The notes under the pieces are model-generated. The model had not been told where the DNA came from and made no database searches. It worked only from the letters and a program-made list of their open reading frames with translations. A stretch of DNA of 64,000 nt, from the NCBI RefSeq assembly GCF_900113765.1, contig NZ_FOQO01000015.1, forward strand, positions 1 through 64,000. The letters run 5' to 3'. Source of the stretch: Parapedobacter indicus. GTDB lineage: Bacteria; Bacteroidota; Bacteroidia; Sphingobacteriales; Sphingobacteriaceae. Shown piece after piece: positions 1-64,000 of the stretch; the first letter of the stretch is position 1; each line of letters begins with the position of its first letter. Both the position numbers and the translations under genes were made by a program.

Positions 1-288
1 TCCGCAGTAGCAGTATTGCAGTACACGAACTTTTTAAACAACAGAAATATTAACAGGTTGAAACATGCGCTTGCTGTTTAAACCGCACAACGGGTAAAGT
101 AAAAACATTCGTTAATAATAACCGCCGCAAGGGATTGAGTGAAAAATAATGATCATCAGCAAAGAAAGGTAGACCTAATGCGTTCATCGTAATGAAGAAT
201 TTAATAATTTTAAGCAGTAGCTACACTATTCACGGCTTTCCTGTCAGTAGTTCGGCCAGTTAAGATAAATATAGTTAAGAAACAGGTA
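1..288. other. Upstream intergenic region
   Basis: AT-rich stretch with no convincing complete gene. A short open frame at positions 3-53 on the plus strand could be the last residues of a gene lying outside the window, but it is too short to identify. The remainder is presumably the leader of the AraC gene. Confidence 0.4.
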
Positions 289-1116
289 ATGGAGTACCAA
301 GCAAAATATATAACAGAGGATATCAAACTCTCCTGTTATGAGGATCGGTTTTTTAAATCGGATATCATGTTCGACCATCACATGCTCGTCTGGTTTATTT
401 CTGGTGAAACAAAAATTGTACTAGCCGATGCTACTTACTTTTTCAGGAAAGGAGATATCTTCCTGATTCCCAGGAATCAATTGTCTACAATTATCAATTA
501 CCCGAAGGATGAACAACCTCACAAAACAGTTGTCATGCACCTTTCAACGGAAAAATTGAGGAATTTTTATGCCAACCTGGATGTAAGACCAAAATTATCC
601 GAAGGGCCAAAAATATTTGTGTTCAGCAACCATCCTCTATTAGAAAGCTGCCTTGCTTCGGTTGTTCCCTATTTTGCAATGGAGGAGCTTCCTTCAGAAA
701 TCGCATCGCTAAAAATAGCAGAAGCCATTACCATTCTTCGGAGTATTAACAAAGAGGTCGACAACGTGCTGGCAAATTTTGAAGAGCCGGGAAAAATTGA
801 TATAGCGAACTATATGGAAAAGAACTTTATGTTTAATCTTCCTTTAGAAAAATTTAGCTACCTAACAGGGCGGAGCCTTACTACATTTAAGCGGGATTTT
901 AACAAGGCTTTTAACAGCACGCCCCAACGTTGGCTTACCCGAAAACGTCTGGAACTTGCGCATTATCAGATTGTAGAAAAAAGGAGAAAGCCGATTGATG
1001 TATGTTACGAAACAGGTTTCGAAAATCTATCGCACTTTTGTTTTGCCTTCAAAAAACAATTTGGCTATGCACCTACAGAACTACTGACCCAAGTGAACAA
1101 TTCAAAAACCCTGTGA
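289..1116 (+). CDS. AraC-family transcriptional regulator
   Basis: A 275-residue DNA-binding regulator. The C-terminal 100 residues (about 170-270) form the double helix-turn-helix of the AraC/XylS family, including the typical stretch GFENLSHFCFAFKKQFGYAP near the end. The N-terminal half contains a cupin-like segment (FFRKGDIFLIPRNQ) of the kind that binds an effector. The gene is visibly richer in A and T than the two-component genes that follow. It ends four bases before the start codon of a response regulator lacking its N-terminus, so it was probably brought in by a rearrangement. Family assignment is firm; ligand and targets are unknown. Confidence 0.9.
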   Translation: MEYQAKYITEDIKLSCYEDRFFKSDIMFDHHMLVWFISGETKIVLADATYFFRKGDIFLIPRNQLSTIINYPKDEQPHKTVVMHLSTEKLRNFYANLDVRPKLSEGPKIFVFSNHPLLESCLASVVPYFAMEELPSEIASLKIAEAITILRSINKEVDNVLANFEEPGKIDIANYMEKNFMFNLPLEKFSYLTGRSLTTFKRDFNKAFNSTPQRWLTRKRLELAHYQIVEKRRKPIDVCYETGFENLSHFCFAFKKQFGYAPTELLTQVNNSKTL

Positions 1117-1120
1117 CATT

Positions 1121-1789
1121 GTGCAGCGATTGGCCCGATTAACCTTAACTGCCGCATTTTCCAGTACAGACGAAGCACTTGCGTACATCGATGCCCACGG
1201 CAATGTGGACGTGATTTTCTGCGATATCCTGATGCCCGGCAAAGATGGTTATGAAGCCAATAGACTGCTGGGGGGATGCTGCAACCTGTTTGTCTTCTTA
1301 ACGCAAAAAGAAACCCATGGAGAGGAAATCTTCACCACGGCGTCCATGGTGCATTACCTGCGTAAACCAATTGACGTCGCCGCCGTTTCCCTGCTGCTGG
1401 AGCAATTGGATCAGGAAGATCGGAAAACGCCCGAGGGAGCGATATCGACGGATGTTTTGTTTGTGCACGATCGTATTTCCAAAAACAGGATCTCCGTGGA
1501 TCTCCGCGATATCCTGAAAATATCGTTCAGTGATAAATACGGTTTAATCGTCGCGGCGGATAGGCAAGATCGCCTGTTGATTCAGGGTACGATGTCGAAA
1601 GTTCTGCAACGGCTCAGAGGTGTGGGCTGGTTTATCCGGATTAACCAAAATACCATCATTTCCCGCTATGCAATCAAAGAGGTGGATCCCCAACTGGTGG
1701 TTTACTTTAAATGGGGCGGCTACGAAGCGGTGAAACGCACCTACCAGCCGCTCTTTCGGGAATTTATGAAGCAGCACGGCCTGGGGTAG
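1121..1789 (+). CDS. LytTR-type response regulator, N-terminally truncated
   Basis: A 222-residue response regulator. The C-terminal half (about 115-222) is a LytTR DNA-binding domain. The N-terminal half is a receiver that keeps the phosphoacceptor Asp in CDILMPGKDGY and the conserved Lys in YLRKPID, but begins inside the first helix: strand 1 and its acidic pair (normally at residues 8-10) are absent. The only usable start is GTG, four bases after the AraC stop, and the frame upstream is closed at 1094-1096. The gene was probably shortened when the AraC segment arrived. Such a receiver should bind Mg2+ poorly. It is followed one base later by its likely sensor kinase. Confidence 0.75.
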   Translation: MQRLARLTLTAAFSSTDEALAYIDAHGNVDVIFCDILMPGKDGYEANRLLGGCCNLFVFLTQKETHGEEIFTTASMVHYLRKPIDVAAVSLLLEQLDQEDRKTPEGAISTDVLFVHDRISKNRISVDLRDILKISFSDKYGLIVAADRQDRLLIQGTMSKVLQRLRGVGWFIRINQNTIISRYAIKEVDPQLVVYFKWGGYEAVKRTYQPLFREFMKQHGLG

Positions 1790-1790
1790 G

Positions 1791-2876
1791 ATGGACGCAC
1801 TTTTTTCCGTACGGTATCGGTTTGGCTGGATTTATCACCTAAGCGTGTGCTTGGCGGCCCTGCTTTGTTTTTTGTTTTACTGGTATGGTGCGGTACGTCC
1901 CGCGCATCCCAGCCATCGCGCGGATGTGTGGATATCGTTGTTGATCAGTATACCGATCTTCTATATCAATTTCCTGTGGGTATGGCCATTTACGGCAGCT
2001 AAGGGCCACTTGCGATGGGGAAGAACGCTGCTGGTGGTCACGTGTAACCTGTTGGGGATGATTAGCCTATCCGTAGCGATCAGCATGATTTTAGGTAACC
2101 TCGAAATCGATTGGGAGGATTTTACCCCGAAAGATGTGTTTTCGTTGGTTGACGGGTCCATACGGAATTTTGCTCCGTATGCGCTCCCCAATCTGCTGAG
2201 CCTGCTCGCGAGTTGGGTTGCGTTCATCATCGAACGGATTTACCCGCCTTATGCCAACCGCACAAAAATCCGGCAGGAGATCCAACAAGCCCGGCAGGCA
2301 TGGCGACGGGCCCAATTAGACCCGCATCTCCTGGATACGCATCTATTGATGCTGAGTGTCATCACCCGTGAGTCAAAAGCCAGTGTTCAATTGGCGCTCG
2401 ATTATACCATCCGCGTGGTTCAATTTTACATCGGTGGCAATGATCCCCGGGCACCTATAAAACTGGTAGATGAAATCGAATGCATCCGCTGCATGATCGA
2501 AATCCAGTCCATTCGCTACGGGGCTGCGTTGAACTGGAAGCTGGAAGTGGATGTGGATGTGGATGAGCTGGCGGGCATCAACACGATCCCAATGGTGGTC
2601 ATCCCGCTGGCCGAAAATATGATTCGCTATGCGGTGCTCAACCGGGCGGATGCCCCCGCTGTTATACGGGTGCGCTTGGCGGAAGAAGACCTTTGGATCA
2701 CCGCCGAAAATCGCATCCGCATCGAAAAAGGCCGGGAAGGCAGCGGAACAGGGCTCGCCAACCTGGAAGAGCGGCTTCAGTATGCATACCCCGATAGGTA
2801 TCGTCTCGCTACACGGAAAGACGATGGCTGGTTTTATACCGAGATAGTGATCTTCGGAATCGGGAAAAAGGCATGA
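1791..2876 (+). CDS. Sensor histidine kinase, LytS/YehU-like
   Basis: A 361-residue membrane kinase. Four hydrophobic segments lie at about residues 12-32, 48-68, 79-100 and 130-150. They are followed by a His_kinase-type dimerisation segment with the motif LDPHLLDTHLLMLS, in which the phosphoacceptor His is kept while the usual PHFLFNSLN is altered. A C-terminal ATPase domain follows, with an N-box-like PLAENMIRYAV and a glycine-rich GSGTGLANLEERL. The start codon lies one base after the response regulator stop, so the pair is translationally linked. In this family the kinase phosphorylates a LytTR regulator; the partner here has an incomplete receiver, so signalling may be broken. Confidence 0.85.
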   Translation: MDALFSVRYRFGWIYHLSVCLAALLCFLFYWYGAVRPAHPSHRADVWISLLISIPIFYINFLWVWPFTAAKGHLRWGRTLLVVTCNLLGMISLSVAISMILGNLEIDWEDFTPKDVFSLVDGSIRNFAPYALPNLLSLLASWVAFIIERIYPPYANRTKIRQEIQQARQAWRRAQLDPHLLDTHLLMLSVITRESKASVQLALDYTIRVVQFYIGGNDPRAPIKLVDEIECIRCMIEIQSIRYGAALNWKLEVDVDVDELAGINTIPMVVIPLAENMIRYAVLNRADAPAVIRVRLAEEDLWITAENRIRIEKGREGSGTGLANLEERLQYAYPDRYRLATRKDDGWFYTEIVIFGIGKKA

Positions 2877-3056
2877 TATGAAAACAGCGTGCAAATGACT
2901 AAGTTTGTAAGCAACAATTATAAACAATGCCATCTACCGTCAGCATGCTGCGGCCAGATGGGTTAGGCGGTCTGCTACGTATTGAATTCATATGGGGTAT
3001 GCAAGCGGTCGCAAAATGGGGTCCCTGTCATGAAGATGGTGTAAAACACCAAACCC

Positions 3057-3401
3057 ATGAAAAATTTAGTTGAAAATCTGAATAACAACCTCAGTAACCT
3101 AAACTTTCATCTTACCAACGTCGACGAGTTAGCCAGGACATTGCTCGAAACCGGCCTGATCGAACAATTGGCCAAACATCTGCCGGAGATTGCGGCCTTT
3201 ATCCGGCGCACTTTTCCCGTAGAGGAACCTAAACTTTACTTGCCCGACGTGTTGGGCTACCTCGGCATCAGCCGTCGTTCGTACTTCCGCAAGGTAGCCT
3301 CGGGCGATCTGGTGCCGCGCAAGTGGGAAGGCCCGGACTTTTTCTACCCCAGCGACCTGGAGGAGGAACTCAAAGAAAGCAAACGCCGCGGCCGGATCTG
3401 A
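3057..3401 (+). CDS. Small HTH (excisionase/MerR-like) DNA-binding protein
   Basis: A 114-residue protein. The first 55 residues are helical and amphipathic. The C-terminal half contains LYLPDVLGYLGISRRSYFRK, which reads as a helix-turn-helix of the excisionase/MerR-like winged type in which a protein picks a site and is followed by a basic tail (KESKRRGRI). The exact family is not recognised. It precedes a 345-bp repeat-rich, gene-free segment and the DUF6266 gene, suggesting it acts on that segment, but this is inference. Confidence 0.65.
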   Translation: MKNLVENLNNNLSNLNFHLTNVDELARTLLETGLIEQLAKHLPEIAAFIRRTFPVEEPKLYLPDVLGYLGISRRSYFRKVASGDLVPRKWEGPDFFYPSDLEEELKESKRRGRI

Positions 3402-3419
3402 CCTTCGCAGGAGATTCGT

Positions 3420-3578
3420 TCGCGGTTGGTTCGGCATTTCTAGCACGGTGTTCCGGCCGCTGTTCGGCTGGCTGCCGAAGAATAGCCGAAGGACTGTCGC
3501 AGCCGTGTCGAACAATGGTCGAAGGATTCTCGAAGCGTTTCCGAACGGTTGTCGAACACGAGTCGAACAGCTGTCGAA
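3420..3578 (+). repeat. 11-bp periodic direct repeat
   Basis: A degenerate array with core (T/C)CGAA or (T/C)CGGC recurring every 11 bp: core starts at 3420, 3431, 3453, 3464, 3475, 3486, 3497, 3508, 3519, 3530, 3541, 3552, 3563 and 3574, with the 3442 position degenerate. The best units read like GGTTGTCGAACACGAGTCGA. Because 11 is not a multiple of three, the period does not suit a coding sequence, and the open frames crossing it look spurious. Spacing near one helical turn would place every core on about the same face of DNA, as in a protein-binding array. Confidence 0.8.
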
Positions 3579-3582
3579 GAAA

Positions 3583-3632
3583 TGGCACCGATTGGCACGG
3601 ATTCGTGCCAATCGGTGCCAATGAGTGCCAAA
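3583..3632. repeat. 10-bp repeats forming a perfect 17-bp hairpin
   Basis: Five 10-bp units (TGGCACCGAT and TGGCACGGAT, then three units with GTGCCAA) form a perfect inverted repeat. The left arm TGGCACCGATTGGCACG is at 3583-3599, the loop GATT at 3600-3603 and the matching right arm at 3604-3620. No T-run follows directly on the plus strand, so it is not a standard intrinsic terminator. It directly follows the 11-bp array, and the two probably belong to one element. Confidence 0.85.
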
Positions 3633-3746
3633 AATTTCAGCGGCGCACGGGCTTTGCTACGTTTGTTTCCAGAAAGCGGAAATACCGGTATGACAGTGCT
3701 TTCAAGGAGTAACAAACAGAATTTTTAACGCTTAAATTTTTTAATT

Positions 3747-4442
3747 ATGGCAGTTTTCAAAAAAGGGATCAACGGTGCCTTTTCCGGAACCATCGGCAAC
3801 ACCGTAGGCAGCAGCTGGAGGCATATCACGTACATGCGCAGCTTGCCCAAACCGAGTAGGAAGCCGGCTACACCAGCACAGTTGGCGCAGCGGGCGAAGT
3901 TTGCACTGGCGGTATCCTTCCTTCAACCGATGAAGTGGATACTTAATCTGGGTTTCAATGACAAGCAGCGGGGCAACAACACGGGGTACAACCGCGGGCT
4001 CCAATTGTTCATCACGCAGGCCATCATCGGCGACTATCCCGATTATGAGATCGACTTCGAAAAGGTAGCCGTGAGCCAGGGCAATATGGATAAGCTCGTC
4101 GGGCTTACCTTGGCATCGGAAACCCCGAACACGTTATCGCTGTCGTGGATGGACCTCAGTGAGGAACCGGTCGATCCCGATGAGGTAAAGGGCTCGTACT
4201 TCGACGATCAGGTGTTCGTGCTGTTGTACAATCGCACCGAGCAGTTGTTTACAACCAACCGAACCGCCGTAAGGCAGGACGAAGCATTGCAACTGGAACT
4301 TCCGGCAATTTTTGCCGGCCATGAGTTCTATGTGTGGGCGTTTGCGCGTCACCGTGAAGGTGGGCGGCAATCCATTAGCCAGTATGCGGGCACGGTGGTA
4401 TTAGCCGGAACAGAGGAGCCAGCAGAGGAACCTGAACCGTAG
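3747..4442 (+). CDS. DUF6266 family protein
   Basis: A 231-residue protein whose N-terminus (MAVFKKGINGAFSGTIGN, then a hydrophobic patch and LPKPSRKPATPAQLAQRAKF) matches the DUF6266 family I know from Bacteroidota, where the function is unknown. The C-terminal half has alternating beta-like segments and the tail is acidic and proline-rich (EEPAEEPEP). There is no signal peptide. Its transcript probably ends at the strong terminator just downstream. The neighbouring DUF5675 and holin-like genes suggest a phage-derived context, which is inference. Confidence 0.75.
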   Translation: MAVFKKGINGAFSGTIGNTVGSSWRHITYMRSLPKPSRKPATPAQLAQRAKFALAVSFLQPMKWILNLGFNDKQRGNNTGYNRGLQLFITQAIIGDYPDYEIDFEKVAVSQGNMDKLVGLTLASETPNTLSLSWMDLSEEPVDPDEVKGSYFDDQVFVLLYNRTEQLFTTNRTAVRQDEALQLELPAIFAGHEFYVWAFARHREGGRQSISQYAGTVVLAGTEEPAEEPEP

Positions 4443-4452
4443 CGGTTCTCAG

Positions 4453-4485
4453 GCAGCGGGGTGGGGAAGACCCCGCTGCTTTTTT
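4453..4485 (+). terminator. Intrinsic terminator after the DUF6266 gene
   Basis: A perfect 9-bp stem GCAGCGGGG / CCCCGCTGC (4453-4461 and 4471-4479) with a 9-nt loop is followed at once by six T. It lies 11 bases after the DUF6266 stop codon and separates that gene from the DUF5675 gene. Confidence 0.9.
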
Positions 4486-4505
4486 GAAATCAACGATCAA
4501 AATAA

Positions 4506-4982
4506 ATGGAACAGATACGAATCGTCCGCGTGGCACAGGGGAAGAACAGTACGCTGAGTCACTTATACATTGGCGGCCTCTTTGTTTGTTACCTGTTGGA
4601 AGACAGCATCCGCACGGAAAAGATACCAGGGCGTACGTGCATTCCCGAGGGGGAATTCGGTCTGTCGCTAAATGCTTGGGCGGGCATGAATGCAAAGTAC
4701 ATCTCGAAATACCCGAAGCTGCACGAAGGCATGGTGGAAATCACGGAAATACCCAATTACCAATTGGTGTTCATCCACATCGGCAATTACCATACGGATA
4801 CGGCGGGATGCCCGCTTACCGGTTCGTATTGGCAGCTGATAGATGGTGATTACCGGGTGCTGCACTCGGCGGCAGCGTATAAATATGTGTATCCGCTGCT
4901 GGTGAAGGAGATTGAACGGGGTAACGATCGGGTTGTGGTTTGCAACCAGTGCTCCACGTCTGAATCTCCGTCGCTTCGCTAG
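4506..4982 (+). CDS. DUF5675 family protein (phage-associated)
   Basis: A 158-residue protein with the hallmarks of DUF5675: LYIGGLFVCYLLEDSIR near the N-terminus, IPEGEFGLSLN in the middle, and a conserved histidine/aspartate cluster VFIHIGNYHTDTAGC around residues 83-100. Family members are common in phage and phage-like regions of Bacteroidota; a peptidase or cell-wall role has been guessed but I know of no proof. The last 20 residues (after EIERGND) look unlike the family and coincide with one arm of a 16-bp inverted repeat, so the C-terminus may have been altered by a DNA rearrangement. Confidence 0.75.
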   Translation: MEQIRIVRVAQGKNSTLSHLYIGGLFVCYLLEDSIRTEKIPGRTCIPEGEFGLSLNAWAGMNAKYISKYPKLHEGMVEITEIPNYQLVFIHIGNYHTDTAGCPLTGSYWQLIDGDYRVLHSAAAYKYVYPLLVKEIERGNDRVVVCNQCSTSESPSLR

Positions 4983-5017
4983 GATCTCCTAGGCCGTGTC
5001 TGCACTGGTTGCAAACC
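4937..5017. repeat. 16-bp perfect inverted repeat with G-rich flank
   Basis: GGTTTGCAACCAGTGC at 4937-4952 is exactly inverted at 5002-5017, with 49 bases between. The left arm is inside the end of the DUF5675 gene. A G-rich run (six, four and four G within 5022-5041) follows and could form a quadruplex. The role is unknown; it could be an insertion scar or a long-range hairpin. Confidence 0.75.
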
Positions 5018-5213
5018 GGTAGGGGGGTAGGGGTTGTGGGGAGTTGGATCCGGAGCGTTAACTTCTCTCTAAGCAGCTTAGCAAGTCCACAAGGAACCTA
5101 GTGACGTGACCGCAGGGAGCGTTACAGTTCCGGTGGGCTTGCTAACTGCGATCCCATTCCAGTTGCGTTGCGCAACCAAAGCGCAACCAAAACGATCACT
5201 GAAAAACAAAAAA

Positions 5214-5438
5214 ATGAAAGGAAATCAAGAACCTGTCGGCCTACCCGAAGCGGGAAAACCGACAATTTACGAACGGATCAAGGAAGGACTCGCCGTGGCG
5301 AGCCAGCTGGTCATCGCTTCACCACTGAAGCTGCCACTTAAGCTCGTGGCCGTAGCCAAATACTTGGCACTGACTTTGGGTGTGCTGGAAGCAGTGGAAG
5401 GTGCAGCAAAAGATAGGAGGGAAGAAGATGAAGGCTAG
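5214..5438 (+). CDS. Small hypothetical protein of the accessory cassette
   Basis: A 74-residue protein starting at ATG 5214. After a polar N-terminus it has a long, mostly hydrophobic helix-forming stretch (about 25-60, including QLVIASPLKLPLKLVAVAKY) and ends in a very charged tail (KDRREEDEG). It may associate with the membrane. I do not recognise the family. Its last codons overlap the start of the next gene by 11 bases, so the two are translationally coupled. The roughly 230 bases before it hold no gene. Confidence 0.55.
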   Translation: MKGNQEPVGLPEAGKPTIYERIKEGLAVASQLVIASPLKLPLKLVAVAKYLALTLGVLEAVEGAAKDRREEDEG

Positions 5439-5601
5439 CCAGCAGGTCGGTATCGGCACCACGGGCGGTACGCTGCTGAGCGTCATCGGCCAGTTGGGCC
5501 TACACGACATGCTACGTACCGCACTGCTTGCCGCCATCGGTGCGGTGGTGAGTTTCGCGGTGACGTGGCTGCTGCAACGCCTGTGGCAACGCCGGCGCTA
5601 G
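5428..5601 (+). CDS. Tiny single-span membrane protein, holin-like
   Basis: A 57-residue protein beginning at ATG 5428 after a purine-rich Shine-Dalgarno-like tract. It has a short polar start, one or two hydrophobic segments (TLLSVIGQLGLHDML and AALLAAIGAVVSF-like stretch, about 14-48) and a strongly basic C-terminus (QRLWQRRR). Size, hydrophobic core and basic tail are those of small phage holins. With the DUF5675 gene upstream, a lysis or export role is possible, but sequence alone does not prove it. A terminator follows 16 bases downstream. Confidence 0.6.
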   Translation: MKASQQVGIGTTGGTLLSVIGQLGLHDMLRTALLAAIGAVVSFAVTWLLQRLWQRRR

Positions 5602-5617
5602 TCGGCTGGATTCCATC

Positions 5618-5661
5618 AAGCCTGAAGAGACCGCTTTCCGGCGGCATCTTCAGGCTTTTTC
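5618..5661 (+). terminator. Intrinsic terminator between cassette and imuA
   Basis: An 11-bp stem AAGCCTGAAGA / TCTTCAGGCTT (5618-5628 and 5647-5657) encloses a smaller CCGC/GCGG stem and ends in a T-rich tract. It closes the accessory cassette. Confidence 0.85.
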
Positions 5662-5679
5662 CTAAAATTTCAACACCTA

Positions 5680-5710
5680 TTGTGTGCTAAAAAAATTAGT
5701 ATTAGTTTTG
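5680..5710 (+). promoter_or_regulatory. Bacteroidota-type promoter of the imuA operon
   Basis: TTG at 5680-5682 and TAGTTTTG at 5703-5710 are separated by 20 bases, matching the phylum's -33/-7 consensus (TTG, TAnnTTTG). The start codon of imuA is 20 bases downstream. A TTAGTATTAGT direct repeat overlaps the -7 element and could be an operator; I cannot link it to a known LexA site. Confidence 0.6.
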
Positions 5711-5730
5711 ATGTCCCAATTCAATAGCAT

Positions 5731-6474
5731 ATGCAGATGAAACAGGAAAGCAAAGATGAAACAATAGGCCGATTGAAGCGGGACCTGTTGCGCTGGCAGG
5801 GGGTTGCAATGCCGGAAAGTCATACGGAACGGATCGGCCTTGGGCCGATTGAAGATGCGTTTCCCGGTGAGGTATTTCCGTCATTTGGCGTCCATGAGTT
5901 TATCAGCGGTTCCCGGGAGGATAGTGCGGCAACAAGCGGATTCATCGGCGGATTGCTGTCGCGGCTGACGACAGACAATGGCGTCTGCCTCTGGATCAGC
6001 ACCTCAAGGTTGCTGTTCCCGCCTTCCGTCCGGGCGTTCGGCGTGGCGCCCGACCGTGTCATCTTTGTAGACATCGCACGGGAGCGCGACGTGCTGTGGG
6101 CCACCGAAGAAGCGCTTAAATGCAGTGGGCTGGTCGCTGTGGTTGCCGAGTTGCAGGAAATGGATTTCGTACAATCACGGCGTCTGCAACTGGCTGTCGA
6201 GAAAAGCCGGGTAGTCGGTCTTATCCTACGCTGCAATCCCCGCTTAGTCGGATCGACGGCCTGCGCTGCCCGCTGGCGTATCCGGTCGTTGCCAAGCTTA
6301 CTGGAGGATGGCCTGCCCGGTATCGGCTTTCCGAGGTGGGAGGTCGACCTATTGAAGGTACGCAATGGCAATCCCGGTTGCTGGCAATTGGAATGGTCGG
6401 AAGGTCGCTTTATTCCGGTTGTGCCGACCCGACAGGCACGGAACAGGTTTGTACAAATGAAGAAAATCAGTTAA
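5731..6474 (+). CDS. imuA: ImuA-like error-prone repair protein
   Basis: A 247-residue RecA-like accessory protein of the mutagenic repair complex. The core around VHEFISGSREDSAATSGFIG corresponds to the nucleotide-binding region of RecA/ImuA but has no Walker A GK(T/S), as is usual for this subgroup. Conserved stretches WISTSRLLFPPSVRAFGV and FVDIARERDVLWATEEAL are typical of ImuA. It is the first gene of imuA-imuB-dnaE2 and has its own promoter. In bacteria studied, ImuA and ImuB help DnaE2 in damage-induced translesion synthesis. An alternative start lies at 5737. Confidence 0.88.
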   Translation: MQMKQESKDETIGRLKRDLLRWQGVAMPESHTERIGLGPIEDAFPGEVFPSFGVHEFISGSREDSAATSGFIGGLLSRLTTDNGVCLWISTSRLLFPPSVRAFGVAPDRVIFVDIARERDVLWATEEALKCSGLVAVVAELQEMDFVQSRRLQLAVEKSRVVGLILRCNPRLVGSTACAARWRIRSLPSLLEDGLPGIGFPRWEVDLLKVRNGNPGCWQLEWSEGRFIPVVPTRQARNRFVQMKKIS

Positions 6475-6480
6475 CTCAAT

Positions 6481-7980
6481 ATGGAAAAGCGCTTTGCATC
6501 AATCTGGTTTCCTTACTTAACCACAGACAGGCACACGATCCGGCAACCGCGCCTGCGTAAGGTGCCGTTTGTGCTGGCGGCCCCCCAACACGGCCGGATG
6601 GTCATCACCGAAGCGAACGGTGCGGCGGAAGCGCAGGGAATCGCCCGCGGGATGGTCGTGGCCGACGCAAAGGCATGCTTTCCCGACCTGGAGGTTACTG
6701 ATGCGAAGGAAGACCTGAACAAAAGGCTGCTGAAAGTACTGGGACTATGGTGCATCCGCTATACACCCATGGTGGCCATGGATCCGCCCGATGGGCTTAT
6801 CCTGGATATCAGCGGCTGCGCCCACCTGTGGAAGGGGGAAAACTATTACCTGAAAGACATCGTAGTTAAATTGCGGAAACGGGGATTCCATGTGCGTATG
6901 GCCATCGCCGGGACCATTGGTGCGGCCTGGGCGATGGCCCGTTTCGGTAAGAATCCGATCGTGGACGATGGCAGGGAAATCGATGCGCTGATGCCGTTGC
7001 CGCCGGCGGCCCTGCGGTTGGAACCGGAGGTGGTTGACCGGCTGCACAAACTCGGCCTGCGCACGATTGGCAGCTTCCTGCACATGCCATCGTCCGCGCT
7101 CCGGAGGCGTTTCGGCGAAGGCCTGCCGCTGCGTCTGCGGCAGGCATTGGGCAGGGAAGACGAGCCCATCCTCCCGCTGCGGCCGGTGCCACCCTATGTT
7201 GAACGGCTGCCCTGCCTGGAACCCATCCGCACGGCCGCGGGCATCGAGATTGCCATCGGCAACCTGCTGGAGGCGCTCTGCAAACGACTCTCCGGCGAAG
7301 GCAGGGGCCTGCGGATTGCGACATTGAAATGCCATCGCATTGACGGAAATTCTGTGCAGGTGGGAATCACAACGAGCCGTGCTACGGCCAGCATACCGCA
7401 CTTGATGAAGCTGTTTGCATGGAAGATACCGCACATCGAACCGGCTTTGGGAATTGAACTGTTCGTGCTGGAAGCGGGCAAGGTGGAGGAGGTAGACCCC
7501 GTGCAGGAAGCCCTTTGGGGTGGCGTGCCGGGACTGGAAGATACGGCGCTATCCGAACTGATCGACCGGTTGAAAGGCCGTCGGGGCGTCCGGGCGGTCT
7601 ACCGCTACCTGCCCGACGAGCATCACTGGCCCGAACGGTCATTCAGGGAGGCTTCTTCCATTACGGAAAAACCTTCCACCCTATGGAAGAGCGACCGGCC
7701 GCGGCCCACGCGACTGCTGGCTTCACCCGAACCCATTGAAGTAACCGCACCCATACCGGATTACCCGCCTATGCTGTTCCGCCACCGGGGCGAGGCGCAT
7801 ACGATCAGGAAGGCCGACGGCCCGGAACGGATCGAGCGTGAATGGTGGATGGACGAGGGCGAACACCGCGATTATTACTACGTAGAGGATGACAAGGGCC
7901 GCCGGTACTGGCTGTACCGCTCCGGCCATTATGGAGACGACCGCCCGCAACGTTGGTTTCTGCACGGATTTTTTGCATAA
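6481..7980 (+). CDS. imuB: ImuB, Y-family polymerase-like mutasome protein
   Basis: A 499-residue Y-family (DinB/UmuC-like) protein. The N-terminal palm region starts RFASIWFPYL, where active polymerases carry an acidic residue, so the first catalytic site is missing as expected for ImuB. The LILDISGCAHLW segment corresponds to the second active-site region. A helix-hairpin-helix-like part (LHKLGLRTIGSFLHMPSSAL, about 185-205) precedes the little-finger region. ImuB is known to bridge the sliding clamp and DnaE2. It starts 6 bases after imuA. Confidence 0.92.
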   Translation: MEKRFASIWFPYLTTDRHTIRQPRLRKVPFVLAAPQHGRMVITEANGAAEAQGIARGMVVADAKACFPDLEVTDAKEDLNKRLLKVLGLWCIRYTPMVAMDPPDGLILDISGCAHLWKGENYYLKDIVVKLRKRGFHVRMAIAGTIGAAWAMARFGKNPIVDDGREIDALMPLPPAALRLEPEVVDRLHKLGLRTIGSFLHMPSSALRRRFGEGLPLRLRQALGREDEPILPLRPVPPYVERLPCLEPIRTAAGIEIAIGNLLEALCKRLSGEGRGLRIATLKCHRIDGNSVQVGITTSRATASIPHLMKLFAWKIPHIEPALGIELFVLEAGKVEEVDPVQEALWGGVPGLEDTALSELIDRLKGRRGVRAVYRYLPDEHHWPERSFREASSITEKPSTLWKSDRPRPTRLLASPEPIEVTAPIPDYPPMLFRHRGEAHTIRKADGPERIEREWWMDEGEHRDYYYVEDDKGRRYWLYRSGHYGDDRPQRWFLHGFFA

Positions 7981-7992
7981 AAGAAATAGCGT

Positions 7993-10900
7993 ATGGCATA
8001 CGTGGAATTACAGGTGACGACAAATTTCAGCTTCCTCCGCGGGGCATCCCATCCGGAGGAACTGGTGGAGCAGGCCGCGGCGTTGGGCTATCAAGCCATC
8101 GCCGTCACCGATCGAAACAGCTTTGCAGGCATTGTGCGGGCGCATATGGCGGCAAAGAAGCACAAGATCCGCCTGATACCGGCCTGCCGGCTGGATCTGC
8201 TGGATGGTCCGAGCTTGCTCGCGTATCCGAAAGGCCGGGAAGCGTATGGGCGGCTTTCGACCTTGTTGACCATCGGCAACCGCCGCGCGGAGAAAGGGCA
8301 ATGTCACCTGAACAAAGTGGATGTATATGAACACGCGGCGGGCATGGAATTCATCGCCGTGCCGCCCGAGGGCCTGACGGCAACGTTTGAGCTGGAAGCA
8401 GACTATGTACGCCACATCACCGAATACCGCCAGGCATTGGGCAGCCACTTTTGTCTGGGTGCTGTACGTACCTATGCAGGCGATGATGCCAAGAAGCTGT
8501 TCCGCATCCACCAGTTATGCAAGGAACTGGACATGCCCATGGTGGCACTGAACGACGTCCATTACCACATTCCCCAGCGCCGTGAATTGCAGGACGTACT
8601 GACCTGCATCCGCGAGAAATGTACCATCCAGACGGCCGGTTATCGCCTGCATCCAAATGCCGAGCGCTACCTCAAGCCGCCGGCCGAAATGGATCGCCTA
8701 TTCCGCCAGTATCCGGAGGCCATCCGCAATGCGGAGGCCATTGCCGATGCCTGCTGTTTCTCGTTGGACGAGCTGAAATACATCTACCCCACGGAACTCG
8801 TTCCCGATGGCCGTACTCCGCAGGAAGAACTGGCCCGCCTGACCTGGGAGGGCGCAAAGGAACGGTTCAATGGCAATATTCCCAAGAAAGTCCGGGAAAC
8901 CATCGAAATGGAACTGGCTTTCATTGAAAAGAAAAACTATGCCTCGTATTTCCTGACGGTTCACGACTACGTGCGGTTTGCGCGGGAGCGCGACATCCTC
9001 TGCCAGGGCCGCGGATCCGCTGCAAACTCAACGGTCTGCTACTGCCTCGGTATTACGTCGGTCAATCCGGCTAAGTTCCGGCTATTGTTTGCCCGTTTCA
9101 TGTCCGATGCACGGGATGAACCACCGGATATCGACGTCGATTTCGAGCACGAAAGAAGGGAGGAGGTCATCCAGTACATCTATGAAAAGTATGGACGCCA
9201 CCGGGCCGCGATTGTGGCCACCGTTACCCAAGTGCGTTCCAAGGGCGCTGTGCGCGACGTGGGCAAAGCCATGGGGCTGTCGGTGGATGCCGTCGGCCGT
9301 TTAGCGGGTACGGTGAGCAGCCATTGGGACGATTACATCGACGAACAGTTGCTGGCCCAGCAAGGGTTCCGTATCGATGATCCGCACCTGCGAAAGGTGC
9401 TCGAACTCACCTACCAATACATGGGATTCCCCCGGCAGCTCGGGCAGCATACGGGCGGTTTCGTCATCACGCAATGCAACCTGCATGAGCTGTGTCCGAT
9501 CATCAACGCACGGATGGAGGACCGCACCAACCTGGAATGGAATAAGGATGACCTCGAAGCGCTCGGCTTCCTGAAGGTGGACGTACTGGCGTTGGGCATG
9601 CTGACATGCATCCGCAAGGGATTCGATCTGGCCAAGCGACATTATGGGCTGGACCTGACCTTGGCAAATGTCGAACAAGATGACCCGAAGGTATACGACA
9701 TGATCGGCCATGCCGACACGCTGGGTGTCTTCCAGATCGAAAGCCGGGCACAGATGTCGATGTTGCCGCGGCTGCGCCCACGGGAATTCTACGACCTGGT
9801 GATCGAGGTGGCCATCGTGCGGCCGGGGCCAATCCAGGGCGATATGGTGCATCCCTACCTGCGGCGGCGCAATGGCGAGGAGGCCGAGGAGTACCCCTCG
9901 GAGGAGATCCGGGAAATTCTTAAAAAGACACTGGGCGTACCGCTGTTCCAGGAACAGGCCATGGAAATCGCGATCGTGGCGGCGGAATTCACGGCCGCGG
10001 AAGCCGATGAACTCCGACGCAGCATGGCGACGTTCAAGGCCAAAGGACAGGTCTCCGCCTTTCACAAAAAGATGGTGGACGGTATGATGAAGAAGGGCTA
10101 TACGGAGGATTTTGCCAACCGGGTGTTCAAACAACTCGAAGGATTCGGGAGTTATGGATTCCCCGAGAGCCATGCAGCATCCTTCGCCCTGCTGGTGTAC
10201 ATATCCTCCTGGCTGAAATATTATTATCCGGATATCTTCGCAGCCGCCCTGCTCAACAGCCAACCCATGGGATTCTACCAGCCCGCCCAGATCGTCATCG
10301 ATGCACGCAAGCATGGGGTGGAAGTGCGGTCAGTCGATGTAAATAGGTCGCAATGGGACCATACACTGGAGGGAAGGTTCGGTCAGCGCCTTCACGCGCT
10401 GCGCCTCGGTTTCCGGCAGGTAAAGGGCCTGCGTGAGGACGACATGCAGGTGCTGATCGATGCACGCCCTGCTGAAGGATATACCGAGGTTACCGCACTG
10501 GTGGATGCAGGTGTTCCGCTGGCGGCCATGGAGCGGCTGGCCGACGCGGATGCATTCCGGTCCCTCGGGCTGGACCGCCGGCAGGCGCTGTGGGCGGTAT
10601 CGGCCCTGGCCGACCGGCCTGTGGCCCTCTTCGAGGGCCAGCCAACCGAATGCACGAAGGAAGGCCAGATTAAGCTTCCCTTGATGACAGCAGGAGAGCA
10701 CGTAGTGCAGGATTATGCCAGCACGGCGCTTTCCATCAAAGCACACCCCGTGAGTTTCCTGCGGGAGAAATTGGACCTACTGCATGTAATACCCACCGGG
10801 AATCTACCCCAAATGAAGGACGGAATGTTTATCAAAGTATGTGGCATGATTACGGTGCGGCAGCGGCCCGGTACTGCCAAGGGCGTATTGTTCGTAACCA

Positions 10901-11139
10901 TCGAAGACGAAACGGGGTTTGCCAACCTAGTTGTGTGGGGCAAAATGTTCGAAAAATACCGCCGCGAGATTCTGCAGTCCCGGCTGCTGCTTGTATCGGG
11001 CAAGTTGCAGATCGAGGGCGAGGTCATCCACGTTGTCGTGCAGCATTGCACCAACCTGAACGGCTGGTTGCGGGGAATAGCAAGCCCCGAGGGAACCGAT
11101 ACCACGGGTGTATTTCATAAAGGGAGGAATTTTCAATAG
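7993..11139 (+). CDS. dnaE2: Error-prone DNA polymerase III alpha subunit DnaE2
   Basis: A 1048-residue C-family polymerase. An N-terminal PHP domain (SFLRGASHPEELVEQA) is followed by the polymerase core with CQGRGSAANSTVCYCLG and PPDIDVDFEHERREEVIQYI (about 375), carrying the catalytic Asp pair. Fingers and helix-hairpin-helix regions follow, and a C-terminal OB fold is seen at about 950-1030. The length fits DnaE2 (about 1000-1100) rather than the replicative DnaE1. It follows imuB by 12 bases and completes the mutasome operon. It ends convergently with the cytochrome gene. Confidence 0.95.
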   Translation: MAYVELQVTTNFSFLRGASHPEELVEQAAALGYQAIAVTDRNSFAGIVRAHMAAKKHKIRLIPACRLDLLDGPSLLAYPKGREAYGRLSTLLTIGNRRAEKGQCHLNKVDVYEHAAGMEFIAVPPEGLTATFELEADYVRHITEYRQALGSHFCLGAVRTYAGDDAKKLFRIHQLCKELDMPMVALNDVHYHIPQRRELQDVLTCIREKCTIQTAGYRLHPNAERYLKPPAEMDRLFRQYPEAIRNAEAIADACCFSLDELKYIYPTELVPDGRTPQEELARLTWEGAKERFNGNIPKKVRETIEMELAFIEKKNYASYFLTVHDYVRFARERDILCQGRGSAANSTVCYCLGITSVNPAKFRLLFARFMSDARDEPPDIDVDFEHERREEVIQYIYEKYGRHRAAIVATVTQVRSKGAVRDVGKAMGLSVDAVGRLAGTVSSHWDDYIDEQLLAQQGFRIDDPHLRKVLELTYQYMGFPRQLGQHTGGFVITQCNLHELCPIINARMEDRTNLEWNKDDLEALGFLKVDVLALGMLTCIRKGFDLAKRHYGLDLTLANVEQDDPKVYDMIGHADTLGVFQIESRAQMSMLPRLRPREFYDLVIEVAIVRPGPIQGDMVHPYLRRRNGEEAEEYPSEEIREILKKTLGVPLFQEQAMEIAIVAAEFTAAEADELRRSMATFKAKGQVSAFHKKMVDGMMKKGYTEDFANRVFKQLEGFGSYGFPESHAASFALLVYISSWLKYYYPDIFAAALLNSQPMGFYQPAQIVIDARKHGVEVRSVDVNRSQWDHTLEGRFGQRLHALRLGFRQVKGLREDDMQVLIDARPAEGYTEVTALVDAGVPLAAMERLADADAFRSLGLDRRQALWAVSALADRPVALFEGQPTECTKEGQIKLPLMTAGEHVVQDYASTALSIKAHPVSFLREKLDLLHVIPTGNLPQMKDGMFIKVCGMITVRQRPGTAKGVLFVTIEDETGFANLVVWGKMFEKYRREILQSRLLLVSGKLQIEGEVIHVVVQHCTNLNGWLRGIASPEGTDTTGVFHKGRNFQ

Positions 11140-11183
11140 CAACCGTCCTTCTGTTTTCATCTTCAAAGACTGGCTCCCCGGAT

Positions 11184-12158
11184 TTAATTTGCATAACTTC
11201 TGACCAGAATGGGTACATTCTTCGGTTCCAGACTTTTTAAGTAGACGTAAATAGCTTCCAGATCTTGCTTGCTCATGCCAGCATACATTGTCCACGGCAT
11301 CGGCGAATTGAGCTCGTCCTTCGCCATTGGTTTGGGATGGTAACTGCTATCCGCATACGCCTTAAATTTGTTTACAAAAAGCTCCTTCGTCCATGCTCCG
11401 ATCCCGGTCTCGGGGTGCGGGGTAATATTAGGAGCACGGATGACACCCGCAGGCTGACGAAATTCCATGCCGCCACCGAATTCACTACCCGGAACCACCC
11501 GCCCTTTATCCTGTTTGCTATGACAGTCGACACAGCCTGCAACGTTAACCAGATACGCACCGTAGTTAGTCGTATCACTTGGCAATGGTTTCAATTGATG
11601 GGCTGCAGGCGACGGAGATAGCTTATTCAGCAGATTGACCGGAAAGTCCAATTCAGGTGCCGGTACATCATTCTTGACAGCCGCTAGTGTCCGTAAGTAG
11701 GCGATGATGCTGTACACATCTGCTTTGTCCATCTGCCCGAAACGGTGATAACCCATGACCGGAAACAGGGCTCGACCGTCTTTGCCCACCCCCGTGGTAA
11801 CGGCACGGTAGATCTCACCGTCTGTCCAATGGGACAAGCCGTAGGGCGTCAGATTGGTGGAATAGATCGTGCCCGGAAATCCGGCTTCTTTTGCGAATCG
11901 CTCCCCACCGCTTCCTTCGCTTCCTTTGGTTAGGGGGCCGCTAAAGATGCGCCAATCCCGCTGGCTATGGCAGTCCATGCATACCGCCACATGGGTGGCT
12001 AAATATTTTCCTCTTTCTATGCTTGCACGGTCTTTGCTAACCCGGATATCCGGCGCATCGCCTACATTAGGCAACGCAAAATCGACATATAAACCGGTGC
12101 CCAATGCCAGAAGTAGGACCACTCCCATGACGAGTCCGAAAACTTTTAAAAATTTCAT
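11184..12158 (-). CDS. Membrane-anchored diheme cytochrome c
   Basis: A 324-residue protein with an N-terminal membrane segment or signal anchor (residues 5-28) and two heme c sites, CMDCH near residue 62 and CVDCH near 208, each in a class I cytochrome domain. GKYLATHVAVCMDCH and GAYLVNVAGCVDCH are typical of the c-type subunits of membrane alcohol or aldehyde dehydrogenases and related oxidases. No dehydrogenase subunit is next to it, so the electron donor is unknown. It acts on the periplasmic side. It ends 44 bases from dnaE2, convergently. Confidence 0.9.
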   Translation of the reverse strand: MKFLKVFGLVMGVVLLLALGTGLYVDFALPNVGDAPDIRVSKDRASIERGKYLATHVAVCMDCHSQRDWRIFSGPLTKGSEGSGGERFAKEAGFPGTIYSTNLTPYGLSHWTDGEIYRAVTTGVGKDGRALFPVMGYHRFGQMDKADVYSIIAYLRTLAAVKNDVPAPELDFPVNLLNKLSPSPAAHQLKPLPSDTTNYGAYLVNVAGCVDCHSKQDKGRVVPGSEFGGGMEFRQPAGVIRAPNITPHPETGIGAWTKELFVNKFKAYADSSYHPKPMAKDELNSPMPWTMYAGMSKQDLEAIYVYLKSLEPKNVPILVRSYAN

Positions 12159-12297
12159 GTTTTATTTGTTTATGTAAGTTGTATTTGAGAAAATGCATCT
12201 TCATTTTCACAAAAATCAGCCCGTATCAGCGGTTGTTCAATAAAAGTAGACAGACAGCCGGTTTATAACGACAAACGGCAGAAATAATAGCGTAAAC

Positions 12298-13011
12298 TTA
12301 TTTCAGCCGTTTACGGAGTTCATCTTTATAATTTCGACCGATAGGTAGCTCCCTGCCCAAGATCTCAATGGCAAAGGAGTAATAGCTTTGAATTTTTTCA
12401 ATGGAAACGATAAAGGAACGGTGTATCCGGACAAATTTTTCATCGGGCAGCAGCTCCGCCAATACGCTGATTTTCTGCTTGCTGATATACGTCTTGTCGG
12501 CCAGGACAACTTTGATGTAGTCCTTTAGGCTTTCTACCCAATAAATATCGTCTACATTAAGCTTCACATTTTTGCGGTCGACGCGTAAATAAAGAAAACT
12601 ATCGTTCTTAACGGTTGATGTTGAGCTGGGGGGTGTAACGGGCAAGTAATCGGGACGGTACCCATTGAATACTTTATCCATTGCCTTCAGAAACCGATCG
12701 AAGGGAATGGGTTTGAGCAGGTAGTCAACGGCATTCAGATCAAAGCCCTCAAGGGCATAGTCCTGATAAGCGGTAGTAAAGATAATCCGGGGTGGATTCG
12801 TTAGCGTTCTGACCAGGTCCGTACCGAGCAATCCCGGCATCTTAATATCGAGAAATAGCAGGTCTATCTTATGCTTCTGGAGGATCTGGAATGCCTGCAC
12901 GGCGTTGTTGCATTTGGCGACCAGGTGCAAATCGGGAAAGTTGGCTATATATCTTTCGATGATGTCGAGCGCATGAGGTTCGTCATCGACAATCAATGTT
13001 TTTATTTCCAT
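12298..13011 (-). CDS. LytTR response regulator
   Basis: A 237-residue regulator. The receiver has the acidic pair in LIVDDEPHA, the phosphoacceptor Asp55 in LFLDIKMPG and the conserved Lys in DYLLKPIPF. Residues about 140-237 form a LytTR DNA-binding domain (ESLKDYIKVVL, FVRIHRSFIVSIEKI). Its start overlaps the end of the upstream kinase gene by 10 bases, which indicates translational coupling as a two-component pair. All expected residues are present, in contrast to the truncated regulator at 1121. Confidence 0.93.
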   Translation of the reverse strand: MEIKTLIVDDEPHALDIIERYIANFPDLHLVAKCNNAVQAFQILQKHKIDLLFLDIKMPGLLGTDLVRTLTNPPRIIFTTAYQDYALEGFDLNAVDYLLKPIPFDRFLKAMDKVFNGYRPDYLPVTPPSSTSTVKNDSFLYLRVDRKNVKLNVDDIYWVESLKDYIKVVLADKTYISKQKISVLAELLPDEKFVRIHRSFIVSIEKIQSYYSFAIEILGRELPIGRNYKDELRKRLK

Positions 13012-14180
13012 GAACGACTGGTTTTGGGTTTTGAAAACATGGTGCCTGCATGGCCTGAATCAGACGACGTTTCTCGTTCCGCTGTCGTTATCAGATTGGG
13101 TACCGCACCAAAGTTTATCTGTAGAATTGCCAAATACATGTCTTGTTCATCATAGGTGGTAAATAGATGGGTTTCAGGATACATCAACTCCAGCCGCTTT
13201 TTTAAATTCTGAAGGCCGATGTTGCCACAGGCCGCGTCCCGTTCGATGGGTTGACCCGGCTTGCTGTTAGACACTTTGAGTTTGAGGCGATAGGCATCCA
13301 CATCAAGGTCTATGTTGATCCAGGCCTCCTCAGTCATCTCGCTAGCTCCATGCTTAAAGGCATTTTCGATCAGCGGGATCATCAATAGGGGAGCGATACG
13401 TTGATCCGTTATCGATCCTTTTATACTGAAATTAAGATCTAAGCGGTCTCCGTAACGCAGTTGTTCCAACGTCAGGTAATTTTGGATGATGGCCACGTCC
13501 CGCTTCAGCGATACGTAATCGGCATTACACTCGTAAAGCATGTAACGAAGTATATCCGATAACCCCAACACCACCTCCGATGATTTGGGCGATTGATCAA
13601 GCGTGAGCGCATACAGATTATTCAGGGTGTTAAAAAGGAAATGCGGATGAATCTGTGACTTCAAAAAATTTAGCTCGGCCTGCAAAGCGACCTGCTTACG
13701 CTCATACCACATGCGGAAAAACTTAATGACCAGCGCGATCCATACGACTGAATTGCTCTGTTCCAGCCCATGAATCATGTACTCCATGTTTGTAAGCTGC
13801 TTGAGAAATGTCCCCTCTATTTTCTGCCATTGCCAGTTAGGGTTGACTTTACGCATCTCCTTAAAAAAATAGGGGTCCGCAAAAAGGATCTCAATGACCC
13901 GGTATGCCAATAAACAACCAACAGCAAGGAGGACAAAAGAAAGCGTCAATTGTAGAAATTTTCGAGTGTAGAGGTATTTGGGAATAATTACGTAGCTCAG
14001 TGTATAGAAATAGACAACATGTACCGGAAATAGCATCATGACGGTATTGAATGCCACCTTGAATCCGGGCCCGCCCACCTCAAACAGCGTGGTCAGGAAG
14101 GCGACAATACACAACCAAAAAATTACATGCACAAGCACGCGATCGTTAGCCTTCCAGATGGTGTTTATTTCCATATACAA
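13002..14180 (-). CDS. LytS/YehU-type sensor histidine kinase
   Basis: A 392-residue membrane kinase with four predicted membrane spans in the first 155 residues. The His_kinase motif is FLKSQIHPHFLFNTLNNLY (phosphoacceptor His about residue 180), followed by an ATPase domain with PLIENAFKHGA and GNIGLQNLKKRLELMYP. It is a close match to the standard family, with a LytTR regulator directly downstream. Translation may start at the first ATG or at the third residue. It is transcribed divergently from the YceI gene. Confidence 0.93.
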   Translation of the reverse strand: MYMEINTIWKANDRVLVHVIFWLCIVAFLTTLFEVGGPGFKVAFNTVMMLFPVHVVYFYTLSYVIIPKYLYTRKFLQLTLSFVLLAVGCLLAYRVIEILFADPYFFKEMRKVNPNWQWQKIEGTFLKQLTNMEYMIHGLEQSNSVVWIALVIKFFRMWYERKQVALQAELNFLKSQIHPHFLFNTLNNLYALTLDQSPKSSEVVLGLSDILRYMLYECNADYVSLKRDVAIIQNYLTLEQLRYGDRLDLNFSIKGSITDQRIAPLLMIPLIENAFKHGASEMTEEAWINIDLDVDAYRLKLKVSNSKPGQPIERDAACGNIGLQNLKKRLELMYPETHLFTTYDEQDMYLAILQINFGAVPNLITTAERETSSDSGHAGTMFSKPKTSRSWK

Positions 14181-14212
14181 AGGTATTTAATTTCGGAAGA
14201 TTCCAAGCAGCG

Positions 14213-14375
14213 GTCGACAGAGTGCAATTATTTGTCGACCAACGACATATCGTACTGCTTACAGGGTTTGACGAGGAAAAGCAGGCAAAGCAGAAAATTG
14301 TAAATCAGAACCGGTGGGAGCTACTGCGTAGCAGATTTCCAGCCAAGTGTCGACGAAACTATGCATTCCGTCGAC
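14213..14375. promoter_or_regulatory. Four GTCGAC sites in a divergent promoter region
   Basis: The 250-base gap between the kinase and the YceI lipoprotein holds four GTCGAC palindromes, at 14213-14218, 14234-14239, 14349-14354 and 14370-14375. Each pair is centred 21 bases apart, that is two helical turns, and the pairs are 136 bases apart. This could be a paired operator. No known regulator site is recognised. Confidence 0.45.
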
Positions 14376-14430
14376 GCCGCTACCGGTTACATCCGAAAGT
14401 GGGCATACTTGCAGAAAAATTAATTGAACA

Positions 14431-15054
14431 ATGAAAAAGAAAAATGCAATGATTGCCATCTGCCTGTCTGTCGCATTGATGGGATGTAAAAAGGAAACGG
14501 GGTCAGTGGCAGCGGGTGAAGAGATGTTGGCTGTGGAAACGGGTTCCACGGCAGCCTGGAAGGGTTACCTAGAAACCGGCTATTTCAATTCGGGCACGAT
14601 AGCACTGGAAGCGGAAGATTTCATACTAAAAGGTGAAGAGATCAGGGGCGGAGAAATCAGTATTCCGATTTCCTCTATCGTCGTCACGAATGATCTTCCG
14701 GCGGATAAAAAGCTGGAACTGACACATCATCTGCAAAGCGCGGATTTTTTTAACCTGGCTCTTTATCCACACCTGGTCTACACGGTAAGTTCGGCACAGA
14801 AAACTGCTGCAGTTGACTCCAAAGGCAATAACTACCTGATCAAAGGAAATCTCAAGCTGCTGGGTAAATCACTTCCGCTGGATATCCCCGCAAAAATCAC
14901 TATTTCGGCCACTGACGTGAAGGTCGTTTCCAATTTCACCTTTGATCGTACCCAGTGGGGGATGACCTATGCTTCGGATGCCAATCTACCGGCGGCAGAT
15001 AAGATCAAGAATGAAATCGAAGTAGATATAGACCTGAGAGCAGTCCGATTTTAG
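14431..15054 (+). CDS. YceI-family lipoprotein
   Basis: A 207-residue exported protein. The N-terminus is a lipoprotein signal with lipobox LMGC (Cys19). The rest is a YceI-like lipocalin-type beta barrel: GTIALEAEDFILKGEEI, then KLELTHHLQSADFFNLALYP, a signature of the family, and FTFDRTQWGMTY near the C-terminus. YceI proteins bind long-chain isoprenoid or other hydrophobic ligands in the periplasm. It stands alone, 130 bases before the SnoaL-like gene. Confidence 0.9.
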   Translation: MKKKNAMIAICLSVALMGCKKETGSVAAGEEMLAVETGSTAAWKGYLETGYFNSGTIALEAEDFILKGEEIRGGEISIPISSIVVTNDLPADKKLELTHHLQSADFFNLALYPHLVYTVSSAQKTAAVDSKGNNYLIKGNLKLLGKSLPLDIPAKITISATDVKVVSNFTFDRTQWGMTYASDANLPAADKIKNEIEVDIDLRAVRF

Positions 15055-15183
15055 TCGCTGCTGTTTCCGATTGGCGTACGTCTCTGCTGAGCGGCGCCGA
15101 TCGTGCAAATCAGCCGATTGATAAGTGCGCTGCAGCGCACATTGGTAAGACAGACACGAATTTAAATCACACGTTAAAGAAAG

Positions 15184-15615
15184 ATGAACAGCGAAAAACA
15201 ATTGGTTTTGGATTTTATAGATGCCGTATGGAATAAACAGCGGACGGATTTGCTGATGGATTTTGTAGGGGAGAACTACGTTGACCATTCCTTGCCTCCT
15301 GGCTTTCCGGAAGGTGCTAAAGGAACTAAAATGTGGATTGCGGCAACCAGCAAATCCTTTCAACACAGCACGACGATAGAACACATGATTTCAGAGGGCA
15401 ACAAGGTCTGTATACGGGTCTCCATGAAATTACAGCATATCGGCGAATGGAGGGGGCACGCTGCAACCGGGGTAGCGGTGACGGCGGGAGGGTTTCGATT
15501 TTTTGAATTAGTAAATGGCCGTATCTCGCAGCAGTGGGCGCTGATTGATGGCAACCGCATCGAGGAAGCGATTGCCGGTGCCGGTGATGCACATGGATGC
15601 CGGTTGGCAATATAA
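15184..15615 (+). CDS. SnoaL-like / ester cyclase family protein
   Basis: A 143-residue cytoplasmic protein with an NTF2-like fold of the SnoaL type. Recognisable parts are FIDAVWNKQRTDLLMDFV, ENYVDHSLPPGFPEG, and the closing GRISQQWALIDGNRIEEAI. The family includes polyketide cyclases and many uncharacterised small-molecule-binding proteins, so the reaction cannot be stated. It ends 15 bases before the lipoprotein gene and may be co-transcribed with it. Confidence 0.82.
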   Translation: MNSEKQLVLDFIDAVWNKQRTDLLMDFVGENYVDHSLPPGFPEGAKGTKMWIAATSKSFQHSTTIEHMISEGNKVCIRVSMKLQHIGEWRGHAATGVAVTAGGFRFFELVNGRISQQWALIDGNRIEEAIAGAGDAHGCRLAI

Positions 15616-15630
15616 AGCAGCGAGGACGAA

Positions 15631-16902
15631 ATGAAAGTTTATTTTACACACAGGGTGCTATTGGCCCTCTTGTTTTTGATAGTCGCTTCCTGCAGGAAAG
15701 ATTCCGGAGTGGAAGAAGAACACGAATTCCAGCCGCTTCAAGCGGAGCGTGGTGGTACGCTCGGAAGCCCGGTGGTAAAGGTAATCGGATCTGCCGGCGG
15801 ACAGATTGCTACGCCCGACGGGAAGATACAGGTAGATGTCCCTGCGGGGGCTGTCGCAAACGATGTGCAGTTTACCATACAGCCCATAACGAAAACGCTG
15901 GAAACGGCCACCGGCTCTGCCTATCGCCTTGGGCCTGAAGATGTGATTTTTGAAAAGGACGTCAAGATATCATTCGCGTATACCGAGGAAGATCTTATTG
16001 GCAGCTCGGAAGACTACCTCTATCTCACCTATCAGGACAAAGCTGGGTATTTTTATCAGGAAGCCATGACCGAGATCGCTCAGACCAATCATAAACTATG
16101 GGTAAATACCCGGCATTTTAGTGACTGGTATCTTAATCGTATTTTTTCTGTCGAGACAGTGAAGAACAAACTGGTGGCTAATGAAGAAACCGATTTACTT
16201 CTCTTCTATACGGAATCCTGGCCCGATGGGCGGGTAGGGACAGCAGAAGCGCTGAAAATTACCACGGATACCTGGTTTGTAAATGGCCCCGGAAACGTAG
16301 AACGGCTGGGGAATGTAGGTGCTTCTTTGAGTACGGTGAAAGCTCGTTATAAAGCTCCGGCAAGCATCATCCAACCGACAACCATTGCGGTAGGGGCGCA
16401 AGTTAGGAATATGGTCAGTAAAACCCATCCCGACAGGCCCGGGACATCAGGCCTTGTCATTGCACAACGGGAAATCGAATTGGTGCCCGACGAGTATTTT
16501 ATTTGGCAACTGGACGGAACGATGCATACAGGGATTTCGTTGGATGCCAACTTTCTGGGGGGATCCACCATCTTGCTGGGAACCGGATTGACGGGCGGTC
16601 TGAATATATCGCTGAACGCTACGCAAACCGGTGAGTATGAGTTGGGAAATCCTGCTGTTCCGGATCATTTCAGCATTGTCGCCTATTTGGCAAGCAGTAC
16701 GGAAACCATGTATCAGGGAAGCTATTATTTATGCGATGACAGCAAGGTTCACTATGGCAAAGGAAAGCTCAAAATAGACCAATATGGAAGTATCGGCGGC
16801 ATTATTTCGGGAAGTATAGAAGCCACGGTTTATAGCATAGGCTGCGACCCGAAAGCAAAAAAGCAGGTAAAAGGTCGTTTCAGGATTAGAAGGAAAGTTT
16901 AA
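15631..16902 (+). CDS. ZU5-like domain lipoprotein
   Basis: A 423-residue lipoprotein (lipobox IVASC, Cys about residue 21). Residues about 50-130 contain GGQIATPDGKIQVDVPAGAV, a clear ZU5-type pattern found in bacterial surface proteins. The remainder is beta-rich with no named domain. It is probably anchored in the outer membrane facing the periplasm or surface. The function is unknown. A short TAACCG/CGGTTA hairpin lies just after the stop. Confidence 0.75.
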   Translation: MKVYFTHRVLLALLFLIVASCRKDSGVEEEHEFQPLQAERGGTLGSPVVKVIGSAGGQIATPDGKIQVDVPAGAVANDVQFTIQPITKTLETATGSAYRLGPEDVIFEKDVKISFAYTEEDLIGSSEDYLYLTYQDKAGYFYQEAMTEIAQTNHKLWVNTRHFSDWYLNRIFSVETVKNKLVANEETDLLLFYTESWPDGRVGTAEALKITTDTWFVNGPGNVERLGNVGASLSTVKARYKAPASIIQPTTIAVGAQVRNMVSKTHPDRPGTSGLVIAQREIELVPDEYFIWQLDGTMHTGISLDANFLGGSTILLGTGLTGGLNISLNATQTGEYELGNPAVPDHFSIVAYLASSTETMYQGSYYLCDDSKVHYGKGKLKIDQYGSIGGIISGSIEATVYSIGCDPKAKKQVKGRFRIRRKV

Positions 16903-17023
16903 TAACCGCATCGGTTACGAATGTTTCTTGGCGCTCGTCTCAGAGATCCAAAACGAAGAGAAGTGTCGTCACGCGACCAAGCCCGTCTGTTTCGGATGAC
17001 CAATTGCGCACGTATCTTCGCGA

Positions 17024-17377
17024 TCAAGCAATTTGATGTTCGATACGTGAAATGAGGTTATCAATATCAAAAGGCTTTGCAATAAAATCTTCAGCACCGC
17101 ATTCGACTTGCCCTTCATCGAAGTGCGCCGACATCATAATTATAGGGGTTTCGCGGCTGGCAGGCTCTGCCTTCAGTTCTTGGCACAGATCAACTCCGTT
17201 GCCATCGGGTAGCATAATGTCCAATAGGTATAGATCGGGGTTGACACCGGCCATCGCATTCCGGAAATCGCCGGCTGTCCCGAACGAGATTACCTCTATT
17301 TGGTAATCTTCCAGGATGTATTCGATCAACTCCCGAATACTGTAGTTGTCTTCTACGACAACTATTTGTTTCTTCAT
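17024..17377 (-). CDS. Single-domain response regulator
   Basis: A 117-residue stand-alone receiver. The acidic pair is in VVVEDNYSI, the phosphoacceptor is Asp53 in LLDIMLPDGNG, and Lys101 lies in AKPFD. There is no output domain, so it passes phosphate on or acts by protein contact. The plus-strand PAS/GAF kinase 590 bases away and a similar receiver at 34280 suggest that it works with such kinases. Confidence 0.9.
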   Translation of the reverse strand: MKKQIVVVEDNYSIRELIEYILEDYQIEVISFGTAGDFRNAMAGVNPDLYLLDIMLPDGNGVDLCQELKAEPASRETPIIMMSAHFDEGQVECGAEDFIAKPFDIDNLISRIEHQIA

Positions 17378-17398
17378 AGCCGTATTGTTTAGTTTTAA

Positions 17399-17583
17399 TT
17401 AGCGGTCAAAATCACCTTCCGTTCGGCTAATTTCTGTTCCCTTATAGCTTTTTTAACCGTGGTCGGCCAGCGGCTTCATTAACGCCTCGGTTTCCGGATA
17501 GTCCCGCTTTTGTTCAGGGAAGGGCGGAACGGGATACTTGGTGTCCGGTTGCAGGGGAGATGCTGACGAGTTTTCTTTTCCAT
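17399..17583 (-). pseudogene. Remnant of a short-chain dehydrogenase gene (N-terminus only)
   Basis: Read on the minus strand, this stretch encodes a broken version of the proline-rich leader of stress-type SDR oxidoreductases: DTKYPVPPFPEQK, then ETEALMKPLADHG, an in-frame stop at 17453-17455, and SYKGT after it. In intact relatives this leader runs on as a SYKG-type linker into the Rossmann fold, which is absent here. One base is also missing near the only ATG (17583). I infer a decayed gene whose body has been deleted. The identification is from memory of the family pattern. Confidence 0.5.
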
Positions 17584-17965
17584 AACTGAAATGTAAATTT
17601 ATCCATATCCTACCAACGGCACCGGGCGGTTATTGTTTAGGAAAAATGTATGTATATCCATAATCCTGAATCCGCAAACCGTGACTTGAATTCCGTCGTT
17701 ATAGGCGGCCGATATTCCATTCCTTTTGGTGGATGACCTTGGTCGCCAGGCACGTAGCGCGGGGCACTTGGTGTGCAGGATGCTCAATAAGGAAAGTAAA
17801 TTTGGAGCCCTTCTTTACATGAATTTCAAACATCTGTGGTTTAATGTTGTCTTGATAAGAGTTAACGCTTAGTTTACGGATATTCCTGCAAGCCGTTACA
17901 AGGCCATGCAGACGGGTATACAAGTAGAAATCGCGTAATGTCAAAAACACATCGTTTTACTATTA
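17584..17965. other. Gap before the large PAS/GAF kinase
   Basis: About 380 bases without a confident gene. An 83-codon minus-strand open frame (17699-17950) exists but has no recognised domain and no ribosome site. The part next to 17966 presumably holds the kinase promoter. Confidence 0.4.
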
Positions 17966-20900
17966 TTGCATATGGAAATAAATACGCCCGGTGGTCCGGT
18001 GAATGACCCCTATAAAATCATGGCCGATAACACGCCAGCAATGATGTGGGTCACTTCAACCGATACGCGACGTACCGCCTTTAATGCTGGATGGCTACGT
18101 TTTACCGGCCGAACGCTGGAACAGGAACAGGGGGAGGGTTGGACCGAAGGTGTGCATCCGGACGACCGTTCGCGTTTGGAAATATATGCAGCAGCCGTAG
18201 ATGGGGGTAAGCCCTTCCGAATGGCATACCGACTGCGCAGGCACGATGGCGTATACCAATGGGTATCGGAAAGCGGCGCTCCCCGATATTTGGAAGATGG
18301 CACGTATGCCGGCTTTGTAGGCTCGTGTATCATTGTAGACCTACCCACGTCTTCTGCTGCACAGGCCGGCCTTCACGAACGCAACGAAGAACTGGAAGCA
18401 AAGATACGTTCGGGTATCGAAGCACTTGAGCAAAGTGAGATGCTTATGCACGCGATGAACGAAGAACTGACAGCCGCTAACGAGGAATTGGCTGCCATCA
18501 ACGAGGAGTTGACGGCCACAAATGAAGAACTGCGAGTCGCCAATGAAGAACTTGCCGAAAGTGAGTTCAAGACCCGCAGTATCATTGCGAATGCACCCTT
18601 TCCGATTGCGGTTTATGCCGGACGTGAAATGCGTATCTTGGAGGCCAACCAAGCCATCATGGATGTTTGGGGCAAGGGCAATGACGTGATTGGGAAAACG
18701 TATGCCGAGGTGTTGCCTGAATTGCGTGATCAGCATATTTATGAAAAACTTGATGCGGTCTTTACCACCGGCGTACCTTTTAACACACGTAATGAACGGG
18801 TAGATCTGGAGATCGGCGGCGTACGGAAGACATTTTACTTCAATTATAGCTTTACCCCGCTGAAAGACCGTTCCGGCAATGTGTACGGAGTAATGAACAC
18901 TGCCGCAGATGTGACCGACGTGGTATTGGCGAAACAGCGGATCGAGCACAGCCAAAAGATGTTACACAACATCATACTTCAAGCGCCGGTGGCGATGTGC
19001 TTTATGAGCGGTCCGGACCACGTCGTTGAGGTAGCTAACGCCATGATGATTGAGCTGTGGGGAAAAACCGAAACGGAGGTGATGCATAAGCCTATTTTCG
19101 AAGGACTGCCAGATACCAAGGGGCAGGGATTGGAACGGTGGGTAGATCACGTTTACCACACAGGGGAAACGTATCGAGCATATGAACAGCCCGTCGCGTT
19201 GTTGCGTGGCGGGAAGATTGATACGGTTTACCAGAATTTTGTTTATCAGGCTTTTCGCGATAGCGAAGGCAATATCATTGGCGTGATCGCGATAACCAAC
19301 GATGTGTCGGCGCAGGTGGAGGCCAAAATCGAGGTGGAGCGCGCTTATGAACAGTCACAGCTTTCGAAGGAAGCCGCTCAGCTTGGTATGTTTGATCTGG
19401 ATGTAAAAAGCGGGAAGTTGGAATTGGACGAACGCTGCAGGACGTTGTTTGGCGTTGACCACGATGAACCGGTGTCTTACGAAAAGGATTTTATCGGCGG
19501 CCTGCATCCGGAAGACCGTAAGGATGTAGTCGCCGCAATGAATGACGCACTTGACCAGGCAAAAACAGGCGGTAGTTATGACATCGAGTACCGCACTGTC
19601 GGCATAGCCGATGGACAACAGCGCTGGGTGCGAGCTAAGGGAAAAGTCCATTTTGATACATTGGGCAACCCGATGCGATTTATCGGGTCGGTAATGGACA
19701 TTACCGAACAGAAGCTCAATGAAGAAAGACTCCGGGAAAGTGCCGAACGGAAAGCGCGGCTGGCGGCCATCGTGGAATCTTCAGACGATGTGATCGTCAG
19801 TAAAACGCTGCAGGGTGTAATTACCAGTTGGAATAAGGCCGCTCACCGTATGTTTGGCTATACGGCTGATGAGGCTATTGGCAAGCATATTTCACTGATC
19901 ATCCCACCTTCGCGCCTAAAGGAAGAGGATTACATCATCAGTGAAATCCGCGCTGGTAACAAGGTGGATCACTTCGACACGGTCCGGCTGACGAAAGACG
20001 GGCGCGAGATACCGCTTTCCATCACGGTATCGCCCATTGTCGACGAAGGTGGTCGCATTATCGGCGCCTCAAAAATTGCGCGTGACATCAGTGCGCAGGT
20101 AGCCGCTCAGGAAGCGGCTCGCCGTTATACCGAACGGTTGGAGATTATCAATTCGATGGTGGGGAGTATATCCGAAGATCTCAACCTGAATAACATATTG
20201 CAAAAGGTTACCGATAGTACAACCGAACTGACGGGTGCAGAATTCGGGGCTTTCTTTTATAACCAAACCGATGAAAAAGGCCAGTCGTTTGGGCTGTATG
20301 CCTTGTCTGGAGCGCCGCGAGAAGCGTTTGAAAATTTTTCAATGCCGCGTAATACGGAATTGTTTCATCCAACATTTTCCGGCGAAGGTGTGGTCCGCAT
20401 TGACGATATTATCAAAGACCCCCGTTTCGGGAACAATCCACCCTATTACGGGATGCCCGAAGGCCACCTGCCGGTAGTAAGTTACCTTGCTGTACCCGTA
20501 ATATCGCGTTCGGGAGAGATTATCGGTGGCCTGTTTTTCGGCCATTCCGAAGCGGGCAAATTTACACCAGACCATGAACAGCTAGTGGTCTCTATTGCTG
20601 CCCAGGCTGCCATCGGCTTGGATAATGCTAAACTGTACGCAGAAGTAAAAGCACTGAATGACAAAAAAGATGAATTCATCGGCTTAGCAAGCCACGAGCT
20701 GAAAACTCCGCTGACCAGTATCTATGCCTATTTGCAAATTCTGGAGAAATTGATGACCGCTGATAAGAGCAAACTTTTCATCCAAAAGGCGCTGCATCAG
20801 ATGAAAAAACTTAATGTGTTGGTCGGTGACCTGTTGGATATTTCAAAAATCGAAGCGGGGAAACTTCAACTGAATATGGCTGAATTCGATCTGAAACAAC

Positions 20901-21334
20901 TAACGGAAGAAACCATCGAGCTGGTTAGCCATACGAATGAAAAATACCGGATTAGTTTGGAGACGGCTACCGAATCTTGTGTGGTATACAGTGATTCGCA
21001 GCGCATTGAACAGGTGCTCATCAACCTGCTCACCAATGCCATCAAATATTCGCCCGGCGCCGATGAAGTACGGGTGAGCCTTGCATGTACGGAAAATGAA
21101 GTCAAGGTGGGTGTTCAAGACTTCGGCCAAGGGATACCTGCCGACAAACTCCAGCATGTGTTTACGAGGTTTTACCGGGTAGAAAATAGCGGCTTCAACG
21201 TATCTGGCCTCGGTATCGGTCTGTACTTGTCAAATGAAATCGTCAATCGGCTCGGTGGTCGGATTTGGGCGGAAAGCGAAGTAGGAACTGGAAGTACGTT
21301 CTGGTTTGCGCTTCCGCTACAAGCAAAGGTGTAG
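17966..21334 (+). CDS. Multi-PAS/GAF sensor histidine kinase
   Basis: A 1122-residue soluble kinase. From the N-terminus: a PAS/PAC unit (20-125), a coiled coil built on repeats of NEELAAINEELTATNEEL (about 160-200), three to four further PAS units ending about 710, a GAF domain (about 725-885), a HisKA motif ASHELKTPLTSIYAYLQIL (about 910) and an ATPase domain with LLTNAIKYSPGADEV and GLGIGLYLSNEIV. No membrane segments are seen. The coiled coil resembles the one in CheR-linked kinases. The real start may be the second ATG at 17972. It is a larger paralogue of the kinase at 32291. Confidence 0.93.
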   Translation: MHMEINTPGGPVNDPYKIMADNTPAMMWVTSTDTRRTAFNAGWLRFTGRTLEQEQGEGWTEGVHPDDRSRLEIYAAAVDGGKPFRMAYRLRRHDGVYQWVSESGAPRYLEDGTYAGFVGSCIIVDLPTSSAAQAGLHERNEELEAKIRSGIEALEQSEMLMHAMNEELTAANEELAAINEELTATNEELRVANEELAESEFKTRSIIANAPFPIAVYAGREMRILEANQAIMDVWGKGNDVIGKTYAEVLPELRDQHIYEKLDAVFTTGVPFNTRNERVDLEIGGVRKTFYFNYSFTPLKDRSGNVYGVMNTAADVTDVVLAKQRIEHSQKMLHNIILQAPVAMCFMSGPDHVVEVANAMMIELWGKTETEVMHKPIFEGLPDTKGQGLERWVDHVYHTGETYRAYEQPVALLRGGKIDTVYQNFVYQAFRDSEGNIIGVIAITNDVSAQVEAKIEVERAYEQSQLSKEAAQLGMFDLDVKSGKLELDERCRTLFGVDHDEPVSYEKDFIGGLHPEDRKDVVAAMNDALDQAKTGGSYDIEYRTVGIADGQQRWVRAKGKVHFDTLGNPMRFIGSVMDITEQKLNEERLRESAERKARLAAIVESSDDVIVSKTLQGVITSWNKAAHRMFGYTADEAIGKHISLIIPPSRLKEEDYIISEIRAGNKVDHFDTVRLTKDGREIPLSITVSPIVDEGGRIIGASKIARDISAQVAAQEAARRYTERLEIINSMVGSISEDLNLNNILQKVTDSTTELTGAEFGAFFYNQTDEKGQSFGLYALSGAPREAFENFSMPRNTELFHPTFSGEGVVRIDDIIKDPRFGNNPPYYGMPEGHLPVVSYLAVPVISRSGEIIGGLFFGHSEAGKFTPDHEQLVVSIAAQAAIGLDNAKLYAEVKALNDKKDEFIGLASHELKTPLTSIYAYLQILEKLMTADKSKLFIQKALHQMKKLNVLVGDLLDISKIEAGKLQLNMAEFDLKQLTEETIELVSHTNEKYRISLETATESCVVYSDSQRIEQVLINLLTNAIKYSPGADEVRVSLACTENEVKVGVQDFGQGIPADKLQHVFTRFYRVENSGFNVSGLGIGLYLSNEIVNRLGGRIWAESEVGTGSTFWFALPLQAKV

Positions 21335-21454
21335 CCGGCGCTTGCTGGATTACAGAAATAGGGAGCGGATATTGATTAGAAAAAGATTCTTGAAACGAAA
21401 GTAATAGGCTAATGTTGTTTTTTTGAACAAATAACATAGATAAAGGAGAATCTC

Positions 21455-21565
21455 ATGGCCTACAAAAATCAAAATGGCGACATGCCTAATGCACACATAG
21501 CCCCGGCGTTTCTGTGCGGGGCTATGTGTTTTACAGTTAATTCCTGTCGGTCGAATAAGGTGTAA
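21455..21565 (+). CDS. Possible 36-residue small protein
   Basis: An ATG at 21455 is preceded at good distance by AAAGGAG, a strong Shine-Dalgarno tract that is uncommon in this phylum. The frame encodes 36 residues starting MAYKNQNGDMPNAHIAP, and runs through the terminator hairpin at 21493-21529 into the antisense end of the sigma factor gene. It could be a real small protein whose 3' end was changed, or a chance frame. Family unknown. Confidence 0.3.
   Translation: MAYKNQNGDMPNAHIAPAFLCGAMCFTVNSCRSNKV
21493..21532 (+). terminator. Strong terminator hairpin, 13-bp perfect stem
   Basis: ACACATAGCCCCG (21493-21505) pairs perfectly with CGGGGCTATGTGT (21517-21529) around an 11-nt loop, followed by TTT on the plus strand. 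It lies between the kinase and the convergent sigma factor gene and may serve both directions. Confidence 0.85.
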
Positions 21566-22052
21566 GCTTTTTCTTCAACAGTTGCCGGGCTACATGTATC
21601 CGGGTTTTTACCGTGCCTATCGGAATTTGGAAATATGCCGCAATTTCGTGGTATTTATACCCTTCATAATACATCGAAAATGGATAGTAGTACTCCTCGG
21701 CCAACTTGGATAGTGCACGCTCGATATCTTCCATGACAAATTTGCTCTCCGCGTTGTTGCGTAACGAACTTTTGAACAAATCAGAGGAAGAAATTGTATC
21801 CGATTTCAGAATGATCGAATTGGTCTTTACTTTTCGCCGATAGTAATTGATGAACGTGTTTTTTAATATCGTGTAAAGCCAAGCTTGTAAGTTTGTGCCC
21901 TCTTTAAATTTGTTGTAGTAGGAGAAAGCTTTTAAAATGGTATCCTGTACCAAATCATTGGCATTTTCTTCGTCGCGTGTAAAATAAAATGCATAACTGC
22001 TCAAGGAACCTACCTCCTGTACGACTTTGGTGTTGAATTCGATCTTATTCAT
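21537..22052 (-). CDS. ECF-type RNA polymerase sigma factor
   Basis: A 171-residue sigma-70 factor of the extracytoplasmic type. Region 2 includes SYAFYFTRDEENANDLVQDT and region 4 contains LAEEYYYPFSMYYEGYKYHE with the HTH IAAYFQIPIGTVKTRIHVAR. No anti-sigma gene is next to it. The following genes (YihY, MFS, M23, YetF, PLD) look like a stress regulon, so a general stress role is likely but inferred. The terminator at 21493-21532 lies just past its stop. Confidence 0.93.
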   Translation of the reverse strand: MNKIEFNTKVVQEVGSLSSYAFYFTRDEENANDLVQDTILKAFSYYNKFKEGTNLQAWLYTILKNTFINYYRRKVKTNSIILKSDTISSSDLFKSSLRNNAESKFVMEDIERALSKLAEEYYYPFSMYYEGYKYHEIAAYFQIPIGTVKTRIHVARQLLKKKLTPYSTDRN

Positions 22053-22345
22053 CTCTATAGAATTTATCGTTTACATGATACTTTCGTTCGTGGTTAGCTC
22101 AGTTCTAAGCTTGCACAACGCGGCTAAATCAAGTATATTACGGTTATCCTATCGTACCCGGCAATAACGGATTATTTGTTTTTGTGGTAGTGTTGTTTCA
22201 ATAGATAATTGTGTTTGTGAATTATGTAAACAAAACAATGATTATTTTGTTTGAATTTATTTACAATAGTTGTAAATCCGCCGGAATCCAAACAGTATAA
22301 TAACGCATCGCTGGTTAGTTTATGTACATTTGTGTTTTCTTGTAA
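22053..22345. other. AT-rich gap upstream of the ECF sigma gene
   Basis: About 290 bases, very rich in A and T, with no gene. It should carry the promoter of the minus-strand sigma factor. A TACATTTG element occurs on the plus strand near 22324 but no plus-strand gene follows it. Confidence 0.4.
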
Positions 22346-23302
22346 CTAATTTTTTACTTCTTCGGTTCCCTTGGGAGGAGGTAGATGGGTTACTTCTTTT
22401 TCGGTTTCTCGTTCTTCGACGTGTACCGCAAATTCGGCGGGAGCAATGCGGGATCCATTGTAGTCGGCATACGCCCGGGTAAACGAGGCGCCCAAGTAAA
22501 GGATTGCTGCGGTGTAATAAACCCATAAAAGCAGTACGATGATGGAGGCTGCTGCGCCGTAGGTAGATTCAGGACCGGTGGTCTGTATATAGAAGCCAAT
22601 AAGGAATCGGCCTATCATAAACAAGATAGCGGTAAAAAAAGCACCGGCTTTTACATCTTTCCATTTGATACGCACGTCGGGTAAAAATTTGAAAATAACA
22701 CCAAACAATACGCTGATAACGATAAAGTTAGTGAGGGTTTCGACGGCAAGCGACAAATAGACCGCCAAATCGGAAAAGAGCCTTCTTATGTAGTCCATTA
22801 ATATCATCAATAGCCCATTCACGATCAGTGAGACGATCAGCAGGAAGCCCAGTGACAAGACAAGTGATGAAGAAAGAAGCCGATCGGTTATAAGCTTTAC
22901 CCAGCCCCGTTTGGGTTTTGGCTTGATTTCCCATATTTTGTTTATAGAGTGCTGCATATCCCCGAATACGGTAGTGGCGCCCAAAAGCAATGTACTGATA
23001 CCGACGATAAGTGCCCACGTATTATCTTCTTTCAGTTGGACATTTTTAAGCATTTCCTGGATTTGCGCAGCCGCGTTACTACCCACCAATCCATTGATTT
23101 CATCAAATACTTTTCCCTCTGCTGCCTCTTGACCAAAGAACAACGCAGCGAGAGAAATGGTCAATACCAACAGCGGTGCAAGTGAGAAAATGGTATAATA
23201 AGCTAAGGAAGCGCTAAATTTGAGGCCTTTTACATCCATGAAAATAGTAAAGGTGTTTTTCAGAATCGTAAACCAGCGTTTCATAAAACCCGTTGATTTC
23301 AT
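22346..23302 (-). CDS. YihY/BrkB family inner-membrane protein
   Basis: A 318-residue membrane protein with about six spans. Signatures are FSASLAYYTIFSLAPLLVL near residue 30, STLLLGATTVFGDMQHSIN, and GAAASIIVLLLWVYYTAAIL with FTRAYADYNGS near the end. The family was once called ribonuclease BN in error; its true role is unclear, and transporter or envelope functions are discussed. The last 35 residues are charged and probably cytoplasmic. Confidence 0.92.
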   Translation of the reverse strand: MKSTGFMKRWFTILKNTFTIFMDVKGLKFSASLAYYTIFSLAPLLVLTISLAALFFGQEAAEGKVFDEINGLVGSNAAAQIQEMLKNVQLKEDNTWALIVGISTLLLGATTVFGDMQHSINKIWEIKPKPKRGWVKLITDRLLSSSLVLSLGFLLIVSLIVNGLLMILMDYIRRLFSDLAVYLSLAVETLTNFIVISVLFGVIFKFLPDVRIKWKDVKAGAFFTAILFMIGRFLIGFYIQTTGPESTYGAAASIIVLLLWVYYTAAILYLGASFTRAYADYNGSRIAPAEFAVHVEERETEKEVTHLPPPKGTEEVKN

Positions 23303-23417
23303 AAGCTATTGATTGCGTGAATCCGTATTAGTAAACTGTACTCCTTAACAGTTGAAACCGCGCTTTAGTTTAAACGAAGAAAAAAATGTTCCGCTGCGGT
23401 CAGTCCGGGGCCGGTTA

Positions 23418-23591
23418 CTATTCCCTAAAATAAATGGCAAACACAGTGATCGCTACTACCGAACAAACAGCGCTAAGGACGATGAGCACTACGCCGGCTG
23501 TTTCGTGCATATAGATCCATGCAAACCGGCCAAGCATTCCTGCTAAGACGATCGAAACAAGCGCTATCCAGAGTCTTTTTCTGTTTTTCAT
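23418..23591 (-). CDS. Small two-span membrane protein
   Basis: A 57-residue protein: a basic start (MKNRKRL), a first hydrophobic segment (WIALVSIVLAGMLGRFAWIY), a short polar turn (MHETAG) and a second segment (VVLIVLSAVCSVVAITVFAI), ending FRE. The clear two-hairpin layout and positive-inside start argue that it is a real gene. It is divergent from the MFS gene, whose start is 60 bases away. No family is recognised. Confidence 0.6.
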   Translation of the reverse strand: MKNRKRLWIALVSIVLAGMLGRFAWIYMHETAGVVLIVLSAVCSVVAITVFAIYFRE

Positions 23592-23651
23592 TATTGTGCC
23601 AACAGTTCGCTTTCAGGTTTGTTGGTAATTTTTGAACCATCATCTATTCAT

Positions 23652-25148
23652 ATGGCGTTGAAACCTCAAAAGGAATTGACAGAAAGAGACCTAAAACGAG
23701 GACTGGTCATGGTGATTTGGGACGGTCTGGCTTCCGAAGTCGTGACATCCCTTACAGGCGGAGCCTTTTTGGTCGCCATGGCCTTACTGTTGGGTGCCAA
23801 TAACGTGCAAATCGGGTTATTAGCGGCATTACCAATGATTACCAATATTTTCCAATTACTTTCGATCATATTGGTCAGAAAATATCAGAATCGGCGGGCC
23901 ATTTCGGTTCTCTGTATAGCCTTGGCACGGATTCCATTAGCGATTATCGGGGTGATGGTGCTCCTTGGCGAAGGTAGGTCCATTAATATGCTCATCTTTT
24001 TTCTTTTCTTCCATTTTTTCTTTAGCTCTGTATCCGGGCTGAGTTGGAATTCATGGATGAAGGACATGATCCCGGAAAAAATGCTGGGTGAATATTTTTC
24101 CCGGAGAAGCCGGTATACCCAAACACTTAATGTCGCACTCAGTATCGTTCTTGCTTTGCTCCTCGATTTTATCCGGATCCGATATCCTGCATATGAGCTC
24201 ACTACCTTCGCTGTGTTCTTCGTGATAGCCGGCATTATTGGTGTGATAGGTGCTTATTTATTGTCGAGAGCTCCCGAGCCGCAATCTTATCTGTCCAATG
24301 CTAAATTGTTTACGCTGTTGAAAATGCCATTACGGAACGAAAATTTCCGTCGGTTGCTGGTTTTCAATTCTGCATGGGTTTTTGCGCTGAACATAGCAAC
24401 GCCTTTTTTTACGGTATTCATGTTGCAAGGAATGGGACTGCCGCTTTCTTATATCATCGTATTGACCATTATCAGTCAACTGTCCAGCATTATGACCCTC
24501 CGGATGTGGGGAACATTTTCCGACCGATATAGCAATAAAAGCATCATCGCGATCAGTGCGCCGTTATACATTCTCTGTATCATTGCTTGGTCATTTGTAG
24601 GTATTTACTCGCGGATGTATATCAATCTTGGATTGTTGGTGGTAATCCATGTCTTCACCGGTATATCAACCGCTGGAATCAATCTTTCGCTGACCAACAT
24701 CGGACTTAAACTTGCTCCCAAAGAAGATGCCATTGTATACCTCTCGGTAAAGAACATTGTGACGGCTGTCTTTTCTGCCCTTGGCCCGTTGGTAGGGGGT
24801 GTGTTAGTTGATTATTTTTCAGATAAAAATTTGGAGATCAGATTTGTGTGGGACAGTCCAGGATTTGACAAAGCCCTCAAGTTGATCTCACTTCATCAAT
24901 GGAATTTCCTTTTTTTAATCGGAGCGTTCCTTGCTTTGTGCGCGCTTGAGTTATTAAACCGAGTAAAAGAAACCGGTGAAGTGGAAAAGGATGTGGTTCG
25001 GCGTATCATGCGTACCCGGATTAAAAGCAACATGAAAGATGCCATCATCATTGGCAGTCTCATTACGTGGAATAATCAGCTAAGGACCATTTTAAAATTA
25101 GGAAAGAAACGCCGCACTACCTCCGCTTCCGAGACGACCGGTAAATGA
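23652..25148 (+). CDS. MFS transporter
   Basis: About 498 residues from ATG 23652 (an open extension to 23619 lacks the family pattern). Twelve membrane spans are predicted. The N-terminal part DGLASEVVTSLTGGAFLVAM and the loop WNSWMKDMIPEKMLGEYFSRR match a group of Bacteroidota/Firmicutes major-facilitator proteins of unknown substrate. The C-terminal 60 residues are basic and cytoplasmic. Its 3' end overlaps a possible tiny antisense gene. Confidence 0.85.
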   Translation: MALKPQKELTERDLKRGLVMVIWDGLASEVVTSLTGGAFLVAMALLLGANNVQIGLLAALPMITNIFQLLSIILVRKYQNRRAISVLCIALARIPLAIIGVMVLLGEGRSINMLIFFLFFHFFFSSVSGLSWNSWMKDMIPEKMLGEYFSRRSRYTQTLNVALSIVLALLLDFIRIRYPAYELTTFAVFFVIAGIIGVIGAYLLSRAPEPQSYLSNAKLFTLLKMPLRNENFRRLLVFNSAWVFALNIATPFFTVFMLQGMGLPLSYIIVLTIISQLSSIMTLRMWGTFSDRYSNKSIIAISAPLYILCIIAWSFVGIYSRMYINLGLLVVIHVFTGISTAGINLSLTNIGLKLAPKEDAIVYLSVKNIVTAVFSALGPLVGGVLVDYFSDKNLEIRFVWDSPGFDKALKLISLHQWNFLFLIGAFLALCALELLNRVKETGEVEKDVVRRIMRTRIKSNMKDAIIIGSLITWNNQLRTILKLGKKRRTTSASETTGK

Positions 25149-25203
25149 CATAAGCTAATACAGCAACGATAAAAATGGCTCCAAATAGAATAGAAAAAAA
25201 CAT
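25117..25203 (-). CDS. Possible 28-residue membrane peptide
   Basis: A frame from ATG 25203 on the minus strand encodes one hydrophobic helix (FFSILFGAIFIVAVLAYVIY) and a basic tail (RSSRKRR), the layout of known tiny membrane peptides. It overlaps the last 32 bases of the MFS gene in antisense. No ribosome site is evident, so it may be chance. Confidence 0.35.
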   Translation of the reverse strand: MFFSILFGAIFIVAVLAYVIYRSSRKRR

Positions 25204-25258
25204 GATGATAATGCGTTAAACGTTCGTTTCTAGTTTACAACGGAGCGGTAATTTTGTT

Positions 25259-26539
25259 TTATCGTTGTACCCAGCCGCGGATGGGACCTTCAACAAGTAA
25301 AAAATCAAGGTATTCAGCAATAACCTGTGTTTGCTTACCGGCTTCCAGTTTGGTAATCCGGGCAGCCGCTGTATCGGGCTGGGCATATAAAATACGCTGT
25401 TCGGCAAATTGCAAGGAGCGCAGCCGGCTCAGGGATGTCACTTGCTTTTGAGTAACGAAACGCTTGCTGGAATCTGGCATCGTTACACGGTATCCGTTGC
25501 GGTATGTGGCCTCGACGAATACCGGCATATGCCGTGAGGCGCCGGGAAAAAGCGGTTGACTGGCGCGCAATGTGTCTCCGTTGCGGGTGGTATCGGCTGA
25601 AATTTTTGGTGGTATAGATTTTCCCGGTTGCAGGAAAGGGAGTGGATCTAACGCGCCTCCCCTTCCATAGATGCCAAAATGCAGGTGTGGTGGCGTGGTC
25701 TTCGCATTTCCGGTATTTCCGATGAGTCCAAGCGTATCGCCCGCAATCACGGACTGTCCAGTGGTCACCAGTTGGCTATCCAGGTGGGCGTAGTACAAAC
25801 TTATTGAGCGGTTTTTGGGCCGTAGCCATATTACGTTCCCACCCAATCGGTTGGTGCCAATGCGAACAACGCCATCGGCGGCGGCAACAACGGGCGTATG
25901 GCGCGCAGCAAAGATATCGATACCTTCGTGTTTGCGGCTGCCGCCGTCCCGCGCATCGCCAAATACACTGCCAATGTGTTGCCGGACATCGGGCGTTACC
26001 GGGCTGGCCAGGGAAGCTTCCGCAGTAAGCCGAAGCCGGAATGACAGCTCGGCAAGCAGCTCCGGCTGTATACGTAGCAGGTATTGCCCATCCTGCCTGA
26101 CGTCCCAGGTCAGTGTCGCAGCGGTATCTGCGGAAATCAAATGTTTAGGTACAACAGCGGTATCAGGAGGGGCTTCAAAAAGATCGATGAACAATTGCAC
26201 ACTATCCAGGCTGTTTACCGTTACGTCGATGTGGATCCGTTCGCCCTGCCTTGCTGCAAACAAGTAGCCGATGGCGGTGGGTTTGTCGCTTGCTATGTAA
26301 GCGGATTCCTGGTGAGGGACTGTCACGGCCGTCGGATCGGCCAGGCTCTGTATCGAAGCTTGGAGCCATTGCTGATAAATCACACTGCTTTCAAGCCCCG
26401 CATTGCTGAGCTGTTTCAGGTAACGTTGATGCGGCGATTGGCTTTTGAAAAGCGTTCCGATAAATTGATCGCTGCATGCAGCTGAAAAGCCGATCAGCAA
26501 CAGGAGAGCATAGCGCATTGTGCAACGGGGGTTGTTCAT
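25259..26539 (-). CDS. M23 family metallopeptidase lipoprotein
   Basis: A 426-residue exported peptidase. The N-terminus is a lipoprotein signal ending FSAAC (Cys about 22). The M23 (LytM) domain spans about 195-300 with zinc motifs KHEGIDIFAARH and HLHFGIYG, plus the third His in YYAHLDSQL. The C-terminal 70 residues look like an SH3-type domain (VTSLSRLRSL ... AGKQTQVI). It should cut peptidoglycan cross-links in the periplasm. All catalytic residues are present. The first ATG or Met8 may be the start. Confidence 0.92.
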   Translation of the reverse strand: MNNPRCTMRYALLLLIGFSAACSDQFIGTLFKSQSPHQRYLKQLSNAGLESSVIYQQWLQASIQSLADPTAVTVPHQESAYIASDKPTAIGYLFAARQGERIHIDVTVNSLDSVQLFIDLFEAPPDTAVVPKHLISADTAATLTWDVRQDGQYLLRIQPELLAELSFRLRLTAEASLASPVTPDVRQHIGSVFGDARDGGSRKHEGIDIFAARHTPVVAAADGVVRIGTNRLGGNVIWLRPKNRSISLYYAHLDSQLVTTGQSVIAGDTLGLIGNTGNAKTTPPHLHFGIYGRGGALDPLPFLQPGKSIPPKISADTTRNGDTLRASQPLFPGASRHMPVFVEATYRNGYRVTMPDSSKRFVTQKQVTSLSRLRSLQFAEQRILYAQPDTAAARITKLEAGKQTQVIAEYLDFLLVEGPIRGWVQR

Positions 26540-26624
26540 ACTTTTAGTTACAAGGGTATCTGTTCATTTGTTTGTTTGCCTAACAATTTAGGCGTTGATT
26601 TGTATGTTTTAAAAACAATCCAAA

Positions 26625-27362
26625 ATGATAGAAACAACAGTAACCATCATTGGTTGTGGCGATGCTTTCGCCAGCGGGGGACAACTGCATACTTGCTTTT
26701 ATATTCAAGCCCCACATGCAACCCTGCTCCTGGATTGCGGTGCCACTGCATACTATGGAATAAAGAAACAGGGAATAAATCTGAATGATATAGATGCTAT
26801 CGTGATTTCTCATTTTCACGGCGATCATTTCGGAGGGGTGCCTTTCCTCTTACTGGAAGAGGCTGTCAGAAACAGGGAAAAACCACTAACTATTATCAGT
26901 CCGCCAACGGGAAAGGATCGGATTAAAAAACTGTTGAAACAACTATATCCGGGCAGTGAGGTATTGAATAAACTTAACCTGTTGTTCAAAACGTATATTC
27001 CGGACGGCGTATTGCAGGCTGATCATTTTGAGATAACGGCATTCCCCGTAGCACATACACCCAACACATTGCCCCATGGACTACGGATCGGTATCGCCGG
27101 GAAAATTATTGGATTTTCTGGGGATACGGCTTGGACGCCTATGCTGATCGAATTGGCCAGAGACGCCGATTTATTTATTTGTGAATGTAATTATTTCCAA
27201 TCGGAAATAAATGGGCATATGAATTACAAGACGTTATTGAACTATGACGACCAACTCTTGTACAAACAGTTGCTGCTTACCCACTTCGGTGAGGAGATGA
27301 TTCAATATCGCGATCAAGTTAACCATCCCTATGCATACGATGGGCTTAAAATTGCGCTGTAG
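26625..27362 (+). CDS. MBL-fold metallo-hydrolase
   Basis: A 245-residue cytoplasmic enzyme with the metallo-beta-lactamase motif SHFHGDHFGG at residues 62-71, further metal ligands in FPVAHTPN and GFSGDTAW, and a late His in LLTHFGEEM. It resembles the RNase Z/phosphodiesterase branch (YIQAPHATLLLDCGATAYYG) but lacks the tRNA exosite arm, so the substrate is unknown. It ends six bases from the convergent DUF421 gene. Confidence 0.88.
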   Translation: MIETTVTIIGCGDAFASGGQLHTCFYIQAPHATLLLDCGATAYYGIKKQGINLNDIDAIVISHFHGDHFGGVPFLLLEEAVRNREKPLTIISPPTGKDRIKKLLKQLYPGSEVLNKLNLLFKTYIPDGVLQADHFEITAFPVAHTPNTLPHGLRIGIAGKIIGFSGDTAWTPMLIELARDADLFICECNYFQSEINGHMNYKTLLNYDDQLLYKQLLLTHFGEEMIQYRDQVNHPYAYDGLKIAL

Positions 27363-27368
27363 TGCAGT

Positions 27369-28085
27369 TTAACTGATCCTTTTGCAATTGATCGCCTGAA
27401 CCCATTCGTGATGGTTGCAGCGGTTGCAATGATGGCGGCCGGACAGTAGTTGCTCCAGCGTACCGCAATAGATGCAGGCATACAACCCTTGGCGCTCGAT
27501 AAGACTGATGTGCTTCCGATAGGCATGGGGCAGAATCGGAAGTCCGTATTTCACTTCTTCATCCGGGAAGAAAAAGACGCTCATGCTGCCATTGGTTTCC
27601 AAAATAGCGGCCCGCACCTGGCCCAAGTGCTCCACCCCTTTATCACGCAGTTCGGCAAAAAATTCGTCCATGGAGAGACTGTCTTTGATGTCATCTTTGA
27701 TGACCATCACACTATCTTCGATGATGTATACCGGCTCGCCCTCTAGTATCCGCTCAAATCGCTCACTTTTGGCCATTAGCCAAGTAATCAGTCGGTAAAG
27801 GCCGATTGCCGTGGCACATACCAGCACGGTAGGTAAGAGTGCTACGTCGTCATAAAACATGGGATCGCCGGCAGCGGACCCCAAACTCAGAATAATGGCC
27901 AGCTCAAAGATCGACAGTTGCCGTACCCCCCGTTTTCCCGATAGCCGGAGAACAACCATGATAACGACAAACATAAACGTTGTGCGAAAGACAACTTCGA
28001 GGGCAAAGTGACCGTCGACGTCGTGAAAAAAAATACGTTCCCAATCCATGGTCTCTGAAAAGTATAAGTGCTGTTGTAAATACAA
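27369..28085 (-). CDS. DUF421 / YetF family membrane protein
   Basis: A 238-residue protein with three membrane spans (about 30-110) followed by the conserved cytoplasmic DUF421 domain (MDEFFAELRDKGVEHLGQVRAA, ETNGSMSVFF). In spore formers YetF relatives form the germination-related 5AF/2Duf complexes; in Bacteroidota the role is unknown. The C-terminus carries two CxxC-like pairs (CIYCGTLEQ, HHCNRCNHHE), suggesting a small zinc-binding tail, which is unusual for the family. Confidence 0.88.
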   Translation of the reverse strand: MYLQQHLYFSETMDWERIFFHDVDGHFALEVVFRTTFMFVVIMVVLRLSGKRGVRQLSIFELAIILSLGSAAGDPMFYDDVALLPTVLVCATAIGLYRLITWLMAKSERFERILEGEPVYIIEDSVMVIKDDIKDSLSMDEFFAELRDKGVEHLGQVRAAILETNGSMSVFFFPDEEVKYGLPILPHAYRKHISLIERQGLYACIYCGTLEQLLSGRHHCNRCNHHEWVQAINCKRIS

Positions 28086-28202
28086 TTTGCTGCAATGAAA
28101 TGTTTTCTTGCAAACTCGTCAACAATTGTAGGAGATGGCTGTTGAAGATAATAAGCGGTCGCATCGACGGCTTATTTTGGTTGAACGCTTAACGAAAAAA
28201 TT

Positions 28203-29357
28203 ATGACAACGTTAACTGAAAAACAACTTGATACACTGATGAGATATCACGAAGGGCCTGTTTTCTCGGTGTATATGCCCACCCATCGCACTCATCCGGA
28301 TAATGCACAAGACCCGGAAATGTTCAGAAAACTGGTCGAACAATTTGATTCCATAAAGGCTGAGTATATACGGGATAAAGGTATTCAAAGCATTTTTTCC
28401 AACTTTGAAGCATTAGCCGATGATTATCGGTTTTGGCAGCATACGAAAGATGGACTGGCAGTATTTGCAACACGGGATTCTTTCGATGTATATCGATTGC
28501 ATACACCGGTACAGCCACTGGCAATCGCGGCAGACAGCGCCCACACAAAACCTTTATTGAAATACCTGCAAAGTAGTGATCGTTATCATGTATTGGTGCT
28601 TAGTACCAATACCGCGCAGTTGTTTGAAGGCGACCGGTACCAACTGGATGAAATCAATTTATCTCAGGAAGAGGTTCCTGAATCAATGATTGACGCATTG
28701 GACCATGAATTACGCGATTTACATGCTACCCTCGCTGCATACCATACTGCCACCGGCGAGAAATGGGATGTGGCACAGAACCACGGATTAAAAAAAACGG
28801 ATGTAGATAACGATATCGAGCAATTTTTCAGAGCAGTTGATAGGGGAGTCATGGCCAGGTATTCAACTCCTACACGGCTTCCGCTGATTCTGGCTTCGCT
28901 CCCTGAACACCAACACCTATTCCGTCGGCTGAGCCGAAATAGACAGCTCTTGGAAGAAGGAATAAAAATCAATGCTGCGGCATTACCCAAGGAGGCACTT
29001 CGGGATGCTGCCTGGCAGGTGTTTGAACCCTACTACAACAAACGCTTGAATCATATTATCGGCGAATATAGGCAAGCTACCACCAAAGGAATGGGCGCCG
29101 ACCAACTAGAAGAAGTTGTCAAAGATGCCTTTGACGGCAAGGTAGCAACCTTGCTGTTGGAGGAAAACCGCATTATCCGCGGACGCATCGTTGATCGTGA
29201 CAATGTGCAATATGATACAGACGAAACGCTCGGTGCTGTCGATGACGTGCTCGACGACCTCGCCGAACTGGTATTGCGTCAAGGCGGTGAAGTATGGGTA
29301 ATCCCGAAAGACAAAATGCCGTCAGAGACAGGGGCTGCATCGATTAACCGGTTTTAA
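28203..29357 (+). CDS. baeRF-family (release-factor-like) protein
   Basis: A 384-residue protein resembling the bacterial archaeo-eukaryotic release factor (baeRF) families: an N-terminal domain starting LRYHEGPVFSVYMPTHRT-like, a central part YHVLVLSTNTAQLFEGDRY, and a C-terminal L7Ae-like domain with TLLLEENRIIRGRIVDRD and VLDDLAELVLRQGGEVWVIP. Members are thought to act on stalled ribosomes or related RNA processes, but the proof is thin. Its stop overlaps the phospholipase start by one base, so the two are coupled. Confidence 0.78.
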   Translation: MTTLTEKQLDTLMRYHEGPVFSVYMPTHRTHPDNAQDPEMFRKLVEQFDSIKAEYIRDKGIQSIFSNFEALADDYRFWQHTKDGLAVFATRDSFDVYRLHTPVQPLAIAADSAHTKPLLKYLQSSDRYHVLVLSTNTAQLFEGDRYQLDEINLSQEEVPESMIDALDHELRDLHATLAAYHTATGEKWDVAQNHGLKKTDVDNDIEQFFRAVDRGVMARYSTPTRLPLILASLPEHQHLFRRLSRNRQLLEEGIKINAAALPKEALRDAAWQVFEPYYNKRLNHIIGEYRQATTKGMGADQLEEVVKDAFDGKVATLLLEENRIIRGRIVDRDNVQYDTDETLGAVDDVLDDLAELVLRQGGEVWVIPKDKMPSETGAASINRF

Positions 29358-30544
29358 TGACTGCTGATCCGGCACTGGATTATTTTCCAAATCACAAAGT
29401 TCGGTTGCTAACCGGCGGAGAGACTTTTTTTTCGTTGCTTATCCAGCTTATCGGGCAGGCGCAGAAAAGTATACACTTACAGGTATATATCTATGAAGCA
29501 GACGAAACGGGACAGCTGGTAGCGGATGCATTAATCGCTGCGGCCAAACGTGGGGTAGACGTCTATGTGTTGGTTGACGGTTATGGCTCGCAGCGGCTGA
29601 AAAAGTCGTTCACGTCCCGGTTTGATGCGCACGGTGTGCACTTCCGAGTTTTTGAACCGCTATTTAAAAGCAAACATTTTTACATCGGCCGCAGGATGCA
29701 CCAGAAGTTGCTCGTGGTGGATGCCCGTTATGCCGCGGTGACGGGCGCAAATATTGGCGATCGGTACAACGACAAGCCGGGGCAGCCCGCGTGGCTCGAT
29801 TTTGCGCTGTGCGTGGAAGGGAGAATCGCTCAAAAACTCTGTGAATTGTGCTGGACAATGTGGAAGAATTTTCAGCGAATCAGAAATATGCCCGAACGAT
29901 GCCAGCCTTCCGTCGGCCGGATAAATTTTGGTCATGAGCATAGCTGTGCGGTCCGCATGCGGCGTAACGATTGGGTGCGTCGCAAATCCGAAATTACCCG
30001 CACCTATCGGGAGATTTTCCAGAAGGCCCGTGAGAAAGTGATTCTGGTGTCCAGCTACTTTCTGCCTGGCACCACCGTCCGCAGGGACATGACTATGGCG
30101 GTAAAGCGCGGTGTTAAGATACAACTGGTCGTTTGCAGTCGAATGGATGTCCCGCTTGTAAAAGATGCGGAACGGTCGATGTATGAATGGCTTCTCCGAC
30201 ACGGAATGGAGATCTATGAATATACGGGCGATATGCTTCATGGTAAGCTCGCTACCTGCGACGATGAGTGGATGACCATCGGTTCATTCAACGTGAACGA
30301 CCTGAGCGCACGTGTCAGTGTGGAATTAAACCTGGACGTGCGGGGCAAGGCTTTTGTGCGGCAGGTAATCCGTGAGTTAACGGATCTTATGGATACCCAT
30401 TGTCTGCGCGTGAGCGCGCAGGAGTTTGCAGCTAAAAGTACCCTTGTAAACCGGCTATTTCGTTGGGTAGCATTTAAAATTTTGCGCTTTATCTTCTTCT
30501 TGGGGACCTTCTATATGAAGCAGGAAAAGTACGGTAAAAGCTGA
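29357..30544 (+). CDS. Phospholipase D / cardiolipin synthase family protein
   Basis: A 395-residue enzyme with two HKD motifs: MHQKLLVVDARYAAVTGAN around residue 114 and LHGKLATCDDEWMTIGSFN around 294. This is the cardiolipin synthase ClsB-like layout without N-terminal membrane spans, though a C-terminal hydrophobic segment (FKILRFIFFLGTFYM) may anchor it. It transfers phosphatidyl groups or cuts phosphodiester bonds. Translation is coupled to the baeRF gene through TAATG. Confidence 0.9.
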   Translation: MTADPALDYFPNHKVRLLTGGETFFSLLIQLIGQAQKSIHLQVYIYEADETGQLVADALIAAAKRGVDVYVLVDGYGSQRLKKSFTSRFDAHGVHFRVFEPLFKSKHFYIGRRMHQKLLVVDARYAAVTGANIGDRYNDKPGQPAWLDFALCVEGRIAQKLCELCWTMWKNFQRIRNMPERCQPSVGRINFGHEHSCAVRMRRNDWVRRKSEITRTYREIFQKAREKVILVSSYFLPGTTVRRDMTMAVKRGVKIQLVVCSRMDVPLVKDAERSMYEWLLRHGMEIYEYTGDMLHGKLATCDDEWMTIGSFNVNDLSARVSVELNLDVRGKAFVRQVIRELTDLMDTHCLRVSAQEFAAKSTLVNRLFRWVAFKILRFIFFLGTFYMKQEKYGKS

Positions 30545-30643
30545 TATTGAAATTTTTCAAACAAATGGCCGCCATTGATTGTCAACCTCGTAGAAATGGC
30601 CCCTGAAAGGTCACCCACATTCGTTAATAGAAAAGATAATATT

Positions 30644-31105
30644 ATGGAAGATTTGAAAAAAACCGCAGAAGTGCTGAATGATTTGATCAGGATAAACAAC
30701 GATCGGATCGCAGGTTACGAAAAGGCGATTGCGGAATTGCCAGTTGCTGATGTTGATCTTAAAGCGCTCTTCAATAGTTTAATCGAGCAAAGCGAGCGTT
30801 TAAAAACAGAACTGCAGCAACACATCAGCGCATGGGAAAATAAGGTAGAAGACGAGACAACCACCTCGGGAAAAGTATATCGTATGTGGATGGATGTCAA
30901 ACAAACATTTGCGATGGACGATCGGAAAGCCGTTTTAGAAAGCTGCGAATACGGGGAAGACGCCGCACAAAAAGCCTACCGCGAAGCAGAAAAAGAGGAA
31001 GACATAACGACGCCGGCACGAGCACTCATTGCCAATCAAAAGACGCAATTACGGGCATCTCACGATCATATTAAGCAACTGAGAGATCGTGAGAAAGTCG
31101 GATAG
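30644..31105 (+). CDS. DUF2383 / PA2169-family four-helix protein, copy 1
   Basis: A 153-residue protein from ATG 30644; the upstream in-frame extension lacks family similarity. It has the typical start LKKTAEVLNDLIRINNDRIA, a ferritin-like helical pattern and the mid-motif GKVYRMWMDVKQTFAMDD. Members are stress-associated and resemble ferritin-like bundles; metal binding is unproven. It is the first of three tandem paralogues, and the best match to the family. Confidence 0.88.
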   Translation: MEDLKKTAEVLNDLIRINNDRIAGYEKAIAELPVADVDLKALFNSLIEQSERLKTELQQHISAWENKVEDETTTSGKVYRMWMDVKQTFAMDDRKAVLESCEYGEDAAQKAYREAEKEEDITTPARALIANQKTQLRASHDHIKQLRDREKVG

Positions 31106-31149
31106 GTGTGCATCCAACAAAAATAATCAACACATAATTCCAATAGCGT

Positions 31150-31635
31150 ATGGAAAACCTAAAAACAACAACGGAATGCCTCCAGGATTTGGTGGCATTC
31201 CATAGTGAACGAATCAACGGCTATCAAGCGTTACTCAACCGACTTACGGCCGATGAACATCATTTGACCACGTTATTCGAGGCCTTCATCAAACAAAGTA
31301 TCAAAATGAAGCTTGAATTATTGGACATGGGAGTCCAATGTGGTTTGGAAGAAACACAATTGACAGCCAGCGGGCAATTCGGCCTGGCTTGGTCAGTAGT
31401 CAAGGCAGTTTTTTCCAGTAGAATGCCGAGTTATGCGCTCGATAAATGCCGGTCTGGAGAGAATGCATTATTAATCGCCTATCACAGTGTTGAGGGAACC
31501 GACGGATTACAGCCGTCATTGCGTGCATTGGTAAATCAACAAAAACGAGAAGTGATTGCTGCGCGTGACTGGATTTCGCATTTCGAACGGTTTTGTAGCC
31601 ACTCGGTTCGACAGCAGTTAGCCGCTGTATCTTGA
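31150..31635 (+). CDS. DUF2383-like four-helix protein, copy 2
   Basis: A 161-residue paralogue of the preceding protein. It shares the start pattern LKTTTECLQDLVAFHSERIN and the central QFGLAWSVVKAVFSSR, but the acidic residues expected along the helices are fewer and the sequence is much diverged. It lies 44 bases downstream in the same direction. A specialised or relaxed function is likely. Confidence 0.75.
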   Translation: MENLKTTTECLQDLVAFHSERINGYQALLNRLTADEHHLTTLFEAFIKQSIKMKLELLDMGVQCGLEETQLTASGQFGLAWSVVKAVFSSRMPSYALDKCRSGENALLIAYHSVEGTDGLQPSLRALVNQQKREVIAARDWISHFERFCSHSVRQQLAAVS

Positions 31636-31660
31636 CTATTAGGCTTTGACGACCCATAGT

Positions 31661-32122
31661 ATGGATCAGCTGTGTACTACATTGGAAATAATCAACGATC
31701 TGATTGAGGTAAACGGTCAACGGATATGGAATTATCAGGTGGTATTTAAAGGATTTAATGGTGACCCCGATTTGGAATTATACGGGGTTTTTGAACAAAT
31801 TGTGGATCAGGGCCAGCGCTTCCAGGAAGCGTTGGAACTCCAATTTGTCGCATTGGCACACGATCTTCCAAATAGAGGATATCCAAACGGGACGATACTC
31901 CGGACCTGGGAGGTCGTTAAAGCCTTATTTCGCAGTACATCTTCCCTGCCGATTAGCCTTGTTTTTGATAAAGGTGAACGTGCAATGCTCAAGGCTTATC
32001 AGTATGCTGAAAAACATATTTATGGAACATCTTCACAGAAAATCATTGCTGGTCAACAGCGCGAACTCGTAGCATTTTATCGCCAATATAAATCATTATA
32101 CAAAGACCGGCAATTCGTCTAA
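31661..32122 (+). CDS. DUF2383-like four-helix protein, copy 3
   Basis: A 153-residue protein from ATG 31661, again starting with the family pattern LEIINDLIEVNGQRIWNYQ and containing GTILRTWEVVKALFRST. It is the most diverged of the three. It starts 25 bases after copy 2, so the three genes probably form one transcript. Confidence 0.7.
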   Translation: MDQLCTTLEIINDLIEVNGQRIWNYQVVFKGFNGDPDLELYGVFEQIVDQGQRFQEALELQFVALAHDLPNRGYPNGTILRTWEVVKALFRSTSSLPISLVFDKGERAMLKAYQYAEKHIYGTSSQKIIAGQQRELVAFYRQYKSLYKDRQFV

Positions 32123-32209
32123 TGGTCTCTACTCGCTCACGGTTATCAATCAACCTTCGGAATACTTTTTTGCGTTTTTATAAACATTTAGCCATCGATT
32201 AGTTAATAT

Positions 32210-32231
32210 GTACAAGACAATTGTACCTTTG
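32210..32231 (+). promoter_or_regulatory. Promoter with inverted repeat before the PAS/GAF kinase
   Basis: GTACAA (32210-32215) and TTGTAC (32221-32226) form a 6-5-6 inverted repeat overlapping TACCTTTG (32224-32231), a Bacteroidota -7 element. The start codon of the kinase is 60 bases further. The palindrome could be the operator of a regulator blocking this promoter. Confidence 0.5.
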
Positions 32232-32290
32232 TTTTTTCACACAAGAGTGTTGGCAATTGAATCCTCAATCTGAGAGAGCAGTTTGTTTAA

Positions 32291-34276
32291 ATGAAAGAAT
32301 TAGATGCTGTAGACGACTCAATCTTTACGGAGTTATTTTTGGCTTCGCCTGTAGCAAGCTATATTTGCAACCGTACCGGACACATTGTTGCATTCAATGA
32401 AGCCGCAGCATTACTTTGGGGGTGCCGGCCGGAAATAGGCGAAGCTAAATGGTCTGGAGCAGTTGCTATTTACGATCCAGGCGGACGCGCTATCCCCGTG
32501 AAGGAAAGTCCGATGGCGATGGTGTTGGAAGGGGATGAAAATGCCGCTGATGTGGAGTTGATTATCGAGCGCGCCGATGGTACACGGCGACATGTGTTGG
32601 TTTTCCCCAAACCTATCCGGTCCTCCGAAGGTCATTTAATAGGTGGTCACAATACGCTGGTTGATATTACGGATTACAAACAGTATGAAGAAAGACAGGA
32701 AATACTTTCTGAAATTGTCCAGTCGTCCAACGATGCAATTGTCAGCAAAAATCTCAACGGTATCATCCTAAGCTGGAACAAGGGCGCTCAGCGTATTTTC
32801 GGTTATGCTGAAAGTGAAATTGTCGGTAAATCGGTGGAAACACTGATCCCCAGTTACCTCAAAAACGAAGAACAAATGATTCTTCATGAAATTAGCGAGG
32901 GAAGAAAAGTAGATCAGTACCAGACGATACGAGTGACCAAATCTGGAAAAGAAATTCCGGTATCCCTCACGATATCGCCCATGCGTAATAAGCAGGGGCA
33001 AATTGTGGGAGCCTCGAAAATCGCGCGGGATATCTCGGATCAGATTCAGCGCGAACAAACCATCCAATTTCATGAACAGCAGCTGGAAACCTTACATGCA
33101 ATCGGAAGGGTGATTTCCGAAAAGCTGGATACTTCCTCTATTATCCAAACGGTCATCAATTCAACGACGCATCTGATAGCTGCTGACGTAGGACTTTGTT
33201 TTTATCGGGTAACAGATGAAGAAGGCCGGTCAACGCTGTCTGTTTCTGCAGCTACGCATGAAACCGCCCTACATCTGGACGAACATCGTATCGACTTGGA
33301 AGATGGCGTTATCCATGCTATTTTTTCGGGTGAAGATGCAGTTCGGGTTGACGATGTGTGTGAAACTCCATACATTCTTTCCCTGTTTGACCTGCCAATG
33401 AATCCGGAAATACCCCCGATCCGCCATTGCTTGGCCATTCCCATCCGGTCTGCCGATAAACTATTGATTGGCGCCATGTTTTTTGGATATTCTCGGCTGG
33501 ATGTGTTCAACAACGCCGACGAAGACATGATGAGAAGCATCGCATCGCTCGTTGCCGTAACCTTGGATAATGCACGGCTTTTTGAGGAAGTGAATGCGTT
33601 GAATCTCAAGAAAAACGAATTTATCGCATTGGCGAGTCACGAACTCAAAACCCCCTTGACCACAACAAAAGGGTATCTTCAGATACTGGAACGATCAGAA
33701 ATTGACCAAGTGGGCCGACGTTTCCTTACCAAAGCGTTAAAACAATTGGAACGTATCAATGCATTGATTTCCGAGCTATTGGACATCTCAAAGATTGAGG
33801 CGGGTAAGCTAAGTTTTCATATGGAGACTTTTGACTTGGGTGAACTGATACTTGACATTGTGGAGACGTTTCATTTTAGCAGCCGAACTCATACGATTTT
33901 TGTCAACAACGCGCAGGGAAATTACCTGGTTGAGGCCGATAGGCAACGGATGGAACAAGTAATGATTAATTTGATTACCAACGCGATAAAATATTCACCG
34001 GACGCAAACAATGTTCACATAACGCTTGAGTCGTCTCTCTTGGAAGTGAGTGTACAGGTAACAGACGAAGGAATGGGGTTGGGCCACGACCAGCAGGAAA
34101 AAGTTTTTACCCGGTTCTATCAAGTTGAAGGAACATCGAAAATGGCGGGGTTAGGTCTTGGATTGTATCTCAGCAAAGAGATTATTGATCGACATGGTGG
34201 ATATATCGGTGTCAATAGCCGGTTAGGAAAGGGTTCAACCTTCTATTTTTCGATACCCCGGCGCCAAAATCAATAG
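32291..34276 (+). CDS. PAS/GAF sensor histidine kinase
   Basis: A 661-residue soluble kinase. Two PAS units (about 10-130 and 135-255, the second ending GASKIARDIS), a GAF domain (about 270-425), HisKA motif ASHELKTPLTTTKGYLQIL (about 450) and ATPase domain with LITNAIKYSPDANNVHI and GLGLGLYLSKEII. The second PAS to the end closely parallels the kinase at 17966. It is followed three bases later by a single-domain response regulator, its likely partner. Confidence 0.93.
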   Translation: MKELDAVDDSIFTELFLASPVASYICNRTGHIVAFNEAAALLWGCRPEIGEAKWSGAVAIYDPGGRAIPVKESPMAMVLEGDENAADVELIIERADGTRRHVLVFPKPIRSSEGHLIGGHNTLVDITDYKQYEERQEILSEIVQSSNDAIVSKNLNGIILSWNKGAQRIFGYAESEIVGKSVETLIPSYLKNEEQMILHEISEGRKVDQYQTIRVTKSGKEIPVSLTISPMRNKQGQIVGASKIARDISDQIQREQTIQFHEQQLETLHAIGRVISEKLDTSSIIQTVINSTTHLIAADVGLCFYRVTDEEGRSTLSVSAATHETALHLDEHRIDLEDGVIHAIFSGEDAVRVDDVCETPYILSLFDLPMNPEIPPIRHCLAIPIRSADKLLIGAMFFGYSRLDVFNNADEDMMRSIASLVAVTLDNARLFEEVNALNLKKNEFIALASHELKTPLTTTKGYLQILERSEIDQVGRRFLTKALKQLERINALISELLDISKIEAGKLSFHMETFDLGELILDIVETFHFSSRTHTIFVNNAQGNYLVEADRQRMEQVMINLITNAIKYSPDANNVHITLESSLLEVSVQVTDEGMGLGHDQQEKVFTRFYQVEGTSKMAGLGLGLYLSKEIIDRHGGYIGVNSRLGKGSTFYFSIPRRQNQ

Positions 34277-34279
34277 CTT

Positions 34280-34642
34280 ATGAAAAAAAAAATCTACGTT
34301 TTGGAAGACGATGCCGATATTGGCGAGCTGATCGCTTTTCTTCTCACAGAGCAAGGCTATGAGGTTTCGGTATTTAGTACAATTGCGTCGTTCAGGCAGT
34401 ATGCGAATCATAACCCATTACCTGCACTACTGATCATTGATGTGATGTTGCCGGATGGAAACGGGTTGGATGTCTGTAAGGAATGGAAAACCGCCGCAAC
34501 TACACAGTCTATTCCGATACTGGTTATGTCTGCGTATGAAGATTATCGGCACGACAACCGGGCTCAGGATGCAGACGGTTTTATTAGCAAACCCTTTGAT
34601 ATTAAATCATTTTTAGTGGACGTAAAGGCTCAGCTTAGCTAG
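34280..34642 (+). CDS. Single-domain response regulator
   Basis: A 120-residue receiver with acidic residues in YVLEDDADI, phosphoacceptor Asp54 in IIDVMLPDGNG and Lys104 in SKPFD. There is no output domain. It begins three bases after the PAS/GAF kinase and is similar to the receiver at 17024, down to the MLPDGNG and KPFD segments, so the two kinase-receiver sets share descent. Confidence 0.92.
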   Translation: MKKKIYVLEDDADIGELIAFLLTEQGYEVSVFSTIASFRQYANHNPLPALLIIDVMLPDGNGLDVCKEWKTAATTQSIPILVMSAYEDYRHDNRAQDADGFISKPFDIKSFLVDVKAQLS

Positions 34643-34734
34643 CTTGAAAAAATGCCCCGCTTTGCACCAGTAGTGTACGCTGTGCTGTTGTGATGGAAAA
34701 GGCGCAAAGGGGGCTGGGGTTCTTCATACGGTTC

Positions 34735-35250
34735 CTATACAGCCATATTTGCCTCTTCCATGGCAATTTCGGTCAATTTGGTATCCGTGTTTTTTTCTTC
34801 TTCCAATGTCTGGTTCAGCAACTCGGCTGCTTCGCGGTGTTCCATCAAATTGGCATAAGTGACCAAGCAGCCGTAGCTAGCAATCTCATAATGTTCTACT
34901 TTTTGGGCGGCCGAGATAAGCGCGGCATCAAGTACCGCAGCATCTTCGAAGTTTTCAATGATTTCTTCGGCTTCATTCAGCAGACCCTCCATAGCTTTGC
35001 AGGTTTTACCCCGCGGAGATAAGTTGATGGAAGCGAATACTTTTTTGAGTCGTTCAACATGTTCTTCAGTTTGCATACGATGTTCCTCGAATGCAGCTTT
35101 CAGATTTTCGCCTTCAGCTTTGGTTGCCATCTTTTTGAGTCCCTTAAGCAATTGTTTCTCTGCACCCAGGATGTCCCTGAGTTCGTCTACAAACAATTCG
35201 TGTAAATGCTCGTTCGGCATACCTGAATGGTTTTTTGTGTTATTTGCCAT
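34735..35250 (-). CDS. DUF892 ferritin-like protein (YciE/YciF family)
   Basis: A 171-residue ferritin-like protein. It starts LHELFVDELRDILGAEKQLL, with Glu and His ligands repeated in FEEHRMQTEEHVERL and a later KVEHYEIASYGCLVTYAN, the four-helix pattern with a di-iron-type site. YciE/YciF are stress-induced in enterobacteria. It is convergent with the receiver gene at 34280. Confidence 0.9.
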   Translation of the reverse strand: MANNTKNHSGMPNEHLHELFVDELRDILGAEKQLLKGLKKMATKAEGENLKAAFEEHRMQTEEHVERLKKVFASINLSPRGKTCKAMEGLLNEAEEIIENFEDAAVLDAALISAAQKVEHYEIASYGCLVTYANLMEHREAAELLNQTLEEEKNTDTKLTEIAMEEANMAV

Positions 35251-35407
35251 GATATTTATTTAGTTGGTTTCCTTATTAATCTATCAGTTTCCATGCCGAT
35301 ATCCACTTGTAGGGAGCAAACTTGTAGGAATTGGTGGTCGGTTGCCGGTATGGTAAACTTCGGTATAAATCAGTGTCCTTTTTTTGGGTATCGGTGTATA
35401 TTTATGA

Positions 35408-36166
35408 CTACTCCGCTTCGGATTTTTTGTTAACTGATGAGTGTAACAAAGTGGCTAGTGTACCGGCGTTGTCGGCAGCATATCCCTTTTCATCGTTGTC
35501 AAAATAAAAGAACACATCCTTTTTCGCTTGTTGCCATCTCCGGCATTGTTTGGCCCATTTGGCCAGATCGTTGTCTGTATATTTTCCCTGATATTTGCCG
35601 CCGGGCCCATGCAAACGCACGTACACAAAGTCGGCGGTTATCTCAATTGGCGATTGATGGCCTGCTAATTCATAGATACAAAAGGCAAAATTGTACTGGC
35701 GGAGGACTTCGTAAACCTCCGGAACATACCAGTCGGCATTTCGGAATTCAAATACGTAACGATATCCCTTCGGCAGCGCCTCGGCAAAATCTGATAAGCG
35801 TGTAAGGTTCAATTTCCAAAATGGAGGCAATTGAAATAAAAAGGGTCCCAATTTCTTTCCCAGCCGTGCAGACAGTTGTATGAAGTTCGCTGCATATTCC
35901 GCTACTTCATGTAGTTTTTTGAGATGTGTGATATAGCGATTCGCTTTCACAGCAAATAGGAAATCTGCGGGTGTCTGTTCTTTCCATTTCGTAAAGGTGT
36001 TTTCGCTGGGTTGCCGGTAGAATGAATTGTTGATTTCAACGGTGTCAAACCGCTTAGTATAGAAGCGCAATTGGTCACTATCGGCTAGATCTTCGGGATA
36101 GAAAATCCCCTTCCAATGCTTATAATGCCAGCCGGATGTGCCGATATAAATTTTTGCGGAAGCCAA
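35408..36166 (-). CDS. DUF72 domain protein
   Basis: A 252-residue protein of the DUF72 (YecE) TIM-barrel-like family. It begins IYIGTSGWHYKHWKGIFYP and contains FDTVEINNSFYRQPS, FAVKANRYITHLKKL and YVRLHGPGGKYQGKY, all typical. The enzymatic role is unknown. It is the last gene of a three-gene minus-strand operon led by the LuxR-type regulator at 36425. Confidence 0.92.
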   Translation of the reverse strand: MASAKIYIGTSGWHYKHWKGIFYPEDLADSDQLRFYTKRFDTVEINNSFYRQPSENTFTKWKEQTPADFLFAVKANRYITHLKKLHEVAEYAANFIQLSARLGKKLGPFLFQLPPFWKLNLTRLSDFAEALPKGYRYVFEFRNADWYVPEVYEVLRQYNFAFCIYELAGHQSPIEITADFVYVRLHGPGGKYQGKYTDNDLAKWAKQCRRWQQAKKDVFFYFDNDEKGYAADNAGTLATLLHSSVNKKSEAE

Positions 36167-36177
36167 ATGAATGCCAG

Positions 36178-36417
36178 TTATCCCATATGCTGCATGATGG
36201 ACTCCCCAAGTTGCCGAATAATTTCAGGTGGGAAGTCGCCCCATATCTGAGTCCATTCCCCGGAGGGTTCCTGGCGTAATTGACTGATGGATCTTCCTTC
36301 AAGAAGGCAATGATAAACCGGGATGCCATCGGTCGTCTGCTCGGGCCGGATGAGCACCGGTTTATCCATCAATCGGCCCGCCAGCCTAATTTCGAAGGTG
36401 TCTTCAGATTTTTCCAT
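36178..36417 (-). CDS. Small hypothetical protein
   Basis: A 79-residue protein with no recognised domain. It is mostly beta-like in the first half (FEIRLAGRLMDKPVLIRPEQ) and ends in a short helix (EIIRQLGESIMQHMG). It sits 7 bases after the regulator gene and 11 before the DUF72 gene, so it is part of their operon. Function unknown. Confidence 0.7.
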   Translation of the reverse strand: MEKSEDTFEIRLAGRLMDKPVLIRPEQTTDGIPVYHCLLEGRSISQLRQEPSGEWTQIWGDFPPEIIRQLGESIMQHMG

Positions 36418-36424
36418 AATGAAA

Positions 36425-37072
36425 TCAATTTAATACGCCCTGTTGCAGTGCGATGCGGATCACGGTGCCGATATCGGGTGCGCCTGTCTTTTGCAGTAAA
36501 CTTTCCCGGTATTTGAGAATGGTTCGCTTGTTTGTAAAGAGTTGGTAAGCGATTTCCTGATTTGAGTATCCTTCTACGATCAGTTTCAGGATTTGTTCCT
36601 CTCGCGGCGAGAATTCCACGGTCTGCCCATTTTTACCAAAATCTGTTGCCGTAATGGATTCCAGCACTTTTAAATACAATGCCGTGCAGATATACGTATT
36701 ACCGGCAAGGATATGTTTAATGGCAAAGACAAGTTCGTCCTTATTGGCCTCGTTGACAATGTATCCATCGGCACCCGATTTTACTAGGCTGAGGATATCC
36801 TCGTGATAGTCGATTCCCGAAAGAACGAGGACCTTGATGGTTGGAACCATTTGCTTTAATGTCGACAGATAAGTTGGATTATCTCCAAGAAAAACATGGT
36901 CTATAACCAATAAATTGATAGCTTGTTTAGCTGAAAGTGCTGTCGTGATGTCCTCTCGTTTGGAAACAATTTCCGCAAAAGTGAAATCGGGCTCTTGGCT
37001 TAGCAATGCAACGATGCCGTCTCGGGCAAGTGTTTGAGGCGAAGCCCAAATGATTTTTGCTGAGTCTTCCAT
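36425..37072 (-). CDS. LuxR-type regulator with degenerate receiver
   Basis: A 215-residue NarL-type protein. The C-terminal LuxR HTH is clear: FSPREEQILKLIVEGYSNQE and TNKRTILKYRESLLQKTGAP. The receiver keeps an Asp in LLVIDHVFLGD, but the acidic pair is replaced (IIWASPQTL instead of the usual IIADDHPL) and the conserved Lys becomes Asn (GYIVNEAN). It therefore probably does not respond to phosphorylation in the normal way. It heads the operon with the 79-residue protein and DUF72. Confidence 0.88.
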   Translation of the reverse strand: MEDSAKIIWASPQTLARDGIVALLSQEPDFTFAEIVSKREDITTALSAKQAINLLVIDHVFLGDNPTYLSTLKQMVPTIKVLVLSGIDYHEDILSLVKSGADGYIVNEANKDELVFAIKHILAGNTYICTALYLKVLESITATDFGKNGQTVEFSPREEQILKLIVEGYSNQEIAYQLFTNKRTILKYRESLLQKTGAPDIGTVIRIALQQGVLN

Positions 37073-37457
37073 AATCTTTCCTTCAATCGTTAAGTGTTAT
37101 TCTTCGTTTTTCAGTCGTAAGGAATACGTTTCAACGGTCACAAAGGTTTTAGTTTTTTTAAGATACTTTCCGTTAGCCGACAACAAGTTTGCTTTTTAGT
37201 ACATCGGAGAATGGTAGACCGAACTATCCTAAAAACAGGCCAAAGCGATTGGATGTAAGGTTTTGACGTTTAGTAAGGCTTTAATTTAAAAGTAACAGTC
37301 AGTAAGTAAGTGTCTTGTATTATAACGAGGTGGGCAGGTCTGAAAATGTGTCGCATTTTATACCGGCGTGGTACACGGCTTGACCCCCCTGTATACAATA
37401 TCGTACGGTGGTGGGATGGATGCCGCATATAAGTGTTTCTTCAAGAATTAATTGAAA
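37073..37457. other. Divergent intergenic region
   Basis: About 385 bases without a gene, separating the LuxR-type operon from the glycosyltransferase cluster. It should hold promoters for both directions. I see no clear consensus promoter, repeat or RNA structure in it. Confidence 0.4.
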
Positions 37458-38444
37458 ATGCAAATGAACGCAAGTAGTAGCCGATTACGTATTTTTACGT
37501 GGCATATACATGGAAGTTATTTATACTATCTGTCGCAGGGGAACTATGATCTGTATATACCCGTAAATAAAGAGCGCTCGGAAGGATATTACGGGCGGGG
37601 TACAACTTTTCCATTCGGTCCGAACGTGCATGAAGTGGATGCAGACAGTGTGCAACAGCTCGATTTTGATCTCATTCTGTTTCAAACAACCCATAACTAT
37701 CAGCGGGATCAGTACGAGGTGCTGTCACCCCGTCAGCGCGACCTGCCCAAAATCTACCTGCAGCATGACCCGCCCTGGGGGCACCCCACGGACACGGTGC
37801 ACATCGCTTGCGGAAGCGACGTAACCTTGGTTCATGTAACCTATTTTAATAAACTAATGTGGGACAATGGCCAGCTGGACACTCGCGTTATCGAACACGG
37901 CGTTGTGGATAGGGGATACACCTATACCGGTGAGTTGGGTAAGGGATTGGTAATTATCAATAACCTGCCTCAACGCGGACGTATGTTGGGGTTTGATCTC
38001 TTTTTGGAACTACGTGAACACATTCCCCTTGATTTGGTGGGCATGGAAACCGGACCCTATGGGTTATCGGAGGTACTGCACCCCGAATTGCCAGCATTTG
38101 CCGGTAAGTATCGATTTTTATTCAACCCCATTCGCTATACCAGCATGGGCTTAGCCGTGTGTGAGGCAATGACGTACGGAATGCCCATCATCGGTTTGGC
38201 CACCACAGAAATGGTGCGGCATATCCGAGACGGGTTCAATGGCTTTTTAGATCTCGATCCGAAATGCCTCATCGATAAAATGATGTTCTTGCTGGAAAAC
38301 CGGGATCTCGCAACTTCGATGGGCACCAATGCCCGTCGCTATGCATTGGAGCGATTCGGTATCCGTCGGTTTGTACAAGAGTGGGAAAAGCTGTTTAACC
38401 AAGCGGTTGAGCGGCAACCGTTAACGAGTTTATATAGCGATTAG
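37458..38444 (+). CDS. Glycosyltransferase (GT4-like)
   Basis: About 328 residues from ATG 37458. The C-terminal nucleotide-sugar-binding half is recognisable: YTSMGLAVCEAMTYGMPIIG (about 230-250) with the E-x7-type region, and RHIRDGFNGFLDLD. The N-terminal half is less conserved (IFTWHIHGSYLYYLSQGNY). GT-B fold, family 4-like. It opens the heptose-glycan gene cluster and is 12 bases from the next gene, so it should act on the same product. Acceptor and donor are not known. Confidence 0.82.
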   Translation: MQMNASSSRLRIFTWHIHGSYLYYLSQGNYDLYIPVNKERSEGYYGRGTTFPFGPNVHEVDADSVQQLDFDLILFQTTHNYQRDQYEVLSPRQRDLPKIYLQHDPPWGHPTDTVHIACGSDVTLVHVTYFNKLMWDNGQLDTRVIEHGVVDRGYTYTGELGKGLVIINNLPQRGRMLGFDLFLELREHIPLDLVGMETGPYGLSEVLHPELPAFAGKYRFLFNPIRYTSMGLAVCEAMTYGMPIIGLATTEMVRHIRDGFNGFLDLDPKCLIDKMMFLLENRDLATSMGTNARRYALERFGIRRFVQEWEKLFNQAVERQPLTSLYSD

Positions 38445-38456
38445 CAAATAGATATC

Positions 38457-40403
38457 ATGAATAAAACGATTGCGTTAATCAGTGAACATGCCTCGCCCCT
38501 TGCCATGCTCGGCGGTGTAGACAGTGGCGGACAGAACATTTATGTAGGGGAGCTTGCGCGGCAGTTGGCGGCGTTGGGCTATGCGATTGATGTCTTTACC
38601 CGAAGGGACGACCCTAAGTTACCCATTGGAGTGCAATGGCTATCCAATGTGCGGATCATACATGTCGATGCCGGGCCACCCAAGCAATTGTCGAAGGAGT
38701 CCCTATTTCAATATATGGACGCATTTACTGAATCTATGGAAGCGTTCATGGCCAGGCAACCGAAGCGGTATGCATTGCTCCATGCCAATTTCTGGATGTC
38801 GGGCTATGTCGCCATGAAACTCAAAGAGCGTTTGGGCGTTCCCTTTGTGATTACCTTTCATGCACTGGGAAAAGTGAGGTTGATGCATCAACGTGAAAAT
38901 GATAAATTTCCGGAAGAACGCTGCGATGTGGAAGCACAGGTCATGCAGGCTGCAGATGGCATTATTGCGGAGTGCCCACAGGATGAAGCAGATCTGACCC
39001 AATTGTACCGGGCCGATCCCGATAAAATTACCATGGTGCCGTGCGGTTTCAGTCCGCACGAATTTCACCCGATTGATAAGGCATACGCCCGGATGCTGCT
39101 GGATATGCATCCCACGCGCAAAATTATTCTGCAACTAGGCAGGATGGTGCCGCGAAAAGGTATCGATACGGTCATCCAAGCATTGACACAATTGAGAAAA
39201 GAATCAATAGATGCCCAGCTGGTGATCGTGGGAGGGGAATACGAAAAACCCCATCTCCATGCCGACCTGGAATACCGGCGGCTGATGGAAATGGCTACCG
39301 AATTGGGGGTGGCGGATGCTGTATCATTTGAGGGGCGGAAAAACAGAGAGCAATTGAAGTATTTCTATGCGGCTGCCGACGTATTTGTGTCAACTCCTTG
39401 GTATGAGCCGTTTGGTATTACCCCATTGGAAGCGATGGCATGCGGCACACCTGTCATTGGCGCCAAGGTAGGAGGTATCCAGTATAGCGTTGCCAATGGC
39501 AAAACCGGGTTTTTAGTGCGGCCCAAGGACCCTCAAGCCCTTGCCCGCAAACTCGAACTGGTGCTTAAAAGCGAAGATTTGCAGCTGTACCTGCGTCAAA
39601 ATGCGATAAAGCGTGTCAATGAGTGCTTCACGTGGAAGAAAGTGGCGCAACAGATGGACGAAGTATACCGCAGACTTACTGCCGAGCAACTGGATGTGAA
39701 GGATGATGACAAACGGATCATCGCTACTGCTTTTTTAGAAGCCGCCGACACATTTCGATTGTCTGCAGATAGCCTAACCGACGCTATATTGCGTGCCGGC
39801 AACATGCTCGCGAAAGCATTTGAAAAAGGCGGGAAAGTATTGGTGTGTGGCAACGGGGGCAGTGCAGCAGAGAGCCTTCATTTTTCCGCTGAACTATTAG
39901 GCCGGTTTGAAATGCCAAATCGGGTCGGATTGCCTGTTATTTCCTTGATGGCCGATCAGGCAATGCTTACCGCGTGGTCGAATGATATCGGCTTTAACGA
40001 CGTTTTCGCCCGCCAAGTGGAGGCGTATGGCCGGCCGGATGACGTGCTGATGTGCCTAAGCACGAGTGGCAACTCACCCAACCTATTGGAGGCCATGGAG
40101 AAAGCCAAACAACTGGGTATGGTATGTCTGACATTGCTTGGCAAGGACGGCGGACAGGCGGCAGTAAGGGGCGACATTAACCTTATTGTGCCCTCAAGTA
40201 GCACCCAACGGATTCAGGAATTGCACCTCCACATCATTCATTTGCTTTGTACCATCGTCGAACGCCGACTGGTGAATTACTCAGTACGGCGACAGGCAGC
40301 TACCTTATCTTCTTCGTTGGTTCAGGCAGTTGATTTATCCGTATCACAAAACGGTAATCCAAAACCAGACTATGTCAAACAAAAGAGCGATATTTTTGGA
40401 TAA
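38457..40403 (+). CDS. Fusion: GT4 glycosyltransferase and GmhA-like SIS isomerase
   Basis: A 648-residue two-domain protein. Residues 1-415 are a GT4 enzyme: GGVDSGGQNIYVGELARQLA at the start and PFGITPLEAMACGTPVIGAK near 317. Residues about 425-620 are a SIS-fold sedoheptulose-7-phosphate isomerase-like domain: VLVCGNGGSAAESLHFSAEL, CLSTSGNSPNLLEAM and a HLHIIH segment. GmhA makes the first committed heptose phosphate; the next genes supply the following steps, so this domain probably fills the GmhA role. Its stop overlaps the GmhB start by 32 bases. Confidence 0.9.
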   Translation: MNKTIALISEHASPLAMLGGVDSGGQNIYVGELARQLAALGYAIDVFTRRDDPKLPIGVQWLSNVRIIHVDAGPPKQLSKESLFQYMDAFTESMEAFMARQPKRYALLHANFWMSGYVAMKLKERLGVPFVITFHALGKVRLMHQRENDKFPEERCDVEAQVMQAADGIIAECPQDEADLTQLYRADPDKITMVPCGFSPHEFHPIDKAYARMLLDMHPTRKIILQLGRMVPRKGIDTVIQALTQLRKESIDAQLVIVGGEYEKPHLHADLEYRRLMEMATELGVADAVSFEGRKNREQLKYFYAAADVFVSTPWYEPFGITPLEAMACGTPVIGAKVGGIQYSVANGKTGFLVRPKDPQALARKLELVLKSEDLQLYLRQNAIKRVNECFTWKKVAQQMDEVYRRLTAEQLDVKDDDKRIIATAFLEAADTFRLSADSLTDAILRAGNMLAKAFEKGGKVLVCGNGGSAAESLHFSAELLGRFEMPNRVGLPVISLMADQAMLTAWSNDIGFNDVFARQVEAYGRPDDVLMCLSTSGNSPNLLEAMEKAKQLGMVCLTLLGKDGGQAAVRGDINLIVPSSSTQRIQELHLHIIHLLCTIVERRLVNYSVRRQAATLSSSLVQAVDLSVSQNGNPKPDYVKQKSDIFG

Positions 40404-40953
40404 GGACGGTACACTGATACGGGATGTTCCCTATAACGCCGATCCCAGCAAAATAGAGTTATTGACCGGAGTGGCCGACGGTCTCCGGTTACTTGATTCC
40501 CTGGGATATGCTTTCTTCGTAATAACCAACCAGGCAGGCGTGGCTAAGGGGTTTTTCAGCGAAGAGGCACTCGTAGACGTGGAGGCTAAGCTGCAGCAGT
40601 TGCTCGGCAAAAGTGGAGTAGCCTTGTCGGGCTTTTATTATTGCCCGCACCATCCCGAGGGCGCTGTGCAAGCGTACACGAAGCGGTGTGATTGCCGCAA
40701 GCCGTCACCGGGCTTATTATTGAAAGCCGCGGCAACCTATGGAATAAACCTTGGGGATTCCTGGATGGTAGGCGATATACTCGATGACATAGAAGCGGGT
40801 AACCGGGCGGGTTGCAAAACGATGTTGATTGATGGGCTTGGACATGAGCGGCAGAAAGCGCATAACGGATATCGGCGTCCTTCCTATATCGCCGACAGTT
40901 TCAGCGAAGCAACAGATTGGATAGTAAAGAACACCGAACATGGAAAAATATAA
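40372..40953 (+). CDS. gmhB: D-glycero-D-manno-heptose 1,7-bisphosphate 7-phosphatase
   Basis: A 193-residue HAD-IIIA phosphatase starting at ATG 40372 (MSNKRAIFLDKDGTLIRD); the earlier in-frame start at 40330 is less likely. The HAD motif is FLDKDGTL, motif II VITNQAGVAKG, the zinc-binding loop CPHHPEGAV ... CDCRKP, and motif III MVGDILDDIEAGNRAG. GmhB removes the 7-phosphate in ADP-heptose synthesis. It overlaps the GT-SIS gene upstream and hldE downstream by 14 bases. Confidence 0.93.
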   Translation: MSNKRAIFLDKDGTLIRDVPYNADPSKIELLTGVADGLRLLDSLGYAFFVITNQAGVAKGFFSEEALVDVEAKLQQLLGKSGVALSGFYYCPHHPEGAVQAYTKRCDCRKPSPGLLLKAAATYGINLGDSWMVGDILDDIEAGNRAGCKTMLIDGLGHERQKAHNGYRRPSYIADSFSEATDWIVKNTEHGKI

Positions 40954-42427
40954 TTGGCAATTTACGGCGCAGTTTGAGCAAAAGAAAATCTTAGTGGTTG
41001 GCGATTTCATAATCGACGAATACATTGATGGGGATAGTACGCGGTTGTCTCCCGAAGCCCCCGTTCCCGTGGTGGATGTACAGTCGGACGACTGGGTGGC
41101 GGGTGGTGCAGCGAATGTGGCGGCAAACTTGGCTGCATTGGGGGCGCAAGTGATTTTTTGTTCGGTTATCGGTACGGATATCGAGGCCGATCGGGCATGC
41201 GCCCTGGCGGCGGGGGCAGGGTTTTCATCCGACTGCCTGATTCGGGAGGAAAAGAGGAATACGTTGGTAAAAACGCGGGTGCTGGCCGATGGCCATCCGT
41301 TGGCACGGATCGACCGAGGAGATGATACGCCAATTTCGGCGGTATCGGAACAGCAACTCATTCTGCATTTGCAACAGCATTTTGACGCATGCGATGGCAT
41401 CGTTGTGGCAGATTACCACAAAGGGGTGATTACACCGACCATCATCGACCATCTCCTTGCGTTAACGCAGCGGCAATCGAAATTCATCGCGGTCGATTCA
41501 AAACGGCTATCTCTTTTCCAGCGGTTGGCGCCGACGCTGGTGAAACCGAACTATACGGAGGCGATGCAGCTCCTTGGCTACGAAGGACGGGGAAAAGACC
41601 GAAAAGCCCTGCTCGAAAAATGCGGAGCAGCTATTTATCAAAAAACGCACGCGCATTGGACCGTACTTACGCTCGATAGGGACGGCTCTCTTTGGTTCGA
41701 AAAGGGAAAACTGGCTTTTCATATCGGTGCAATTCCGGTAGCCTCTCCACATGTCTGCGGAGCGGGAGACACATTCATCAGCGCCTGTACCCTGGTATTG
41801 CTCACCGGTGCAGACGCCAAACGCGCAGCCACCATGGCCACCGCTGCAGCCGCCGTGGCCATCGAAAAGGAAACGGCATCTTTATGCACACGCCTGGAGC
41901 TTTTGGCTAAGTTGGACAACGAACAGAAACTGGTGACGTCACTAAAACACCTGCGGGAAATCCGTGCGTATTATAAAAGTATGGGACGCCGTATTGTGTT
42001 TACCAATGGATGTTTTGATATCCTGCACAGTGGTCATGTCAACTACCTCAGACAGGCGAAAAAACTAGGTGATGTACTGATCGTTGGAGTGAATGACGAT
42101 GAAAGTATTCGAAGGCTCAAAGGCACCGAGAGGCCCATTAACGGTATTTCCGACCGGCTGTCTGTCTTATCCGGGCTCGGATGCGTGGATCACTTGGTGG
42201 TGTTCGGCCGTGCGGAGGACGATACGCCTGCATCACTTATCAATGTATTGGAACCGGATGTTTTTGTGAAAGGGGGCGACTATCACGTGTCGGAGCTGCC
42301 GGAAGCAAAACTTGTAGAATCGCTCGGCGGCAGGGTCGAACTGATCCCGCTGACGGCCAATCGATCTACCACACAGTTGATCCGGCGCATTTATGAGCAT
42401 ACGCAAGTAAACAGCGCAAGCATGTAA
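40940..42427 (+). CDS. hldE: Bifunctional heptose-7-P kinase / heptose-1-P adenylyltransferase
   Basis: A 495-residue HldE (RfaE). The N-terminal PfkB-type kinase (1-325) has VVGDFIIDEYIDGDSTRLSP, GGAANVAANLAALGA and the ATP-site signature CGAGDTFISACTLVLL. The C-terminal nucleotidyltransferase (about 350-490) has FTNGCFDILHSGHVNYLRQA (HxGH) and LKGTERPIN. It makes heptose 1,7-bisphosphate and, after GmhB, ADP-heptose. Both halves have normal length and motifs. Confidence 0.95.
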   Translation: MEKYNWQFTAQFEQKKILVVGDFIIDEYIDGDSTRLSPEAPVPVVDVQSDDWVAGGAANVAANLAALGAQVIFCSVIGTDIEADRACALAAGAGFSSDCLIREEKRNTLVKTRVLADGHPLARIDRGDDTPISAVSEQQLILHLQQHFDACDGIVVADYHKGVITPTIIDHLLALTQRQSKFIAVDSKRLSLFQRLAPTLVKPNYTEAMQLLGYEGRGKDRKALLEKCGAAIYQKTHAHWTVLTLDRDGSLWFEKGKLAFHIGAIPVASPHVCGAGDTFISACTLVLLTGADAKRAATMATAAAAVAIEKETASLCTRLELLAKLDNEQKLVTSLKHLREIRAYYKSMGRRIVFTNGCFDILHSGHVNYLRQAKKLGDVLIVGVNDDESIRRLKGTERPINGISDRLSVLSGLGCVDHLVVFGRAEDDTPASLINVLEPDVFVKGGDYHVSELPEAKLVESLGGRVELIPLTANRSTTQLIRRIYEHTQVNSASM

Positions 42428-42431
42428 CGAT

Positions 42432-43532
42432 ATGGATAACTGGAATCTCTGTGCCAATCTATTGGTGATCCGCCCGGATAACATCGGCGACGTGCTGATG
42501 AGCAGTCCGGCGATCCGCGCGATAAAGCGAAGTTTTGGATGCAAAATTACGCTGCTCACCTCCGAAGCAGGAGCAACGGCTTCCACGTTGCTGCCCGAAG
42601 TAGACGAAACGCTCGTCGCTAATTTTCCGTGGGCGAAGCATACTTCATCCATTTCACCGGCCTACCTGAACGGGTTGGTTTCGCGGCTTGAAAGCGCCGC
42701 TTTCGATGGCTGTGTCATTTTTACAGTATACAGTCAGAATCCGCTGCCCACCGCTATGCTGGCTTGGGCAGCAGGTATTCCACGTCGGTTGGCCTATTGC
42801 CGCGAAAACCCGTATGAACTGCTTACGCATTGGGTGCCCGATGACGAACCCTATGCGCACATCAGGCATCAGGTGGCGCGCGATCTGGATCTGGTGGAGC
42901 AAATAGGTGCCTATTCCAACGACGACCGGATTACGTTGGCCCTGCCCAACGTCGCCGATGCACAGGCAATGGCCAAGCTGAACCGCATCGGTGTAAACGT
43001 GGGACGCCCGTTCGTGATTTTCCATGCGGGGGTAAGTGAACCGAAGCGGGCTTTCCCGCCGGAGCAATGGATAGCGCTGACACAACGTTTTCTGATTGCC
43101 CATCCCACACAGCAGGTGCTGTTTACCGGCAGCGCCGCAGACCGAGCGTGGACCGATCAACTGTGCGAAGCATGCGGAGCGGGAACATTCTCCGTGGGCG
43201 GTTTATTGAATATTGCCGAATTTGCGGCCGTCATCCGACAAGCAGCGCTGGTAGTATCCGTCAATACAGCTACCATTCATTTGGCGTCGGCCTTGGGAAG
43301 GCCGCTGGTTGTATTGTATGCGCTTACCAATCCACAGCATACACCTTGGCGCTGCCCCCATAGACTTTTTCCCTATAGTGTGACGGAAAGGAGTCTTCAA
43401 AGTCGGAACGAGGTGATACGCCATGTAGATCGTTCCTTGTATCGGGAACGGGTAAGTTTACCTGACCCAGACGACATGCTAAACGCCATCGACGAGCTGC
43501 TCGATAGCCAGGGGCATGGTCAGCTTGTTTAA
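42432..43532 (+). CDS. Glycosyltransferase family 9 (heptosyltransferase-like)
   Basis: A 366-residue GT9 enzyme. It starts LLVIRPDNIGDVLMSSPAIR and contains FVIFHAGVSEPKRAFPPEQW and VVSVNTATIHLASALGRPLV, the hallmarks of ADP-heptose:LPS heptosyltransferases. It starts four bases after hldE. Its final 54 bases overlap the convergent GT9 gene on the other strand. Acceptor unknown. Confidence 0.9.
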   Translation: MDNWNLCANLLVIRPDNIGDVLMSSPAIRAIKRSFGCKITLLTSEAGATASTLLPEVDETLVANFPWAKHTSSISPAYLNGLVSRLESAAFDGCVIFTVYSQNPLPTAMLAWAAGIPRRLAYCRENPYELLTHWVPDDEPYAHIRHQVARDLDLVEQIGAYSNDDRITLALPNVADAQAMAKLNRIGVNVGRPFVIFHAGVSEPKRAFPPEQWIALTQRFLIAHPTQQVLFTGSAADRAWTDQLCEACGAGTFSVGGLLNIAEFAAVIRQAALVVSVNTATIHLASALGRPLVVLYALTNPQHTPWRCPHRLFPYSVTERSLQSRNEVIRHVDRSLYRERVSLPDPDDMLNAIDELLDSQGHGQLV

Positions 43533-44492
43533 TAAGGCTTCGGCTACCAAGCTTAAATCAGGCGTCTTAATCCAGTCAATGGTCGCCAGAGCCGATTTAT
43601 TTATCGGACGCCACCGGTTTGGCTCGCCATCCATGCTGATGACGACACCGGGGGTTCCGAGGGCCGAAGCTAGATGCGATGTTCCGGTGCAATTGGAGAG
43701 GATGGCTTTGGCGTGCTTGATGAGTACCGCCAATGCTCCGAGGGAGGTCTTTCCTGCTGCGACAATCGGCGTGTTGCGCATGGATTGGGCGACTTGCTTC
43801 ACAATCGGCATTTCTTCTTTCGTGCCGGTTATCACTACGTCGTATCCGGATTCAGCACACCGATCGGCCATGTTGGCAAACGCTAAGGTTGGCCACTGCC
43901 GCCACGCCGCCCGGCTTCCAGGGTGAATGCAAACATAGCCACCCGGCTGTACCGGTAAGTCGAGTGCTTCAAGATCAGCATGATCCTTATCGGTAAGGGG
44001 AAATTCCAGGTCCAATCCCTGATGTGGAATATCGAGGTGTTGCATCAGTAACAGATGGCGGCATACTTCGTGCACATGCGAAGGATAGGGGATGAATAAA
44101 TCTCCAGGTGGCCGATAACTGGTCTCTGTATAAAATCCGGCGGCTTGCGCAGCTCCGAACAACTCGACCAGCGGGTTGACCAATGTGCCATCACCCTGCA
44201 TCTGTAAAGCCAAATCGAATTTTTCCGTCTGCATGCGTGCGAGGAAGTTCGGTAGGTCCTGTACAGCGTACGGTTGTTCGGGAAGTCCGGGGTAGCCGGG
44301 AAAACGTTCGACTGCATCGAAATACATCGGAAAACGTTGGGTGAGCTGCTCTGCCCATGGCAATCCCACGAGGGTAATACTTGCTTGTGGCCAATGACAA
44401 CGTAACGCCCGGATGGCCGGAATTGCACATAGGAGATCGCCGAGTTGCAAGGCTCTGAAAACGACTATTTTTCGGATGTTATCAAGTTGCAT
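43479..44492 (-). CDS. Glycosyltransferase family 9 (heptosyltransferase-like)
   Basis: A 337-residue GT9 enzyme: VVFRALQLGDLLCAIPAIRA at the start, VCIHPGSRAAWRQWP and ILSNCTGTSHLASALGTPGV later. It belongs to the minus-strand operon with GT2 and the carbamoyltransferase. The sequence clearly differs from the plus-strand GT9, so the two probably add different residues. Its end overlaps the other GT9 gene by 54 bases. Confidence 0.9.
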   Translation of the reverse strand: MQLDNIRKIVVFRALQLGDLLCAIPAIRALRCHWPQASITLVGLPWAEQLTQRFPMYFDAVERFPGYPGLPEQPYAVQDLPNFLARMQTEKFDLALQMQGDGTLVNPLVELFGAAQAAGFYTETSYRPPGDLFIPYPSHVHEVCRHLLLMQHLDIPHQGLDLEFPLTDKDHADLEALDLPVQPGGYVCIHPGSRAAWRQWPTLAFANMADRCAESGYDVVITGTKEEMPIVKQVAQSMRNTPIVAAGKTSLGALAVLIKHAKAILSNCTGTSHLASALGTPGVVISMDGEPNRWRPINKSALATIDWIKTPDLSLVAEALLNKLTMPLAIEQLVDGV

Positions 44493-44504
44493 AGCTGTTA
44501 GGAA

Positions 44505-45479
44505 TTAAAGTAACAATATCCGGTATTTAACGGCACCGTACCATTGCCAATAAATGGAAACAAAGGGGATTAAAATGGAAGTCACCATCATTTCCGTGAT
44601 GTGGCTCATGGATTTTCGGGTCATGCGTAACCGTTTCCATGTGAAAACAGCGATGGAAAGCAACCAACCAGTAAACGCCAGTTGTGCGAGCAGCGTCAGA
44701 TTCAACACCAAGGCTACGCAGAAGGTGATGAACAGCAAAAGGGCAGCATAATACTGCCATACCGGATGCTTCTGGATTTTTTCCCGGAACAGGCGTGGAT
44801 ATTTTTTATAAAGCAACGCGTTATACTGCCCTTTTTTCTGTTCGCGGAGGCTAACACCCCAAGGAGCCGGCCGTACGGGATGCCGTACGCAGGCACTGTC
44901 GACGTGTAAGACCGGAATCCCCTCCGTAATCATCTTAAACTGCAGTTCGCTGTCCTCACGCCATGCCATGCTGAATGACTCATCGAACCCGCCAACAATC
45001 AGCAGGGCATCTTTTGAGCAACAGCAGTTGGCCGTTACGAACTCCGCCGTCTGTAGCTGGGCGGTGTTCCGTTCAAAGTCTGTGGGCTGTGCTGACAACG
45101 GTACCTGCACACGGCCCGTCATCACCAGATGCGGCTCACCCTGATAGCGGCATACGAATGCTTCCAGCCAGCCAGGTTCTGGCAGGCAGTCATCGTCCGT
45201 GAAAGCGATGAGCGGCGCTTTGGCGGCCATCCATCCCATATTGCGGGCGGCTGCTGGTCCTTTTTTGGTTAGCGTGGCTAAATAACAGAAATTCATCGAT
45301 GGATGTGTGGAATGCCATTGCGTAGTGGCGTCACGCGTGTGCCTATCCGGGCCATCGCTTACAACAATTACCTCGAAAGCCGCCATATCCAACGTTTGTG
45401 ATGCGAGCGCATCCAAGCAATTAACCAAAAGCTGAGGCCGTTTGTACGTGGGAATGACCACGGATATCTTTTTCTCCAT
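44505..45479 (-). CDS. Glycosyltransferase family 2 with C-terminal membrane spans
   Basis: A 324-residue GT2 enzyme. The GT-A domain (1-220) has SVVIPTYKRPQLLVNCLDAL, the DxD-type region LIAFTDDDCLPEPGWLEAF and a late WREDSELQFKM. Two or three hydrophobic segments (about 243-305) anchor it in the inner membrane. Its first 59 bases overlap the end of the carbamoyltransferase gene, so it is coupled to it. Confidence 0.9.
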   Translation of the reverse strand: MEKKISVVIPTYKRPQLLVNCLDALASQTLDMAAFEVIVVSDGPDRHTRDATTQWHSTHPSMNFCYLATLTKKGPAAARNMGWMAAKAPLIAFTDDDCLPEPGWLEAFVCRYQGEPHLVMTGRVQVPLSAQPTDFERNTAQLQTAEFVTANCCCSKDALLIVGGFDESFSMAWREDSELQFKMITEGIPVLHVDSACVRHPVRPAPWGVSLREQKKGQYNALLYKKYPRLFREKIQKHPVWQYYAALLLFITFCVALVLNLTLLAQLAFTGWLLSIAVFTWKRLRMTRKSMSHITEMMVTSILIPFVSIYWQWYGAVKYRILLL

Positions 45480-47160
45480 CGTGTTTTGAAATTAAATAAG
45501 ATCCCATAACCAATACATCAAACGGCGACGTCCAAAAACATTCGAGTGCATCTCTCGGGCTACAAACGATGGGACGACCGACTGTGTTGAACGATGTATT
45601 GATCAATACGGGAATACCTGTGATCCGTTCGAATGCCTTGAGCAGGTCGTAATACAACGGATGCTGCTCCCGGTTGACCGTTTGTATGCGTGCCGTTCCG
45701 TCTACGTGTTTGACGGCGGGTATCAAGTCTGCCTTGTGGGGTGCCACCTGATTGACAAAAAGCATAAAGGGCGACGGTTGGGCGTCCGTAAACCAACGGG
45801 GCGCATCTTCTTCGGTCACGACCGGGGCCACCGGACGGAAATCTTCGCGGTCTTTTACCTCATTGAGCCATGCCTGCATTTCAGGTAGCATCGGAGAAGC
45901 CAGAATTGATCGGCTGCCAAGTGCACGCGGCCCATATTCCATCGCACCCTGAAACCACCCGATGATGCGGTTGGCCGCAAGCAATTCGGCAGTTTCTTCG
46001 GCAACATTCTCCATCTGTGTATACGGAACTTTTGCCTTTTCAAGGAAGTCACCAATGGCATCATCGTCGTATGAAGGGCCCCAATAGACATGGTCCATTA
46101 CAAAAGCCTTTTCCCGGTCGCCGCGTAGCTTGGCATCTGCCCACAGCGCTGCGCCCAGTGCCGTGCCAGAGTCGCCCGCCGCAGGTTGTACCCATACCTG
46201 CTCAAAAGGACCGTCATCGCGGATGCGAGCATTGAGCACGCAATTGAGTGCAACACCTCCTGCTAAGGTGAGGCAACGTTGTTTGGTTACTTCATACAGC
46301 CATAAAGTCAGCTCTAGCACTGTTTCTTCCAGTACATATTGAAGCGAGCGGGCAATATCGAAGTGGTGGTTGGTAAACGGCTCATGACGTAGCCGTGCTC
46401 GCCCAAAGCGTGCCTCAAGCTGCGTTTGCTGAATGCGGTACTGCCCCCGTTCGCCCATCCATACCATGTCTCTAAAGTCTTTCACGTAGGTAGGCTTACC
46501 ATAGGAAGCCAATGCCATGACCTTGTATTCGTCGGAGGAATGCAGAAACCCCAGGTAAGTGGTTACTTCCTCATACAGCAGGCCCAGGGAATGGGGGAGG
46601 TCTACCTGCCCGATCCGGGTAAGGCTCTGTTGCTGTCCTACGTGGTAGGAAGTAGTAGCCACTTCTCCCCGTCCGTCAAGTACCATCACCGCCGCCTCCG
46701 AAAAGGGGGAAGGCAGGTATGCACTGGCAGCGTGGGAAAGGTGGTGCTCAATGAAGTGCCATTCCCAATCAGCCTGATGGGCATCTAAGAATCGCTTTTG
46801 CAGGTGATGCGGATAGCCGTCTGTTAAGTGGGACGGGGCATTGATGATGGACGACAGAAACAGACCTTCCCAGGGCTGCGGATCGGCCGGGTCCAATTCT
46901 TTCGCCTTTTTTTCGTCGATCAGGAGATAAGGGTCAAATGAATACACCACTTGGTCTACGTCTTTTATGTGGATTCCCGCTACCTGCAGGCAATAGTCAA
47001 TTGCGTGAAAAGGTAGTTCATACGTAGAAAACGGGATGGGCCGTTTTCCATGCTTGATGCGTGTAAAGCGTTCATCTTCTACTGCTGCAAGCAGTCGCCC
47101 GTCCTTAACGATGCAGGCAGCTGAATCATGAAAAACGGCATTGATACCTAATGTATACAT
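45421..47160 (-). CDS. Carbamoyltransferase (NodU/CmcH family)
   Basis: A 579-residue enzyme with the two domains of the family: N-terminal Kae1-like part (LGINAVFHDSAACIVKDGRL, EHHLSHAASAYLPSPFSEAA, LTLAGGVALNCVLNARI) and C-terminal part (GPRALGSRSILASP, FRPVAPVVTEEDA, PVLINTSFNTVGRPIVCSP). It transfers a carbamoyl group from carbamoyl phosphate to a hydroxyl. Next to heptose enzymes, the acceptor may be a heptose residue, as with WapO-type enzymes of Pseudomonas LPS; this is inference. Lengths and motifs are normal. Confidence 0.93.
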   Translation of the reverse strand: MYTLGINAVFHDSAACIVKDGRLLAAVEDERFTRIKHGKRPIPFSTYELPFHAIDYCLQVAGIHIKDVDQVVYSFDPYLLIDEKKAKELDPADPQPWEGLFLSSIINAPSHLTDGYPHHLQKRFLDAHQADWEWHFIEHHLSHAASAYLPSPFSEAAVMVLDGRGEVATTSYHVGQQQSLTRIGQVDLPHSLGLLYEEVTTYLGFLHSSDEYKVMALASYGKPTYVKDFRDMVWMGERGQYRIQQTQLEARFGRARLRHEPFTNHHFDIARSLQYVLEETVLELTLWLYEVTKQRCLTLAGGVALNCVLNARIRDDGPFEQVWVQPAAGDSGTALGAALWADAKLRGDREKAFVMDHVYWGPSYDDDAIGDFLEKAKVPYTQMENVAEETAELLAANRIIGWFQGAMEYGPRALGSRSILASPMLPEMQAWLNEVKDREDFRPVAPVVTEEDAPRWFTDAQPSPFMLFVNQVAPHKADLIPAVKHVDGTARIQTVNREQHPLYYDLLKAFERITGIPVLINTSFNTVGRPIVCSPRDALECFWTSPFDVLVMGSYLISKHDGEKDIRGHSHVQTASAFG

Positions 47161-47174
47161 AGTTGTTTTTTGAA

Positions 47175-47558
47175 TTAAAATAGGTTACTTTTTCTTTTGA
47201 TTACCAAGAAACTCACTGTGACGATAAAGACCAATTGGATGGCACCATCCAATAAATAGACACGGCCGATGACACCGCTGATTACGTATATAAGATCCAT
47301 CGCTAGGAAACTGAGTGCCACCGAGTAGCCCAATACAAGTGGCAGCTTTTGCCGACGCAAACTGGCGACAATAAAGGTAAGGCCAATAGAGGCCGACAAT
47401 AGACCTACCATCTCCACCAACCAGGTATCTTGTTTGGGACCTGTAGCCGCGATAAAGCTATCCATGCCGAGCAACGGCCATATACCCGTAATAACAAAAT
47501 AAGCCCCCTGAAAAAGGAAGACGTTGCTTAATACCTTGCCAGTTTCCGGTTTAGTCAT
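47175..47558 (-). CDS. Four-span membrane protein
   Basis: A 127-residue protein with four hydrophobic segments (about 10-30, 48-65, 72-90, 97-118) and short polar loops. No family is recognised with confidence. It lies 14 bases before the carbamoyltransferase start and is probably the first gene of that operon, so it may aid the glycan pathway, but nothing in the sequence shows how. Confidence 0.7.
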   Translation of the reverse strand: MTKPETGKVLSNVFLFQGAYFVITGIWPLLGMDSFIAATGPKQDTWLVEMVGLLSASIGLTFIVASLRRQKLPLVLGYSVALSFLAMDLIYVISGVIGRVYLLDGAIQLVFIVTVSFLVIKRKSNLF

Positions 47559-47588
47559 TATTTCTTGGTTTATCCATTAACCTAACGC

Positions 47589-47840
47589 TTACCTGTCTTG
47601 TTGATCATGCCCCTGGGTTTTCACAATTTTATTGTAGGTACCCAATAACAGAAAAGGCGCAGCCCATTGGCCAACGAATAACGCCGTATGTTTGTGACCA
47701 GCACACTTCAATGCAAGGGAAACCGCCATTGCTCCCAATGCCGCACAAAGAAAAAGTTTGGAGGGCAATTTGGCGGTTTGTTCTTCGATTGCCTTGGTGG
47801 TTTTGCCCTCTTGATGTTGTGGATTCTCTTGTAAAGCCAT
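47589..47840 (-). CDS. Small two-span membrane protein
   Basis: An 83-residue protein from ATG 47840, preceded by a good Shine-Dalgarno tract (GAAAGGAG). The N-terminal 28 residues are polar, then two hydrophobic segments follow (LFLCAALGAMAVSLALKCAG and ALFVGQWAAPFLLLGTY), ending polar. The in-frame extension to 47909 is disregarded because of the ribosome site. The family is unknown, but such proteins are common in stress islands of this group. Confidence 0.7.
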   Translation of the reverse strand: MALQENPQHQEGKTTKAIEEQTAKLPSKLFLCAALGAMAVSLALKCAGHKHTALFVGQWAAPFLLLGTYNKIVKTQGHDQQDR

Positions 47841-48094
47841 TATATACTCCTTTCTTTTTGTTTCTGAAAACGATGCATAGAAGATGCCACGTAGGCCAAT
47901 TGTTCGCATTTGTGCCTAGGAAGGCACTTTCTCCGTTCTGCAAACCATTTGGCGCCGCTGGCTTTCTTCTTTATAAAACAATGTTTTTTAAAATGTGGAC
48001 AAGATTATGCAGTATTTAGTACAGTGAGGAATATCGTTCGGTAAATAGCCGTGTAGGTAGGCTTTTTGCATCGTTAAACAAAAGCAGACGCCAT

Positions 48095-48862
48095 ATGGAA
48101 ATCGAAAAATTTTATGCCCGGTTTGTGGATTGGGTAGTTCATCAGGCGCCACGGGTGTTACTGGGCATCCTGATTTTGCTATTGGGAATGTGGCTCATCA
48201 GGCAATTGACCCGTTGGATAAAGCGGAAGATTGATCAGAAAAATTGGGATCCTACCTTAGAAGTCTTTCTTTCAAATCTGATTGTCCTAGCACTGCGCAT
48301 CTTGCTCATTTTGCTTGTTATCCAAGTGATGGGATTGCAAATGACCTTGTTTGCGGCCTTGGTTGGAGCGTTCGGTGTGGCTGCCGGATTGGCTTTATCG
48401 GGTACGTTGCAGAATTTTGCCAGCGGTGTATTGATTCTTATGCTCAAACCTTTCCGGGTGGGCGACCAGATATCCACACAGGGGCAAGAAGGGGAGGTGC
48501 GATCCATTCAATTGTTTTTTACCGTAATCCTTACACGGGACTACCGGACGGTCATCGTACCTAATAGCAAGCTATCCAATGAGGTTATTGTCAACATGAG
48601 TCAAGCGGGCAAACGACGACTGGATTTAGAATTAAAAGTAACGTATGACGTAGATTTCGAGCACGCGAAACGTATATTAACAGATACCCTCAATCAAACC
48701 AGCGATCTGTTTGTAAATGCGGATTATTTGATTGGTATCGGTTTGTTAGAACCGGATGGCTATAGAATAACCATTTCCGTCTGGGTGGATGAGGAAGGGT
48801 ATCCGGATACTCGGCTGGCCGTGCAGGAAAAATTGCTCAACGCAGTCAAAACATTAAGATAA
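48095..48862 (+). CDS. Small-conductance mechanosensitive channel (MscS family)
   Basis: A 255-residue channel subunit. Three membrane helices (about 20-40, 60-80, 85-110) are followed by the pore-lining pattern GAFGVAAGLALSGTLQNFASG and the beta domain (PFRVGDQISTQGQEGEVRSI, YRTVIVPNSKLSNEVIVN). It opens under membrane tension to release solutes. Size is normal for short MscS. Confidence 0.93.
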   Translation: MEIEKFYARFVDWVVHQAPRVLLGILILLLGMWLIRQLTRWIKRKIDQKNWDPTLEVFLSNLIVLALRILLILLVIQVMGLQMTLFAALVGAFGVAAGLALSGTLQNFASGVLILMLKPFRVGDQISTQGQEGEVRSIQLFFTVILTRDYRTVIVPNSKLSNEVIVNMSQAGKRRLDLELKVTYDVDFEHAKRILTDTLNQTSDLFVNADYLIGIGLLEPDGYRITISVWVDEEGYPDTRLAVQEKLLNAVKTLR

Positions 48863-48971
48863 AAGTAAGGTGTTTTTTTAAACAATAAAAATCAAAAATG
48901 CAGACAGTTTGTATAAAATAAGTAAGAAGGTAATAAGATAATAAGGTAACGAATAAAAAAAGGAGTGAACT

Positions 48972-49595
48972 ATGATACCCGATACGAAAAAGCCACCGAT
49001 GATTCCGCTTGACGTGGAAGAAACCGACGAAACAAGAGAGCCTACCGGAGAAGACCTGCGGTACAATGAAGAAGAAAATAGCTTCGAGCTGGATCCCGAA
49101 ACTTCCGATACCGAATACGAGCATCCTGAACCTTATAATACCGCTGCTCCGGAAGGCGAAGACGACAACTCTACCTATGACGAAGAAAATCAGTATACAC
49201 CGGATGAATACCGCGACAAGCGGTCGGCTTTGGAAGGGGAACTCGCCGAACTGGATGACGAAGTCACAGACGATGAACTTGCCGAACTGGATGAAGCGGA
49301 CCGAAAGCTTGCAGAGACACCTGAGGACGACCGTGGTGATTTGGATGAAGAAGGGTATCCGGTAAAGGATGATGCTGGGGGAGCACATAATCCAATAATT
49401 GACGATCTTGAAGGCGATCCGGACGAGGATGACGATGAACCCGACGAAGGGCAGGTGCCACCATTTGAAGACCCTAGGCGCGATGACGATGAACCGATTT
49501 GGGAAGGTCCGGACGATGTTCCGGAGGTAGACGAGCGCGATCCGTTGGGAGACAAGCAGATTCAATCAGATGACCCAACAGAAACAACCGGATAA
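48972..49595 (+). CDS. Acidic disordered protein
   Basis: A 207-residue protein with an extreme excess of Asp and Glu (runs such as LAELDDEVTDDELAELDEAD) and prolines; no signal peptide, no membrane span, no domain. It is almost certainly unfolded. An AAAGGAG ribosome site precedes it. It overlaps or abuts the next gene and is probably co-transcribed with the 220-residue and DUF4142 proteins. Function unknown; desiccation or osmotic protection is a guess. Confidence 0.7.
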   Translation: MIPDTKKPPMIPLDVEETDETREPTGEDLRYNEEENSFELDPETSDTEYEHPEPYNTAAPEGEDDNSTYDEENQYTPDEYRDKRSALEGELAELDDEVTDDELAELDEADRKLAETPEDDRGDLDEEGYPVKDDAGGAHNPIIDDLEGDPDEDDDEPDEGQVPPFEDPRRDDDEPIWEGPDDVPEVDERDPLGDKQIQSDDPTETTG

Positions 49596-50232
49596 GATGA
49601 AACAGGATAGCAAGACGCGATCTTCGCCGGATATTCCCCCACAGCATACGGGAAAACAGCTTGACCTGGATGCACAGGCGGTATTGCCCAATGAAGAAGA
49701 CGCGCGCATTTTTTTCGAGTTGGCAAAGCGTCGTCTATTAGACATCAATCATTGGTATGAAATAGCAGAAATACCTGTGTCAACTTTTGTGCTGACCGAT
49801 GCTTATGGAGGTGAAGCGGTGAAATCCCAGCCCGTAGAGGGAGATAAAATACGGATCGATATACCCGGCCCCGGACCTTCGGCAGGAGATGGGTATGACT
49901 GGGTTGTTGTTGAAGATGTAACGGAAGTTTCGGATGAATTATGCTCCCTTACCCTACGGCCTACCAATAACCCGTTGAAGTTGAACGAGGAAACGGCCCA
50001 TTTTTTTAAAGATACAGCAACGTCCACGCTTATTGTGGAACGAAAAGGGCGGAAGGTGACCGCTCGTTATCACGGGCGAAATGAAGTGGTAAATACCGAT
50101 ACGGATTCCATAGTTGACAACACGAGAAATGCGGCGGTAGGTTTAGGAGCAAAACTAGGACTTTCTTACCCGCAATGGAAGAGTCTGGTAGCGGGTTTGA
50201 TAAGCGAACATATCAAAACTGAAATATCATGA
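49570..50232 (+). CDS. Conserved hypothetical protein of the stress operon
   Basis: A 220-residue soluble protein (or 211 residues if it starts at ATG 49597, just one base after the acidic gene stop). Notable parts are IFFELAKRRLLDINHWYEIA, a small beta-rich middle (GDKIRIDIPGPGPSAGDGYD, WVVVEDVTEV) and DTATSTLIVERKGRKVTARY. No catalytic motif is seen and no named family is recalled. It overlaps the DUF4142 start by four bases. Confidence 0.7.
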   Translation: MTQQKQPDKMKQDSKTRSSPDIPPQHTGKQLDLDAQAVLPNEEDARIFFELAKRRLLDINHWYEIAEIPVSTFVLTDAYGGEAVKSQPVEGDKIRIDIPGPGPSAGDGYDWVVVEDVTEVSDELCSLTLRPTNNPLKLNEETAHFFKDTATSTLIVERKGRKVTARYHGRNEVVNTDTDSIVDNTRNAAVGLGAKLGLSYPQWKSLVAGLISEHIKTEIS

Positions 50233-50831
50233 AAACACTACAAATTTTTACGGTAATGATTCTCTTCGCGGTATGTGGAGCGGCATGTAACAATACCAAT
50301 CGACGAACTGCGGATGACAGTGTCGAACAAGCACAGGGCGTGAATGACACGACGGCGATGGTAAACGAGAAAGACGGAGACTTCGCTGTGAAAGCTGCGG
50401 ATGCAGGCCTGGCCGAAGTGGAATTAGGTAAGTTGGCACAAGAAAAGGCGACCGACCCACGGGTCAAGGATTTTGCCCAAATGATGGTGAATGATCACCA
50501 AAAAGCCAATGATGAGTTGATGACCATTGCCACGCGACATAATATCACCCTGCCCCCGGTGATTAGCAAAGACCAAGCGGATAAACAACGCAAACTCAGG
50601 GAGAAATCCGGTGCTGAATTTGATAAGGAATACATTGATATGATGGTCAAAGACCACAATAAGGTAGTGTCCTTGTTTGAAGACGCTTCCTCTGATGCAC
50701 AAAATGCCGATTTAAAAGCCTTCGCTTCTAAGACGCTTCCCATATTGAAGAAGCATCACGAGGATGCAACGGCGATACGTGATTCCATAAGCCCGATGGA
50801 TACTACAACCATACAACGGGTGTTGCCTTAG
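50229..50831 (+). CDS. DUF4142 lipoprotein
   Basis: A 200-residue exported protein with lipobox CGAAC (Cys about 20). The DUF4142 four-helix domain (about 55-195) has AADAGLAEVELGKLAQEKAT, VKDFAQMMVNDHQKANDEL, FDKEYIDMMVKDHNKVVSLF and LPILKKHHEDA. It is ferritin-like with conserved His, common in stress loci. It is coupled to the gene upstream through ATGA. Confidence 0.9.
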   Translation: MKTLQIFTVMILFAVCGAACNNTNRRTADDSVEQAQGVNDTTAMVNEKDGDFAVKAADAGLAEVELGKLAQEKATDPRVKDFAQMMVNDHQKANDELMTIATRHNITLPPVISKDQADKQRKLREKSGAEFDKEYIDMMVKDHNKVVSLFEDASSDAQNADLKAFASKTLPILKKHHEDATAIRDSISPMDTTTIQRVLP

Positions 50832-50858
50832 TATTTTAAGGTAGTTAATTTACGAACG

Positions 50859-50890
50859 AAGCCCGCAGACGGAAGTTTACGGGCTTTTCC
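50859..50890 (+). terminator. Terminator after the DUF4142 operon
   Basis: AAGCCCG (50859-50865) and CGGGCTT (50880-50886) form a 7-bp stem followed by a T-rich end. It lies between two convergent genes. Confidence 0.65.
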
Positions 50891-50914
50891 TCTATCTCAT
50901 CTCTGTTACTCATT

Positions 50915-52147
50915 TCAAACGCTTGTTTTCCAGGTAAGCGTGCGACTAAAGGACGAAGTTACTTGCATAAGTGCTTGTTCGGGAAGCGAGGGCTTCTCTT
51001 CTGTTTTAATGTGCGTTTTAAAGAGCTGGGCATATTGCTTGCCAATTTTTGGCCAACGTAGCGATAGTCCATATTTATAAGCATTTCGTTTGAGGCTTTT
51101 CAACTCTGCGGGATTGCTCAACAGTTCATTGATAATAGATGAAAGCTGTTGATCGTTGTTGAAGTCAAACAGCTTTCCCCGATTGTTTTTGAGTAACTCG
51201 GCTGCATGCCAATAGGGGGTAGAAACAACAGCCGCACCGGCACCAATCGCATACGACAGCGTGCCGCTGGTAATCTGAGCTTCATTGGGATAAGGAGTGA
51301 TGTACAGGTCGCATGCCGATAAATAGGAATGGAGCTTTCTTTCGTGTACGAATTCGGAGATAAAGATAAGGTGATCCGCAACACCTAGTTTTTCGGCCAA
51401 TTGCATTAAACTGGTTCGGTAATCTTCCCCGAAGCTCCGCAGAATACCGGGATGGGTTTTTCCCAGGATAACGTATCGCACATCGGGATGCCGCTTGCAT
51501 ATGGCCGGAAGGGATTTAATGGTGGTCTCCAGTCCCTTACTGGGCCCGATCAGTCCGAAAGTAAGCAAGATTTTTTCGGCTGGCAAACCAAGATTTGTCT
51601 TGAGAGTAACCGCGTCCGGTTTGTCGAAGTCAGGCACCCCATGAGGTATGGCTTTGATTTTATTTGTCGATATGTCGTAAACGGCACGTAGCAATTGGAC
51701 TGCTTTTTTGGTCATCACAACCACCGCCGCCGCACGGTCCGCAAGCCGTTTCACAATAGAAAGCTGAATTGGATTAGGCTGCGCTAATACAGTATGGAAT
51801 ATAACTGTGTAAGGGACTTTCAGCAATCGGGTTAACCCAAGTAGGTAAACGCCATTGCGGCCACCATATATGCCAAATTCATGTTGGATGCAACACATAT
51901 CGACTCCGTTGCTGTTAATAAATGCTGCCGCCGACTGATAGTCGGACAACCGTTCCTGACTGATCACGAATTTTACGCTGTCGTCATATGCATATTGGCG
52001 TTTGTCATCCGAGTCATTCAACGCCACTATAAAGCTGCCATGTTCGGAAAAAGAGATGTGTTGATCCACCGCGTGTACTAAATTTTCGTTAAACGTGGCC
52101 AAACCGCACTCCCTAGGCTGGCAGGTAGAAATATAAGCTATCCTCAT
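50915..52147 (-). CDS. Glycosyltransferase family 4
   Basis: A 410-residue GT-B enzyme. The start is typical (RIAYISTCQPRECGLATFNE), and the C-terminal half has LTFGLIGPSKGLETTIKSLP, HLIFISEFVHERKLHSYLSA, CDLYITPYPNEAQITSGTL and the final YAIGAGAAVVSTPYWHAAEL. This subgroup makes exported glycans or compatible solutes; the donor is unknown. It stands alone in the minus strand. Confidence 0.9.
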   Translation of the reverse strand: MRIAYISTCQPRECGLATFNENLVHAVDQHISFSEHGSFIVALNDSDDKRQYAYDDSVKFVISQERLSDYQSAAAFINSNGVDMCCIQHEFGIYGGRNGVYLLGLTRLLKVPYTVIFHTVLAQPNPIQLSIVKRLADRAAAVVVMTKKAVQLLRAVYDISTNKIKAIPHGVPDFDKPDAVTLKTNLGLPAEKILLTFGLIGPSKGLETTIKSLPAICKRHPDVRYVILGKTHPGILRSFGEDYRTSLMQLAEKLGVADHLIFISEFVHERKLHSYLSACDLYITPYPNEAQITSGTLSYAIGAGAAVVSTPYWHAAELLKNNRGKLFDFNNDQQLSSIINELLSNPAELKSLKRNAYKYGLSLRWPKIGKQYAQLFKTHIKTEEKPSLPEQALMQVTSSFSRTLTWKTSV

Positions 52148-52374
52148 CAGTTAAATATTACAGTATAAAGTTTAATCACAAGCGGTCGCTGCACTGCAAG
52201 GCTTGGATAGTTGCTTGGCGTTTCTGCCTTGCAATGACCGCTGTTACGTACTAACAGTATATTGCTTCGATTTGTTTTGACGGATATAGACGGATAGAAA
52301 AATATGATAAATAAATGATAGGTTTGGGTGATAGTTAGGTGTCGGATGACACATTATATTAAAAGGAGTATACC

Positions 52375-52914
52375 ATGGAAAAAACTATAATGGCAATTTA
52401 TCAGCACGTTTTTCCTTCCGTAGCGCGTTATGTGTCTAAACGTGGCGGTACATTCGAGGAAGCTAAAGATGTGTTTCATGAAGCTTTATTGGTCTATTAT
52501 GAAAAAATGTACGAGGGGCGGCTCAACTTACAGCAAAACGAGGAAGCCTATATCTTTGGTATTGTGCGGCACTTGTGGACCAAGCGATACGTGGAAAACC
52601 AGCGGTTCGCGTCACTGGATCAATTGATGGCGGGATTCGACAGCGAAGATTCGGCAGGAAATTGGGAGGATGGTGATTCACTCACTGATACACTGTCCGA
52701 TAAACGTATTCTCCGATTATTGCAGGCTGCGGGGCGGAAGTGCATGGAAGTACTCACGGCATTTTACTACGAGAAGCTGGATATGCAGGAATTGGCACAC
52801 CGGTTTGGATTTTCGGGAACCCGTTCGGCTACGGTGCAGAAATTTAAATGCTTGCAGAAGGTAAAACAGGTGGTTAAAGAAAAATCGTTGCAGTATGAAG
52901 ACTTCGTTGGATAA
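52375..52914 (+). CDS. Sigma-70 family RNA polymerase factor
   Basis: A 179-residue sigma factor of ECF type. Region 2: YVSKRGGTFEEAKDVFHEAL, then YIFGIVRHLWTKRYVENQR. Region 4: GRKCMEVLTAFYYEKLDMQE and LAHRFGFSGTRSATVQKFKC. An AAAGGAG ribosome site precedes ATG 52375. The next gene overlaps by 20 bases and may be its regulator. ClpP follows. Confidence 0.9.
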   Translation: MEKTIMAIYQHVFPSVARYVSKRGGTFEEAKDVFHEALLVYYEKMYEGRLNLQQNEEAYIFGIVRHLWTKRYVENQRFASLDQLMAGFDSEDSAGNWEDGDSLTDTLSDKRILRLLQAAGRKCMEVLTAFYYEKLDMQELAHRFGFSGTRSATVQKFKCLQKVKQVVKEKSLQYEDFVG

Positions 52915-53164
52915 ATTGCAGCTTATGGAAGATTGTCTGCTAGGGCAGGCTTCCGGCGAACAGCGCCTGTTTTTCGAAGCTAACTTGCTTTTGGATCCAA
53001 TACTTCGGGAAGAGGCCCACTGGCAGTGTAAGACTTACCATGTCGTCCGTGACTATGGTCGCCAGCAACTGCGGAGTGAATTGGAGCAGGTGCATCAAGT
53101 ACTTTTCACAGCTTCACAGCACCATAAGTTCCGCGATTGGGTGCTGGGATTCTTCCGGAAGTAA
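52895..53164 (+). CDS. Small protein coupled to a sigma factor (anti-sigma-like)
   Basis: An 89-residue helical protein overlapping the sigma gene by 20 bases. LMEDCLLGQASGEQRLFFEA is reminiscent of the N-terminal part of anti-sigma factors (compare the phrase of a short helix, LxG, then acidic), but no zinc motif or membrane segment exists. I infer a possible regulator of the sigma factor. Confidence 0.6.
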   Translation: MKTSLDKLQLMEDCLLGQASGEQRLFFEANLLLDPILREEAHWQCKTYHVVRDYGRQQLRSELEQVHQVLFTASQHHKFRDWVLGFFRK

Positions 53165-53262
53165 TCACAGAAATTTCGCTGGGAAATAAGCATTTGACAT
53201 GCCCTAACGCGGGTATGCCGGGAGCGCTGTGCTTAATCTTTGAACAATTAATAGTTACAAAT

Positions 53263-53967
53263 ATGAATATCAATAGTAATGAATTCCGGCGGTATGCCGT
53301 AAAACATCATGGCATTAACGGCATGTATGTGGACCAATATCTTTCTCGTCTACCGGCTTATACGTTTCCAACGGCGATGACACCTTACATTACCGAAGAG
53401 CGACAGCTCAACGTGGCCCAAATGGATGTTTTTTCGCGTCTCATGGTAGACCGCATCATTTTTCTTGGTGAACCGGTAGACGACCGTGTGGCCAACATTA
53501 TCCAAGCCCAGTTACTATTCCTGCAATCGGCCGATCCGAAGAAAGACATCCAGTTGTATGTCAACTCGCCGGGCGGCTCGGTTTATGCCGGACTGGGTAT
53601 CTACGACACCATGCAGTACATCGGGCCGGATGTGGCGACCATCTGCACGGGTATTGCTCTATCCATGGCGGCAGTGTTGCTGTGTGCGGGAGCCAAAGGG
53701 AAGCGTGCCGCTTTGCCCCATGCCCGCGTAATGATTCACCAGACGTCCGGCGGCATGCAGGGCACGGCCGCCGATATGGACATCAGCATCCGGCAAACGC
53801 TGAAGATTCAGCAGGAGCTTTACCGGATCATTGCCGCCCACAGCGGGCAGGATTTCGAACGGGTGGATAAACTATCGGACCGCGACCACTGGATGACCGC
53901 TCAGGAAGCCAAGGAATTCGGCATGGTGGATGAGGTGCTTGAGCGGGGCGAACATTCAGACAGTTAA
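53263..53967 (+). CDS. clpP: ATP-dependent Clp protease proteolytic subunit, ClpP paralogue
   Basis: A 234-residue serine protease from ATG 53263. The catalytic Ser is in [11 protein letters not shown], His in MIHQTSGG and Asp in [34 protein letters not shown] and the [20 protein letters not shown] handle region are typical. The N-terminal extension of about 35 residues and the altered GIALS (usually GxAAS) indicate a secondary ClpP, not the housekeeping copy. It would need a Clp ATPase encoded elsewhere. Confidence 0.9.
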
Positions 53968-54036
53968 GCTACCAACTAGGGACTTTCTTCCCACTTGGTT
54001 CTACCCATGTTCTGCCGTGTCGCGTGCTGGGTTTGA

Positions 54037-54108
54037 GGATTATCCGTTCGCCATCCGGGATTTACACGGATAGCGCACGGATAATCCCCGTATAGCGCAC
54101 GGATAATG
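54037..54108. repeat. Direct and inverted ATTATCCGT/ACGGATAAT repeats
   Basis: TAGCGCACGGATAAT occurs at 54071-54085 and again at 54093-54107, 22 bases apart (two helical turns). The inverse ATTATCCGT occurs just before, near 54039-54047. This is a possible regulator site or small mobile-element end between clpP and the XRE gene. Confidence 0.55.
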
Positions 54109-54201
54109 ACCGAAAAAAGTAGGGAGTTAATCAGAAGAATGGCTACAGTTTGTCTTGTCCTTGTCTTGCCCTGAAATGGCTAACCTGTATAGCTAGTGGT
54201 T

Positions 54202-54576
54202 TTATCGTTTGGATTTAGAGCCAGCCTCGATTTTTTCTTCCAGTGTTTTGATGTACTTTTCCTGTATTTCGATGAGTTTTTGGAGCGATTCCAGGGTGAG
54301 ATCTGCGTTTGGAGGCGTGCGTTGATACGGGACACCCGGATCGGCGGCTACCGCATATTGAGAAGAAGAAATCGATTCTAGATCTTTTTCCACCAAGTCT
54401 TTCAGGTCTGTGTGAAATAAATTCACAATCCTTACCAGCACATCAAGTTTCGGAATGGACCCCCGTTCGTAGGAGGCTACATTGTCGCGCGACACTTCTA
54501 ATACTTTCGCAAGGTCGGACTGACCCAGTTTCCGCTTCTCCCGCAGGAATTTTATATTTTTTGAAAAATAGTTCAT
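54202..54576 (-). CDS. XRE-family repressor
   Basis: A 124-residue regulator. N-terminal HTH_3: FLREKRKLGQSDLAKVLEVS and RDNVASYERGSIPKLDVLVR. The C-terminal 35 residues form a coiled coil (LESLQKLIEIQEKYIKTLEE) for dimerisation; there is no LexA-like protease domain. It is divergent from a small Cro-like protein and the sigma-dCas12f operon, with operator-like sites between, so it probably controls that operon. Confidence 0.9.
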   Translation of the reverse strand: MNYFSKNIKFLREKRKLGQSDLAKVLEVSRDNVASYERGSIPKLDVLVRIVNLFHTDLKDLVEKDLESISSSQYAVAADPGVPYQRTPPNADLTLESLQKLIEIQEKYIKTLEEKIEAGSKSKR

Positions 54577-54587
54577 TGTGAGAATAA

Positions 54588-54646
54588 ATCACAAATTATT
54601 TGTAAATATGAAAAATATTCACAAACTTTGCTTTCGTATTCACAAA
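54588..54646. promoter_or_regulatory. Operator region of the divergent XRE/Cro pair
   Basis: Within the 81-base gap, (A/T)TCACAAA occurs at 54588-54595, 54618-54625 and 54639-54646 (the last two 21 bases apart), and ACAAATTATTTGT at 54591-54603 is palindromic. This is the usual layout for a repressor controlling both directions. Confidence 0.6.
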
Positions 54647-54657
54647 AGTAATAAAAA

Positions 54658-54846
54658 ATGAAGAAAGCGAGGTATCCTGAAAATTTGCCATTGAAGCTTG
54701 AAATTGTAAAATCCCGGCGTACCATCAAAGAGATTGCCGAGAAAATCGGCGTAAGCCGCGAGGTACTGACCAATACCGTGAACGGACACTATAAAGGTGT
54801 CGAAGTGATCAAGAAACTAAAGTCTGAACTAAACATTACCGATTGA
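54658..54846 (+). CDS. Small Cro-like HTH protein
   Basis: A 62-residue DNA-binding protein: LKLEIVKSRRTIKEIAEKIG followed by VSREVLTNTVNGHYKGVEVI, a single HTH_3 domain and nothing more. It is the first gene of the sigma-dCas12f operon; the sigma start lies 14 bases after its stop. It probably competes with the XRE repressor. Confidence 0.8.
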   Translation: MKKARYPENLPLKLEIVKSRRTIKEIAEKIGVSREVLTNTVNGHYKGVEVIKKLKSELNITD

Positions 54847-54860
54847 TTAAAATTCTACAC

Positions 54861-55679
54861 ATGCACACATCGACCTACCGAACAAGAAAGAATATCGAGC
54901 GTTTTTTCCAATCCTATAAAGCGGGTGATGAAGCTGGGCTGAATTATTTCTATCATGCCTATTACGGTCGCTACGCGTGGCGGGCTGAGCGATTTGTCAA
55001 AGATGATGTTGTGGCGCACGCCATGGCACAGGAGGCGTTTCTCCGGCTGTGGCTTATGCGGGATATCATCCGCGATGTAGACCACCTGCACGAATTTCTC
55101 GGCTTGCAGCTTCGCGAATCGGGCAAAGCCTACTATGGTAAAACCACCGATCGTTTCCACCGGAGCATGTTGAGGCTGGATGGCATCGAGGATTTCCAGG
55201 AATTCATGCTGGGCTATGAAATGGAGGAGGAGCAGGAGGAGGATGTCGTCTACCTCGAACAGTTGGAAATGGAAAAACAACGACAACTGGAGAAGATCAA
55301 TGGCTTGTTGCCTAACCTGACCGACCAGCAGCAACTATTCATCCGGCTATGCCTGCGGTATGGATTCAATTACGAACGCATCGCCTACCACCTCGGCGGT
55401 ATCTCAGACTATGAGGTTGCGCAACGCGTGGAGCAATGCATCACCAACCTGAAAGCCGCACTCTCGGATACGACCAAGCTGGACCGCGCCACCCGGACGA
55501 AGCCGCTCGTTACCGAAGGCATGCTCACCGAAGAGCAGGCGCAGGTGCTGGCGATGCGTTATGACCTGCAGTATTCCTTCGAGGAAATTGCCGAGGCCCT
55601 GCAATTGGACGATGCCAAAGTGAAATCGCTGTTTGTACAAGCGCATACTGTTATTAAAAAGGGGAAGCAATCGGCCTGA
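54861..55679 (+). CDS. Sigma factor with two region-4-like domains, dCas12f-linked
   Basis: A 272-residue sigma-70-like factor from ATG 54861. Region 2: IERFFQSYKAGDEAGLNYFY to VVAHAMAQEAFLRLWLMRDI. A very acidic linker (YEMEEEQEEDVVYLEQLEME) precedes a first region-4-like HTH (LPNLTDQQQLFIRLCLRYGF ... YERIAYHLGG). A second follows near the end (LTEEQAQVLAMRYDLQYSFE, EIAEALQLDDAKVKSLFVQA). Ordinary ECF factors have about 180 residues and one region 4. The stop is two bases from the Cas12f-like gene. From published work on dCas12f-sigma pairs I infer that it is recruited by the guide complex to start transcription. Confidence 0.82.
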   Translation: MHTSTYRTRKNIERFFQSYKAGDEAGLNYFYHAYYGRYAWRAERFVKDDVVAHAMAQEAFLRLWLMRDIIRDVDHLHEFLGLQLRESGKAYYGKTTDRFHRSMLRLDGIEDFQEFMLGYEMEEEQEEDVVYLEQLEMEKQRQLEKINGLLPNLTDQQQLFIRLCLRYGFNYERIAYHLGGISDYEVAQRVEQCITNLKAALSDTTKLDRATRTKPLVTEGMLTEEQAQVLAMRYDLQYSFEEIAEALQLDDAKVKSLFVQAHTVIKKGKQSA

Positions 55680-55681
55680 CC

Positions 55682-56134
55682 ATGGAAAAGAAGACCATCA
55701 TCCTGACGCGGAAAATACAGGTGTACGTTGACTGCGACGATAAAGCGCAGAAAGACGCGTACTACAAGCAACTGTATGAATGGCAGCTTTTAGCCTTTCA
55801 GGCGGCCAATCTGATCTTTACCAACCTGTATGTGCAGGATCGGGTGAAAGACCTGATTTACTTCACCGACGAGGTGAAGGTGAAGCTGGCCGACCGTGCC
55901 AAGGATGCCGAGGGCATTTTGAATACCTCGCGGATGAATACCACCTACCGCGTGCTATCCAGCAAGCTGCTGGGCAAGATGCCCTCGGAAATCTTTTCCA
56001 ATTTGAATAATTCGCTGACGAGCGTCTACAATACCGAGCGCAGCGTACTGGAAAGGGGAGAAGTCATTGCGGAATTACAAACGCAACATTCCGCTGCCCT
56101 TTTCGGGCAAGTCGTTGAAGTTCGTGGCGGATGA
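55682..56134 (+). CDS. dCas12f/TnpB-like protein, N-terminal part (frameshifted)
   Basis: A 150-residue frame whose first 124 residues read as the N-terminal wedge/REC part of a small Cas12f/TnpB-like protein: ILTRKIQVYVDCDDKAQKDA, YEWQLLAFQAANLIFTNLYV, and FSNLNNSLTSVYNTERSVLE. The last 26 residues are a shifted reading frame. At AAAGGGG (56052-56058) removing one G joins this frame to the next gene without a gap, giving a protein of about 363 residues. This is a mutation, a sequencing error or a controlled slip. It starts two bases after the sigma gene. Confidence 0.72.
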   Translation: MEKKTIILTRKIQVYVDCDDKAQKDAYYKQLYEWQLLAFQAANLIFTNLYVQDRVKDLIYFTDEVKVKLADRAKDAEGILNTSRMNTTYRVLSSKLLGKMPSEIFSNLNNSLTSVYNTERSVLERGEVIAELQTQHSAALFGQVVEVRGG

Positions 56135-56774
56135 AAAGCACCGCGAGTTCCGGTTCACGTTGTTCAAAATCCCGTTCAAGACGTATCTTGGTAAGGATAA
56201 GACGGATAAACGGGTGCTGATCCAGCGGAATGTAGCGGGTACGCTGAAACTCTGTGCAAGTTCCCTGAAAATCGATAAGGGTAAGCTGTACCTGCTGGCG
56301 GCCTTTGAGATGGAGCGCGACGAGCACCCGCTGAAAGACACGGTAATCGCTGAGGCTTCGCTTTCCATCGAACATCCCATCGTGGTGAAGGTAGGGAAGG
56401 GGCAGTTCCAAATCGGCAACAAGGAGGAATTCCTGCACCGTCGGCTGGCCATACAGGCCGCGAGGCACCGCTTGCAGCGGGGTTCGACCTACAACCGCCC
56501 AGGCAAGGGCCGCCAGCGTAAGTTGAAAAGCCTGGACGATTGGGATGCGAAAGAAAAACGGTATGTCGATAACCGGCTGCATTTGTATAGTAGGCGGCTG
56601 ATTGACCTGTGCGTGAAGTCGGAGGCAGGTACGCTGCTATTGGTCAACCAGCAGCAGAAGGAAGAAGTGGCCAAGGAAGAGGAGTTCCTGCTCCGCAACT
56701 GGAGTTATTACGGATTGAAGGAAAAGATTGCCTACAAGGCGAAGAAGGCGGGGATTAATGTGATAGAGGAGTAG
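56067..56774 (+). CDS. dCas12f/TnpB-like protein, C-terminal part, nuclease-dead
   Basis: A 235-residue frame (TTG start, so likely an artefact of the frameshift) holding the RuvC-like half. The place of the first RuvC Asp reads IVVKVGKGQFQIG, with Lys where Asp is needed; the second site reads LLLVNQQQ, without Glu. The TnpB phrase RRLAIQAARHRLQR ... YVDNRLHLYSRRLIDLC and NWSYYGLKEKIAYKAKKAGI are clear. The protein stops at GINVIEE, before the zinc finger and third RuvC site. It therefore should bind guide RNA and DNA but not cut. Confidence 0.78.
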   Translation: MRNYKRNIPLPFSGKSLKFVADEKHREFRFTLFKIPFKTYLGKDKTDKRVLIQRNVAGTLKLCASSLKIDKGKLYLLAAFEMERDEHPLKDTVIAEASLSIEHPIVVKVGKGQFQIGNKEEFLHRRLAIQAARHRLQRGSTYNRPGKGRQRKLKSLDDWDAKEKRYVDNRLHLYSRRLIDLCVKSEAGTLLLVNQQQKEEVAKEEEFLLRNWSYYGLKEKIAYKAKKAGINVIEE

Positions 56775-56862
56775 CTAATTTTAGCTGTTAGCTGTTAGTA
56801 ATTAGTTATTAGGTTGTCGCAGCAAGCTAAAAACTAACTACTAAAAGCTAAGGACTAAGAAA

Positions 56863-56940
56863 TGTTCTTTGAAAATCTTAGAGGCTGCTTGTACAGCCGC
56901 AGGGTGAGGTCAGGTTGACACTCACTGAATACTTTATTTT
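56863..56940 (+). ncRNA. Guide-RNA scaffold (tracr-like), copy 1
   Basis: A conserved element with stem GGCTG/CAGCC (56883-56887 and 56894-56898), stem GTGAG/CTCAC (56904-56908 and 56921-56925) and a tail TGAATACTTT that could pair with the AAAGGTAT of the repeats with one bulge. The same element recurs at 58684 and 59617, and it precedes each repeat array, always on the plus strand. The first stem resembles the GGCTGCTTG hairpin I recall in Cas12f1 tracrRNA. Confidence 0.75.
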
Positions 56941-56982
56941 TTGCGAATTTGCTTTTTTGCGAATTTGCCGTAGTGGTGGAAG

Positions 56983-57601
56983 CCAATTTGAAAGGTATAT
57001 ACAACTCTTCAACTAAATATCTATTTCTTTCTCGGGGTATTACAGACCCCACTTTGAAAGGTATATCCAACTTGTGCAAATCAACGACAACATTTGCCAA
57101 TAGGTATTACAGACCCCACTTTGAAAGGTATATCTAACGACAACATCGCTACTCCGTAAGCGGGTAGGTGTTGTTGACCCTAATTTGAAAGGTATATACA
57201 ACGATAAACGATATGGCTATAGATCACTGTTTGTTGTCGATGACCCCAATTTGAAAGGTATATACAACTCGCTTAGATACTTTGAAATCTTTCTATTGAA
57301 TGTTACTGATCTCAATTTGAAAGATATTGTTGTGGCTTTTAGCCGTTAGCTGATTTCTGAAAGCTGATAGCCGATACGCCCCCAATTCTTGAAAGGTATA
57401 TACAACTACCTGTCAGCGCAAAGACCACAAAGGTAGAGTGTTAAAGACCCGAATTAAATGTATGTACAATTATGCGCTGTATTGGGGCCAGTGTATTCAA
57501 GGCGTTACAGATCCTATTCGAAAGTTATTTACAACCTGAGAAGCTTCAATTTTGTGCTAACATCGGTGTTATAGACCCAAATTTGAAAGGTATATTATAA
57601 C
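56983..57601 (+). CRISPR. CRISPR-like array 1, about ten degenerate repeats
   Basis: Repeat units end in TTTGAAAGGTATATACAAC and begin GTnTTACAGACCCC. Units lie at 56983-57005 (partial), 57037-57071, 57104-57138, 57168-57202, 57234-57268, 57300-57334, 57372-57406, 57438-57470, 57502-57535 and 57566-57601. Spacers are 29-32 nt, mostly 31. One spacing, between 57334 and 57372, is atypical and resembles the TTAGCTG low-complexity DNA at 56773. No cas1/cas2 are present. Units have drifted far more than in a live array. Confidence 0.85.
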
Positions 57602-57674
57602 GCGAGGCCATAGACTTCGTTTGAAGTTTGCTTTATTTTGGTTATTTTTGTTAAAAACAATAGGAGAGATGTCT

Positions 57675-57893
57675 ATGGAATTGGCTGGGAAACTGACGAA
57701 TGTACAAATAGAATTGCTTAAATTGTTTAAGTACGACCTCCCTGAAAAGCAATTGAAGGAAGTGAGAAATCTATTGGCTGCTTATTTTGCTGGAGCGGCT
57801 GCTGATGAAATGGATAGGCTTTGGGACGAAAACGGGTGGGACAACGACACGATGAAGCAGTGGGCAGATGAACACCTAAGAAAAAAGCACTGA
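57675..57893 (+). CDS. Antitoxin-like protein paired with PIN toxin
   Basis: A 72-residue protein from ATG 57675, which has an AGGAG ribosome site at good distance; ATG 57669 is an alternative. NVQIELLKLFKYDLPEKQLK, then a helical acidic tail ending DEHLRKKH. The pattern is that of small antitoxins partnered to PIN toxins. The toxin begins 3 bases after the stop. It lies inside the CRISPR-like region, directly after array 1. Confidence 0.75.
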   Translation: MELAGKLTNVQIELLKLFKYDLPEKQLKEVRNLLAAYFAGAAADEMDRLWDENGWDNDTMKQWADEHLRKKH

Positions 57894-57896
57894 CCT

Positions 57897-58310
57897 ATGG
57901 TCGTCGTGTTTGATACCAATGTCCTTTTGGTCTCTATTGCCAGAAAATCAATCTACCGTCCAATCTTCGATGCGCTTTTGATAGGGAAGTTCAGCTTGGT
58001 AATCAGCAACGAGATAATGAGCGAGTATGTTGAAATTATTGAACAGCGCTCTAACGCGATGGTGGCTAATAATATTGCCGAGATGCTGTTGAGTTTGGAG
58101 AATTTGCAGAAAGTGGAGATTTTTTATGATTGGAGGTTGATAAACAATGATCCCGATGATGATAAGTTTGTCAATGCTGCTATGGTTGGAAAAGCGGATT
58201 ACATTGTCTCCAATGACAAGCATTTTAAGGTGTTGGAATCTATTGAATTTCCAAAAGTCCAAGTCTTGGATATCGATACATTCTTAGAGATGGTTCTAAC
58301 ATGGAGTTAA
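57897..58310 (+). CDS. PIN-domain toxin (COG1569-like)
   Basis: A 137-residue PIN-domain ribonuclease. Acidic residues for metal binding are in VVFDTNVLLVSI, near SNEIMSEYVEII and in NDPDDDKFVNAAMVGKADYI, ending SNDKHFKVLE. Length and motifs are complete, so the toxin is probably active and held in check by its partner. It would cleave RNA. Its retention between arrays could stabilise the locus. Confidence 0.88.
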   Translation: MVVVFDTNVLLVSIARKSIYRPIFDALLIGKFSLVISNEIMSEYVEIIEQRSNAMVANNIAEMLLSLENLQKVEIFYDWRLINNDPDDDKFVNAAMVGKADYIVSNDKHFKVLESIEFPKVQVLDIDTFLEMVLTWS

Positions 58311-58313
58311 TGT

Positions 58314-58433
58314 TTAAGAGCAAAGTTGGAATTTTTCGGTCTGGACTTTTTTTGAGACATGTTCACTGTAATACTCAACCGCCTGTTCAACCTGTTTGCC
58401 GGCTTCAGGAGTGATGAGGACACTATAGCCCAT
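58314..58433 (-). pseudogene. Truncated RelE/ParE-family toxin
   Basis: Only 39 residues: MGYSVLITPEAGKQVEQAVE and a little more, the N-terminus of a ParE-type toxin of normally about 95-100 residues. It stops at 58314-58316, next to the PIN gene end, so the rest has been deleted. Its ATG overlaps the antitoxin stop by 11 bases, as in intact modules. Confidence 0.7.
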
Positions 58434-58638
58434 ATTTCCCTTTTAGGCTTTCGTATAAATCCATTGCTGGGAGGCAATCCTCAATAGGAACATCGTTTTG
58501 TCGTAAAAGAAAGTTCTTTTGTTCTTCGGTTAGTTGAAATTCACGCTCTTTAGCTTCATAGGTGGCACCTATAAGTTCCAGCACCTCAAGAAAAAAAGAG
58601 GTTTTATCTTCGGGAACCGATAGGTTGAACGTTGTCAT
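58423..58638 (-). CDS. Antitoxin-like protein, partner toxin broken
   Basis: A 71-residue protein: TFNLSVPEDKTSFFLEVLEL, IGATYEAKEREFQLTEEQKN and a short end LYESLKGKYGL. It resembles the small antitoxins next to ParE in Bacteroidota and is similar in layout to the protein at 59102. The adjacent toxin is only a fragment, so this antitoxin is orphaned. Confidence 0.75.
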   Translation of the reverse strand: MTTFNLSVPEDKTSFFLEVLELIGATYEAKEREFQLTEEQKNFLLRQNDVPIEDCLPAMDLYESLKGKYGL

Positions 58639-58683
58639 AATTCAAAGATAATAAAATTCGCTCAGATTTGGCAAGTATCCAAT

Positions 58684-58795
58684 GTACTCTTTGAAATCTT
58701 AGAGGCTGTATACAGCCGCAGGGTGAGGTCAGGTTGGCATCACTGAATACTTTTTATACAACAGAGCCTCGATTGGAAAAATCAAGGGTTTGTTC
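58684..58795 (+). ncRNA. Scaffold copy 2 fused to a guide (sgRNA-like)
   Basis: The scaffold (stems GGCTGTATACAGCC and GTGA/TCAC) runs from 58684 through CACTGAATACTTT and directly into TATACAAC (58755-58762), the last eight bases of the repeat. A guide-like stretch starting AGAGCCTCGATTGG follows. No full repeat lies between. The RNA could thus act as a single guide without a separate tracr. The 3' limit is not defined. Confidence 0.65.
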
Positions 58796-58842
58796 TGTGC
58801 TTTAAGATGCTACAATGCGGTCGGTTCTGAAAAAACTTTTTC

Positions 58843-59057
58843 GCTGTTACAGACCTATACAACCGATGGATGCTTTTTCTAAATCTTCATCAGAGTGTTA
58901 CAAACTCCAATTTGAAAGGTGTATGCAACCTCTGAACCCAAGAAACTCGAAAGTAAACGGGTGTTAAAAACCCCAATTTGAAAGGTATATACAACATTTA
59001 TTCAATTATCAAATCTACAGAATATGGTGTTACAAACTCCAATTTGAAAGGTATTTT
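58843..59057 (+). CRISPR. CRISPR-like array 2, four repeats
   Basis: Units at 58843-58863 (centre deleted: GTTACAGACC joined to TATACAAC), 58895-58929, 58961-58995 and 59027-59057 (3' end lost). Spacers at 58864-58894, 58930-58960 and 58996-59026 are all exactly 31 nt. The upstream part of the region after scaffold 2 has no other gene. Confidence 0.85.
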
Positions 59058-59084
59058 GAAAAGAGATATTCATCGGTATCTTTG
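59056..59084 (+). promoter_or_regulatory. Promoter of the third toxin-antitoxin module
   Basis: TTG (59056-59058) and TATCTTTG (59077-59084) are spaced by 18 bases. The TTG lies in the broken end of the last array-2 repeat. The ATG of the antitoxin is 17 bases beyond. Confidence 0.5.
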
Positions 59085-59101
59085 TTTTAAACGTGACTCG
59101 C

Positions 59102-59311
59102 ATGACACAGGTGACCCTACATATTGACAGCAAAAAAAAGTGGGCAGCCATAAAGACCATTTTGGAAGCTATGGATATTGCTTACGATGCACAGGAGCCT
59201 GTGAAGGAAGTCAGTGAAAAAGAACAGATGTTGCTACAGCGGGCGGAAGCAGACGTTGCTGAGGGGCGACTGCACAAGTTTAAATCCCATCGTGAAATAT
59301 TAGGTAGTTAG
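59102..59311 (+). CDS. Antitoxin-like protein
   Basis: A 69-residue protein from ATG 59102 (a GTG nine bases earlier is possible). TQVTLHIDSKKKWAAIKTIL then MLLQRAEADVAEGRLHKFKS. This is the pattern of small antitoxins with a C-terminal toxin-binding helix. Its toxin gene follows directly but is broken. Confidence 0.75.
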   Translation: MTQVTLHIDSKKKWAAIKTILEAMDIAYDAQEPVKEVSEKEQMLLQRAEADVAEGRLHKFKSHREILGS

Positions 59312-59600
59312 TTAAGAAAACCGAATATACCGAAACCTACAAAGAAACCTTATCAGCCGTAGTTTCGATAATCGAACGCGATTGGGGCGACCGATATGTG
59401 GATCGATTTCTGAATCAACTTGACGATGTGGTTGAAAAAATCCAGACTTACCCTTATCTGTTTCAGGCTATACCTATAAACTCGAGATACAAAAGGTGCG
59501 TTATTTCCAAATAAACGTCCTTAGTTTACGATGTTACCGACTCGAAAATTATACTCCTGTATTTATTTGATAGTCGCCAAGAACCATTATGGGATTAGGT
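59312..59600 (+). pseudogene. ParE/RelE toxin, no start and internal stop
   Basis: The frame beginning at 59311 reads KKTEYTETYKETLSAVVSII and WGDRYVDRFLNQLDDVVEKI, then YPYLFQAIPINSRYKRCVIS and a stop TAA at 59512-59514. After it, in the same frame, TSLVYDVTDSKIILLYLFDS continues the family pattern. No start codon exists near the antitoxin end. This is a clear dead ParE toxin. The end of the frame is uncertain. Confidence 0.72.
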
Positions 59601-59616
59601 GTCGTTAAGCTTTCGT

Positions 59617-59690
59617 ATTCGAAATTTTAGAGGCTGCTTGTACAGCCGTAGGGTGAGGTCACGTTGACACTCACTGAATACTTTTTTATT
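59617..59690 (+). ncRNA. Guide-RNA scaffold (tracr-like), copy 3
   Basis: Nearly identical to copy 1: GAGGCTGCTTGTACAGCC, then GGTGAGGTCACGTTGACA and CTCACTGAATACTTTTT. Stems and tail are conserved; the changes are single bases. It precedes the short third array by about 80 bases. Confidence 0.75.
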
Positions 59691-59765
59691 TGCACCAAGA
59701 GTCTTGACTGCGAAAACAATAAGGTACATGTAATGTAAATTGGTTTTCTTCCTTGGATAAAATAT

Positions 59766-59858
59766 CGTTGCCGATTCCAATTTGAAAGGTATATACAACT
59801 GTTCTAGGTGCTACCTTCGGTAGTAGCTGGGTGTTAGTAACCCCAATTTGAAGGGAGT
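59766..59858 (+). CRISPR. CRISPR-like array 3, two repeats
   Basis: Repeat at 59766-59800 and a partial one at 59832-59858, with one 31-nt spacer (59801-59831) that contains the small hairpin CTACC/GGTAG. The second repeat loses its 3' end at GAAGGGAG, so the array is broken on that side. No gene lies between 59600 and 59919. Confidence 0.8.
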
Positions 59859-59919
59859 GGAATATCGGGGTTACAGCAACACATTTTGTAAGCTGGCCCT
59901 TCGGAATTAACCAACTAGC

Positions 59920-60324
59920 TTACGGGCGCATCTCAATGATGCTGTCCACAACGAACACACTGAAGCCACGCCAGGGAATCGCATGTTTGTATTCCCGGTA
60001 ATGCAGGTCAAATGTCTTGCCGCTATTGAGCATCAACACATTGGCGATACTGTCATTTTCTACGGAGAATTCGAATTCATTGGATTGGATAGTACCGGTA
60101 GAAGCTGATCTTAGCCCCACCTGTATCAGTTTTCCTTCATAAGTCTTGAAGATGTTGCCTTTTTTGACCACATAATTCAGCTGGCCGGATTTGACCCCTT
60201 CGCCGAATACATAGTAGTAATTCCACCAAATCATCCCTGCGGCGATAACAAGCAGGGCGATTCCGGCGATCGTAAGGTAATTTCGAAAGGACTTCCATCT
60301 TGGGGCGATTTGTTCACGTGCCAT
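59920..60324 (-). CDS. Conserved single-span membrane protein
   Basis: A 134-residue protein from ATG 60324 (the upstream frame to 60504 has no family pattern). After PRWKSFRNYLTIAG comes one membrane helix (IALLVIAAGMIWWNYYYVFG), then a periplasmic beta-rich domain: GQLNYVVKKGNIFKTYEGKL, NEFEFSVENDSIANVLMLNS. It is common in Bacteroidota; some relatives carry wrong names. Function unknown. Confidence 0.8.
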   Translation of the reverse strand: MAREQIAPRWKSFRNYLTIAGIALLVIAAGMIWWNYYYVFGEGVKSGQLNYVVKKGNIFKTYEGKLIQVGLRSASTGTIQSNEFEFSVENDSIANVLMLNSGKTFDLHYREYKHAIPWRGFSVFVVDSIIEMRP

Positions 60325-60397
60325 GGTGTTCGAATGATTATGATGAACCTGATAGGCAAATGTAGGGAAAAATGTACCAGTTTGTTTATCTTTGGGT

Positions 60398-60844
60398 GTG
60401 GACCGGAAACTTTTCAAAAGCCGTAAAGATTTGCTGTTGGGGATCGTGATTTGGGTGCCACTGCTCGCGTTGCTGGTTACGGTTGTCACAGAGTTATTCA
60501 ACACGAATCAGGCTTGGAATGGTCGGGTTTTTGGCTTGTTGGTGATGTCGGTGACCATTGGTTTTATCGGTTGGATGTGGTTTGGTACACATTATACGAT
60601 TGATCATTCGTTTGTTTACTACCGGAGTGGTCCTTTTCGTGGAAAGATCGCCGTGTCGTCTATCCGGGAGGTGGTCATCGGTGAAACGATGTGGTCGGGG
60701 TTTAGACCCGCAACCGCCCGCAGAGGATTGATTTTGAAATATAATCGGTATGATGAGATTTATTTCTCGCCGGATAGCAACGTTGCGTTCGTCGGAGCCT
60801 TGCAAAAAGTGAATCCGGAAATACGGATTACCGAAGTAAAATAA
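60398..60844 (+). CDS. PH-domain-like membrane protein
   Basis: A 148-residue protein starting at GTG 60398 (TTG 60392 also possible). Two membrane helices (DLLLGIVIWVPLLALLVTVV and VFGLLVMSVTIGFIGWMWF) precede a bacterial PH-like beta domain (YTIDHSFVYYRSGPFRGKIA, SSIREVVIGETMW). It lies divergent to the previous gene. Function unknown. Confidence 0.8.
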   Translation: MDRKLFKSRKDLLLGIVIWVPLLALLVTVVTELFNTNQAWNGRVFGLLVMSVTIGFIGWMWFGTHYTIDHSFVYYRSGPFRGKIAVSSIREVVIGETMWSGFRPATARRGLILKYNRYDEIYFSPDSNVAFVGALQKVNPEIRITEVK

Positions 60845-60857
60845 TAAGCCGTTACCC

Positions 60858-63548
60858 TTATAAATTGAACGTCAGCTTCAATACCGCCATCCGGCCGCGC
60901 AGGTCATACACACTATATCCCGCTTGATTGGCCGAAAGGCTGTAGGTTTCGTATTCCGTAATGTTTGCCAGATTCGTCAGATCGAGTTCAATATCCGCAT
61001 TCCACTTATCCAATTGATACCGCACATTGGCATCGACAAAAAAGTAGCGGATGTCTGCTAGCTGTGCCTGGCTGGTGTGTTGATGGCGGCCGCTGAGCCG
61101 CAGGAAGGTGTGGGCAAAGGGTGAATACAGAAGACTCATGGATTGGTCATATCGCCGGATCTGCCTATCAGGTATGTTGCCAACCCCACCGTCGGCCAGC
61201 TTGCTGGTTGTCCAAGTGCCTGTGGCTTTGTAATTCGGGCTGATGCGATCCCACAACCGGGCCTCGAAATCGGGCGTGATGCTGAACGATACATTGTCAT
61301 ACGGCAGGAGTTTGCCATTCACAAATTGGTTGAAGCGCGTGGTGCCCCATGTCGTTTTTAAACCAGCCGTTGCGCCCAAGGCAAACAGGTATTTGCTGAT
61401 GCCTGCGCTGGCATTGAAACTGCTTACCTCGTTTTCGAAAGGAAGCAGCACGATGCTCGAAAGATCATCGGTGAGCACGCGGGAGGCAATCGTATTGGCG
61501 TTGGCATGGGTATAGCTGATGCCTGCATTGACGAATAACATGGAAATATTGCGCTGCAGGTTGTAGTTCAACGATAGGTTGTGTGACCGTTGTTCCGGCA
61601 AAACCGTGCCGTTTGTTTGCAAGCTACGGTAGTTGGTAAGGATGGCACCTTGGTAAAGGTCGCTTATATCGCCCAACTGGTTGTTGAAGCTGTAGTTGAA
61701 AGATAGGTAATCCTCCGGGGTAGTCAGGTATTTTGCGCGGAACATAGGTGTGAACAACAACCATTTGTTAGTTTCGTCAAGCTGGAAACCGGGATCTTCG
61801 TAGGTGATGTGCTGCCATGTGAACGGAAGTGAAAGCAGGGTTTCCCAGTTGCCTTCCTGAAGTTCATAGGTAGCAGTAAACTGGGCATGGTGCCGCTGCC
61901 AATCCAGGTAGTTGTCTGTACTGCCTGAATAAGCAAGCTGTTCGCCCGAAGGTTGTGTCAGGCGAAGCTGCGAGCGAAGTTGTTGCCACTCATTGAGCAT
62001 GCTGAGTCGATATCCTTGCATGATCCGCCCGTTGGGAATCCGGTAGCCGACGGCCAGCGTGTTGAACCACGATGGAATGGCAGTATACTGATATATTCCC
62101 TCGTATGGCTGTCCGTCATTGAGGGCATCGGCGTTGATGCCCGGCAGGATGTCCAGTGTTTGCGGACGGTTGAAATGGCCCACGTACCAATTGGTGCTTA
62201 GGATGTTTCCATTGCGAAGGGACGGTACGTACTCCAGCTGGTTGGAAAAGTCGCGCACGCGACTGCTGAGCTGCTGATCCATATCACGGGCGTTGCTGGT
62301 CAGTGCGGCATTGCCTGTTTCGCCCGAGTAACCGATTTTAAGCGCATTGTTGAGGTAATAGGTATCTTTATTGACCTGTGCGTTGAGCGACACATCGATC
62401 AGGAATGGACTCCGGTCAATTTGTTGGATCTCGCTGTACCGAATCGTATCGCCAGTGAGATAGCTATCATTGGCGCTGTAATAATTCAGGTTGTTGTTGT
62501 CCAGCAACAGTCCGACGTTGGCTTTCAGTTGCAGCCCATTATCCAGGTTTACGAGGTTGTTGGCGTTCAACGAACCTGAACGGTTCTGATAATACCGGCT
62601 AGTAGGCAGCGGGGGGGTGCCTACGGTACCGGATGAGAGCAATTCAGCCGGTTTCGCATATCCCATATCGGCCAACCGGCCGGTGCGGTTGAAGGCGGTG
62701 AAATCGGTCGCGAGGTCGGTACCAACGTTGTTGGCTTTGCCAACATTCAGCATTTTATAGGCTTTGTTGAACAAAATGGTGTTCAGTTCGCCGTCATACT
62801 GTCCGGGAAGTCCCCCGCCGAGTTTCGCCTGGCCCGTAAGGGCCAGCCCAGCCTCATCTTTGATGGTAAGGTTGAGCGCAACGTTTTCACTGAGGGTTTT
62901 CCCCTGGAGGACTTTCAGCGGCTGGTGGTTTTGCATAATCTCCACATCCTTAACCATGGCATGGGGGATGGTTTTCGTGCCAATGGCATATTTGTCGTCC
63001 AGTAGGTCATCTCCGTCTACATAAAAGTTGGAGATCGCTTTGCCATTGTATTTGATCTGGCCGTTTTCTTCGACTTCTACACCGGGCATCCGTTTCAGCA
63101 CGTCGCCGATGGTACGATCTTCGGGTTTGGTGAACGAAGAGACATCATAACTTAACGTGTCGCCCCGCAAACTGACCTTTGGACGGCTCTTGACCACTAC
63201 TTCGGCAAGGTCGATGGCCTCCGCTTCCATGGGTATTTCATAGCGTTCCCGGTCGGCGATCAGCGGTATGGATACCTTCTTATAACCCAGGTGGTTAATT
63301 TCTACGCGGAGCCCGATGATCTCAGCCGTGTCAGGCCATGTCAGCAAAAACGTGCCTTGGCTGTCGCTCGCGTTAAACGCCAGCACCCGCTGCTGTTGGT
63401 TTTTGATCATTACGCTGGCATGGGCCACCGGTTTGCCGTCTGCGGTTTTTAGTGTGCCCCGGATCTCGCGGTTCTGTGCTAAAACGGCAACGGACGAAAA
63501 TGACAGGAATAGGAGTAAGAATACGTTCCTGATGTTACCGGATTTCAT
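60858..63548 (-). CDS. TonB-dependent receptor-like outer-membrane protein
   Basis: An 896-residue protein with a signal peptide (cut near AVLAQNREI). A carboxypeptidase-regulatory-like beta domain (25-115) is followed by a plug domain (GDVLKRMPGVEVEENGQIKY, GKAISNFYVDGDDLLDDKYA) and an outer-membrane barrel ending in LKLTFNL. There is no partner SusD. Its ATG overlaps the stop of the GLPGLI gene upstream, so both are coupled. This group often carries out peptide or metal uptake, but the ligand is not known. Confidence 0.9.
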   Translation of the reverse strand: MKSGNIRNVFLLLFLSFSSVAVLAQNREIRGTLKTADGKPVAHASVMIKNQQQRVLAFNASDSQGTFLLTWPDTAEIIGLRVEINHLGYKKVSIPLIADRERYEIPMEAEAIDLAEVVVKSRPKVSLRGDTLSYDVSSFTKPEDRTIGDVLKRMPGVEVEENGQIKYNGKAISNFYVDGDDLLDDKYAIGTKTIPHAMVKDVEIMQNHQPLKVLQGKTLSENVALNLTIKDEAGLALTGQAKLGGGLPGQYDGELNTILFNKAYKMLNVGKANNVGTDLATDFTAFNRTGRLADMGYAKPAELLSSGTVGTPPLPTSRYYQNRSGSLNANNLVNLDNGLQLKANVGLLLDNNNLNYYSANDSYLTGDTIRYSEIQQIDRSPFLIDVSLNAQVNKDTYYLNNALKIGYSGETGNAALTSNARDMDQQLSSRVRDFSNQLEYVPSLRNGNILSTNWYVGHFNRPQTLDILPGINADALNDGQPYEGIYQYTAIPSWFNTLAVGYRIPNGRIMQGYRLSMLNEWQQLRSQLRLTQPSGEQLAYSGSTDNYLDWQRHHAQFTATYELQEGNWETLLSLPFTWQHITYEDPGFQLDETNKWLLFTPMFRAKYLTTPEDYLSFNYSFNNQLGDISDLYQGAILTNYRSLQTNGTVLPEQRSHNLSLNYNLQRNISMLFVNAGISYTHANANTIASRVLTDDLSSIVLLPFENEVSSFNASAGISKYLFALGATAGLKTTWGTTRFNQFVNGKLLPYDNVSFSITPDFEARLWDRISPNYKATGTWTTSKLADGGVGNIPDRQIRRYDQSMSLLYSPFAHTFLRLSGRHQHTSQAQLADIRYFFVDANVRYQLDKWNADIELDLTNLANITEYETYSLSANQAGYSVYDLRGRMAVLKLTFNL

Positions 63549-64000
63549 CGTGTTCCGCGATTGTTGTCCACCAATTCCAGTGGGTTGTTTGGTTTTTTGA
63601 TTTTTCCTTCTCGCATAGCCATTTCGCGCATCGCAGTGAATTCTTCGGGCGACAGTTCCCGCCCGCTTTGGTCTTTCAGGACGATCTTTCGCTGTACATT
63701 TGCACCCGCCGGTACATTGTGGCCGCGCAGTGCATTTCCCATCGGATTTTTATCAAATGCAGCTTTCGCTTTCGCATATTCTTTGGCCGTAGTGGGTATT
63801 GCGTCTTGGGGAAGTGCAAGCACGGTGCCCGTTGGGGGTTCCTTGTCGAAACCAGCATAATGGAATGCCACTTCTTTTTTGCTGTCTTCCGCTTCGAGGA
63901 TGAGCCCCGGTAATCCCCGTAGTTTCCACGGACCGTAGGGAAACGGCAGTTCAGTGGTGAACCAAGCGATATAATCGCGGCCACCGATGCTACCGGTTGC
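63545..64000 (-). CDS. GLPGLI family protein (5' end outside window)
   Basis: The visible 151 residues include RDYIAWFTTELPFPYGPWKL and the family motif LRGLPGLILEAED, then a C-terminal basic end (REGKIKKPNNPLEL, VDNNRGTR). The N-terminal third, including any signal peptide, lies beyond the window. GLPGLI proteins are exported proteins of Bacteroidota of unknown role and usually occur with a TonB-dependent receptor, as here. Confidence 0.9.
   Translation of the reverse strand, partial: ATGSIGGRDYIAWFTTELPFPYGPWKLRGLPGLILEAEDSKKEVAFHYAGFDKEPPTGTVLALPQDAIPTTAKEYAKAKAAFDKNPMGNALRGHNVPAGANVQRKIVLKDQSGRELSPEEFTAMREMAMREGKIKKPNNPLELVDNNRGTR

What the first reader, a model, noticed from the sequence alone, without database searches (positions are those of the whole stretch)
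58684..58795. Naturally fused scaffold and guide, like a single-guide RNA
In scaffold copy 2 the tail TGAATACTTTT runs directly into TATACAAC, the last eight bases of the repeat, followed by a unique guide-like stretch. This would remove the need for a separate tracr and processing, and points to evolution from CRISPR array to fixed single-guide genes.
Basis: partly seen in the sequence, partly recalled or inferred. Interest (0 to 1): 0.8.

Follow-up and report, generated by a model that had tools for sequence, protein, structure and literature searches.

The report
Worn single-guide copy, RNA-guided activator
The stretch is one of three guide-RNA genes beside a disabled CRISPR protein and its partner sigma factor, a known kind of bacterial gene activator that often uses ready-made single guides; this copy has that layout but looks worn and has no clear target left.

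Summary
The letters are as described: scaffold tail TGAATACTTTT (58744-58754) runs into TATACAAC (58755-58762), an 8-mer found in the window only inside this locus. The locus is a nuclease-dead Cas12f plus sigma factor (PDB 9n9c 'Nuclease-deactivated Cas12f', 6.6e-86; 9n9q RpoE, 1.7e-39): RNA-guided transcription, not immunity. The scaffold is a real RNA (8 of 13 pairs with compensatory changes).

A guide joined to the scaffold is genuine and frequent in this family: 19 of 19 full copies in 12 loci of Flavobacteriaceae and one MAG, including the species of the solved protein. Relatives' guides match 5'-G sites in a conserved leader, often upstream of SusC-type genes.

Copy 2 itself is doubtful. 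It has the only shortened hairpin loop among 175 full copies and a broken stem pair. Its 'unique' guide is not unique: the same block follows copy 3 and occurs in P. composti and P. soli; it appears to descend from guides aimed at the leader's AGTCTCG site. No good target was found in its own genome (homologous leader site: 10 of 15). The dCas12f gene beside it is frameshifted. The claimed direction, array to single guide, is not shown.

The parts
54843..55679 (+). sigma factor gene (ECF-like), partner of dCas12f
   Evidence: PDB 9n9q_C RpoE 1.7e-39; Pfam Sigma70_r4 3.2e-9
55682..56774 (+). dCas12f gene, split into two overlapping frames (55682-56134, 56067-56774) by a frameshift; open in five congeners listed
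   Evidence: aspartate of the first RuvC motif replaced and C-terminal part missing in the alignment to active Cas12f
56873..56941 (+). scaffold copy 1, followed after a linker by repeat and array
56970..57600 (+). array of 36-nt repeats, ~66-nt period, partly degenerate
   Evidence: D1
58690..58754 (+). scaffold copy 2: hairpin-1 loop shortened, one base missing in the second stem
58755..58762 (+). TATACAAC, repeat end joined directly to the scaffold tail
58763..58782 (+). guide-like stretch AGAGCCTCGATTGGAAAAAT, related to guides aimed at the AGTCTCG site of a conserved leader
58894..59061 (+). three further 36-nt repeats after copy 2
59618..59690 (+). scaffold copy 3
59698..59734 (+). block homologous to the copy-2 'guide' (AGAGTCTTGACTGCGAAAA...), running into a repeat-like end AAGGTACATGTAAT
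59764..59855 (+). two repeats of the third array

Best explanation
The locus is a dCas12f-sigma RNA-guided transcription system in a species of the genus Parapedobacter. dCas12f binds a scaffold RNA, the guide leads it to a site next to a 5'-G in a leader upstream of an operon, and the bound sigma factor recruits RNA polymerase (this mechanism is recalled from the published family, not tested here). Copy 2 is a scaffold with repeat end and guide joined in one RNA, the natural single-guide layout of the family. Its guide appears to descend from guides aimed at the AGTCTCG site of a conserved leader, but scaffold and guide have drifted, so it is most likely a decaying or weak single guide. Shown: family, scaffold RNA, fused layout and guide-leader matches in relatives. 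Inferred: that copy 2 is transcribed, and that it has lost function.
For: Proteins. Scaffold: 8 of 13 pairs with compensatory changes over 54 sequences. Fused layout: 62 of 153 under 25 nt; 19 of 19 full copies in 12 Flavobacteriaceae/MAG loci; the A. taeanensis piece L126 is identical to 9n9c over 232 residues and has a fused guide downstream. Targets in relatives: A. abyssi guide matches 14 of its first 14 bases at two sites after a G, and the same element precedes a Plug-domain gene in A. zhangzhouensis; Galbibacter: 7 matches against 0 in the control, 3 of them guide-RNA copies, 4 others, two of these 613-642 bp before Plug-domain genes; 18 of 614 guides match leaders at >=13/14 after a G against 1 of 1842 shuffles, 8 of the 18 after dropping hits to leaders found through guides and the guides used to find them. 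Copy-2 stretch, from its third base, matches one family leader 13 of 15 after a G; 5 of 300 shuffles and 2 of 300 random window 21-mers do as well. Decay: the only gap at stem pair 39-55 among 54; only shortened hairpin loop among 175 full copies (read by eye); no own target.
Against: P. defluvii carries window 58345-60269, copy 2 included, with one substitution and one 13-nt indel, and its dCas12f frame is open (L010): the odd copy persists in a second species, though the exchange may be recent. Nine other full copies also lack the usual CTCAC stem motif. The 2-nt shift needed for the leader match is not seen in the best relative's guide (L067). The copy-2/leader match alone has a chance level of about 1-2%. 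For A. taeanensis itself no clear site was found at <=2 mismatches in 16. No expression data.
Confidence: 0.62

Rival explanations
1. Copy 2 is a fully working natural single-guide RNA.
For: Layout equals the family's fused copies; TATACAAC is confined to the locus; nearly identical copy in P. defluvii, which has an open dCas12f frame; related guide in P. composti.
Against: Scaffold deletions; no own-genome target, none for the P. composti guide either (only itself at <=2 mismatches in 16); no 11-base seed match upstream of 56 SusC genes; own leader only 10 of 15; the guide's AGCCUC can pair with GAGGC of the scaffold in the predicted centroid fold; frameshifted dCas12f.
Confidence: 0.18
2. 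TATACAAC here belongs to a conserved loop element (RCAAYAGA...) and the real guide starts further on, after a second repeat end.
For: 10 of 175 full copies (none of 19 in the Flavobacteriaceae set) carry RCAAYAGA close after the scaffold, and most of them have a second repeat-like end 20-40 nt further on; the copy-3 and first P. soli blocks lack the CAAC yet are related or run into a degenerate repeat.
Against: In that same set the stretch directly after the first CAAY (AGACGGTAGGTTAATG) matches leaders 14/14 after a G, so the first position does serve as a guide there. In copy 2 the second end is not recognisable, and the candidate second guide had no excess of matches over the control beyond chance-like sites (43 v 26 and 34 v 31 at <=3 mismatches).
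Confidence: 0.15
3. An ordinary CRISPR immunity array whose leader-proximal unit is degenerate.
For: 36-nt repeats at ~66-nt spacing with differing spacers.
Against: dCas12f is nuclease-dead by sequence and sits beside a sigma factor; array 1 has no match in 50,697 phage records and the copy-2 20-mer none in IMG/VR; relatives' guides match chromosomal leaders.
Confidence: 0.05

Closest known systems
dCas12f-sigmaE RNA-guided transcription system (PDB 9n9c, 9n9m, 9n9o, 9n9q; papers recalled, not read)
   Same: Orthologous dCas12f and sigma factor side by side, guide-RNA scaffold downstream, fused guides in relatives; L126 is identical to the solved protein over 232 residues.
   Different: Here three scaffold copies with repeat arrays, one joined guide with a worn scaffold, and a frameshifted dCas12f.
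Type V-F CRISPR-Cas12f
   Same: Cas12f fold by sequence, repeat arrays, tracr-like scaffold with an anti-repeat-like tail.
   Different: RuvC residues and C-terminal part missing; sigma partner; relatives' guides match own chromosomal leaders.
Engineered single-guide RNA (tracr-crRNA fusion)
   Same: Scaffold, short hairpin, repeat end and guide in one RNA.
   Different: Occurs naturally here; in copy 2 the joining hairpin is only 3 A-U pairs.

Membership tests
dCas12f-sigmaE RNA-guided transcription | Cas12f homolog lacking nuclease residues | tested here: met
   but the gene is split by a frameshift in this window
dCas12f-sigmaE RNA-guided transcription | Adjacent cognate sigma factor gene | tested here: met
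   9n9q_C RpoE 1.7e-39, gene ends 2 nt before dCas12f
dCas12f-sigmaE RNA-guided transcription | Conserved structured guide-RNA scaffold near the gene | tested here: met
   Covariation in 8 of 13 pairs
dCas12f-sigmaE RNA-guided transcription | Guides match chromosomal sites next to 5'-G upstream of operons | tested here: inconclusive
   Met in relatives; not met for the window's own guides
dCas12f-sigmaE RNA-guided transcription | Activates transcription | not testable with these tools
   Needs experiment
Natural single-guide RNA | Scaffold, repeat end and guide contiguous | tested here: met
   Sequence; same layout in relatives
Natural single-guide RNA | Intact scaffold | tested here: not met
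   Shortened loop and broken pair
Natural single-guide RNA | Guide with a target in the genome | tested here: not met
   own leader 10 of 15
Type V-F CRISPR immunity | Active RuvC nuclease | tested here: not met
Type V-F CRISPR immunity | Spacers matching phages | tested here: not met
   Array 1 against phages; copy-2 20-mer against IMG/VR; other arrays not tested
Type V-F CRISPR immunity | Adaptation genes cas1/cas2 | not tested
   No family search was made for them

The most novel reading that the evidence does not exclude
One dCas12f-sigma family runs a mixed guide economy, arrays read in trans plus ready-joined single guides, and across genera different guides converge on several fixed sites (AGTCTCG, AGACGGTAG, ATGGGCTCTAT) of one conserved ~220-nt leader upstream of SusC-type and other operons, in one species (P. 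gandavensis) upstream of the sigma-dCas12f operon itself; window copy 2 is a working single guide for the AGTCTCG site that tolerates mismatches or serves dCas12f of another locus or strain.
Probability: 0.15. Interest if true: 0.65.

Novelty: new member of a known kind. Interest (0 to 1): 0.42.

Why it matters
It shows that 'natural single-guide' is a real and recurring layout in a known RNA-guided activator, and separates that from the weaker claim that this copy works. The by-product, guides of several genera matching fixed sites of one conserved leader, makes the question 'what do these activators switch on, and where do their guides come from?' directly testable by sequence and by reporter assays.

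Tried and rejected
Own-genome target searches for the copy-2 guide: 20-mer with 3 mismatches (itself and three sites, all inside open reading frames; control 0), 15-mer with 1 mismatch (itself only). P. composti guide, 16-mer with 2 mismatches (itself only; control 2). Core pattern CTCGWTTGSRAAAAW in 7 Parapedobacter genomes (three guide-RNA copies and one site in an open reading frame; control 3). Second-guide pattern in two genomes (43 v 26 and 34 v 31 control). 16 window guides, 11-base exact seeds, against 543,128 bases of own genome including the regions upstream of 56 SusC genes (four chance-like hits, none for copy 2). In-locus targets for 221 candidate guides: apart from repeats and other guide copies only scattered weak matches. 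The AGACGGTAG pattern search gave 5 matches in 3 genomes (three are guide RNAs) against 4 in the control, so the count alone proves nothing; the leader was accepted only through homology and the guide test.\n\nThe idea that the near CAAC is a loop and not a repeat end was held for a while (note) and then weakened. Rfam: nothing at gathering score in the window; in four leader loci only microRNA models far below their gathering scores. Fold energies of five guide RNAs are not unusual except copy 1 (z -2.55, others -0.52 to -1.87). 54 of 75 available scaffold sequences went into the covariation alignment; 54 of 80 loci plus the window into the tree. The array label there rests on a repeat model built from window repeats only, so diverged arrays may be missed. 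Papers: five searches listed no paper on dCas12f-sigma systems; no paper was read; what is said of the published mechanism is recalled.\n\n

Full report
Observation. TATACAAC occurs eight times in 64 kb, all on the + strand inside the locus. Three scaffold copies (56873, 58690, 59618) and 36-nt repeats at ~66-nt spacing surround it; in the own genome the scaffold was found nowhere else.

What the locus is. The gene at 54843-55679 matches one PDB chain, 9n9q_C RpoE, at 1.7e-39. The next gene matches 9n9c 'Nuclease-deactivated Cas12f' with both its pieces (6.6e-86 and 1.8e-31). Against active Cas12f the first RuvC aspartate is replaced and the chain ends early. This is the dCas12f-sigma system; its published mechanism (guide RNA, 5'-G target motif, recruitment of RNA polymerase) is recalled, since five paper searches listed no such paper. 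36 of 201 genomes sampled from the family have the protein. In the window the gene is split over two overlapping frames; in the five congeners with over 90% identity the frame is open.

The scaffold. A profile from window and congener copies found 180 copies in 80 related loci; with the window's three, 175 of 183 are full. RNAalifold on 54 of them gives two hairpins, 13 pairs, 8 with compensatory changes. Window copy 2 is the one sequence with a gap at pair 39-55. 142 of 175 copies have the loop CTTGT; of the 33 others, 32 keep a five-base loop of similar kind and copy 2 alone is shortened (read by eye). Ten of 175 lack the CTCAC-type stem motif, copy 2 among them.

Is a joined guide real in this family? 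Distances from scaffold to the first repeat-like end are bimodal: 62 of 153 measured are under 25 nt, most of the rest over 40 (16 anchored copies had none within reach, 6 had no anchor, copy 2 among these 6). All 19 full copies in 11 Flavobacteriaceae loci and one Bacteroidia MAG are of the short kind. There a small hairpin of changing sequence (for example ATGC..GCAT, GAGC..GCTC, GTGT..ACAC) precedes ATACAAC and the guide. The A. taeanensis protein L126 is identical to 9n9c over 232 residues. So the joined layout is normal here and not peculiar to the window.

Targets in relatives. The A. abyssi guide matches 14 of 14 bases at two sites after a G; the same element lies 301 bp before a Plug-domain gene in A. 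zhangzhouensis. For A. taeanensis itself no clear site was found at <=2 mismatches in 16, where the control had as many matches. The Galbibacter guide gave 7 matches against 0 in the control: three guide-RNA copies and four others, three of the four after a G, two of them 613 and 642 bp before Plug-domain genes. A P. tibetensis guide led to a site in an intergenic element, which proved to be a conserved ~220-nt leader: 34 of 201 family genomes have a match at E <= 0.01, some only to its last 30 bases. It usually lies divergent to an HTH gene; SusC-like and other genes start about 400-600 nt further on (by eye). In P. gandavensis it lies directly before the sigma-dCas12f operon. Of 614 candidate guides, 18 match one of 32 leaders at >=13/14 after a G, all on the + strand, against 1 of 1842 shuffles; dropping hits to the seven leaders found through guides, and the two guides used to find the leader, leaves 8.

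The copy-2 guide. Related blocks follow window copy 3, P. composti and the second P. soli scaffold, and one lies near a P. tibetensis scaffold. In 26 of 26 leaders the AGTCTC element is preceded by G, and an S. alkalisoli guide matches it 14/14. Shifted by two bases, the copy-2 stretch matches one leader 13 of 15; with all offsets and both strands allowed, 5 of 300 shuffles and 2 of 300 random 21-mers reach this. The own genome has one recognisable leader, at C21 near 100775, before a DUF5117/DUF5118 gene; copy 2 matches its site 10 of 15, copy 3 12 of 15 and the P. composti guide 13 of 15. Direct searches found no own target, and no window guide reached 12 of 14 on the leaders at the plain register.

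Reading. Copy 2 most likely is a single-guide unit of the family type that has drifted: worn scaffold, weak joining hairpin, guide without a good target, beside a frameshifted dCas12f. Against this stands its near-identical presence in P. defluvii (one substitution and one 13-nt indel over 58345-60269), where the dCas12f frame is open; the sigma-dCas12f operon there is only 90.2% identical to the window's, which suggests recent exchange of the guide block. A rival, that the near CAAC is part of a loop and the guide lies further on, rests on ten copies with RCAAYAGA but is weakened by the 14/14 matches of the stretch right after it in two of them.

Evolution. On a tree of 54 loci, the window and two active Cas12f, loci labelled array (13), fused (22), mixed (9) and neither (11) are interspersed; array needs 4 changes and the deep forks are open. 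Neither 'array to single guide' nor the reverse is shown.

Verdict.

Noticed in passing
L246 1445-1690; L269 around 1313-1550 (own genome C21 near 100775-101006); L120 8580-8812: Conserved ~220-nt, structured-looking leader in 34 of 201 family genomes (E <= 0.01, some matches short), no Rfam family, usually divergent to an HTH gene; sites in it are matched by dCas12f guides of several genera. In P. gandavensis it precedes the sigma-dCas12f operon.
   Followed up: partly
58345-60269: One substitution and one 13-nt indel against P. defluvii C18 (L222), while the sigma-dCas12f operon is 90.2% identical to P. defluvii: the guide block looks recently exchanged.
   Followed up: partly
55682-56774: dCas12f split by a frameshift; open frames in the five closest congeners listed.
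   Followed up: partly
57672-58310: PIN-domain toxin-like gene (PIN_3, 2e-18) with a small upstream partner ORF sits between guide arrays 1 and 2.
   Followed up: no
59105-59580: Small ORF followed by a stop-interrupted frame that looks like a ParE/RelE-type toxin (recalled look, not tested) between arrays 2 and 3.
   Followed up: no
L060 10899-14402: P. luteus has a large array of such repeats (33 repeat-model matches in the locus) around three scaffolds.
   Followed up: no
L225, L226, L228: Galbibacter orientalis has three guide-RNA copies with the same guide; two of them stand behind a dCas12f gene.
   Followed up: no
L246 from 1865 on; L257, L261: Genes after some leaders begin with long odd serine/arginine-rich stretches, unlike ordinary signal peptides.
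   Followed up: no
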